A stretch of 36,456 nt of DNA from Gemmatimonadota bacterium. Lineage in GTDB: Bacteria; Gemmatimonadota; Gemmatimonadetes; Palauibacterales; Palauibacteraceae. Shown piece by piece: positions 1-36,456 of this stretch. Each line of letters begins with the position of its first letter. Within the stretch, counting starts at the first letter, position 1. The notes under the pieces were generated by a model, which was not told the origin of the DNA, searched no databases, and saw only the letters and a program-made list of their open reading frames with translations. Location: NCBI GenBank assembly GCA_029861425.1, contig JAOTZH010000014.1:1-36456 (forward strand), read 5' to 3'. The position numbers were made by a program, and so were the translations under genes.

Positions 1-1671
1 GGCCGAATCAGTCCCCCACGCCTCGGGTCTCCGGACACCGCCGTGACCTTCGTTCTGATCGTGGGCCTTCTCGGACTGCCGGTGGTGGTGGTGCTGGCAT
101 GGGTCTACCAGATCACGCCGGATGGCGTCCGGCGAACGTCGATCGACGATGCCGTTCCCCCTTCGGGCTCAGGGTCCTATCTGGTCGCGGCCTCCGTCCT
201 CGCTGTGGTACTCGCGGCAGGTTGGTGGATCGTCTGGGGGCGTGCCAGCGCCGACACGGCGAACGCCGTTTCGGCCAGCTCCAACCCACGCTCCGTCGCG
301 GTGCTCCCCTTTCGCGACCAGAGCCCGGCACGCGACCAGGCCTATCTAGGTGAGGGGCTCGCGGAGGAGATCCTCACGGCACTCGCCAGGGTCCCTGACC
401 TGCGCGTGGTAGCCGCCCAGTCGTCGTTCGCCATGGCGACGGCGACGATCGACGAGATCGAACAACAGCTCAGCGTCACGCACGTCCTGTCGGGAAGCGT
501 TCGGACCGACGACGGAAGCGCCCGAATCAGCGCGCGTCTCACGGAGGTCATCACGGAGGAGGTGGCCTGGCAGAGGGAGTTCTCGCTCGAACTGAGCAAC
601 GTTTTGGAAGCCCAGGAACAGATCGCGCGAGCGGTCGTGGACGTCATGGAGATTGAGCTCGGCGCGGTGGGCGCCGATGGCCTGATGGGCGCCTCGACCA
701 CGAACGAGGTCGCCCACCAGGAGTATCTACGGGGGCTCCGGTTGTGGAACCGGCGGTCGGAGTCCGATGTCCTTTCCGCGATCGAGCACTTCCGGAACGC
801 TGTCTCGCTTGATCCCGACTACGCCGCGGCCTGGGCCGGGCTGGCCTACGCCTACCTCGTCCTGCCCGAGTATTCGCCCGACGCGGATGTCATTCGTATG
901 CGTGAACAGTCGGCGGCAGCAGCCCAACGTGCTCTGGAAATCGACCCGGATCAGACGGATGCGCTCACGGCGATGGGGTGGGGCCGGATGATCCACGACT
1001 ACGACTGGGAGACGGCGGAGGACCTCATCGCCCGGTCGCTGTCTCTCGACTCGACCAACGTAAACGCCCTCCACTGGCAATCACACGTCGTCTCGTGGCA
1101 AGGTCGTCACGACGAGGCAATCGCGCTGGCCCGGAAAGGCGTCAATCAGGATCCGTTATCATCGATCATGCGGCAGAACCTCGTCTTCATCCTGATGGAG
1201 GCACGCCTGTATGAGGAGGCTCTCCGCGAGGCGGAGAGGATCATCGCCGACGAACCGGCCCTCGAATTCAGGCGCACCGTATGGAACATCAATGCTCGGC
1301 TGGGCCGACACGCGGCCGCCGCTGACGCCCTCGAAGTGTGGATCACTAGCAGGGGTGTGGACCTGACCACGGCGAACGAACTCGCTCGTGAGTATCGGGT
1401 GGCCGCCGCCGACTTCGCGTCGAGCGGACAGGCGAGCAGACTGACCCGCCAGCTCGTCGAGCGAGCTCGCCTCGGTCTGGAGATCGAGGGACAGCTTCAC
1501 GCGTCCGTGGGCGACGCCGAAGCTACACTCAATGTCCTCGAGCGTGGATATCGCGAGAGAGCGGGCGCTCGCAGTCTGCTCAGCGTGCGTATCAACCCCC
1601 TGTACGAGTTTCTCCTGGGCAACCCGCGTTTCGAGGAGCTTGTACGGCAGGTCGGACTGTCGACCCCGTGA
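1..1671 (+). CDS. TolB-N-like/TPR membrane protein, 5' end outside window
   Basis: The reading frame is open to the first base. The residues before the first possible start (GTG at 43) already fit the family, in which a loop ending GLPDW-xVTFV leads into this membrane segment, so the gene is cut by the window edge. Counting from the GTG, a membrane segment lies at about 1-20 and ends AWVYQITPDGVRR, the usual junction of this family. A second lies at about 43-66. A TolB-N/FlgO-like domain follows (SVAVLPFRDQS, then YLGEGLAEEILTALARV, about 84-210), then tetratricopeptide repeats to about 480. Such proteins often form the sensory or scaffold half of cyclase or HTH regulators, but no catalytic domain is visible here. 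The role is unknown; a periplasmic protein-protein interaction scaffold is the likely reading. Confidence 0.85.
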   Translation, partial: GRISPPRLGSPDTAVTFVLIVGLLGLPVVVVLAWVYQITPDGVRRTSIDDAVPPSGSGSYLVAASVLAVVLAAGWWIVWGRASADTANAVSASSNPRSVAVLPFRDQSPARDQAYLGEGLAEEILTALARVPDLRVVAAQSSFAMATATIDEIEQQLSVTHVLSGSVRTDDGSARISARLTEVITEEVAWQREFSLELSNVLEAQEQIARAVVDVMEIELGAVGADGLMGASTTNEVAHQEYLRGLRLWNRRSESDVLSAIEHFRNAVSLDPDYAAAWAGLAYAYLVLPEYSPDADVIRMREQSAAAAQRALEIDPDQTDALTAMGWGRMIHDYDWETAEDLIARSLSLDSTNVNALHWQSHVVSWQGRHDEAIALARKGVNQDPLSSIMRQNLVFILMEARLYEEALREAERIIADEPALEFRRTVWNINARLGRHAAAADALEVWITSRGVDLTTANELAREYRVAAADFASSGQASRLTRQLVERARLGLEIEGQLHASVGDAEATLNVLERGYRERAGARSLLSVRINPLYEFLLGNPRFEELVRQVGLSTP

Positions 1672-1750
1672 GGTTGGCCGTCGCCTTCGCGCTCCCCAGA
1701 TTCCCGACAAGCGCGTGTGCCCGCAGTCGCCACTCGAGAGAGAACAGGAC

Positions 1751-3058
1751 ATGACGAAGGACTACGACGCGATCGTCATCGGGACCGGCATCATCGGCAC
1801 CTGCACCGGGTTCGAGCTGGCAAAACGCGGGTTTAAAACGCTCAACGTCGACAAGCTCCCCGCCGCCGGGTACGGCTCGACGTCGAACACGTGCGCGATC
1901 ATCCGCCTCCATTACAGCACCCCGGCCGGAGTCGCGATGGCGCGCGAGTCCTACTTCTACTGGATCGACTGGGGGAAGTACATCGGGGCGTACGACGAGT
2001 CCGGCTATGCCAAGTACATCAATACCGGCTGCCTCGTCACGAAAACCGAGAAGAACCACTACCTCGCGAACGTCATGGCCAGTCTCGACGAACTGAACGT
2101 CGTGTACGAGGAACTCGACGCGGAAGGCATGCGTCGGCGGCTGGGTCTTATCGACACCCGGGCGTACGGACCTCCTGTAGCGGCCGCTGATCCCGGCTTC
2201 GGCAAACCTACCGGAGACGACGTTGCCGGCGCGGTCTACATCCCGGAGTCGGGGTACATCAACGATCCACAGCTCTCCTGCCACAACGTGCAGCGGGGGT
2301 GCGAGGCTATCGGCGGCGAGTTTCGGTTCAATGCCGAGGTCGTGGAGATCCTGCAGGAAAGCGGGCGGACCGAAGGCGTCCGACTGGCGGACGGATCGGA
2401 AATCCGCGCTCCGGTCGTCGTGAATGTCGGTGGTCCTCACTCGTTCGTGATCAACCGGATGGCAGGTGTCGAGGAGGGCATGAACATCAAGACGCGTGCA
2501 CTCAAGCAGGAGGTCTGTCACGTGCCGGCACCCGAGGGCATCGACTACAACGCGCTCGGCATGCTGATCTCCGATGGGGATGTCGGCTGCTACTCCAGGC
2601 CCGAGGTCGGAAACCACATCCTCATCGGGTCCGAAGACCCGCCATGCGACGACTTCGAGTGGGTCGCAGACCCCGACAACTACGACAACACGTTCAGCGG
2701 TCAGTGGCAGACGCAGGTCATGCGCGAAGCACAGCGGCTGCAGGGACTACCGATCCCGGAGACGCAGCAGGGGCTGGTGGACCTGTACGACGTGTCTGAC
2801 GACTGGATTCCCATCTACGACAAGTCCGACCTGCCCGGCTTCTACATGGCGGTCGGCACCTCCGGCAATCAGTACAAGAACGGTCCCGTGGCCGGGCAGC
2901 TGATGGCGCATCTCATCGAGAGGGTCGAAGGCGGGCACGACCACGACGCCGAGCCCCTCCAGTTCCATATGAAGTACGTGGACCGCGACTGCGACGTCGG
3001 CTTCTTCAGCCGGCTGCGGACGATCAATCCGGATTCGTCGTTCTCCGTGATTGGCTGA
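1751..3058 (+). CDS. DAO-family FAD-dependent oxidoreductase, 435 aa
   Basis: The N-terminus holds a dinucleotide-binding motif (AIVIGTGIIGTCTGFELAKRG, about residues 6-26) followed by an acidic strand end, typical of the D-amino acid oxidase/sarcosine oxidase beta fold. The C-terminal GTSGNQYKNGPVAGQLMA is the usual FAD-closing motif of the family. I chose ATG 1751 because the GxGxxG motif follows closely and a GAGAGAG purine run precedes it; the open frame upstream to 1532 lacks family resemblance. It overlaps or abuts soxB and is transcribed with it. The enzyme probably oxidises an N-methyl or other secondary amine amino acid, perhaps as a separate oxidase or an extra beta-like subunit. 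The substrate cannot be read from sequence. Confidence 0.88.
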   Translation: MTKDYDAIVIGTGIIGTCTGFELAKRGFKTLNVDKLPAAGYGSTSNTCAIIRLHYSTPAGVAMARESYFYWIDWGKYIGAYDESGYAKYINTGCLVTKTEKNHYLANVMASLDELNVVYEELDAEGMRRRLGLIDTRAYGPPVAAADPGFGKPTGDDVAGAVYIPESGYINDPQLSCHNVQRGCEAIGGEFRFNAEVVEILQESGRTEGVRLADGSEIRAPVVVNVGGPHSFVINRMAGVEEGMNIKTRALKQEVCHVPAPEGIDYNALGMLISDGDVGCYSRPEVGNHILIGSEDPPCDDFEWVADPDNYDNTFSGQWQTQVMREAQRLQGLPIPETQQGLVDLYDVSDDWIPIYDKSDLPGFYMAVGTSGNQYKNGPVAGQLMAHLIERVEGGHDHDAEPLQFHMKYVDRDCDVGFFSRLRTINPDSSFSVIG

Positions 3059-3083
3059 CACCCGCGACGACCGGCGACCGACC

Positions 3084-4322
3084 GTGTTCGAGATTTTGCG
3101 ACCGGGGTTCCTGAAGCTCGACCGGCTCTGGGAAGAGCGGCCGATGAAGCGTCACTACGACGTGGTAATCATCGGTGGCGGCATCCACGGACTCGCGACC
3201 GCCTACTATCTCGCGAAGAACCACGGCGTCGAAGACATCGCGGTCCTCGAGAAGAACTACATCGGATTTGGGGGCTCGGGCCGGAACACGGCGATCGTCC
3301 GCGCGAATCAACGCACTCGGGAGAACGTGCGGCTCTACGACGAGGGGCTGAAGCTCTGGCCGGACCTCACGGACGAGCTCGACTTCAATCTGATGTTCTT
3401 CAACTGCGGGAACCTCAATCTCGCCCACAGCGAAGCGGCCCTGAGTTCGTTCCGTCTGTCGATCAACACGGCGAATTTCTGCGGCGTGAAGTCCGAGCTC
3501 CTCGATCGCGAGTCCTGCAAGGAGCTGATACCCGCACTCGATGTGAGCGACCGCCCCCGTCTTCCGATCCTCGGCGGCATGTATCACCCGCCCGGGGGCG
3601 TGCTGCGACACGACGCCGTCGTCTGGGGCCTCGCGAAGGGAGCGAGCGCGCACGGAGCATCGATCCAGCAGGGGGTCGGCGTCTCGGCGATCGACACGGA
3701 CGCGGGTCACGTGACGGGGGTCCAGACCAACAAGGGGCCGATCACCTGTAACAAGCTCGCGATCATGGCGGGCGGATACGGGGCGGCGGTCTGCGCGATG
3801 CTGGATATCGAGCTCCCGATCCATCCCCTCACGATCCAGGCGATGGTCACGCAGCCGCTCAAGCCGTTCCTGAACCACGTGATCAGCTCCGGCGGCTATC
3901 ACATCTACGCCAATCAGACGCTCAAGGGCGAGATCGCCTGCGGGGCGCACATGGATCCCCAGGTGAACTACACGACGGACGCGACGGCCTGGTACTTCAA
4001 ACACCAGGCAGAGGCCATGGTCGAGCTCCTCCCGTGTCTGGAGCGCGTTCGCTTCCTCCGGATCTGGGCGGGACTCGCGGACATGACGCCGGACATGGCC
4101 CCCATTCTCGAGGGGAACCTGGAGTTCGACGGGCTCTATCTCGATTGCGGCTGGGGGTACTTCGGCTTCAAGTCGGGCCCGGTGACGGGCAAATACATGG
4201 CCGAGTACATCGCTCGCGAGGAGCGACCGGACATCCTCGGACCGTTCACGCTCGATCGGTTCCTGCGGAACCGCTACATGGGCGAGACGGCCACGACCAT
4301 GAAGTACGGTCACTATGACTGA
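3084..4322 (+). CDS. soxB: Heterotetrameric sarcosine oxidase beta subunit (SoxB-like)
   Basis: This is the catalytic flavin subunit that oxidises sarcosine, or N-methylglutamate in the homologous Mgd enzyme, to an imine. The FAD motif DVVIIGGGIHGLATAYYLAK lies at about residues 26-45. A GGVLRHDAVVWG segment around His176 matches the conserved His that carries covalent FMN in characterised SoxB. The C-terminal CGWGYFGFKSGPVTGKYMAEY is also typical. Start choice: characterised SoxB proteins have an extension ending about 25 residues before the FAD motif, and FEILRPGF here resembles it, which favours GTG 3084 (or TTG 3051, overlapping the previous stop). ATG 3144 has a better ribosome site (GGAAGAG) but would remove the extension. 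Note that this soxB is unrelated to the sulfur-oxidation gene of the same name. Confidence 0.9.
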   Translation: MFEILRPGFLKLDRLWEERPMKRHYDVVIIGGGIHGLATAYYLAKNHGVEDIAVLEKNYIGFGGSGRNTAIVRANQRTRENVRLYDEGLKLWPDLTDELDFNLMFFNCGNLNLAHSEAALSSFRLSINTANFCGVKSELLDRESCKELIPALDVSDRPRLPILGGMYHPPGGVLRHDAVVWGLAKGASAHGASIQQGVGVSAIDTDAGHVTGVQTNKGPITCNKLAIMAGGYGAAVCAMLDIELPIHPLTIQAMVTQPLKPFLNHVISSGGYHIYANQTLKGEIACGAHMDPQVNYTTDATAWYFKHQAEAMVELLPCLERVRFLRIWAGLADMTPDMAPILEGNLEFDGLYLDCGWGYFGFKSGPVTGKYMAEYIAREERPDILGPFTLDRFLRNRYMGETATTMKYGHYD

Positions 4323-4370
4323 GCGCATGCGACGGCATGCGGGGCGCTACGCCGTGCCGGGTAGGGGCCC

Positions 4371-4667
4371 ATGACCTTCCGGATCACATGCCCGGTGTGC
4401 GGCAGCCGGGACGTCTATGAATTCACCTACGGCGGGCACGAGCGCGGCCCGCGGCCGGCGCAGGAGGGGCTGAGCGCCGAGGAGCACTTCCGCTGGGCGC
4501 AGTTTCGGACGACGCGCGCCGAGGCCCAGGAAGAGTGGTGGTATCACGGCGCGGGGTGCGGGGTGTGGTTCTCGATGTGGCGGAATCCCGCCACGAACCG
4601 GGAGGAGAGACCGGAGCCCGTGGACGCTCGTGGCACGGGGCCCACGACGGAGGGCGACGGTGAATAG
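4371..4667 (+). CDS. soxD: Sarcosine oxidase delta subunit (SoxD-like), 98 aa
   Basis: This small zinc-binding subunit contacts the alpha subunit in heterotetrameric sarcosine oxidase. The expected ligands are present: Cys7 and Cys10 in CPVC, then His59 and Cys63 in YHGAGCGVWF, the spacing known for the family. The FTYGGHERGPRP stretch and length (about 90-100 aa) also fit. ATG 4371 follows a GTAGGGG purine run. It sits between soxB and soxA, the standard BDA order, and its 3' end overlaps the soxA start by 8 bases. The last 25 residues, rich in Pro, Glu and Thr, go beyond the usual core. Confidence 0.92.
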   Translation: MTFRITCPVCGSRDVYEFTYGGHERGPRPAQEGLSAEEHFRWAQFRTTRAEAQEEWWYHGAGCGVWFSMWRNPATNREERPEPVDARGTGPTTEGDGE

Positions 4668-7600
4668 GCTACCGGCCACTCCGACCCAGAAGATCGATCA
4701 CGATCGACGCATCCGTTTCGTGTTTGCCGGGCGCCAGCTCGAGGGACTGAAGGCCGACACGGTCGCCTCCGCGCTCTGGGCCGCCGGGGTCCGGACATGG
4801 AGCCGAAGCTTCGAGTACCACCGGCCCCGAGGCCTCTACGACCTCGAAGGCGAAGGCGCGAGCGGCCTCGTTTCGATCGACGGCGTTCCCAACAGATCGG
4901 CGGGGACGACGCTGCTCGAGCGGGGGATGACGATCGCCGCTCAGAACGTCAGCGGGAGCCCCGACCGGGACGTATACGGAGCGCTCGACCGCTTCGACCG
5001 CTGGATGCCCGCCGGCTTCTACTATCGCTTGTTCCACCGGCCGTACCGGGCCTGGCCCTTCTTTCAGGACCGGATGCGAGCGCTCGCCGGTCTCGGCCGT
5101 CTCGACGTCGACGCCCGGCACGACCCCGGAGTTCGAACCGAGTGGTACATGAACGCCGATGTCGCGGTCGTCGGCGGCGGTGCGGCGGGGATGTCCGCGG
5201 CACTGGCGGCCGCCGAGCACGTCGATCGTGTCTGTCTCTTCGAGGCGCGGCCGTGGCTCGGCGGGCACCTCGATTGGCGAGTGCGCGAAGTCGGTGGACG
5301 CCCTCTTCGCGAACGCGCGATCGAGCTCGCTCGCCAGGTCGCCGGGCACTCCTCCATCCGAGTGCTGACCCATGCTCCGGTCACGGGTGTCTGGGGAGAG
5401 AACCTCGTGACCGGCTTCCAGGTCGGGCCGCGCGGCGACGGGGGCGCCACCGAAGGCTATGACGAGCGTCACTGGGAGTGTCGAGCGCACACGATCGTCG
5501 TGGCCACGGGTGCCCTGGAGCGACCGCTCGTCTTCGAGGCGAACGATCGACCGGGTGTGATGCAGGTGGACACCGCGTGGCGGCTCGCGCGGCACTACGG
5601 GGTCCGCCCCGGTGAACAGATCGTGTTTTCGACCGCGGACGACCTCGCGCTCGAGGCCGCCGCCGACCTGGCCGACCTCGGGGTCCAGATCGTCGCGGTG
5701 GCCGATGCGCGCCCCGAGGGACTCGACGGTGAGCTCGCTGCGCGTTTGAGAGACCTCGGCGTCGAGCTCATGCCGGGCTCGGCCGCGGCGGCGGTCGGGG
5801 GGCGCCGGGGTGTGACCGGGGTCGAGATCGCGCCACTCGAAGGCGGCCAGGCCAGGTCGTTTCCGTGCGACGTGGTCGTCGCCGCCGCGGGGCGTCAGCC
5901 CGAGATCGGGGTCCTCTCGAGCGCGGGCGCCGGGTTCGAGTACTCCGCGCACGCGGCGGCCTTCGTACCGAAGAGCCTGCCGGACGGCGTGTTTCCAGCC
6001 GGCCGGGTGCTCGGGCTCACGGACGTCGAGGCGATCGAGGCCTCGGGCGTCGTCGCCGGTCTGAACGCCGCCACGGCGTGCGGGGCCCTCGCTCGTTCCG
6101 GGTCCGGAGACGGCGAGTCTCGCGATGCCGACGAACGCGCGCTCGGCTCCGCTATCCGCGACGCGGAAGGGCGGCTCGCGGGGCTGCCCGGGCCGGCCGC
6201 TGGCTCGGGTCATGTCAGGGGACCGATGACCGGGAAGGGCCGGAAGGCGTTTCTGGACTACGACGAGGACGGCACGTGGAAGAACGCCGCGCAGTGCGTG
6301 GAACAGGGGTTCGATGTGCCCGAGCTCGCGAAGCGCTTCGGAAACTTCGGACTCGGGCCCGGTCAGTACCGGGTTCCGGGACAGAATCTCGCCATGGCCA
6401 TGGCCGAGCTGACGGGACGACCGGTCGGCGACATCCAGTGCACCACCGTGCGGCCCCCGCTCATCCCGCCGTCGCTCGCGACGCTCGTCGGACCCGGACA
6501 CGATGTCCACAAGAGGACGCCGCTGCACGAGGATCAGACGGCGCGGGGTGCGATCTTCCGACAGGCGGGCGCGTGGAAACGGGCCAGATACTTCAGCGAC
6601 GATTTCAGTTGCCGCGAAGAGATTCGCAACGTCCGTGAGAACGTCGGACTCCTCGACAGCTCGCCTCTCGGGAAGTTCCGCGTCTTCGGGCCGGACGCGC
6701 TCAGGGCGCTTCAGCGTGTCTACATCTCGAACATGACCGCGGTCGGCGAAGGGCGCTGCAAGTACGCCGCGATGTGCAACGACACGGGCAACATCATCGA
6801 TGACGGCGTCGTGACGCGGGTCGGGCGAGACGACTTCTACTTCACGACCAGCTCGAATCGCGCTGGCGGGACGGTCGAGTGGTTCCGGTACCACACGCGA
6901 TACGACGGGTGGGACTACAACCTGGTGAACCTCACCGACAACCTGGCGTCGATAAACATCGCCGGTCCCAACGCGCGTGCCGTACTCTCCAGGGTCACGG
7001 ATTCCGATCTCTCCGGCGGCGCCTTTCCCTACATGGGCTATCGCGAGATTCAGGTGGGCGATTCGATCCCGGCCCGATGCCTCCGACTGGGCTTCGTCGG
7101 GGAGCTCTCCTACGAGCTCCACTTCCTCGCGAGCTACGCCCAACATGTATGGGACCTGTTGATGGACGCCGGAGCGGAGTTCGGGATCGGGCCGTTCGGG
7201 CTCGAGGCGCAAAACTGCATGCGGGCCGAGAAGGGCCATATCATCATCGGGACCGAGTCGGAGCAGCGCGTCACGCTTCTGGATATCGGGATGGGCTGGA
7301 TGTGGGATCGCTCGGACACCGAGTCGCGGAAGGTCGGGGCCCCGGCGCTTCGGGCGTGCGCCGACCAGACCGATCGACTGAAGCTCGTCGGACTTCGTCT
7401 CGACGACACAGCTGGTCGGAAATCTCCCGAGGGGCCCGCTGACGGCGCGCTGGTCACCGCGAGAGAAGAAATCCTCGGCTACGTGTGCACGACGCGATAC
7501 AGCGAGTCGCTCGGCTGGCGATACGCTCTGGCTCTGGTCCGTGACGGCAGGGCGGAGCGCGGCACATCGGTGGAGCTCTTCCAGGATCTGGGCGACGGCC

Positions 7601-7671
7601 CGCGCAGATTCGCGGCCATGGTGGTGCCACCGCACTTCTACGACCCCGACGGGGCCCGGCTCCGGGGATGA
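4660..7671 (+). CDS. soxA: Heterotetrameric sarcosine oxidase alpha subunit (SoxA-like), 1003 aa
   Basis: The large subunit binds NAD+ and tetrahydrofolate and turns the imine intermediate into the amino acid plus 5,10-methylene-tetrahydrofolate. Domains in order: an N-terminal Fer2_4-like fold (FVFAGRQLEGLKADTVASAL, about 20-105) with no cluster cysteines, as in known SoxA; a Rossmann domain with VVGGGAAGMSAA at about 171-182; a second pyridine-nucleotide half to about 480; and a GcvT-like folate-binding domain plus C-terminal barrel from about 645 to the end. GTG 4660 was chosen because GGAGGG lies 5 bases before it and the upstream frame only covers soxD. The length matches the usual 960-1010 residues. 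The end forms an ATGA overlap with the next gene. Confidence 0.93.
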   Translation: MNRLPATPTQKIDHDRRIRFVFAGRQLEGLKADTVASALWAAGVRTWSRSFEYHRPRGLYDLEGEGASGLVSIDGVPNRSAGTTLLERGMTIAAQNVSGSPDRDVYGALDRFDRWMPAGFYYRLFHRPYRAWPFFQDRMRALAGLGRLDVDARHDPGVRTEWYMNADVAVVGGGAAGMSAALAAAEHVDRVCLFEARPWLGGHLDWRVREVGGRPLRERAIELARQVAGHSSIRVLTHAPVTGVWGENLVTGFQVGPRGDGGATEGYDERHWECRAHTIVVATGALERPLVFEANDRPGVMQVDTAWRLARHYGVRPGEQIVFSTADDLALEAAADLADLGVQIVAVADARPEGLDGELAARLRDLGVELMPGSAAAAVGGRRGVTGVEIAPLEGGQARSFPCDVVVAAAGRQPEIGVLSSAGAGFEYSAHAAAFVPKSLPDGVFPAGRVLGLTDVEAIEASGVVAGLNAATACGALARSGSGDGESRDADERALGSAIRDAEGRLAGLPGPAAGSGHVRGPMTGKGRKAFLDYDEDGTWKNAAQCVEQGFDVPELAKRFGNFGLGPGQYRVPGQNLAMAMAELTGRPVGDIQCTTVRPPLIPPSLATLVGPGHDVHKRTPLHEDQTARGAIFRQAGAWKRARYFSDDFSCREEIRNVRENVGLLDSSPLGKFRVFGPDALRALQRVYISNMTAVGEGRCKYAAMCNDTGNIIDDGVVTRVGRDDFYFTTSSNRAGGTVEWFRYHTRYDGWDYNLVNLTDNLASINIAGPNARAVLSRVTDSDLSGGAFPYMGYREIQVGDSIPARCLRLGFVGELSYELHFLASYAQHVWDLLMDAGAEFGIGPFGLEAQNCMRAEKGHIIIGTESEQRVTLLDIGMGWMWDRSDTESRKVGAPALRACADQTDRLKLVGLRLDDTAGRKSPEGPADGALVTAREEILGYVCTTRYSESLGWRYALALVRDGRAERGTSVELFQDLGDGPRRFAAMVVPPHFYDPDGARLRG

Positions 7672-8324
7672 TGCACCAGACGCCGGCTCACCCGATTACC
7701 CCTCCGGAGCGACGCTCTCCGTTGCTGCTGCCGATCACCCCTCTCGAGACCGAGCGTCGGGACGGGTGGGAGGTCGTCCTCGAATACGAGGGCGAGGGCG
7801 AGGGACCCTGGCTGGTCGATCTTAGCCACCGGTCGCGCTGGGACGTGCAGGACCGCGCAATCGGGGAGGCGCGTCCGTTTGGGCTGGCGGTTCCGGAGGA
7901 ATGGGGAAGCGCACGCGAGTCGGACGGGCTGCTGATCAACCGGATGAACAGGACGCAGATCTCCATCTGGCATATCGGGCCGGGGGACGCGCCCCGGACG
8001 CGCGGGAGCGTCGATTCCACGGACACCACCGATTCGCATTGCTGGCTCGCAATCGTTGGGTTCGGGACGCCACGGGTCATGGAGGCGTTGACGAGCTTGG
8101 ATCTCTTCCCACCCGATCGCGCCGGGCCTCGTCTCACCCAGGGCCCCGTGCTCCATGTGCCGGCCCAGATCGTCACGTTCCCCGACGAGTGCGTCCTCAT
8201 TGCCGTCGCCAGGGGATATGGGCAGACGTTCGCCGAGGCGATTCTGCACTCGGCCGCGGACCTGGGGATCCGCCCGGGCGGGGAGCGGGCGTTCAGCCGC
8301 TGGCGGGACGGCCGACCGGGGTGA
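7668..8324 (+). CDS. soxG: Probable sarcosine oxidase gamma-like subunit (SoxG/MgdD position)
   Basis: This 218-residue protein starts at the ATG that shares ATGA with the soxA stop. Its place after soxA and its length fit the gamma subunit, a GcvT-related, poorly conserved partner that interfaces alpha and beta. The sequence itself gives only weak support: an N-terminal LLLPITPLETERR stretch, WLVDLSHRSRWDVQ resembling a GcvT-type strand, and a C-terminal segment (TFAEAILHSAADLGIRPGG) like the helix ending many GcvT-fold proteins. No cofactor motif is seen. I call it mainly from context; it could instead be a clade-specific accessory protein. Confidence 0.6.
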   Translation: MMHQTPAHPITPPERRSPLLLPITPLETERRDGWEVVLEYEGEGEGPWLVDLSHRSRWDVQDRAIGEARPFGLAVPEEWGSARESDGLLINRMNRTQISIWHIGPGDAPRTRGSVDSTDTTDSHCWLAIVGFGTPRVMEALTSLDLFPPDRAGPRLTQGPVLHVPAQIVTFPDECVLIAVARGYGQTFAEAILHSAADLGIRPGGERAFSRWRDGRPG

Positions 8325-8452
8325 TGCTGGTGGTCTCCCGGACGGGACATCAGATTCCGCCCGAACGTTCCGAACCGGAGACGAGGCGCATCGTCGCCGA
8401 CTCGGGATCGAACGCACACACGATTGCATCGAGCTAACGAAAAGGAGTGCCA

Positions 8453-8743
8453 GTGCAAGCTACCGCTCGCCACATCCTCGTGGATTCCGCCGAGACCGCC
8501 GAGTCTCTCAAGACCGAGATCGAGGGCGGCGCCGACTTCGGAGACATGGCGCGACAGCACTCCAGCTGTCCGTCATCTCGCGACGGGGGCGACCTCGGCG
8601 GGTTCGGACCCGGGATGATGGTCCCGGAATTCGACGAGGTGGTGTTCAGCGCCGAGGTCGGGAAGACGCATGGCCCCGTCCAGACCCAGTTCGGCTATCA
8701 CCTGATCGAGATCACCAGCCGCACCGAAGAGCCGCCGAGCTGA
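8453..8743 (+). CDS. ppiC: Parvulin-type peptidyl-prolyl cis-trans isomerase PpiC, 96 aa
   Basis: A single rotamase domain of about 95 residues, the size of cytosolic PpiC, that would isomerise Xaa-Pro bonds during folding. It has the complete parvulin pattern: ARHILVDS at the start, GADFGDMARQHSSCPS in the middle, then RDGGDLGGFGPGMMVPEFDEVVF and TQFGYHLIEI at the end. There is no signal peptide. GTG 8453 is preferred over GTG 8447 because AAAGGAG (8441-8447) is then spaced 5 bases. The 128 bases upstream, after soxG, contain no other gene that I recognise. A perfect inverted repeat follows the stop. Confidence 0.95.
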   Translation: MQATARHILVDSAETAESLKTEIEGGADFGDMARQHSSCPSSRDGGDLGGFGPGMMVPEFDEVVFSAEVGKTHGPVQTQFGYHLIEITSRTEEPPS

Positions 8744-8755
8744 CCCCCGGTCGGT

Positions 8756-8787
8756 CGACGTGAAGGGCGCGCTAGCCCTTCACGTCG
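8756..8787. terminator. Perfect 13-bp inverted repeat between convergent genes
   Basis: CGACGTGAAGGGC (8756-8768) and its exact complement (8775-8787) flank a six-base loop, GCGCTA. The hairpin sits 13 bases after the ppiC stop, and its loop contains the minus-strand stop codon (CTA, 8772-8774) of the convergent membrane protein gene. No T-run follows on either side, so it may be a bidirectional stem-only terminator or 3'-end stabiliser. Confidence 0.6.
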
Positions 8788-9302
8788 GCAGCAGGACCTC
8801 GACGACCGCCCTGACGATCCCGGAACAACGCTCCGACCAGGACGCCCCCGGGCCCGACGAACAGCATGGCCACCGGATACCAGGTGGGGTCCTGCATGGT
8901 CCCGGCCGCCTTGAGCCCGACCAGGGCGGCACCCGCCATGAAGGCGACCAGGCCGGCCAGCGCCACTCCGTGCAGCAGGGGCTTCATGGGGGCCGCACGG
9001 GCCGTCAGATAGCCTGCGAGGGCAGCGATGACGAACCGTGCGAGGAGGTTCTGGGTGAGAAAGGCGGACGTCATGACGCCATCGACGTCCGGGCCCGAAA
9101 TCGATGCGATGGCTCTTCCGGCGATCACCGACCCGAACGTCAGGACGACGAAGCCGACGACCACGGCGGCGACGCCGCGGAGGGGCGTCGCGTCGGCCAT
9201 GTCGGCCACGATCTCCGCGGCGCGATCCACATCCGCGGTACGTTCGCGCTCCCCCGACTCGGCCGCCGTGACCGTGTCGAAACGCTCGTCGTCAGCGCCC
9301 AC
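8772..9302 (-). CDS. Integral membrane protein of unknown function, 176 aa
   Basis: I do not recognise the family. An acidic, soluble N-terminal stretch of about 44 residues is followed by four likely membrane segments at about 46-67, 85-105, 110-130 and 140-158. The ending is short and basic (FRDRQGGRRG). GTG 9302 overlaps the end of the upstream peptidase gene by 11 bases, which suggests translational coupling. Its ribosome site is poor, and a start at an internal Met (about residue 35, MADATPLRG) remains possible. It ends the minus-strand block of lipoprotein hydrolase, S15 peptidase and membrane protein. Confidence 0.75.
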   Translation of the reverse strand: MGADDERFDTVTAAESGERERTADVDRAAEIVADMADATPLRGVAAVVVGFVVLTFGSVIAGRAIASISGPDVDGVMTSAFLTQNLLARFVIAALAGYLTARAAPMKPLLHGVALAGLVAFMAGAALVGLKAAGTMQDPTWYPVAMLFVGPGGVLVGALFRDRQGGRRGPAADVKG

Positions 9303-11136
9303 TGACCACCGGAAGCACGATGTGCGAGGGGGATGCCGCCGAGTGGTGGATCACGTTCTCTGCCACGACCCACTCGGTTTCGTCATAGTTGTTGCCGCCG
9401 GTATTCAGGTTGCGTTCGAATCGCGGGAAGTTCGAGCTCGACACCTCTATCCGCACCTGGTGCCCGGGGGCGAACCAGTAGGAGGTCGCGTGCAGATCGA
9501 TCGCCACCTCGTACGTCTGGCCCGGTTCCATGAATACCGGCCGATCGTACCCCTCGCGAAACCGCGCGCGCTTGATGCCCTCGACCACGTTTATGGCACG
9601 TCCGTCCGGGTACACATCGATGAGCTTCAGGGTGAAGTCCGTGTCGCGAGCGCTCGATGAGACATGGAGGACGGCCGTGACCGGGCCGGTGACCTCGAGA
9701 CCGGCGTCTCCGGCGGGCTCGCTGGTGTAGACGAGAACGTCCTCCCGGTCTTCGAGGTCGGACTGATCGAACGCGCCCGGCTGATCCAGCGGATTGCCGG
9801 TGCAGCAGACGGACCCTCCGCGAGAAGGCACGGGATCCCCGGGATCGTACGCGAACCGATCCGGCAGCTCGGAGCCGGGAGGTTCGGATCGGAGCGTACC
9901 ATCACCCGATCGGGTGTTGGCGGCGCCGCCACTGTGCAGATAGAGGGTGGTGAACGCTACCCCCGGAATCGGCCACTCGTTCGCCGAATTCCATTCGTTC
10001 CGTCCGAGGGTGTAGTACTGAACGCGGGGCATGTCGGTGACCCCGTTCTCCTCGCCTCTGAGCCAGTGATCGAACCAACGGAGGTAGATCGCCCAGTAGT
10101 CGAGCCGGGCGTCGCCGAAGTCGATCTCGCCGACCACGGTGTTGGCGGTCGCTCGCTCCGAGAGACAGTGCGGCGTCGGCGAGAGGATCACGAACTGGTT
10201 GTCGCGCGCTTGGACGCTCTCCGCCCGGTCCTGCATCATGCGCCACTGTTGAATCGTCTCGTTCGCCCCGAGATCGTACCACGAGTTCACGTGAATGGCC
10301 GGGGTGTCGAAGCGATCCTCATCGGACAGATAGCCGAGCTTCGGCCACCAGTCGCCCGCGAGCGGCTCGCTCAGGAACTCTTCCCAGTCCGTCTCGCGGT
10401 CCGGTGGACCGTACCTGTCCATGAGACCGATCGTCGGGAGCTCCCAGAGCGCGCCCCCCACCTCGATCTGCGGAGCGGGCGCGCCGCCGGGGCTCTTCGC
10501 GCCGGCCGACCGAAACCACCCGAAGCTGGCCGAGAGACCGAACACCCCGCCCTCGTAGATTCCGAAATAGCCGTACCTGCCGCCCGCCGATCCGACCGAT
10601 CCGCCCGCCGCCTGCGGAATCGCCGCCACGTGGGCCGGGTGCTTCATCGCCATGAGCTGCGTCTGGTTCTCTCCGAGATACGAGCATCCGTACGTGCCGA
10701 TCCGGCCGTTGGACCAGGGCTGCATGGACGCCCACTCGACGGCGTCGTACCCATCCAGGCGATCGGCCGCGGAGACGAGGTAGTCACCCTCCGATTGGAA
10801 TTTACCGCGCATGTCCTGCACGACGACCGCGTACCCCTGTCCGGCAAAGAACCGGGCCGGCGAAATCGCCCCGCCGGCGTACGCTTCCTTGTTGTAGGGC
10901 AACCGGATCATCACGACGGGTAGCCGCTCGTCGTCGAGTCCTGCCGGTCTGTACACATCCGTCGCGAGCCGAACGCCGTCCCGCATCGCCACCATCACGT
11001 TCTTCTCGACCGTGACCTCGTGGATCGGATCGGGTGGCGGGTAGGGTGCGCCCTCCTGGACTGCTTGGACCGAACCAGGAGCCCAGAGCCCCGCGACCAG
11101 GGCCAGGGCCAGGGCCATCGAATGTCGTCGCTTCAT
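9292..11136 (-). CDS. Exported S15/CocE-family peptidase or acyl hydrolase, 614 aa
   Basis: This alpha/beta hydrolase of the X-Pro dipeptidyl-peptidase/cocaine esterase family has a C-terminal jelly-roll domain. A signal peptide is evident (MKRRHSMALALALVAGLWAPG, cleavage after VQA near residue 25). The nucleophile motif GTYGCSYLGENQ puts Ser at about 152. HVNSWYDLGANE fits the acid position, and SPTPHCLSE the catalytic His. The C-terminal part (GPVTAVLHVSSSARDTDFTLKLIDVYPDGR) is the family beta-sandwich. ATG 11136 has GAGGAGA 4 bases before it and shares ATGA with the stop of the upstream lipoprotein gene; the longer open frame upstream is a shadow. It probably cleaves amide or ester bonds in the periplasm; the substrate is unknown. 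Confidence 0.93.
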   Translation of the reverse strand: MKRRHSMALALALVAGLWAPGSVQAVQEGAPYPPPDPIHEVTVEKNVMVAMRDGVRLATDVYRPAGLDDERLPVVMIRLPYNKEAYAGGAISPARFFAGQGYAVVVQDMRGKFQSEGDYLVSAADRLDGYDAVEWASMQPWSNGRIGTYGCSYLGENQTQLMAMKHPAHVAAIPQAAGGSVGSAGGRYGYFGIYEGGVFGLSASFGWFRSAGAKSPGGAPAPQIEVGGALWELPTIGLMDRYGPPDRETDWEEFLSEPLAGDWWPKLGYLSDEDRFDTPAIHVNSWYDLGANETIQQWRMMQDRAESVQARDNQFVILSPTPHCLSERATANTVVGEIDFGDARLDYWAIYLRWFDHWLRGEENGVTDMPRVQYYTLGRNEWNSANEWPIPGVAFTTLYLHSGGAANTRSGDGTLRSEPPGSELPDRFAYDPGDPVPSRGGSVCCTGNPLDQPGAFDQSDLEDREDVLVYTSEPAGDAGLEVTGPVTAVLHVSSSARDTDFTLKLIDVYPDGRAINVVEGIKRARFREGYDRPVFMEPGQTYEVAIDLHATSYWFAPGHQVRIEVSSSNFPRFERNLNTGGNNYDETEWVVAENVIHHSAASPSHIVLPVVSGR

Positions 11137-12287
11137 CTTGTCTCCTCGAGATCGCCAGCGGCTTCCGCGACGGCGCGGGTCAGCACTTCCCGCACGAACG
11201 CCGCAAATCGCTCGGTCCGCTCCGCCTCCGTCGCGTCTGTCATCCGGATCGTGTAGCGGGTCTGGAACTCCTCGAACTCCCCGCCGGACATGGCCTGCTC
11301 GAGGCCTACCCCAGCGGTGACGGCCGCGGCCGCCGTCTCGGCGATCCGGCGGGTGAATCGTCGCTGTGTCTCCAGGGCCTCCCGGTCCCGAAGCACCGGC
11401 CCGTGCGCGCCGAGCAGCACCGTGCCGGGGATGTCGACGATCCGGTCCATCGCGTCGGCCCAACCGCGCGGAAACCCGTCGCCGAACCAGGGGAACCCGT
11501 CCTCGATCAGATCTCCGAGCGCCAGCACGCCGTGGTCCGGAAGGTATACGACGACGTCCCCGCGCGTGTGCGCAGGCCCCACCCTGATGATCTCGATGGT
11601 CGGATCCCCTTCCACGAGCTCGAACCGATTCTCGACCACGATCGTCGGGGGGACCAGCTCCAGGCTTCGCCGCTCGTCGGCATACGCCCGGGCCGCCGCG
11701 ATCTGCCCGGGCAGGGCCTCGATCTCCTCTGCCGTGAGGGCCGTGCCGTCCGGCCCCGCTCCAGCCGCCAGCCAGCCTCCCGCGGCCTCGGCCCGCGCGT
11801 CCACGCGGGCGACCTCCTCGTCCAGACGCTGCCGTCCCAGAGACATGAGGTCCTCCGCGACGGTCGCACCGGCCACGAAACGAACCTCGGGGAAGACCTC
11901 GCGGAACCGGGCGTTCCCCTGCACATGATCGCCGTGCCAGTGCGTATTCACGACGTACCCGACCGGCAGTGCCGTCAGGGCGGCGATCGTGTCGATCAGC
12001 TCCTGCGCCGACTCGTCGTCGTGTCGGCTGTCGACGACCACGACGTGATCGTCCCGGATGACGATGAGCGAGGCGGCGAACCGGGACGGCGAGATGCCGT
12101 CCTGTACGACCGTGGCGTAGATGTCGTCGGCGACGCGCTCGACCCGATAGACCTCGCTCCGCGGCAGGGGAGACTCCAGTCCCTCACCACTCGCCCGGTC
12201 GGACCCCGGCGACCCGCACGCGACCAACGTGACGACGGCTACCGCGGTCGCTACGATTCTGACAGGCCCGAGACGGGAGTCCGTCAT
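11133..12287 (-). CDS. Metallo-beta-lactamase-fold lipoprotein, 384 aa
   Basis: The N-terminus is a lipoprotein signal (MTDSRLGPVRIVATAVAVVTLVAC, lipid Cys24), so the enzyme should be anchored on the outer side of a membrane. The metal site H-x-H-x-D-H appears in NTHWHGDHVQGN (His116, His118, Asp120, His121). Further ligands are in GPAHTRGDVVVY and LALGDLIEDG, with a C-terminal GAHGPV His. It resembles SoxH/QuiP-type hydrolases more than true beta-lactamases. The C-terminal helical part beyond 300 is extra. ATG 12287 is the only sensible start that leaves a signal peptide. This start codon overlaps that of the divergent gene at 12286. The substrate is unknown. Confidence 0.9.
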   Translation of the reverse strand: MTDSRLGPVRIVATAVAVVTLVACGSPGSDRASGEGLESPLPRSEVYRVERVADDIYATVVQDGISPSRFAASLIVIRDDHVVVVDSRHDDESAQELIDTIAALTALPVGYVVNTHWHGDHVQGNARFREVFPEVRFVAGATVAEDLMSLGRQRLDEEVARVDARAEAAGGWLAAGAGPDGTALTAEEIEALPGQIAAARAYADERRSLELVPPTIVVENRFELVEGDPTIEIIRVGPAHTRGDVVVYLPDHGVLALGDLIEDGFPWFGDGFPRGWADAMDRIVDIPGTVLLGAHGPVLRDREALETQRRFTRRIAETAAAAVTAGVGLEQAMSGGEFEEFQTRYTIRMTDATEAERTERFAAFVREVLTRAVAEAAGDLEETR

Positions 12288-12573
12288 GTCCGAACGCCGT
12301 GTCGATTCATTCAAGATCTTCGCTTTCCTGCCGATGGCGACCTTCGTCGTTCTCCGGCTCTACGTAGGGCAATTCGACGGCTGGGGCGCCTGGGGCGCGG
12401 CTCCGCTGCTGCTCATCCCGATCATACTTGCTCTGCCGATCACGATCGCCGGACTCATCCGCATCGGTAGCGAGCGCGCGGACGGACGCGTGGCCACATC
12501 GACGATTGCTTTGACCACGCTGGCCGGGCTCCCACTGCTGTGGTTCCTCTGGCGTCTGGTGGTCAGCTCCTAG
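12286..12573 (+). CDS. Small membrane protein, 95 aa
   Basis: Unknown family. Three hydrophobic segments are visible at about 8-27 (FKIFAFLPMATFVVLRLYVG), 33-57 and 70-93, joined by short charged loops (RIGSERADGR). ATG 12286 is preceded by GGGAG with a 6-base gap, a good ribosome site, which argues that this is a real gene despite its size. Its ATG overlaps the minus-strand ATG of the divergent lipoprotein by two bases (the sequence CATG). Its 3' end overlaps the convergent reductive-dehalogenase-like gene by 11 bases. A longer frame from 12229 would run into the lipoprotein coding region and is not needed. Confidence 0.7.
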   Translation: MSERRVDSFKIFAFLPMATFVVLRLYVGQFDGWGAWGAAPLLLIPIILALPITIAGLIRIGSERADGRVATSTIALTTLAGLPLLWFLWRLVVSS

Positions 12574-13723
12574 GCAGGGTCCGCGTCCACCAATCGCGGG
12601 GCTTCGTGCGCTTCCCGAAACCCAACAGGTCGTCGAGGCGTCCCATGAGGCCGCGAAGACCCGACCCCGCGAGGCCACGTCCCCACCGCGCCCACCACTT
12701 CGTGTAGTCCTTGTTGTACGGACAGACACGCATGCAGATCGCGCAGTCGCTGTTCTGCGCCGCCCAGTATCCAAAGCACTTCTCCCCGTCGACCGACCAC
12801 TTCCGCACTCCCTTGAGGTTGGACTCGTTGTGCCGAGCGGCGGATGGCTCGCCATCCGGGATGGCCCCCACGGGACAGGCTGAACTGCAGCGCCGACACT
12901 GGTCGCAGAACTCGCGAACGCCGAACCGAACCGGGTGGTCGTGGGACAGCGGGAGGTCCGTGAAGACTTTTCCGAGCCGCACGCGCGGCCCGAACTCCTT
13001 CGTGATCAGAAGCCCCAGCCGGCTGTACTCGCCCAGCCCGGCCTGGATCGCCAGCGGGATCGCGAGGGCCGAGTCGTTCATGCTCGCAACCGCATTGTAC
13101 CCGAGATTGCGGATATACTGGGCGAGCGACAAAACGACGAGTGCGTCGTGTGAGTACCCGAGACCGGTCGCCGCCCCGGAGAGCGCCGACGGCACCGTCC
13201 GCACCAGGTCGTAGTCCATCGCCTGGGCGGTGACGATCACGTGATCCAGCCCGTCGGGGACATCGTTCGGTCGAACCGTTCCGCTGATGTCGCTGAACTT
13301 CTCGGTGTACATCCACCGCGGGTCGAACCCCGTCACCCCGACGAGATCCGCCCCGAATCCGCGTGCGACGCGCTTGATCTCGGAGGCCGCGGCGTCGGGA
13401 GTGGGAAACTCGACACGTTCCGAAGCGATGTCTCGCTGGAGCGTAAACGCGTCGGTGAAGCCCTCGCGTCGATCGTCTTCCTCACGGTACTCGGTGAAGA
13501 GGTCGCTCACGTGCCAGGAAGCGTTGCGGAGGGCGTAGTCCCGTTGAGTGAAACCGTCCGCGTTTCGCCACACGGTGAGGGGCTCGCGATAGGTACGATA
13601 GAATCGCTGCGCCTTCTCCGTACGAACTCGCGGATCCCAGAAGGACCGACGAAACACGTCGTTCTTCTGAGAAAAACGCTCGAAGTCTTCGTTGACCTCG
13701 AATCCGGTCTCTGGATCGCGCAT
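12563..13723 (-). CDS. Reductive dehalogenase-like cobamide/4Fe-4S protein, cytosolic, 386 aa
   Basis: The C-terminal part carries two ferredoxin-type cluster motifs: Cys273-x2-Cys276-x2-Cys279-x3-Cys283-Pro, and Cys316-x10-Cys327-x2-Cys330-x3-Cys334-Pro, the latter in CFGYWAAQNSDCAICMRVCPYNK. This wording, with the preceding GLGEYSRLGLLITKEFGPRVR and FTDLPLSHD, is characteristic of the RdhA family rather than of QueG, which shares the fold. The middle (about 110-250) would be the nitroreductase-like cobamide-binding domain. No Tat signal or membrane anchor gene (rdhB) is present, so it should be a cytosolic, non-respiratory homologue without the fused reductase seen in catabolic NpRdhA. ATG 13723 has GGAG 5 bases upstream. 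The substrate is unknown. Confidence 0.8.
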   Translation of the reverse strand: MRDPETGFEVNEDFERFSQKNDVFRRSFWDPRVRTEKAQRFYRTYREPLTVWRNADGFTQRDYALRNASWHVSDLFTEYREEDDRREGFTDAFTLQRDIASERVEFPTPDAAASEIKRVARGFGADLVGVTGFDPRWMYTEKFSDISGTVRPNDVPDGLDHVIVTAQAMDYDLVRTVPSALSGAATGLGYSHDALVVLSLAQYIRNLGYNAVASMNDSALAIPLAIQAGLGEYSRLGLLITKEFGPRVRLGKVFTDLPLSHDHPVRFGVREFCDQCRRCSSACPVGAIPDGEPSAARHNESNLKGVRKWSVDGEKCFGYWAAQNSDCAICMRVCPYNKDYTKWWARWGRGLAGSGLRGLMGRLDDLLGFGKRTKPRDWWTRTLPRS

Positions 13724-13833
13724 TCCGGCTCCGGGTGAGCGCGTTATGTTCCCCGTGACGGGCCCGCCCCATCAGCCTACGGACGGGCCTTCCGCCCCGA
13801 AAGCCGACGACGATAGGATCTGGAGTCCTCATC

Positions 13834-14115
13834 ATGGCCACACGAACCGATCTGCAGGAGATCCCCGGCGTCGGACCGAGCATGCGACGCTGCCTCGAGG
13901 ACCTCGGTATCCACGCGATCCGAGACCTCGAGGGACTGGACCCGGCCGAGCTCTACGTGAGGTCGAACGACCTGCACGGCTATCAGGACCGTTGCGTCCT
14001 GTACTCGTTCCGCTGCGCCGTCTACTACGCCGAGACCCGGCGACCCGACCCGGAGCTCCTGAAGTGGTGGAACTGGAAGGATCGGACGCACGCGAACGAG
14101 CGGGTGGTGGCGTGA
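13834..14115 (+). CDS. Cdd1-type helix-hairpin-helix protein (pathogenicity locus family), 93 aa
   Basis: The start TDLQEIPGVGPSMRRCLEDLGI (about 5-26) is a helix-hairpin-helix motif that could bind DNA backbone. DLEGLDPAELY, then DRCVLYSFRCAVYYAETRRPDPELLKWWNWKD, is the conserved remainder of the Cdd1 (PF11731-like) family, usually 80-100 residues. ATG 13834 follows GGAG. The name pathogenicity locus is historical and implies nothing about virulence. It overlaps the next gene through GTGA and lies two genes before an alkyltransferase-like repair protein, so a DNA-related role is possible, but this is inference. The 110 bases upstream, shared with the divergent gene, show no clear promoter. 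Confidence 0.88.
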   Translation: MATRTDLQEIPGVGPSMRRCLEDLGIHAIRDLEGLDPAELYVRSNDLHGYQDRCVLYSFRCAVYYAETRRPDPELLKWWNWKDRTHANERVVA

Positions 14116-14789
14116 GGCGGGCGTTCGCGCTGGTCGTCCTCGGCCTGCTTGCCGGGTGTGGCCCTACTGTGCCCGGCGGGGTGCCCGTGGCCGAGGAGCC
14201 CCGGCATCGCCTCGTGTCCGACCTCGACTTCGCGCAGGTCCTCGACATCCAGATCCTCGTGAGCGATACGACGCTCTTTCACACGCATGCCCGCCCCATC
14301 GCGTACACGTGCGTGAGCGGCTCCTCCATGGCCAGCCAGGTGGCCGGTGCCGATTGGGGTCAGCCGGGAACGCCGTGCGTACCCGGGGTCCCCTTCAGCG
14401 TGCCGGGGTACGCGGAGAGCCCCCTCACTCACCGGGTCGCGAACGACGGACTCGATCTCTTCCACCTGATCGCGGTACAGAGCCTGCGCGACGTTCCCGG
14501 ACCCACAGCCCTCGGCGCTCCGGGGGCGGGGAACACTGCGGTGGACAACGAGTGGTTTCGGGCACAGACGATCGAGCTCGCTCCCGGCCAGACCTCGCCG
14601 ACGCATCGGCACGAGGTCCCGACCCTCATGGTCCTGACGGCGGGCTCCGGAGCCGCCTCGACGCTCGAAGACGGCCGGCAGAACATGCTGATGGAGCAGG
14701 GGGCCTGGATGTGGCATCAACCGGGATCCCATACGCTCGCCGCCGTCGAGGGCGTCGCGCTGCGTGTCGTCGAGGTCGAGGTCAAATAG
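14112..14789 (+). CDS. Cupin-domain lipoprotein, 225 aa
   Basis: GTG 14112 shares GTGA with the previous stop and opens a lipoprotein signal (VRRAFALVVLGLLAGC, lipid Cys16). Two cupin-like halves can be seen. The first is near VLDIQILVSDTTLFHTHARPIAYTCVSG (split as ILVSDTTLFHTHARP with His-x-His). The second and clearer is FRAQTIELAPGQTSPTHRHEVPTLMVLT, with THRHE as the metal site, followed by EQGAWMWHQPGSHTL. It probably binds a metal in the periplasm. Whether it is an enzyme (a dioxygenase-like bicupin) or a binding protein cannot be told. The long frame upstream of 14112 covers the Cdd1 gene and is a shadow. Confidence 0.82.
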   Translation: MRRAFALVVLGLLAGCGPTVPGGVPVAEEPRHRLVSDLDFAQVLDIQILVSDTTLFHTHARPIAYTCVSGSSMASQVAGADWGQPGTPCVPGVPFSVPGYAESPLTHRVANDGLDLFHLIAVQSLRDVPGPTALGAPGAGNTAVDNEWFRAQTIELAPGQTSPTHRHEVPTLMVLTAGSGAASTLEDGRQNMLMEQGAWMWHQPGSHTLAAVEGVALRVVEVEVK

Positions 14790-14794
14790 AGCGA

Positions 14795-15133
14795 GTGGCC
14801 GAGCTGTCCGAGTCCTACGGGCGTATCTACCAGGCGGTTCGGCGGATCCCGAGGGGCCGGGTCGCGACCTACGGCCAGGTCGCCGCCATCGCCGGGCTCG
14901 GCCGCCACGCGCGACTCGTCGGGTACGCGCTCAACGCATGCGATGAGGAGCTCCCATGGCACAGAGTGATCAATGCGCGCGGCGAGATCAGCACGCGCTC
15001 GGACCCGTTCTACGAGGAGCTCCAGCGCGAGCGACTCGAAGGCGAGGGGGTCTCGTTCGACGACCGCGGACGCGTTTCGCTCGTACGCTTCCAATGGCAG
15101 ACCGCCGACCCTCTGGTTGATCCCGACTGGTAG
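14795..15133 (+). CDS. Alkyltransferase-like protein (ATL), MGMT homologue without the active Cys, 112 aa
   Basis: The fold is the DNA-binding domain of O6-methylguanine-DNA methyltransferase: YGRIYQAVRRIPRGRVATYGQVA, then GRHARLVGYALNAC and LPWHRVINARGEIS. In true methyltransferases the motif is PCHRV; here Trp55 replaces the Cys, as in E. coli and fission-yeast ATL proteins, which bind O6-alkylguanine, flip it out and hand it to nucleotide excision repair. It therefore should not transfer alkyl groups itself. GTG 14795 is the start closest to the family N-terminus; its ribosome site is weak and coupling to the cupin gene (5 bases upstream) is likely. The C-terminal tail is short. Confidence 0.9.
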   Translation: MAELSESYGRIYQAVRRIPRGRVATYGQVAAIAGLGRHARLVGYALNACDEELPWHRVINARGEISTRSDPFYEELQRERLEGEGVSFDDRGRVSLVRFQWQTADPLVDPDW

Positions 15134-15200
15134 CCTCAGGTTGGTGCCTCCCGGTGGCGAAGCCGGGGTCCCGGGAGCGTCGAATCTCCGAAGGGCGGCG

Positions 15201-15854
15201 ATGATGGGCATCAACGACGAGCTGACCAGCATCCGACAGTCCGGCGAGGCCAAGCGCCCGCCAGAGATCAACGAGCGCATCCAGCGCGCCACCGACGAGC
15301 TGCGGGCGTCCGGCATCCTCGATGGTGTCCCAGGGCCGGGAGATCGTGCGCCGCTGTTCGCCCGCCCGAACCTCTCGGGCGAGACCGTCCGTCTCTCCGC
15401 CCGGCTCAAGCGAGGTCCCGTACTCCTGAGCTTCTTCCGGGGTCGATGGTGACCGTATTGCCGCGTGGAGCAGGCTGCTCTGCAGGAATCGCTTCCCGAG
15501 ATCACGGCGAAGGGCGCCAGCGTCCTGACGCTGTCTCCGCAGCTCCCCGATTTCGCCCGCCTCTGGGCTGAAGAGGATGGGATCGAGTTCGACGTACTTC
15601 TCGACCTGGGGAATCAGGTGGCCCGCGACTACGGGCTGACGTTCGCTCTGTCGGACGACCTCCGCGACGTCTACGAGAGCTTCTTCAAGATCGACCTCGC
15701 CCGGTTCAACGGCGACGAGTCCTGGCAGCTGCCGGTGCCCGCGACCTTCGTGATCGACACGAACGGGAGGATCGTGTATGCGGGCGCTCACGCCGATTAC
15801 ACGGCGCGGCCGGAGCCCGCGGAAGCGGTGGCCGCGATCCCCACGAGCGACTGA
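15201..15854 (+). CDS. Probable selenoprotein: AhpC/TSA peroxiredoxin-like, Sec84 encoded by in-frame TGA at 15450-15452
   Basis: Two open stretches in the same frame, 15201-15449 and 15453-15854, are separated by a single TGA. Joined, they give one intact 217-residue AhpC/TSA-family protein: PGPGDRAPLF (about 45-54), GPVLLSFFRGRW (72-83), the TGA codon (84), PYCRVEQAALQESLPEI, VLTLSPQLPDFARL, then VPATFVIDTNGRIVYAGAHADYT. In this family RGxWCPYC holds the redox pair, so TGA replaces the attacking Cys and gives Sec84-Pro-Tyr-Cys87. ATG 15201 has AAGGG 5 bases upstream. A hairpin with a GGC loop lies 20 bases after the TGA. It would reduce peroxides or disulfides using thiols. The alternative is a nonsense mutation or sequencing error, but that would have to hit this codon by chance. 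Confidence 0.83.
15465..15483 (+). promoter_or_regulatory. Putative bacterial SECIS element
   Basis: GTGGAGCA (15465-15472) pairs with TGCTCTGC (15476-15483) around a three-base GGC loop. Six of the eight pairs are Watson-Crick and two are G-U. The loop begins 20 bases after the TGA and has G at its first two positions, which fits the bacterial SECIS pattern (small apical loop with an early G, some 16-37 bases downstream). The apex GCA-GGC-TGC resembles the GCA-GGUC-UGC apex I remember from the E. coli fdhF element. The bases are also coding. Confidence 0.6.
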
Positions 15855-15867
15855 GAGAGAGCGCCGG

Positions 15868-16185
15868 ATGACGGATCACAACGCCGAACAGATGGGCCAG
15901 GGCCGCGGCGGCATGCCTGCCGGGAGCCCGCAGGAGTACTGGCGTCGCAACATCCGTTACGTGGCGGTTTTGTTGGCCGTCTGGTTCGCCGTCTCCTACG
16001 GAGCGGGCATCCTGCTTGCCGACCGTCTCGACGCCTTCCGGATTCCGGGAACCGGATTCCCCGCCGGTTTCTGGTTCGCTCAGCAGGGCTCCATCTACGT
16101 GTTCGTCGTCCTGATCTTCGTCTACGTCTTCCTCATGAACCGTCTCGACCGCGAGTTCGAGGTCGACGAGGGTGACGACGAATGA
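15868..16185 (+). CDS. DUF4212 small membrane subunit of SSS symporter, 105 aa
   Basis: DUF4212 proteins sit beside ActP-like sodium:solute symporters and are thought to act as their small partner. After a hydrophilic, Gly-rich start comes YWRRNIRYVAVLLAVWFAVSYGAGILLAD (about 25-53), the hallmark first membrane segment. Then comes the GFPAGFWFAQQGSIYVFVVLIFVYVFLMNRLDREF pattern, given here in two parts: GFPAGFWFAQQG (about 64-75) and the second membrane segment to about 92. ATG 15868 follows a GAGAGAG run. Its stop overlaps the next gene in ATGA, consistent with coupled synthesis of the two parts. Confidence 0.93.
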   Translation: MTDHNAEQMGQGRGGMPAGSPQEYWRRNIRYVAVLLAVWFAVSYGAGILLADRLDAFRIPGTGFPAGFWFAQQGSIYVFVVLIFVYVFLMNRLDREFEVDEGDDE

Positions 16186-17903
16186 CGATTACCGCGTGGA
16201 CGTTCACGCTCGTCGCCCTGTCCTTCGCCCTCTACATCGGGATCGCGATCTGGTCCCGGGCCAGCTCGACCAGCGAGTTCTACGTTGCCGGAGCCGGCGT
16301 CCACCCGGTCGCCAACGGGATGGCGACGGCCGCCGACTGGATGTCGGCCGCGTCCTTCATCTCGATGGCCGGGATCATCTCGTTCCTCGGATACGACGGC
16401 TCGGTGTATCTCATGGGCTGGACGGGCGGGTATGTGCTCCTCGCGCTGCTCCTCGCCCCATACCTGCGGAAATTCGGCGCCTACACGGTCCCCGATTTCG
16501 TCGGCGACCGGTACTACTCGCAGCGGGCCCGGCGATTGGCCGTCGTGTGCGCGATCTTCGTGTCGTTCACGTACGTCGCGGGCCAGATGCGCGGCGTGGG
16601 CATCGTGTTCAGTCGTTTCCTCGAGGTCGACGTGACACTCGGCGTGCTGATCGGCATGGGGATCGTCTTCTTCTATGCGGTGCTCGGAGGAATGAAGGGG
16701 ATCACCTATACGCAGGTCGCCCAGTACTGCGTCCTGATCTTCGCCTACACGGTCCCGGCGATCTTCCTGTCGCTGCTGATCACCGGGAACCCGATCCCGC
16801 AGATGGGTTTCGGCGGCGCGGACCAGGAGACCGGTACGTACCTGCTCGACCGGTTGAACGGGCTCCATACCGAGCTCGGATTCGCTCCTTACACGTCGGG
16901 CACGAAGTCGACCCTGGACGTCTTCGCGATCACGGCGGCGCTCATGGTCGGGACCGCGGGGCTTCCCCACGTGATCATCCGGTTCTACACGGTACCGAAG
17001 GTCCGGGACGCCAGGATCAGCGCCGGCTGGGCGCTGGTGTTCATCGCGCTCCTCTACACGGCTGCGCCGGCGGTCGCCGTCTTCGCCCGCACCAACCTGA
17101 TCGACACGGTCTCGGAACAACCCTATGCCGAGATGCCCGACTGGTTCACGCAGTGGGAGTCCACGGGGCTGATCACGTTCGATGACGTGAACGGTGACGG
17201 GCTCGTCCAGTACGTCGGTCCGGCGGCCGCGGACGCGGGGGGAGCGCCGGTCGAGAACGAGCTGACGATCGATCGCGACATCATGGTCCTCGCGAACCCG
17301 GAGATCGCGCAGCTGCCGAACTGGGTCGTGGGTCTGGTGGCCGCCGGAGGGTTGGCGGCAGCCCTGTCGACGGCGGCCGGGCTGCTCCTCGTCGTGTCCA
17401 CCTCCATCAGTCATGATCTGCTGAAACGCGGCTTCCGTCCGGACATCACGGAGAGGGGCGAGCTCATCGCTGCCCGGGTCAGCGCCGCGGTCGCGGTCGT
17501 CGTGGCCGGCTATCTGGGGATCAACCCGCCCGGCTTCGTGGCGGAGGTCGTCGCGTTCGCGTTCGGTCTGGCGGCGTCGTCGTTCTTCCCGGTCATCATC
17601 CTCGGCGTCTTCTACAAGCGAATGAACCGCGAGGGGGCCATCTCCGGCATGGCGGTCGGAATCCTCTTCACGGCCGCGTACATCGTCTACTTCAAGTTCG
17701 TGAACCCCGCGGCGAACACGGCCGAGCACTGGTGGTTCGGTATCTCGCCTGAAGGAATCGGAGCCCTGGGGATGGTCCTGAATTTCGCGGTGGCGCTGAC
17801 TGTGGCACGGTTTACCCCCGAGCCGCCCGAACACATCGGTGAGCTCGTCGAGAGCATCCGGATCCCGCGCGGGTCCGGCGAGGCACACGAGATCGGCGCC
17901 TGA
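16182..17903 (+). CDS. Sodium:solute symporter (SSS family, VC2705/ActP-like), 573 aa
   Basis: The protein has about 13 hydrophobic segments and the family signatures FYVAGAGVHPVANGMATAADWMSAASFI (read as YVAGAGVHP, about 33-41, and NGMATAADWMSAASF, 45-59), YTVPDFVGDRYYS and VLGGMKGITYTQVAQY. An extended loop with DDVNGDGLVQYVG (about 329-341) is typical of the VC2705 subfamily, which pairs with DUF4212 proteins. The substrate is probably a short-chain monocarboxylate such as acetate, by family, but this is not visible directly. ATG 16182 shares ATGA with the DUF4212 gene. The protein ends with a charged C-terminal tail after the last membrane helix. Confidence 0.94.
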   Translation: MTITAWTFTLVALSFALYIGIAIWSRASSTSEFYVAGAGVHPVANGMATAADWMSAASFISMAGIISFLGYDGSVYLMGWTGGYVLLALLLAPYLRKFGAYTVPDFVGDRYYSQRARRLAVVCAIFVSFTYVAGQMRGVGIVFSRFLEVDVTLGVLIGMGIVFFYAVLGGMKGITYTQVAQYCVLIFAYTVPAIFLSLLITGNPIPQMGFGGADQETGTYLLDRLNGLHTELGFAPYTSGTKSTLDVFAITAALMVGTAGLPHVIIRFYTVPKVRDARISAGWALVFIALLYTAAPAVAVFARTNLIDTVSEQPYAEMPDWFTQWESTGLITFDDVNGDGLVQYVGPAAADAGGAPVENELTIDRDIMVLANPEIAQLPNWVVGLVAAGGLAAALSTAAGLLLVVSTSISHDLLKRGFRPDITERGELIAARVSAAVAVVVAGYLGINPPGFVAEVVAFAFGLAASSFFPVIILGVFYKRMNREGAISGMAVGILFTAAYIVYFKFVNPAANTAEHWWFGISPEGIGALGMVLNFAVALTVARFTPEPPEHIGELVESIRIPRGSGEAHEIGA

Positions 17904-17961
17904 GCCCCAACCGGAGTCGAACGTGCCCCCGGGGCCCGTCGACGAGCGACATGGAGCCCGC

Positions 17962-19026
17962 ATGACCGAGAAGCCGAGAGTCGTCCTCTTCGCCGCCACG
18001 CTCTTCATGGCAGGCTGCGCCGCGGGCGGAGACGACACCCCGACCGACGCGTCCGCGCCCGCGACAGTGGGCGACGCACAGTTCGAGTTCACCGAGATCG
18101 TCCCGGGCGTCTACCAGGCGCGGGGCGTCGGCGATCTCGTCGTCGGCTCGAACGCGGCAGTCGTGGTGAACGATGCCGATGTGCTCCTGGTCGATTCCCA
18201 CATCACGCCCGCGGCCGCGAACCGGTTGCTCGAAGAACTCCGGACGCTCACCGACCGCCCGGTCCGGTATGTCGCGAACACCCACTGGCACTTCGACCAC
18301 GCCCATGGAAATCAGGTCTATCCGCCCGACGTGGAGATCATCAGCCACGAGGCGACCCGGGCCGTGATCGCGTCGGGAGGCTCGATCTCGGGCCGATCGT
18401 ACGAATCGTTCATCGGCGCGCTCCCCGGACGCATCGCCGCGATGGAGGCGGCACTGGACACCATGAGCGACGCCGCGGGTCGGGCCGAGTTGGAAGAGAC
18501 TCTCGAGCAGCAGCGCGTCTACTACGCGCAGACGCAGGAGGTGATTCCGACGGCGCCGAACACGACGCTGTCGGAGCGACTGACGCTCCATCGCGGGGAC
18601 CGCGAGATCCGATTCCTCTTTTTCGGCCGCGGCCACACCGATGGAGACGTGGTCGTGCACCTGCCGGGCGATGGTGTACTGATCACCGGGGACCTGATGA
18701 CGGCGGGGATCCCCTATATGGGTGACGGCTTCGTCGAGGAGTGGATCGACACGCTAGAGCACCTGAAGGCGCTCGAGTTCGACTGGATCGTTCCAGGCCA
18801 CGGACAGGCCTACCAGGACCGCGGGCGGATCACTCACGTTCAGGACTACTTCCGCGACTTCCTCGCACAGGGTCGCGCGCTCCACTCGGCGGGCGTCCCG
18901 GCAGAGGCGGCGGCCGCGCGGATCGACATGACCGCGCACGCCGAGCACTTTGAGGGAGTCAGCGGGCCCGGGGTATCGCCGGTGGCCGTCCTACGCCTCT
19001 TCGAGCTCCTCGACGCCGACCAGTGA
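17962..19026 (+). CDS. Metallo-beta-lactamase-fold lipoprotein, 354 aa
   Basis: The signal MTEKPRVVLFAATLFMAGC gives lipid Cys19, placing the enzyme outside the cytoplasm. The zinc motif is in NTHWHFDHAHGN (His108, His110, Asp112, His113). Later ligands are in FGRGHTDGDVVVHLP and GVLITGDLMTAG, and PGHGQAY gives the terminal His. The insert between 135 and 200, rich in Glu and Ala, is helical. It resembles SoxH-like hydrolases and is a distant relative of the lipoprotein encoded at 11133-12287. ATG 17962 is preceded by GGAG. It overlaps the next frame through GTGA at 19023. The substrate is unknown; a sulfite dehydrogenase pair lies three genes downstream. Confidence 0.9.
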   Translation: MTEKPRVVLFAATLFMAGCAAGGDDTPTDASAPATVGDAQFEFTEIVPGVYQARGVGDLVVGSNAAVVVNDADVLLVDSHITPAAANRLLEELRTLTDRPVRYVANTHWHFDHAHGNQVYPPDVEIISHEATRAVIASGGSISGRSYESFIGALPGRIAAMEAALDTMSDAAGRAELEETLEQQRVYYAQTQEVIPTAPNTTLSERLTLHRGDREIRFLFFGRGHTDGDVVVHLPGDGVLITGDLMTAGIPYMGDGFVEEWIDTLEHLKALEFDWIVPGHGQAYQDRGRITHVQDYFRDFLAQGRALHSAGVPAEAAAARIDMTAHAEHFEGVSGPGVSPVAVLRLFELLDADQ

Positions 19027-19043
19027 CCGACAAAGGAACCGAA

Positions 19044-20195
19044 ATGATGTCGACAGATCGCAGAGATTTTCTGAAGCTATCCGCCTCCGCCGGAGCGGCC
19101 CTCGGACTCGGGCTGGGCACGCGCGCCCGGGCTGCGGCCGAGTCGCCGGCGTTCCCATCCGGGGGCGGAGTGGCTTCTCGGGCCAAGAACGTCCTCATCC
19201 TGGGCGGCACGGGTTTCATCGGGCCCTATGAGGTGCGCTCGCTGCTGCACATGGGCATGAACGTCACGCTGTTCAATCGCGGGAATCGCCCCGGGATGTT
19301 TCCGGGTGTCGAGGAGCTGGTCGGCGATCGAAACGGCGACTTCGAGTCCCTGCGCGGCCGGACCTGGGACGTCGTAGTCGACAACTCGACGGCGCGACCC
19401 GACTGGGTGACCAGTATCGGCGAGTTTCTGCGCGACTCCACCGAGACTTTTCACTACGTATCGTCCCGCTCGGCGTACGCGAGCCACGCGGCGGTCCCGA
19501 TGACTTCGGCCGAGTCGACGTGGACGTTCGAGGGGGCGGAGTTGGACCGGGCCACCGCGGACATCACCCGGCTGCCCTACGGCCTGGCCAAGGCCGAATC
19601 CGAACGCGAGCTCATGCGGATCTTCGGTGACCGATACGTGATCTTCAGGCCGGGACTGATCGTCGGACCGGACGACCCGACGTACCGGTTCACCTACTGG
19701 CCGGTCCGCATCCGCCAGGGCGGCGAGGTGCTGTGCCCCGGCGACGGCACCGACACCGTCCAGGTGATCGACGTCCGTGACCTGGGCGACTTCATGGCGC
19801 TTTCGGCAGCCGCCGGACACCAGGCCCAGCAGTTCAACCTCGTTGGTCCGCTGACGCCGCGGCCCGTGGCCGAGATGGTATACGGGATCCGCGCCGTGAC
19901 CACGGCGGAGACGACCTTCACGTGGGTCGACACCGGTTTCCTGACAGAGCGCGGCATTCGCGGGTACGCCGAGCTTCCGGTGTGGCGGCCTCCGGTGGAG
20001 GGTGCACAGGGCTTCGCGAAATTCGACCTGCGTAACGAGGTGGCCCACGGGCTGACGTTCCGTTCGCTCGCTGACACGACCAAGGCGACCCTCGAGTCCT
20101 TCTTCTCCCAACCGGTCGACGAGCGTCCGCCGCGACGGGCGGCCCTCACGAGGGAACGTGAGGCCGAGGTGCTCGCGGAGTGGCACAGCCGGTAG
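19044..20195 (+). CDS. Tat-exported NAD(P)-binding epimerase/dehydratase-family protein, 383 aa
   Basis: A twin-arginine signal is clear (TDRRDFLKLSASAGAALGLG, ending in an ARA-like site). After it comes NVLILGGTGFIGPYEVRSLL, with the GxxGxxG nucleotide-binding loop at about 55-61, and a YGLAK motif (Tyr-x3-Lys) later, so this is an extended short-chain dehydrogenase fold. VIFRPGLIVGPDDPTYRFTYW is typical of the atypical epimerase group. ATG 19044 has AAGGA 6 bases upstream; GTG 19023 overlapping the previous stop is an alternative. Tat export fits a protein that folds around its nucleotide in the cytoplasm. The reaction and substrate are unknown. Confidence 0.9.
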   Translation: MMSTDRRDFLKLSASAGAALGLGLGTRARAAAESPAFPSGGGVASRAKNVLILGGTGFIGPYEVRSLLHMGMNVTLFNRGNRPGMFPGVEELVGDRNGDFESLRGRTWDVVVDNSTARPDWVTSIGEFLRDSTETFHYVSSRSAYASHAAVPMTSAESTWTFEGAELDRATADITRLPYGLAKAESERELMRIFGDRYVIFRPGLIVGPDDPTYRFTYWPVRIRQGGEVLCPGDGTDTVQVIDVRDLGDFMALSAAAGHQAQQFNLVGPLTPRPVAEMVYGIRAVTTAETTFTWVDTGFLTERGIRGYAELPVWRPPVEGAQGFAKFDLRNEVAHGLTFRSLADTTKATLESFFSQPVDERPPRRAALTREREAEVLAEWHSR

Positions 20196-20208
20196 GCGAG
20201 GGACCGTG

Positions 20209-20835
20209 ATGGGGCGCCGGAACGTCGGGATTCTGCTGTTTGAAGACGTCGAGGTGCTGGACTTCGCCGGCCCCTACGAGGTGTTCTCGCGCACCCGTCT
20301 CGAGCCGGGCGTGGAATCGCGCCGTTCCGAGGACTCAGCACCCTTCGACGTGTTCACCGTCGCGGCGGAGCCTGGTGAGCTGCGGGTCACGGGCGGGCTT
20401 CGCGTAGTCCCCGACTACGGCTTCGCCACCGCCCCCGTGATCGACGTCCTTCTCGTCCCGGGGGGCTTTGGAACGAGAGCACTCCTCGAGGACGACACGG
20501 TGGTCGACTGGATTCGCGTTCGAGCCGCAGAGGCCGAACGGGTCACGTCGGTCTGTACGGGCGCGTTGCTGCTCGCGTCCGCCGGGCTGCTCGCAAACCG
20601 GCGTGCCACGACTCATTGGGCGGCTCTGGACCTTCTCGCGGATGTCGACGCGAGCATCGACGTGACGGGCGAGGCGCGAGTCGTCGAAGACGACATCGTT
20701 ACGTCCGCCGGGGTCTCGGCCGGCATCGACATGGCGCTGACGGTCGTCGAGCGTCTTCACGGACGGGCGGTGGCCGAAGAGACGGCCCGCTACATGGAAT
20801 ACCGGTGGCTTCCGGAAGGAGTGCTGGATGACTGA
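20209..20835 (+). CDS. DJ-1/PfpI family protein, isonitrile hydratase-like, 208 aa
   Basis: The protein is one DJ-1/PfpI domain: NVGILLFEDVEVLDFAGPYEVFS at the start, with an acidic residue (Asp18) where isonitrile hydratase has its catalytic Asp. It continues with VLLVPGGFGTRAL and the nucleophile elbow SVCTGALLLASAGLL with Cys116, followed by RATTHW. The C-terminus TSAGVSAGIDMALTVVERL is typical of the AraC-linked/InhA subgroup. There is no HTH domain. ATG 20209 follows a GAGGGA purine run. The gene overlaps the SoxC-like gene by 8 bases. True activity (hydratase, glyoxalase-like or amidase) cannot be assigned. Confidence 0.9.
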   Translation: MGRRNVGILLFEDVEVLDFAGPYEVFSRTRLEPGVESRRSEDSAPFDVFTVAAEPGELRVTGGLRVVPDYGFATAPVIDVLLVPGGFGTRALLEDDTVVDWIRVRAAEAERVTSVCTGALLLASAGLLANRRATTHWAALDLLADVDASIDVTGEARVVEDDIVTSAGVSAGIDMALTVVERLHGRAVAEETARYMEYRWLPEGVLDD

Positions 20836-22069
20836 CTCGGGCGACTCGATCAGCCGAAGGTCTCTGCTGGCGGGGGCCGCGGCGGCGGCAGGAAGCGCGA
20901 TCACGGCGCGGGTGCTCCGCGCCGATGGTGCGGAGGCGGCCGCCCAGGCCGGGCCGGACCCCACGAAGGTCCCGGGCGATCGGCCTCAGGTGTTGGGCTC
21001 CCGTTCGCCACACGAGACTCCGGAGAAGCTGATCTCCAGCTCCATCGGGGGCGTCACGCGTACGCCGCTGCAGGATCTCTATGGCACGATCACACCAGCC
21101 GACCTCCACTTCGAGCGTCACCACCACGGAATCCCGAGGATCGAGCCCGAAGCCTATCGACTTCTGATCCACGGCATGGTCGACCGTCCGATGGTGTTCA
21201 CGCTGGACGAGTTGAGGCGGTTTCCTTCGGTCACCCGCACGTACTTCCTCGAGTGTTCGGGGAATGGAGGGGCCGGCTATTCCGAGACGCCGCGGGCCGA
21301 CGTGAGTCCGCAGCAGCTGGACGGGTTGCTGAGCGGCAGCGAGTGGACCGGCGTCCCGGTGAAGACGCTGTTCGCCGAGGTCGGGGCGCACGCGGACGCC
21401 TCATGGTTCCTGGCGGAGGGCTCGGACGCGGCGGTGATGGCGCGCAGCGTGCCCGTCGAGAAGGCATGGGACGATGCCCTCATAGCCTATGCGCAAAACG
21501 GCGAGGCGATCCGACCGGAACAGGGATACCCGGCGCGGTTGCTGCTACCGGGCTGGGAGGGGAACGCGAACGTGAAGTGGGTTCGACGTCTGGAGCTCTC
21601 CGATCGCCCGTTCATGACACGTGACGAGACGTCCCGATACTCGGACCCGCTGAAGGACGGGACGGCACGGATCTTCTCCTTCGAGATGGACGCGAAATCG
21701 CTCATCACGTATCCCGCCCATCCGGTTCGGCTCGAGGGGCCCGGGTGGGTCGGGATTACCGGATACGCCTGGACCGGTCGGGGACGGATCGCGCGGGTGG
21801 AACTCAGTCTCGACGGAGGGGCCACCTGGGCAAGCGCCTCGCTCCAGGAGCCGGTGCTGCCGAAGGCGCTGACACGGTTCTCGTTCGGATGGCGGTGGGA
21901 TGGCGAACCGGCGCACCTGATGAGCCGGGCCGTCGACGAGACCGGGTACGTGCAGCCGACGGTAGCGGAGATGCAGGCAGCTCGCGGACCGCGATCCCGC
22001 TATCACTACAACACGATTCGCGGGTGGAAGGTCGGCGCGGACGGCACGATCGGGTTCGCCACCGTATGA
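20828..22069 (+). CDS. soxC: SoxC-like sulfite dehydrogenase, molybdopterin subunit, Tat-exported, 413 aa
   Basis: The signal SRRSLLAGAAAAAGSAITA (about 9-27) is a Tat leader, as expected for a molybdoenzyme that is loaded before export. LYGTITPADLHFERHHHGIP, given as LYGTITPADLHF (84-95) plus ERHHHGIP, and YFLECSGNGGAG with Cys143 as the molybdenum ligand, mark the sulfite oxidase/SoxC family. The C-terminal dimerisation domain starts near ITYPAHPVRLEGPGWVGITG. The next gene encodes a c-type cytochrome, the usual electron acceptor (SoxD or SorB role). No soxXAYZB genes are in view, so stand-alone sulfite oxidation is the likely task. The symbol is by similarity. Confidence 0.92.
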   Translation: MTDSGDSISRRSLLAGAAAAAGSAITARVLRADGAEAAAQAGPDPTKVPGDRPQVLGSRSPHETPEKLISSSIGGVTRTPLQDLYGTITPADLHFERHHHGIPRIEPEAYRLLIHGMVDRPMVFTLDELRRFPSVTRTYFLECSGNGGAGYSETPRADVSPQQLDGLLSGSEWTGVPVKTLFAEVGAHADASWFLAEGSDAAVMARSVPVEKAWDDALIAYAQNGEAIRPEQGYPARLLLPGWEGNANVKWVRRLELSDRPFMTRDETSRYSDPLKDGTARIFSFEMDAKSLITYPAHPVRLEGPGWVGITGYAWTGRGRIARVELSLDGGATWASASLQEPVLPKALTRFSFGWRWDGEPAHLMSRAVDETGYVQPTVAEMQAARGPRSRYHYNTIRGWKVGADGTIGFATV

Positions 22070-22671
22070 GGGCGACGCTCTGGTTGTCTCTGGCCGTCGC
22101 ACTGACCGCATGCGTTTCGATCGACGAATCCGGTGACGTGGCCGACTCCTCGACCCCGGCACCGATCGAGGGGCCTGGCGGCGGCGGATCGTTCGGCTTC
22201 GGGCGCACGGCCTCCGCGCAGGAGATCGCCGCCCTCGACATCGACGTCGGGCCCGATGGTGCCGGGCTTCCGGCCGGCCGCGCGACCGTGGACGACGGGC
22301 TCGCGATCTACCAGGCCCGCTGCGCGGTGTGCCATGGCGTCGATGGGACGGGAGGGCCCAACGACGTGCTGGCGGGCCGGATCCCGGGAGATGGCTTCCC
22401 GTTCGCGACGGAGGCGGCCAGGTCGACCGTCGGGAATTACTGGCCCTACGCGACGACCCTGTTCGATTACATCCGGAAGGCGATGCCGTTCGATGCGCCC
22501 GGCTCGCTCACCGACGAGGAGGTCTACGGCGCCGTCGCCGCGATCCTCTACCTGAACGAGCTCGTCGCGGCCGACGCCGTCGTCGACTCCGCGACGATCG
22601 CCGGGCTGGTGATGCCGGCACGTGACCGATTCGTGCCGGACGACCGGGCCGGCGGACCGACGATCCGTTGA
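22066..22671 (+). CDS. Monohaem cytochrome c lipoprotein, partner of the sulfite dehydrogenase, 201 aa
   Basis: ATG 22066 shares ATGA with the SoxC-like gene. A lipoprotein-type signal ([16 protein letters not shown], Cys16) is followed by a Gly-rich linker and a class I cytochrome domain. The haem site CAVCH (Cys86, Cys89, His90) sits in [20 protein letters not shown], and Met140 in RKAMPF is the likely sixth ligand. The [18 protein letters not shown] helix is typical of SoxD-type cytochromes. It would accept electrons from sulfite oxidation and pass them to the respiratory chain. It is shorter than the fused dihaem SoxD of Paracoccus. Confidence 0.92.
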
Positions 22672-22729
22672 GCCCGCGTGGCACCGCGGACGTCCCGGCC
22701 GGCGGGCGCGAGAGTGCCCGGATTCACGC

Positions 22730-23071
22730 GTGAAGCCGCCGATCTCCTGGGAGGAGTTCGAGGCAGTCGAGCTCCGGGTCGGCACGGTCGTTTCGGCCGA
22801 GGTGTTCGAAGAGGCGCGCGTGCCCGCGTATCGGATCACGGTGGATTTCGGCCCGGAAGTGGGAGCCCTCGCGTCGAGCGCGCGCGTGACGGATCTGTAC
22901 GAACCTGCCGACCTCATTGGCCGGCAGGTGGTGGGTGTCGTGAACTTTCCCTCGAAGCAGATCGGCCCGATGATGTCGCAGTGCCTGATCACGGGGTTTT
23001 ATCGCGAGGACGGGGCCGTGGTGCTCGCCGTCCCCGAGCGGGAGGTGGCTGATGGCTCGAAGCTGGGGTAA
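22730..23071 (+). CDS. csaA: CsaA-type tRNA-binding-domain protein, 113 aa
   Basis: A stand-alone OB-fold of the tRNA-binding (EMAPII/MetRS-C) class. [32 protein letters not shown] matches CsaA (read as [12 protein letters not shown], then [14 protein letters not shown]), followed by [22 protein letters not shown]. Length (about 110 aa) is that of Bacillus CsaA and E. coli YgjH, proteins proposed to bind tRNA or act as export chaperones. GTG 22730 gives the usual N-terminus. The ribosome site is weak, and the frame upstream to 22622 reads Arg-rich non-conserved residues. The 3' end overlaps the next gene by 20 bases. Confidence 0.92.
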
Positions 23072-23960
23072 GGGCTTCGTCGGGACAGTGGCGATGATGT
23101 TGATGGCGACCGGGGCGGCGGCGGGCCAGGTCGGCACTCAGGAGCTTCTGACCCGCCCGCCGATCCCGCCCGACCACGAGATCCGATACGGCGATGGGCC
23201 GCGTCACGTCGCACACCTTCGGCTACCCGACCGGCCCGGCCCCCACCGCGTCCTGATCGTCATACACGGCGGGTGCTGGCTGTCTTTCGCGGATCTTCGA
23301 CACCTCGACGAGTTGAACGAAGAGCTCACCGCGTCCGGCTGGGCGACCTGGAGTGTCGAGTACCGGCCAATCGACGAGCAGGGCGGGGGTTGGCCCGGGA
23401 CGTTCCTCGACGTGGCCGGTGGCATCGACCATCTGAAGATCATCGCGGACGATCACGACCTGGATCTCGATCGCGTGGCCGTGCTCGGTCACTCGGCGGG
23501 CGGACACCTGTCCCTCTGGGCCGCGGGCCGCGCTCGTATCCCGGAAGGTTCCGAGCTCTATCGCCCCGATCCAGTCAGGCCGCTCGCGGCGGTCAGCCTG
23601 GGCGGACTCGGCGATCTGGAGGCGTTCCACGCGGCGAACGTGCCGACGTGCGGTCCGGACATCATCCCGCGACTTCTGGGCGGCACGCCGGAGGAGCACG
23701 ACGACCACTACGTCCAGGGGTCCCCGGCGCGTCTCCTGCCGCTTGGCGTTCCGCAACTCCAGATCACCGGCTCCGACGACGGTGCCGTTCCGCCACGGTT
23801 CGCGAACGCGTACGACGAGGCGGCAGAGCAGGCGGGCGACCCGGTCGAGACCATCATCCTCGATGGTGCCGGCCACTTCGACGTCGTCGCCCCGTGGTCT
23901 CCGCTCTGGCCCCAGGTCAAATCCGCCGTGTTGCGGTTCCTCGAGGAGGCCGTGCCATGA
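23052..23960 (+). CDS. Exported alpha/beta hydrolase (carboxylesterase-like), 302 aa
   Basis: A short signal peptide ([25 protein letters not shown]) precedes an esterase-type domain: [16 protein letters not shown] with the HGG oxyanion motif (about 72-74), [12 protein letters not shown] with nucleophile Ser148, [10 protein letters not shown] with the catalytic Asp, and [12 protein letters not shown] with the His. The pattern fits the BD-FAE/kynurenine formamidase-like group, but the substrate is unknown. ATG 23052 has a strong GGGAGGTGG ribosome site lying inside csaA. It shares ATGA with the next hydrolase gene, so the two are probably co-translated. Confidence 0.9.
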
Positions 23961-24967
23961 CTCCGCGCTGGTCGAGACCTCGTGCCGGAGTCGTCTCAGC
24001 CTGGCTCTTCACGCTGCTGGCGGGCTGTTCATCTCCCGAGTCGGGCGCGGGCCGTCTCGAGCGGACCGAATCCGAGGCGACCGCCGTCCGGGCGATCGCG
24101 CCCTCGGAGGGGTCGATCGCGGTGCCTGGCGGCAACGTGTGGTACCGGGTGGTCGGCGAGGGCGACGGCGTCCCACTCCTTCTTCTCCACGGGGGTCCGG
24201 GCGCCGGAAGCCGCGGGTTCGAGCCCTTCGAGGCGTTGGGGGCCGACCGCCCCGTCGTCTTCTACGACCAGCTGGGCGCCGGGCGGTCCGAGAAGCCGAG
24301 CGACACGAGCCTGTGGACTATCGAGCGGCATATCGCGGAGATCGACGCGGTGCGCGACGCGCTCGGCCTCGACGAAGTCCACATCCTCGGCCACTCGTGG
24401 GGGTCGATGCTCCTCATCGAATACCTGCTGACGGACCCGGCCGGGGTCCGGAGCGCCACCTTCGCGAGCCCACTGTTCAGCACCGCACGCTGGCTGGCCG
24501 ACGCCAAACGACGCGTGACGGAGCTGCCCCAGGAGCTGCAGGACGTCATCGAGGTGCACGAGACCGCCGGGACGACCGACAGCCCCGAGTATATGGGGGC
24601 GGTAACGGCCTTCTACCAGCGCTACCTGCTGCGGACGGACCCCTGGCCGCCTCTCATGACGCAGACGATGGAGGAGTTCGGCTACGAGGTCTACGCCTAC
24701 ATGTGGGGTCCGAGCGAGTTCACGGCGACCGGCACGCTCGAGACCTGGGATCGCATGGACGCCCTGCCGGGTCTGGGTCTGCCGACCCTTTTCACAGTAG
24801 GCGAATTCGACGAGACGTTCCCGGAGACGGTCGCGGACTATGCGAGCCGGGTCCCCGGCGCACGGTTCGAGGAGATCCCGGCAGCGGCGCACATGACGAT
24901 GCTGGACGCGCCGGAGGCCAACGTACGGATCATGCAGGAGTTCCTTCGGAACGTCGAAGGGCGTTAG
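23957..24967 (+). CDS. Proline iminopeptidase-like alpha/beta hydrolase lipoprotein, 336 aa
   Basis: The start [24 protein letters not shown] is a lipoprotein signal with Cys24. LLLLHGGPGAGSRGFEPFEAL, shortened to LHGGPGAGS (about 76-84), FYDQLGAGRSEKP and GHSWGSMLLIEYL with Ser146 define the S33 prolyl aminopeptidase-like group. GEFDETFPETV holds the Asp and PAAAHMTMLDAPE the His. Characterised members remove N-terminal Pro or other residues from peptides or act as amide hydrolases. As a lipoprotein it would act in the periplasm, possibly with the S15 peptidase encoded at 9292-11136, which is inference. Confidence 0.92.
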   Translation: MTPRWSRPRAGVVSAWLFTLLAGCSSPESGAGRLERTESEATAVRAIAPSEGSIAVPGGNVWYRVVGEGDGVPLLLLHGGPGAGSRGFEPFEALGADRPVVFYDQLGAGRSEKPSDTSLWTIERHIAEIDAVRDALGLDEVHILGHSWGSMLLIEYLLTDPAGVRSATFASPLFSTARWLADAKRRVTELPQELQDVIEVHETAGTTDSPEYMGAVTAFYQRYLLRTDPWPPLMTQTMEEFGYEVYAYMWGPSEFTATGTLETWDRMDALPGLGLPTLFTVGEFDETFPETVADYASRVPGARFEEIPAAAHMTMLDAPEANVRIMQEFLRNVEGR

Positions 24968-24979
24968 TCTCATGAAGTG

Positions 24980-25006
24980 CCCGCGGCCGCCAGGCGTGAC
25001 CGCGGG
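24980..25006. terminator. GC-rich hairpin after the hydrolase pair
   Basis: CCCGCGG (24980-24986) can pair with CCGCGGG (25000-25006) around a 13-base loop, 13 bases after the stop at 24967. No T-run follows, so terminator activity is uncertain in this GC-rich sequence. The remaining bases to 25074 show only the GAGGAGG ribosome site of the next gene. Confidence 0.35.
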
Positions 25007-25074
25007 ACCGCCGGGTACGTCTGCAGGCAGGGGCCTCGGGGGCCCGGGCGGTGGGGCGAGGAGGACGTGCGGTG

Positions 25075-25767
25075 ATGGGAACGCGTGCTATCCGGATCGT
25101 GTCGATCGCGACGGCCGTTGCAGGATGCGCCGGCGGGGCGAGGCCGACACCCGTCGCCCCAAACGAGGAGCCCCGGGACCCGTCGACTGACCATCGGGCC
25201 ACGGAGGATCCAGCCCGGTCAGGTCCCGGGGGGACCGGTGCTCGACTCGAAGGCGGCTGCGGGTTCGCACCGACCGCTCTCACCCCTAAGTACCTGCTGC
25301 CCTTCCCCGAGGGCGAACTCTTCACGCTGACCCAGGGCAATTGCGGCCGCGCTTCGCACGCGGGTCGCTTCCGGTATTCCTTCGACTTCGAGATGCCCAT
25401 CGGGACGCCGGTCATCGCCGCCCGCGACGGGGTCGTGTTCACCGTCCGCGGCGACCGTTCGGATGGGACGGGACGGGTCGGCGACGAGAACTTCATCATC
25501 CTCGAGCATGAAGACGGCGAGTATTCCCGTTACATCCACCTGACGCGTGCCGGGGTCTTCGTCCTCCGCGGGCAGGCGGTGAGTCGCGGCGACACGATCG
25601 GCCTCTCGGGGCATTCCGGACGGAGCGCGTTTCCGCACCTCCACTTCGATGTGGCGGAGGCGTGCCGGGCCGGACCCTGTCAGACCGTCCCGAGTGCCTT
25701 TCTGAACGCAGAGCCCCCGATCCCCTCGGAACGCCGGACCTACTCCGCCCGCGGAGGCTCGAGGTGA
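25075..25767 (+). CDS. M23-family (LytM-like) metallopeptidase lipoprotein, 230 aa
   Basis: MGTRAIRIVSIATAVAGC is a lipoprotein signal (Cys18), followed by a Pro- and acid-rich linker to about 58. The peptidase domain keeps the zinc site: His95 in SHAGRFRYSFDFEMP with Asp104, and His188/His190 in FPHLHFDV. YSRYIHLTRAG supplies the other active-site His. It should therefore be able to cut peptidoglycan cross-links or other Gly-containing peptides in the cell envelope. ATG 25075 lies 9 bases after GAGGAGG. Two Cys pairs (C62/C90 and C205/C210 regions) may form disulfides. Confidence 0.9.
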   Translation: MGTRAIRIVSIATAVAGCAGGARPTPVAPNEEPRDPSTDHRATEDPARSGPGGTGARLEGGCGFAPTALTPKYLLPFPEGELFTLTQGNCGRASHAGRFRYSFDFEMPIGTPVIAARDGVVFTVRGDRSDGTGRVGDENFIILEHEDGEYSRYIHLTRAGVFVLRGQAVSRGDTIGLSGHSGRSAFPHLHFDVAEACRAGPCQTVPSAFLNAEPPIPSERRTYSARGGSR

Positions 25768-26432
25768 TCGGACGCCACTTCATGCGGCTGTTCGAGCGCG
25801 GCCCGATTCGAGACGTCGACTCGGAGGGTCGTTCGCAGACCATCGGCATACTCGCGCTGGGGTCCATGGCCGGGATCGTCATGGGTGCGGCGCTGGGCTT
25901 TTTACTGTTCCGGTGGAACCCCCTGATCGGGGCCATCGTGCTCGGCATTCCGTTCGCTTCAGGGATCTGGGCTTCGACGGAGTTCATCGTCCGGAACGCG
26001 GGCGTCGTCGCGGGGCAGATATATACGCCGTCGGGGGGTTCGACCCCCTACCTCGGCGAGCTCTCGCAGGAGGAGACGCTGATCATCCGCGGGTTGCTCG
26101 ACGAGGCGGTCGAGGCCCTCGAGGCTCGAGCCAGAGACCACCCGAACGACCCGCGCGCCCCGCTCCGACTGGCGGAGCTCCACCGCGACGAGACGCGGGA
26201 TCTCGTCGAGGCCGCCGCCTGGTTCAGACGCGCGGCGGCGGTCCCGGGCATCGGCAGGGACGCTCAGCGGCAGATCCTTAGAGAGCTGGTCGAGCTGTGC
26301 CGGGATCGTCTGGGCCGTCCCGAGCTCGCGGCCCCCGCCCTGCGCCGGGCTGCCGACGTGCACGCGGGGGACAGACTCGGCCATTGGGCTACTTCGGAGC
26401 TTCGCGCGCTGCGCGAGGCCGGCGAGGCGTAG
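25764..26432 (+). CDS. Membrane protein with TPR-like cytosolic domain, 222 aa
   Basis: GTG 25764 shares GTGA with the M23 gene stop and has GGAGG about 7 bases upstream. Two adjacent membrane segments lie at about 28-48 (ILALGSMAGIVMGAALGFLLF) and 52-70. From about 95 the protein is helical, with TPR-like units: EALEARARDHPNDPRAPLRLAELHRD, read as ALEARARDHPNDPRAPLRLA, then ETRDLVEAAAWFRRAAAVPG. I do not recognise a named family. It may be a scaffold for envelope proteins. The end of the plus-strand run is here; 22 bases separate it from the convergent PPK2 gene. Confidence 0.78.
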   Translation: MIGRHFMRLFERGPIRDVDSEGRSQTIGILALGSMAGIVMGAALGFLLFRWNPLIGAIVLGIPFASGIWASTEFIVRNAGVVAGQIYTPSGGSTPYLGELSQEETLIIRGLLDEAVEALEARARDHPNDPRAPLRLAELHRDETRDLVEAAAWFRRAAAVPGIGRDAQRQILRELVELCRDRLGRPELAAPALRRAADVHAGDRLGHWATSELRALREAGEA

Positions 26433-26454
26433 TCAGCCGGGCAGTGCCGCCCCC

Positions 26455-27357
26455 CTACAATCCGTCGAGCTCGGCCTCCAGCGCCGACTGGTGTCGGGCG
26501 AGTTCCCCCAGCTCATCGGCCGGCAGGACCGGGTAGCGCAGATCGAGCGCCTCAAGCTGGTCCCGGATGATCTTCGCCACCGTGAGCCTCATGAACGGCT
26601 TGCTGTCCGCGGGGATCGCGTACCACGGTGCGTGCGGCCGGGAGGTCGCGTCGAGGGTGTCCTCGAATGCCGCCATGTAGTCGTCCCAGTGCTCGCGCTC
26701 GGCGACGTCGCCGCCGCTGAACTTCCAGTTCTTGTCCGGACGGTCGATGCGACGGATGAACCGCCGGGCTTGCTCGTCCTTCGAGACGTTGAGCCAGAAC
26801 TTGAGGAGTACCGTGCCGTTTCGGGCGAGGTGCAGCTCGTGTTCGCGTATGGACTCATACCGCTCCCGCCACAGGGCGTCGAGGTCCGGCACACGCGGGA
26901 GTCGTTGACCTCCCAGGAACTCGGGGTGGACGCGTACGACCAGGACTTCCTCGTAGTAACTGCGGTTGAAGACGCCGATTCGCCCCCGCTCCGGGAGTCT
27001 CTTTGCCGTACGCCACAGAAAGTCGTGATCTAGCTCCTGTTTCGACGGGGCCTTGAACGAAAAGACCTGGAAGCCCGCCGGGTTCACGCCGGTGGTGACC
27101 GCTCGAATGGTCGAGTCCTTCCCGGCCGCGTCGATCGCCTGGAAGACGAGCAGCAGGGAGTAACGATCCGCGGCGTACAGTCGGCGCTGCGCCTCCGCGA
27201 TCTCGGCCACGACCGAGGAAAGCTCCTCCTTCAGAGAGGCGCGTTCCGGCGCGTCGGCCGGCGGCGCCGTCGCGGCTTCCGCCGCTCGAAACCCCCCGGT
27301 GAAGCCGACCCGGTAGGGGCTCTCCGGACAGCCGTAGTCGAACACCCCTGAACTCAC
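26455..27357 (-). CDS. ppk2: Polyphosphate kinase 2 family protein (class III-like), 300 aa
   Basis: PPK2 enzymes phosphorylate nucleotides (AMP, ADP or GDP) with polyphosphate as donor, in the cytosol. The Walker A motif is in VFQAIDAAGKDSTIRAV, Walker B and lid residues are in GVFNRSYYEEVLVVRVHPE, and the WNVSKDEQ-like region reads FWLNVSKDEQARRF. NPAGFQVFSFKAPSKQELDH is the wording seen in AMP/ADP-using class III enzymes, so that class is my best guess. The start is uncertain: GTG 27357 overlaps nothing and follows the stop of the upstream TPR gene; GTG 27345 is equally possible. The frame further upstream would overlap the TPR gene. Confidence 0.92.
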   Translation of the reverse strand: MSSGVFDYGCPESPYRVGFTGGFRAAEAATAPPADAPERASLKEELSSVVAEIAEAQRRLYAADRYSLLLVFQAIDAAGKDSTIRAVTTGVNPAGFQVFSFKAPSKQELDHDFLWRTAKRLPERGRIGVFNRSYYEEVLVVRVHPEFLGGQRLPRVPDLDALWRERYESIREHELHLARNGTVLLKFWLNVSKDEQARRFIRRIDRPDKNWKFSGGDVAEREHWDDYMAAFEDTLDATSRPHAPWYAIPADSKPFMRLTVAKIIRDQLEALDLRYPVLPADELGELARHQSALEAELDGL

Positions 27358-27361
27358 AGCC

Positions 27362-28981
27362 CTAGAACCGCGACGAGAAGAGCCAGATGTCCGCCCTGGC
27401 CCATTCACGCTCGAACCGGGCCTTCACCTCTGCCGCCTCCGCGTCCTTGCCCTGCGCCTCGAGCGCCTGGTAGAGACCGAACAGCGACCACCCGGAGTTC
27501 TCGTGATCCTCTAGTGCGTCCTCGAAGACGGCCTGGGCTTCGGCCGCCCGATCGGCGTCGAGCAGGATGGCCCCGAGCACCTGTCTGGTCGGCAGGTGCC
27601 AGGGCTCCGGCTCATCGTACGTCAGGCCGTCTTCGACCTCGACGGCCGCCCGGAGGGTGGCGATCGCCTCGTCCACGCGACCGGCGGCAAAGGCGATCTC
27701 TCCGGCGAGAAGACCGCGCGGCACCTGGAGCAGAACGGCCTGGTCGTGGAAGCGGAAGCGAGCCTCCCCGACCGTCGCCCTCAGCTCGTCGATGCGCGCC
27801 AGCTCTTCCTCCGCGGCCGCGGCGTAGCCCCGGCGCAGGTGCGCCATCCCGCGAGCGTAGCTCCACATCGACTGCTGGAACGCGTCGTCCTCCGGCTCGC
27901 CGGTGAGTGCCAGCACTTCGTCCCAGCGTCCGAAAATCGAGAGGGTCGCGGGGTGATACCAACCCCACGACGACTGGATCTTGCTCAGGTCCTTCGCGGC
28001 CTGCACGGCGACCGCGCTCTGTCCGTCCAATACGGCGGCGAACAGCAGCATGTGGAGATTGTGGCTCGGGTAGACTCCCGGTGGCCCACCGTGATCCGCC
28101 TTCTGGTCGGCATGCCACGCGCGCTGGTTCGAGCGGACGGCATCGCTGTACCGGCCGATGTTCATGTAGATGTGGGACGGCATGTGGCGAATGTGGCTCA
28201 CGGCGATCTGGTCGCCGAGGTAGTCGGCGCAGTCCTCGGCGAGACTCGGGTCCTGCGAACCCTCGACCAGATGGATGTAGAGGTGACACGCCCCCGGGTG
28301 CCGGATGTCGGCGGCCAGAACACCTTCGAGAATCGGCAGGATCACCCTTACGTCGTCGGCGTGCAGATCGACATCGCCACGGCGGGGACGAAGCAGCATG
28401 AGGGCTTCGGCGCGCAGGGTCTGGACGTCCAGATCGTTCGGGAACCGCTCTGCGACCTCACCCATCGCCCGCGCGTAGAGGGTATCGAGGCTCTTTCGCC
28501 GCTCCGCTGCCGGTTCCGCGTCGTAACGCACTTCGAACGCCGCGATCAGCGCCCGCTCGACGTCGCTCGCACCCTCGCTGTTCTCCTTCGCCTTCTGGAT
28601 GGCCGCATGGGCCCGTCGCTCGCGTCCCGGCGCCATCCCGCCGTTCAGGTACGGGCTGAGTGCCCAGGCCTCGCCCCAGTAGCACGCGGCGCAGTTCGGG
28701 TCCGCCGTCTGTGCCGCCTGGAACGACTCCGCCGCCGGGCCAGTCCCGAACGCGTACATGAGGAGGAGGCCCTGATCGAAATAGGCCTGCGCCTCGTCCG
28801 ACGACGTCACGATGGGTCGATTGTATGGTCCCAGGCCCTCGTAGAGCGGGATCTGCTCCGGCGCTTCGTCGGCCATCGCGCCGGGGACGGGCGCCGTCTC
28901 GACGGTCGCCGTGCGGCCCCCGCCACATGCCGTCGACAGTCCGAGTGAGAGGATCGCCGCGGTACGGAACAATTGGTTCAT
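27362..28981 (-). CDS. TPR-repeat lipoprotein, 539 aa
   Basis: MNQLFRTAAILSLGLSTAC is a lipoprotein signal (Cys19), then a short Ala/Pro linker. The rest is helical repeats: QAYFDQGLLLMYAFGTGPAAESFQAA with the conserved DPNCAACYWGEAWAL; a middle part with HLYIHLVEG and MPSHIYMNIGRYSDAVRSNQ; and C-terminal TPRs ending in EALEAQGKDAEAAEVKARFE. This family is common in environmental bacteria and has no assigned reaction; the conserved His and Cys residues in the middle could bind metal. ATG 28981 follows AAGGG. It is probably co-transcribed with PPK2, which starts 4 bases after its stop, though the functions show no evident link. Confidence 0.88.
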   Translation of the reverse strand: MNQLFRTAAILSLGLSTACGGGRTATVETAPVPGAMADEAPEQIPLYEGLGPYNRPIVTSSDEAQAYFDQGLLLMYAFGTGPAAESFQAAQTADPNCAACYWGEAWALSPYLNGGMAPGRERRAHAAIQKAKENSEGASDVERALIAAFEVRYDAEPAAERRKSLDTLYARAMGEVAERFPNDLDVQTLRAEALMLLRPRRGDVDLHADDVRVILPILEGVLAADIRHPGACHLYIHLVEGSQDPSLAEDCADYLGDQIAVSHIRHMPSHIYMNIGRYSDAVRSNQRAWHADQKADHGGPPGVYPSHNLHMLLFAAVLDGQSAVAVQAAKDLSKIQSSWGWYHPATLSIFGRWDEVLALTGEPEDDAFQQSMWSYARGMAHLRRGYAAAAEEELARIDELRATVGEARFRFHDQAVLLQVPRGLLAGEIAFAAGRVDEAIATLRAAVEVEDGLTYDEPEPWHLPTRQVLGAILLDADRAAEAQAVFEDALEDHENSGWSLFGLYQALEAQGKDAEAAEVKARFEREWARADIWLFSSRF

Positions 28982-29072
28982 TTCGCCCTTCCGGAGGTCT
29001 TGGAGTCGGGCGGGAACATTCTGACGGCCCGGCGCGGAGGTCAACCGGGTGGTCCGGGCGCCCTCCGTTTGC

Positions 29073-29624
29073 TCAGGCGCCTTCGTACGCCGTCCGGATC
29101 CAACCGACCAGCTCGGAGTCGACTTCCTCGGTAGCGCCGAGTCGCACGCGGTGCGTGACCATCCCCTTGCCGCTCTGCAGGCGGCTCGTCGTCTCGTGGC
29201 CCTTCAAGTTCAGGCCGACCTCGACCGCGGTGTTCGTCGCCGGACCCACGGTGGCGAACTGCTTGTTCCGGCGAAGGCTCACATACGCCTTCTTCGGCGA
29301 TACTTCCACGTCCCCGCCAAGACGCCGTACCTCGGCGATGATCGCGTCATACACGGGTCGCAGGTGCTCCTTCTTCCCCGTGTACTGCGCCGCGACCGGA
29401 TCGGCCGAGTCGCCGTCGCCGCTGTTCCGGTCCCGGAAGTCGTGCACGATGAAGTTCGCGAAGCCGTGGGTCACCCCATGTTCGGTCTTCAGGTACTTCA
29501 CCAGTTCGCCGTGCTTCTCCAGACCCGCGCCGGACAGAACCACGAACCAGTCCTCCGCCGTACGCCCGGTCTTCTCGAGGAGGTTCTCTCGCACCTTCGC
29601 GGCCGTCTCTTCTGGTGACGCCAT
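29073..29624 (-). CDS. DUF4287 plus DUF5655 domain protein, 183 aa
   Basis: The N-terminal half (ASPEETAAKVRENLLEKTGR, then TAEDWFVVL and HGVTHGFANFIVHDFRD, about 1-65) is DUF4287. The second half (LRPVYDAIIAEVRRLGGDVEVSPKKAYVSLRR, read as RPVYDAIIAEVRRLGGDVE, then KKAYVSLRRNKQFATV) is the DUF5655 fold, which ends with a Thr-Asn-x-Ala-Val-Glu-Val-Gly-Leu strand. Its reaction is unknown. ATG 29624 has GGAGGATAG just upstream, and only 2 bases separate it from the SRPBCC gene, so it is the last gene of the ArsR operon. Such domains often accompany ArsR/SRPBCC pairs. Confidence 0.88.
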   Translation of the reverse strand: MASPEETAAKVRENLLEKTGRTAEDWFVVLSGAGLEKHGELVKYLKTEHGVTHGFANFIVHDFRDRNSGDGDSADPVAAQYTGKKEHLRPVYDAIIAEVRRLGGDVEVSPKKAYVSLRRNKQFATVGPATNTAVEVGLNLKGHETTSRLQSGKGMVTHRVRLGATEEVDSELVGWIRTAYEGA

Positions 29625-29626
29625 CT

Positions 29627-30235
29627 CTATCCTCCAGCTCCTATTCGTGCGTCGCCCGGCTCTCGCACGTCACCGGCTTGTTGCGTCAGACCGGCCTCCC
29701 GGTGCCTCCACCGCTCGAGCAGATCCACTGCGTTCGGCGCCATCGTCGTCTTCGGCATCATCCACATCATCTTGTTCATCAGTGAGTAGGTGAGGCGCAT
29801 CTTGAGCGGGATCTGTCCGGTCTCGACCTCGGCTTTGAGCAGCCGCAGGATCTCTCGCCAGCCGCCAGCAGACTTCTCGGGCGCCTTGTGCTCCTCGGTC
29901 CACCCTTCGTGCGTCACGGTGACGCGGCAGCCGTCGTCGATCGATTCGAGATTCCAGGTCACCAGCGTAGGCGGCTCGTCCTTCGACGTGAACATGTACG
30001 TGTGCTGGAGCATGGTCGGCGGATCGACGTCGATCACGCGTCCGATCACGAAGATCCGCTTGCGATCGGGGCTCAGGTACTTGACCGGGCTGCCCGGCTC
30101 GAGGTCGGTCTCGAGGATCGTGTTGTAGAGCGGTCTCTGGATGGAGCCCGTCTTCGTGATCTCGTCCCAGACGCGATCCACGGGCGCCTTGATGTCGATC
30201 GAGACCATATGCTCGATACCCTGACTCGTGGCCAT
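29627..30235 (-). CDS. SRPBCC (AHSA1-like) domain protein, 202 aa
   Basis: The START/Bet v1-like fold is indicated by HMVSIDIKAPVDRVWDEITK at about 9-28, VIDVDPPTMLQHTYMF in the middle and RVTVTHEGWTEEHKAPEKSAGGWREIL (read as VTVTHEGWTEE, then SAGGWREILRLLKAEVETG) at the end. Such proteins bind hydrophobic ligands or act as Hsp90-activator-like domains. Pairing with an ArsR-type regulator is a recurring arrangement in which the two are co-expressed. ATG 30235 follows GAGGGAGAG. A C-terminal tail of about 40 residues after the domain is rich in Gly, Ala and Arg. Confidence 0.88.
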   Translation of the reverse strand: MATSQGIEHMVSIDIKAPVDRVWDEITKTGSIQRPLYNTILETDLEPGSPVKYLSPDRKRIFVIGRVIDVDPPTMLQHTYMFTSKDEPPTLVTWNLESIDDGCRVTVTHEGWTEEHKAPEKSAGGWREILRLLKAEVETGQIPLKMRLTYSLMNKMMWMMPKTTMAPNAVDLLERWRHREAGLTQQAGDVREPGDARIGAGG

Positions 30236-30284
30236 TGCTCTCCCTCGTTTCGTTTCGCGACCGCGCACGCGGCCCCGGACGTCG

Positions 30285-30674
30285 TCATCCGGCCTTTCCG
30301 AGGCCGACGGACTCGGAGTCCTCGCCCTCGTCCTCCCCCGACTCCAACTCCTTCTTCAGGTCGACCAGCGACTCGGCCCACGGTTTCCGCATCCGATCGA
30401 TCCATCGATCGGCGATCCGCTGGATCGGAACGGGATTGAAGTGGTTGATCGTCACTCTGCCCAGCTTCTGCCGAACCACGAGGTCGCCTTCTTCGAGTAC
30501 TCCCAGATGCTGCATCACCGCGAAGCGCGAGAGGGCCGGAAATCGCTCGGCCAGCTCGCCCGTCGGAAGCGGACGGACCTTCAGGACGTCCAGGATCTCG
30601 CGGCGCACGGGGTTTGCCAGCGCCCGCCACACGAGGTCCAGACCGTCGATCGAAGAAGGTCGTTTCGCTTCCAT
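30285..30674 (-). CDS. ArsR-family winged-helix regulator, 129 aa
   Basis: LVWRALANPVRREILDVLKVRPLPTGELAERF, read as WRALANPVRREILDVLK (about 16-32) and TGELAERF, followed by LSRFAVMQHLGVLEEGDLVVRQKLGR, gives the recognition helix and wing of the ArsR/SmtB fold. The metal-binding Cys pair of SmtB/ArsR is absent, which fits the metal-independent subgroup found with SRPBCC partners. ATG 30674 is used; GTG 30692 is in frame but would put six residues in the operator. There is no ribosome site before the ATG, and the predicted transcript starts a few bases upstream, so it may be leaderless. It heads the operon with the SRPBCC and DUF4287 genes and probably represses it. Confidence 0.92.
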   Translation of the reverse strand: MEAKRPSSIDGLDLVWRALANPVRREILDVLKVRPLPTGELAERFPALSRFAVMQHLGVLEEGDLVVRQKLGRVTINHFNPVPIQRIADRWIDRMRKPWAESLVDLKKELESGEDEGEDSESVGLGKAG

Positions 30675-30710
30675 AGGTGATAATATTATCACCTATGTGC
30701 CGACTGTCAA
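30672..30710 (-). promoter_or_regulatory. ArsR operon promoter with perfect palindromic operator
   Basis: The 26 bases 30672-30697 are a perfect palindrome: CATAGGTGATAAT followed by its exact complement. One end contains the ArsR start codon. On the minus strand, TTGACA (30710-30705) is followed after 16 bases by TAATAT (30688-30683), which lies inside the palindrome, so a repressor bound there would cover the -10 box, the start site and the ATG. This is the layout of an autoregulated ArsR promoter. It is a marked AT-rich island in GC-rich DNA. Confidence 0.85.
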
Positions 30711-30730
30711 TCTCCCGGTGAAGGGGGCGG

Positions 30731-30764
30731 AAAAAAACGCGCCGAACGAGGAAGTCCGGCGCGT
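30731..30764 (-). terminator. Rho-independent terminator of pckA
   Basis: ACGCGCCG (30737-30744) and CGGCGCGT (30757-30764) form an 8-bp stem with a 12-base loop. On the minus strand the stem is followed by seven T (complement of 30731-30737), the classic intrinsic terminator form. It lies 60 bases after the pckA stop and just before the ArsR promoter, insulating the two units. Confidence 0.85.
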
Positions 30765-30824
30765 CCTGGAGGGGCGTCTCTGGCGGGGGCGTTTCGGCCC
30801 CGGTCTACCCCGTCGGGGCGGCCC

Positions 30825-32432
30825 TCACACGGTGGGGCCGGCCCCGCACACTTCCGGCGGGCAGTCGTCCTCGTACTCCTTGAAGTTTTCCACAAAGAGC
30901 CCGGCCAGGCGACGCGCCCTCTCGTCGTAGGCGTGCTTGTCGGCCCACGTGTCGCGCGGTCGCAGGATGTCGCTCGGGACGCCCGGGACATCGGTGACCA
31001 CGTGAATGCCGAATACCGGATCCGGCTCGGTGGGTGCGTCGGCCAGCACACCCTGGTGAATCGCGTCCACCATGGCCCGGGTGTACGGCAGGTTGATACG
31101 CGAGCCTACTCCGAACGGGCCACCGCTCCAGCCGGTATTCACCAGCCAGGCGTTCGTGCCATGGGTCCGCATCCGCGCGGCGAGCATCTCGGCGTAGCGC
31201 GCCGGGTGCCAGACCAGGAACGGACCGCCGAAGCAGGGCGAGAACGTCGCCTCCGGATCCGTCACGCCGACCTCCGTGCCGGCGACCTTCGCCGTGTACC
31301 CGCTGATGAAGTGATACATCGCCTGCTCGGGCGTGAGCTTGCTCACTGGAGGGAGCACGCCGAAGGCATCCGCGGTCAGGAAGATCACATCCGTTGGGTG
31401 GCCGGCAACGCAGGGGATCTTCGCGTTCGCGATGTACTCGATCGGATAGCTGCCTCGCGTGTTCTGCGTCAGTGACGAGTCGGACCAGTCTACCGCGCGG
31501 TCGTCGCACAGGCCGACGTTCTCGAGCACGGTGCCAAACCGGATGGCGCGGTAGATGTCCGGCTCCTTCTCTTCTGACAGATCGATCGTCTTCGCGTAGC
31601 AACCGCCCTCGATGTTGAACACCCCGGTATCCGTCCAGCAGTGTTCATCGTCACCGATCAACAACCGGTTCGGATCGGCCGAAAGCGTCGTCTTTCCGGT
31701 GCCGGACAGCCCGAACAGGATCGAGGAGCTGGTCGAGTCCGGGTCCGCCGTCGCCGAGCAGTGCATGGAAAGCACGCCGCGCTTGGGCATCAGGTAGTTC
31801 ATGATCGTGAAGACGCCCTTCTTCATCTCGCCGGCGTACTCCGTACCGAGAATCGTCGCCTCGTTGTGGGCGAACGAGATGTCGACGCTGGTGGGCGAGG
31901 TCACACCCTCCACCGACTCGTCGGCCGACTGCTGACCCGCGTTGTAGACCACGAAATCCGGCTCGCCGAAGCCGGCGAGCTCATCGGCGGTCGGTCGAAT
32001 CAGCATGTTGTGCATGAACAGGGCGTGGTACGGCCGGGAGCAGATGATCCGGACGTTCAACCGGTGCGCTGGATCCCAACCCGCGAAGCCATCGATGACG
32101 TACAGGTGGTCCCGAGCGTTCAGAAAAGCGCGCGCTCTCTCCCGATTCTGTTCGAATGAGGCGGGCTCCAGCGGGAAGTTGACCGGTCCCCACCAGACGT
32201 CGTTCTCCGTCTCCGGGTCCTTGACGACATGCTTGTCGTTCGGCGAACGACCCATCTTCGCTCCGGAAAACGCCACGAGGGCGCCGTTGTCGGCGAGTCT
32301 TGTCTCCGCCTCACCCCCACCGAGGGCCTGTTCGTATAGCAAGGCCGGCGGCGGGTTTCTCGTCACATTTGTGACAGTGATCCCGTGCGCGCTGAGGTCC
32401 AGGGTCTTGGTTTCCGCTTCTGCTGTCGCCAT
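30825..32432 (-). CDS. pckA: Phosphoenolpyruvate carboxykinase (ATP), 535 aa
   Basis: PckA converts oxaloacetate and ATP to phosphoenolpyruvate, CO2 and ADP, the entry step to gluconeogenesis in the cytosol. The kinase P-loop is in ILFGLSGTGKTTLSADPNR, and FSGAKMGRSPNDKHVV, EYAGEMKKGVFT and GDDEHCW carry substrate and metal residues. FSPCFGGPFLVWHPARYAEM and NTGWSGGPFGVGSR are further family blocks. The length matches the usual 530-540. ATG 32432 has AGGGA about 10 bases upstream. A small stem (GCCGC/GCGGC, 32452-32465) lies in the leader. The start of this unit faces the polysaccharide deacetylase gene across 119 bases in which I see no certain promoter. Confidence 0.97.
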   Translation of the reverse strand: MATAEAETKTLDLSAHGITVTNVTRNPPPALLYEQALGGGEAETRLADNGALVAFSGAKMGRSPNDKHVVKDPETENDVWWGPVNFPLEPASFEQNRERARAFLNARDHLYVIDGFAGWDPAHRLNVRIICSRPYHALFMHNMLIRPTADELAGFGEPDFVVYNAGQQSADESVEGVTSPTSVDISFAHNEATILGTEYAGEMKKGVFTIMNYLMPKRGVLSMHCSATADPDSTSSSILFGLSGTGKTTLSADPNRLLIGDDEHCWTDTGVFNIEGGCYAKTIDLSEEKEPDIYRAIRFGTVLENVGLCDDRAVDWSDSSLTQNTRGSYPIEYIANAKIPCVAGHPTDVIFLTADAFGVLPPVSKLTPEQAMYHFISGYTAKVAGTEVGVTDPEATFSPCFGGPFLVWHPARYAEMLAARMRTHGTNAWLVNTGWSGGPFGVGSRINLPYTRAMVDAIHQGVLADAPTEPDPVFGIHVVTDVPGVPSDILRPRDTWADKHAYDERARRLAGLFVENFKEYEDDCPPEVCGAGPTV

Positions 32433-32551
32433 ATGGATAGGTCCCTCACACGCCGCCGAGGCGGCTTCGAGTGGTCTCTCTCGATTCCAGAGCAGTCGAT
32501 AAAGTTAGGCGGACATTCGAGAGATTTCTACCGTGCTCCGGAGAACTTCAG

Positions 32552-33553
32552 ATGAAATCCCGCCGATCGCCCGAATCGTCCTGCCGCACGTTCGCGGTCT
32601 CCCGCCGAGGTACATCGGCGGCTTTGTTCCTTTTTGCATGCGTCATGCCCGGAGCGGTCACCGCCCAGGAGGATCTCCCGCCATGGCAATGGCCGGAGGA
32701 GCGGATTTTTGCTGAAGTAGAGCGGGTCCGCGCCGGTCGGTCGCTAAATCCCGACTCCTGGCCCGGAGGCGCCAGGGTCGCCGTACTGCTGTCGTTCGAC
32801 GTGGACAACGAGACAGTTTGGCTCCGGAACGGCGACACGAACGTGGGCGGATTGTCCCAGGGCGAGTACGGGTCCAGGGTCGCCCTGGGACGCGTCGTCG
32901 ACCTGCTCGACGAGTTCGACATCGCCGCCTCTTTCTTCGCGCCGGCGATGAGCTTCACGCTGGCGCCCCATCAGGTGGGTCTCATCCAGGCGTCTGGCCT
33001 CCACGAGATCGGGATTCACGGCTGGATCCACGAGCGAAACAACCAGCTGCCAGCGGACGAGGAAGAACGCCTGCTCCGCATGGCGCTGGACCGCATGACC
33101 GAACTCACGGGATCGCGACCGGTCGGCTACCGCGCGCCTTCCTGGAACTTCAGCAACGCGACGCTCGACATCCTCCGAGAGCTCGACTTCCTCTACGATT
33201 CGTCTCTCATGGCGGACGATCGGCCCTACGAGATCATGGCGAACGGCGAACCGACAGGGTTGGTCGAGCTTCCCGTGGACTGGATCCTCGACGACGCCCC
33301 GTTGTTCAATCCTCTGGGAGACCGGTACGCGAGCCCGAGGGAGGTGCTACAGGTCTACAAGGACGAGTTCGACGTGGCCTACGAGGAGGGCACGATGTTC
33401 CTCCTCACGATGCACCCGCACTACATCGGCCATCGGTCGCGGATCGTGATCCTGCGCGAGTTGATCGAGCACATTCGGTCGAAGCCCGGCGTGTGGTTCG
33501 GGACGCACCGCGAAGCCGTCGAGTGGGTGAAGGCTCAGGCGGGCATGCGTTAG
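32552..33553 (+). CDS. Exported polysaccharide deacetylase (NodB-domain) protein, 333 aa
   Basis: A signal region (SRRGTSAALFLFACVMPGAVTA, given in parts: SRRGTSAALFLFACV and PGAVTA; cleavage near residue 39) precedes a NodB-type domain. VLLSFDVDNETVW holds the Asp pair Asp83/Asp85, and EIGIHGWIHERNN the metal ligands His156 and His160. RPVGYRAPSWNFS is the third motif, and MHPHYIGHRSR holds the final His. These blocks resemble the PuuE/allantoinase-like branch, so the substrate may be a small amide rather than a glycan. ATG 32552 follows GGAG by about 9 bases. It has no operon partner in the same direction before 33694. Confidence 0.9.
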   Translation: MKSRRSPESSCRTFAVSRRGTSAALFLFACVMPGAVTAQEDLPPWQWPEERIFAEVERVRAGRSLNPDSWPGGARVAVLLSFDVDNETVWLRNGDTNVGGLSQGEYGSRVALGRVVDLLDEFDIAASFFAPAMSFTLAPHQVGLIQASGLHEIGIHGWIHERNNQLPADEEERLLRMALDRMTELTGSRPVGYRAPSWNFSNATLDILRELDFLYDSSLMADDRPYEIMANGEPTGLVELPVDWILDDAPLFNPLGDRYASPREVLQVYKDEFDVAYEEGTMFLLTMHPHYIGHRSRIVILRELIEHIRSKPGVWFGTHREAVEWVKAQAGMR

Positions 33554-33610
33554 TCCGGCGGCGAGCCGGACGGTGGCGAGCCTCTGAGACTCGCGGAAGG
33601 CGGGACTAAC
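33549..33610 (+). other. Nested inverted repeats after the deacetylase gene
   Basis: Three inverted repeats lie within 62 bases. The outer one is GTTAGTCC (33549-33556) with GGACTAAC (33603-33610). Inside are GTCCGGC-GGCGA-GCCGGAC (33553-33571) and GCGAG (33576-33580) with CTCGC (33590-33594). The outer left arm shares four bases with the first inner hairpin, so the two cannot fully form together. It overlaps the stop codon. It may act as a transcript end or as a switchable structure; no T-run follows. Confidence 0.5.
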
Positions 33611-33693
33611 ACGAGGAGTCTAATCGGGTTTCCTCGGATTGCGCGGTCACCCTATCGTTGGTGCGTCGAGCGCCGGACGGGGGGGGTGGAGGC

Positions 33694-34842
33694 ATGGAGG
33701 AGTGGATCAGGGGTGCGCCGCAGGGCGCGCCGACGGTGCTGCTCGTGACCGCGGATCGTGAGGGCAGCCTGAGGCTCGCAAAGCACCTGCGGGAACGCGA
33801 CTGGACCGTGGTCTTTGCCGCGGACGGTGTGCAGGGGCTGCAGCTGGCGATCCGTGAACAGCCGGACGCCGTGGTACTCAGCATGCAGCTTCCGGCCGGC
33901 GGCGGGCGGGCGGTGATCGAGAGGTTGCGGCGTAGCCTACATACGACGGCTACGCCGGTGATCGCGATGGCCCGTAACGGCGTCGATTGCGAGTCTGCCC
34001 TCGAGGCTGGGGCTCAGGCCTGCCTTGAAGACCCCATCGACCCTGAGGCCCTCGTCCACGCGCTGCATAGAGTGAGCGGGAGGGGGGTCGTCGTAACGCA
34101 CGCTCCGGAGGGCGCGATCGCGAATCCGGAGCGATTGACCGCCCTGGACGCCACGGGGCTCCTCGACGCCGAGGTCGACCCCGATCTCGACTGGCTGACG
34201 ACGATCGCGGCAGGCACTCTCGGCGTGCCCGTGGCGCTCCTCTCGCTGGTAGATCGGGATCGCCAGTTCTTCGCGACACACGTCGGCCTTCCCGAACCCT
34301 GGGCGACGGCGCGTCAGACCCCGCTCTCGCATTCCTTCTGCCAGTGGGTCGTCTCGGGCAGAGAACCGGTCATGGTCGAGGACGCCCGCCAGCATCCAGT
34401 GCTCAAGCACAATCTGGCCGTGCGGGACATCGGCGTCATCGCGTATGCAGGAGTGCCCATGGCCACGGCCTCGGGACAGCACATCGGGTCGTTCTGTGGG
34501 ATCGACACGCGCCCGCGAGTCTGGTCCGATCGGGACCGCGAGACACTGAGCGACCTGGTGGCTGTGGCGGGTGCGGTGCTCACGATTCGAGACGTGGATT
34601 CTGCCGGCGATGTCGCCGGCGACCCGGATGAGGCGGTACGGGTCGTCACGGACGGCATCCGCGCAGCCAGCAAGGTGCTTCGACGGGAGCGAGATGCGCT
34701 CGAGCCGGACCAGACCGCTCATCTCCTGTCCGCGCTGGATCGGATGAACGACGCGCTTGCAGTTCTCATCGGAACTCTGCGCACGGGACCCGAGTCGGCG
34801 TCCGCGGTTCCCTCCCCGAGCCGGAAGAGAGCGACCGGCTGA
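33694..34842 (+). CDS. Pseudo-receiver plus GAF domain protein, 382 aa
   Basis: Residues about 14-125 follow a response-regulator receiver pattern (TVLLVTADREGSLRLAKHLR, then EQPDAVVLSMQLPAGGGRAV and TPVIAMARNG). The phospho-acceptor Asp is replaced by Ser63, the usual TA by MA, and the conserved Lys by Asp113 (LEDPIDPEAL), so it should not be phosphorylated. A GAF domain follows at about 165-310 (LTTIAAGTLGVPVALLSLVD, PLSHSFCQWVVSGREPVMVEDARQHP, GVPMATASGQHIGSFCGID). No kinase, cyclase or DNA-binding domain is attached. It ends in a helical tail. ATG 33694 was chosen because the receiver-like domain starts just after it. The role is probably ligand or protein binding in signalling. Confidence 0.85.
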   Translation: MEEWIRGAPQGAPTVLLVTADREGSLRLAKHLRERDWTVVFAADGVQGLQLAIREQPDAVVLSMQLPAGGGRAVIERLRRSLHTTATPVIAMARNGVDCESALEAGAQACLEDPIDPEALVHALHRVSGRGVVVTHAPEGAIANPERLTALDATGLLDAEVDPDLDWLTTIAAGTLGVPVALLSLVDRDRQFFATHVGLPEPWATARQTPLSHSFCQWVVSGREPVMVEDARQHPVLKHNLAVRDIGVIAYAGVPMATASGQHIGSFCGIDTRPRVWSDRDRETLSDLVAVAGAVLTIRDVDSAGDVAGDPDEAVRVVTDGIRAASKVLRRERDALEPDQTAHLLSALDRMNDALAVLIGTLRTGPESASAVPSPSRKRATG

Positions 34843-34903
34843 TCGAGATCTGACGTCGCCGTCGTCGGACGCGGAGGCCCCACACCGTAGGCCTTGCCGC
34901 CAG

Positions 34904-35152
34904 ATGGCCGCTCGCATGATCGAGCTCGCCGCCGAACAGCCCGGCTTTCTCGGCATCGAGAGCGCCCGCGGCGACGACGGGCTCGGTCTCACAATCTCGT
35001 ACTGGGAGAGCGAAGAGGCGATCGCGGCCTGGAAGCGAAACGCCGAGCACCAGACGGCGCAGTCGCGGGGACGCGAGCGGTGGTACGCCGCATACGAGGT
35101 CCGGGTGGCGAAGGTGGAACGCGCCTACGGTTTCGTGAGTCCGGAGCGCTGA
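34904..35152 (+). CDS. Antibiotic-biosynthesis-monooxygenase-fold protein, possibly 5'-truncated, 82 aa
   Basis: MIELAAEQPGFLGIESARGD, TISYWESEEAIAAWKRNAEH and RERWYAAYEVRVAKVERAY are hallmarks of the ABM family of small ferredoxin-like-fold proteins. Members of this branch usually begin about 25 residues earlier with a strand like YAVIFTS. That part is absent here in any frame. The first usable start, ATG 34904, would leave a domain lacking its first beta strand. A long upstream frame to 34757 has no family likeness and overlaps the GAF protein. It may be a decayed remnant or start at a non-canonical codon. It ends 3 bases before the convergent TPP enzyme. Confidence 0.62.
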   Translation: MAARMIELAAEQPGFLGIESARGDDGLGLTISYWESEEAIAAWKRNAEHQTAQSRGRERWYAAYEVRVAKVERAYGFVSPER

Positions 35153-35155
35153 CGA

Positions 35156-36456
35156 TCAGACCAGCAGCGGATCCGAAATGATCTCGACGAGCGCGGGACC
35201 CTCGTGTTCGATCGCCCGCGTCAGCGCCTCGTCGAGCCCCGAGCGATCCGTTACCCGAATCCCGAGCGCCCCGCAGTTATCCGCGTATTTGGAGAAGTCG
35301 GGGTTGTGGAGCGACGTCTCCCAGACGTCCCAGTTTCCGGCCCTCTGCTCCTTCGAGATCTTCCCGAGCTCCCGGTTGTGGAGCAGGACGTGCGTGATGT
35401 CCATGCCGTACTTCACCGCCGTCGTGAGCTCGCCCATGTACTGACCGAACCCGCCGTCCCCGGACACCGAGATCACCTTCCGCCCCTTGAACAGCGGGTC
35501 ATCCTCCTGCGTCGCGACCCAGGCGCCCAACGCCGCTGGCAGCGCGAACCCGATCGAGCCCAGATATCCGGACATCAGCACGGACTGCCGGCTACACTCG
35601 AAATAGCGCCCGAACGAGTACGTGTTGTTCCCGACGTCGACGGCGATGATCGCATCTTCGGGCACGGTTCGGTTCATCGCGGCGAAGATCGCCGGCGATC
35701 CGACACCGTTGTCGCCGGTCTCCCCTTCCCTGCGCTCCTTCTCCGCCCTCCAGATTTGCCAACGGGTCGCGACGTCCCCGGCCTGGTCTGCGTTGGTCAT
35801 CTGCCCGTCCAGGATCTCACGAAGCCGTCCGATCGTGGTCCCGATCTCGCCCCACACCGGCACGTCGACGGCGTGGAATTTCCCGAGCGCCATCGGATCG
35901 TAGTCCACCTGGACCGTGGTCTTCTTCGGGGTGATCCCCGTGTGGTTGCTGAAGCTCGCTCCGAGAACGAGCAGCAGATCCGCCTCGTTCATCAACCAGC
36001 TCGCGATCGGGGTTCCGCTCCGTCCGAGCACGCCACCGGCGAGCGGGTGCGAGTCGGGGATCTGGCCTTTCGCCTTGAAGGTCGTCAGGACGGGGATCTC
36101 GAAAGACTCGGCGAACTCGATCACGGAAGCCATCTGGAAGCGGGCGCCGTGTCCGACGATGATCACCGGCCGACTGGCCCCCGTGAGCGCGTAGACCGCG
36201 TCTTCGAGGGTGTCGTCGGACGGCTCGATCGCCCGGTCGGGGACTCGTCCATCGGGGCTCCCGGCCCGACCCGAAGCCGGCCAGGGGATGTTCTGCACCT
36301 CGTTTGGGAAGATCAGGTGCGAGACGCCGCGGTTCAGGATCGCGGACTTGCACGCCAGGTTGGCCAGCTCGGCGTGGCGGCTGTCGGGGAGCACGGTTTG
36401 AGACCACTGCGCCACCTTCCCGAAGGCCGCGCTCAGGTCGACCTCCTGGCACGCAC
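35156..36456 (-). CDS. Thiamine-pyrophosphate enzyme, pyruvate oxidase-like, 5' end outside window
   Basis: The frame stays open to the last base and reads QEVDLSAAFGKVAQWSQTVL, the typical link between the PYR and central domains, so about 130 N-terminal residues are missing. The middle domain (about GASRPVIIVGHGARFQMASVI, read from RPVIIVGHGARFQ) binds the dinucleotide in oxidase-type members. The C-terminal PP domain has the TPP motif VSGDGGFGQYMGELTTAVKY, with HNRELGKISKEQ as its Asn-containing end. Wording such as SDPLLV at the end and LGKISKEQRAG places it near pyruvate oxidase/PoxB-like decarboxylating enzymes rather than acetolactate synthases. The exact substrate is not certain. Confidence 0.9.
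   Translation of the reverse strand, partial: ACQEVDLSAAFGKVAQWSQTVLPDSRHAELANLACKSAILNRGVSHLIFPNEVQNIPWPASGRAGSPDGRVPDRAIEPSDDTLEDAVYALTGASRPVIIVGHGARFQMASVIEFAESFEIPVLTTFKAKGQIPDSHPLAGGVLGRSGTPIASWLMNEADLLLVLGASFSNHTGITPKKTTVQVDYDPMALGKFHAVDVPVWGEIGTTIGRLREILDGQMTNADQAGDVATRWQIWRAEKERREGETGDNGVGSPAIFAAMNRTVPEDAIIAVDVGNNTYSFGRYFECSRQSVLMSGYLGSIGFALPAALGAWVATQEDDPLFKGRKVISVSGDGGFGQYMGELTTAVKYGMDITHVLLHNRELGKISKEQRAGNWDVWETSLHNPDFSKYADNCGALGIRVTDRSGLDEALTRAIEHEGPALVEIISDPLLV

Follow-up and report, generated by a model that had tools for sequence, protein, structure and literature searches.

A Gemmatimonadota gene with an in-frame TGA codon and its likely product, a Prx-like UxxC selenoprotein

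The window, the whole stretch of Gemmatimonadota DNA analyzed here (36,456 nucleotides; contig JAOTZH010000014.1 of assembly GCA_029861425.1), carries a peroxiredoxin-like gene that is interrupted by a TGA codon. We asked whether this codon destroys the gene or is read as selenocysteine (Sec) and, if it is read, what part the residue would play in the protein. With the start placed at 15201 by comparing relatives, the frame runs for 217 codons (15201-15851) to a terminal TGA at 15852-15854, and the TGA at 15450-15452 is the only stop within it. Plain ORF calling returned two pieces, 14973-15452 and 15465-15854. The features discussed below are as follows.

15201..15854, forward strand: selenoprotein gene encoding 217 amino acids and closed by a TGA stop; a helical N-terminal extension (roughly residues 1-42) precedes the AhpC/TSA (Prx-like) fold
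15450..15452, forward strand: internal TGA taken as the selenocysteine codon (residue U84 of the RGRW-U-PYC motif)
15459..15461, forward strand: TGC codon of Cys87, the partner in the UxxC pair, which the alignment places where peroxiredoxins have their peroxidatic Cys
15468..15480, forward strand: core of a bacterial SECIS-type hairpin, GAGCA / GGC loop / TGCTC, its loop beginning after 20 bases past the TGA
15738..15740, forward strand: codon of Pro180, weakly aligned with a Pro of ResA and with the Arg of peroxiredoxins

The two sides of the TGA belong to one protein. With C written in place of U, the AhpC-TSA profile PF00578 matched residues 46-193 above its curated cut-off (E = 5e-27) and without a break in frame, and the Redoxin profile PF08534 also matched the read-through protein (E = 1.6e-18). 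Residue 84 stands exactly where the RGxWCPYC motif has its first Cys, and the protein carries a DYTxRPEP stretch toward its C terminus; motif sites were compared in an alignment of 25 chosen proteins. What the initial annotation had read from the letters alone therefore held up: a single TGA breaks an otherwise intact frame, it replaces the first Cys of RGxWCPYC, the halves join as one family without a gap, and gene calling splits the gene. A SelL-related redox protein (NF040769) was considered and rejected, the score of 43.2 bits lying below the NCBIfam cut-off of 120.

We looked across 395 Gemmatimonadota genomes for relatives, defined as matches at E <= 1e-20, and found them in 42. The same codon was TGA in 40 of these and TGC in one, a distant Cys relative with 31% identity (L073, genome G245); in the remaining one (L074, genome G322) the contig stops ahead of the codon. 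The proteins from the 39 other TGA genomes were 36 to 72% identical to that of the window. The TGA was also present in two named Gemmatimonadetes metagenome-assembled genomes (L019, 67%, and L020, 63%). L019, from the record Gemmatimonadetes bacterium SZUA-1190, shows no difference from L033 (genome G118, of the same class as the window) across 66 bases counted from the TGA. We therefore treated the two as one gene, L033 being already among the 40. Here, then, is an in-frame TGA at the site of a redox Cys that is kept across species, the pattern by which bacterial selenoproteins are recognized. The initial annotation had proposed examining codon constraint past the TGA and the residue at position 84 in relatives. 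Median dN/dS was 0.13 downstream of the TGA and 0.21 upstream in 32 close pairs, which are mutually nonindependent and include one counted double (as L019 and L033), and Cys occupies position 84 both in L073 and in seven plasmid genes.

The plasmid genes, annotated as "peroxiredoxin-like family protein," came from 67 plasmid records, of which 10 were listed and 7 fetched. All seven fetched have C at position 84, where the window gene has Sec. The best of the 67, with an RGxWCPYC motif, was 46.7% identical to the window protein over 97% of its length. Within the phylum, a query of the 395 genomes with the Cys copy at E <= 1e-30 brought up no close Cys relatives, the matches being confined to G245, the source of the query, and two TGA genes. 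With 40 Sec forms, one distant Cys form, and one truncated copy in 42 of the 395 genomes, the RGxWUPYC protein occurs in Gemmatimonadota almost only in its Sec form. The tally suggests a lineage in which Sec was fixed and is not easily replaced by Cys, the active site on a peroxiredoxin fold having become a thioredoxin-type one with Sec where Thr used to be; we consider this reading about as likely as not.

The coding sequence just past the TGA is constrained beyond what the protein demands of it. Forty-three loci containing UPYC, including the window copy (L032) and two contig pieces of genome G266 (L057 and L072), gave 38 distinct 66-mers. Four core pairs of the hairpin were intact in all 38 and the fifth pair in 31, the first two loop positions included a G in all 38, and the lower stem was not conserved. 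Codons were scored with the window itself used for L032 and with L033, L057, L072, L073, and L074 also omitted; 39 of the remaining 40 rows were kept after removal of the near-duplicate L064. Codons 93, 92, and 90 were the top three of 169 scored for synonymous conservation. Ala93 was GCT and Glu90 was GAG in 39 of 39 rows; outside this site, 11.4% of the Ala codons in these genes are GCT. The codons at site 93 vary among the eight Cys relatives, and both codon 90 and codon 93 are variable in the seven plasmid Cys genes. The RNA from 15445 to 15505 was no more stable than shuffled versions (z = 0.86), so folding energy was left out of the evidence and conservation was used instead. The core pairs are nearly invariant, with one G-U in place of G-C; because they hardly vary there is no covariation to draw on, and the case rests on synonymous constraint. 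A downstream hairpin whose small apical loop contains G agrees with the description of bacterial SECIS elements in the available excerpt of PMC1088965, even though its energy alone is unexceptional. Rfam models at their gathering thresholds gave 0 matches in the window. SelB, together with Sec-tRNA(Sec), would use this hairpin for insertion of Sec at residue 84.

The window is contig C214 of a draft genome (3.85 Mb, 291 contigs, 90.1% complete, 2.8% contaminated). No tRNA lies in the window, and a tRNA-Sec was found elsewhere in the same genome, on contig C287 (79.7 bits; ARAGORN SeC, tca). The genome also has selD (243.1 bits) and selB, the latter as two matches: one of 311.9 bits close to the end of contig C30, covering profile positions 1-338, and one of 28.4 bits at the start of C287, covering positions 530-579. 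Since the ends of these two contigs agree at 18 of 19 bases, a single selB split between them is likely. For selA, the draft gave only a 31-bit match below the cut-off and no full gene. Of the 17 genomes in the genus, 16 carry a selA that passes the cut-off, the window's genome being the exception, and the missing gene is therefore likely a gap in the draft assembly. Two selA flanks were used as gap probes: the flank of one relative matched two short stretches of about 30 bases, and that of a second relative matched nowhere. The search for selA, selB, selC, and selD proposed in the initial annotation thus succeeded for selC, selB, and selD and fell short of a full selA; because this is a draft assembly in which three of these genes are present, the result does not count as the absence of machinery from a complete genome that would have told against Sec. 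Treating the searches for relatives and for selA as covering the same 395 genomes, we found selA at E <= 1e-40 in 39 of the 40 genomes with the Sec form versus 243 of the 355 others (Fisher p = 2.3e-5, uncorrected for kinship). Across the phylum, selA was over the cut-off in 280 of 395 genomes and in 282 at E <= 1e-40; by the former count, the use of Sec looks common in Gemmatimonadota.

Two other accounts of the TGA were weighed against these results. If it were a nonsense mutation in a pseudogene, an in-frame stop and a gene split by standard gene calling are what one would see; the identical TGA in 40 of the 42 relatives, the low dN/dS beyond it, and the synonymous constraint on the hairpin codons make this scarcely credible. 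Decoding of TGA as an ordinary amino acid under a changed code, or by chance read-through, would likewise leave the frame open, which is no evidence by itself, and we consider it very improbable: the genome carries a tRNA-Sec, the homologues examined have Cys at this residue, and TGA also terminates the window gene and several relatives. Since the same gene ends with TGA, genome-wide reassignment of the codon is unlikely. The proposal of the initial annotation that the TGA encodes Sec is thus strongly supported by the conserved TGA and hairpin, tRNA-Sec, selB, selD, the Cys relatives, and purifying selection downstream, and insertion of Sec at 15450-15452, taken alone, is in our judgment nearly certain.

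The role of the residue is a separate matter. The initial annotation had put Sec at the peroxidatic position, and alignment with solved structures moved it. Four profile HMM alignments, out of 33 matches, were inspected. The best PDB match was to ResA (4nmu, E = 3.5e-16), with U84 on its first Cys. U84 aligned with the first Cys of the ResA CxxC and with the Ser/Thr of the peroxiredoxin motif, and it is Cys87 that takes the peroxidatic position, where ApTPx, 2ywn, and BcpB have their peroxidatic Cys. Pro180 was matched to a Pro of ResA, which we take to be its cis-Pro, and to the peroxiredoxin Arg, in both cases through weak second stretches of alignment (1.0, 2.6, and 9.8 bits). The canonical peroxiredoxin active site comprises PxxxT/SxxC plus a conserved Arg. 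Here, all 39 rows have Arg at position 80, the place of Pro in that motif, U84 replaces Thr/Ser, and position 180, in the same weak alignment, is Thr in 12 of 39 rows, Ala in 2, Ser in 1, and otherwise Pro, never Arg. An AhpC-TSA domain and UxxC in place of TxxC or TxxU, the marks of Prx-like UxxC proteins, are both present. By predicted overall fold, the protein is nearest to the AhpE and Bcp peroxidases. ResA, which has a CxxC active site and no Sec, ranked below them in one fold comparison and was not among the 50 matches listed in another.

If the protein were instead a true peroxidase, with Cys87 attacking the peroxide and Sec84 as the resolving residue, the closest folds and the alignment of Cys87 just described would fit. 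Against it stands the loss of the Pro, Thr/Ser, and Arg of the peroxiredoxin active site (Arg80 throughout, Sec84, and, on the weak alignment, never Arg at 180), and we think it rather unlikely. Judged from sequence, the protein probably combines a predicted peroxiredoxin fold with an active site like that of thioredoxin and ResA and acts as a UxxC thiol:disulfide oxidoreductase. U84, just ahead of the active-site helix, would be the nucleophile; Cys87, in the first turn of the helix, would resolve the selenenyl-sulfide, with Pro180 opposite. Such an enzyme would most likely reduce disulfides, or peroxides via a selenenic acid, and its recycling would run through thioredoxin or a similar reductant. 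The explanation as a whole, an intact selenoprotein with U84 as nucleophile in a thioredoxin/ResA-like site on a peroxiredoxin fold, seems to us likely. Telling against it are the lack of a full selA in the draft, the ordinary folding energy and variable lower stem of the hairpin, the weak alignment and variability at position 180, and the nearness of the fold to peroxidases.

The protein is a member of the already known "Prx-like UxxC" kind of selenoprotein, set beside the published ones by description. Going by the excerpts available, such proteins were first published with the Sargasso Sea study (PMC1088965), number 225 "Prx-like 1" UxxC sequences in PMC2398784, and appear also in PMC5029168, PMC9312934, and PMC13188914; the initial annotation was right to call this a new instance, not a new class. 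The excerpts of PMC13188914 and PMC9312934 describe Prx-like thiol:disulfide oxidoreductases (UxxC/UxxU) with the same PF00578 plus UxxC arrangement; compared by description, the protein here differs in its RGxWUPYC motif, N-terminal helical extension, C-terminal DYTxRPEP, and occurrence in Gemmatimonadota, and the subfamilies may coincide. The "Redoxin family protein" selenoprotein, judged by table entries in the same two papers, has UxxC in a redoxin-type domain and might be the same subfamily. In the Selenocysteine peroxiredoxin (PF00578) of the PMC13188914 excerpt, Sec occupies the U of TxxU; the protein described here has Sec in place of that T and Cys in place of that U. Our literature searches found no paper with the motif "WUPYC," none that combined peroxiredoxin-like, CXXC, TXXC, and thioredoxin fold, and, judged by title, none on the selenoproteins of Gemmatimonadota; "Gemmatimonad" is absent from the main texts of PMC13188914, PMC5029168, and PMC9312934. 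The gene brings in a selenoprotein subfamily that is well supported and comes from a phylum where Sec machinery is widespread, and genes of this sort are split by plain ORF calling. With its protein, nature provides a way to ask what advantage Sec confers at a thioredoxin-type position on a peroxiredoxin fold.

A tree built from 41 Sec rows and 8 Cys rows requires two changes of the Sec/Cys label, with long-branch warnings, and a single origin of Sec is still compatible with the well-supported branches. More divergent W-U-PYC copies (L065-L071, 36 to 46% identity) occur in several families of the class. The plasmid Cys copies L086 and L088 were placed among four of these at an open fork, so Sec and Cys may have been exchanged more than once. 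In this tree, the window copy takes a tentative place apart from the copies of its own genus (L034, L036-L042, L045, L046, and L048-L050; 62 to 67% identity).

Among 44 loci, most with about 1 to 1.5 kb of flank, only L042 and L074 share neighbors with the window, and for this reason we make no operon argument. Downstream, 15868-17903 on the forward strand encodes a DUF4212 protein and then a sodium:solute symporter, and the same two genes adjoin the selenoprotein gene in L042 (genome G089). Upstream, a forward-strand gene of uncertain start, ending at 15133 within the ORF 14156-15133, matches the O6-methylguanine methyltransferase DNA-binding domain and contains PWHRVI, in which Trp stands at the alkyl-acceptor Cys site of PCHR; it probably encodes an alkyltransferase-like (Atl) protein.
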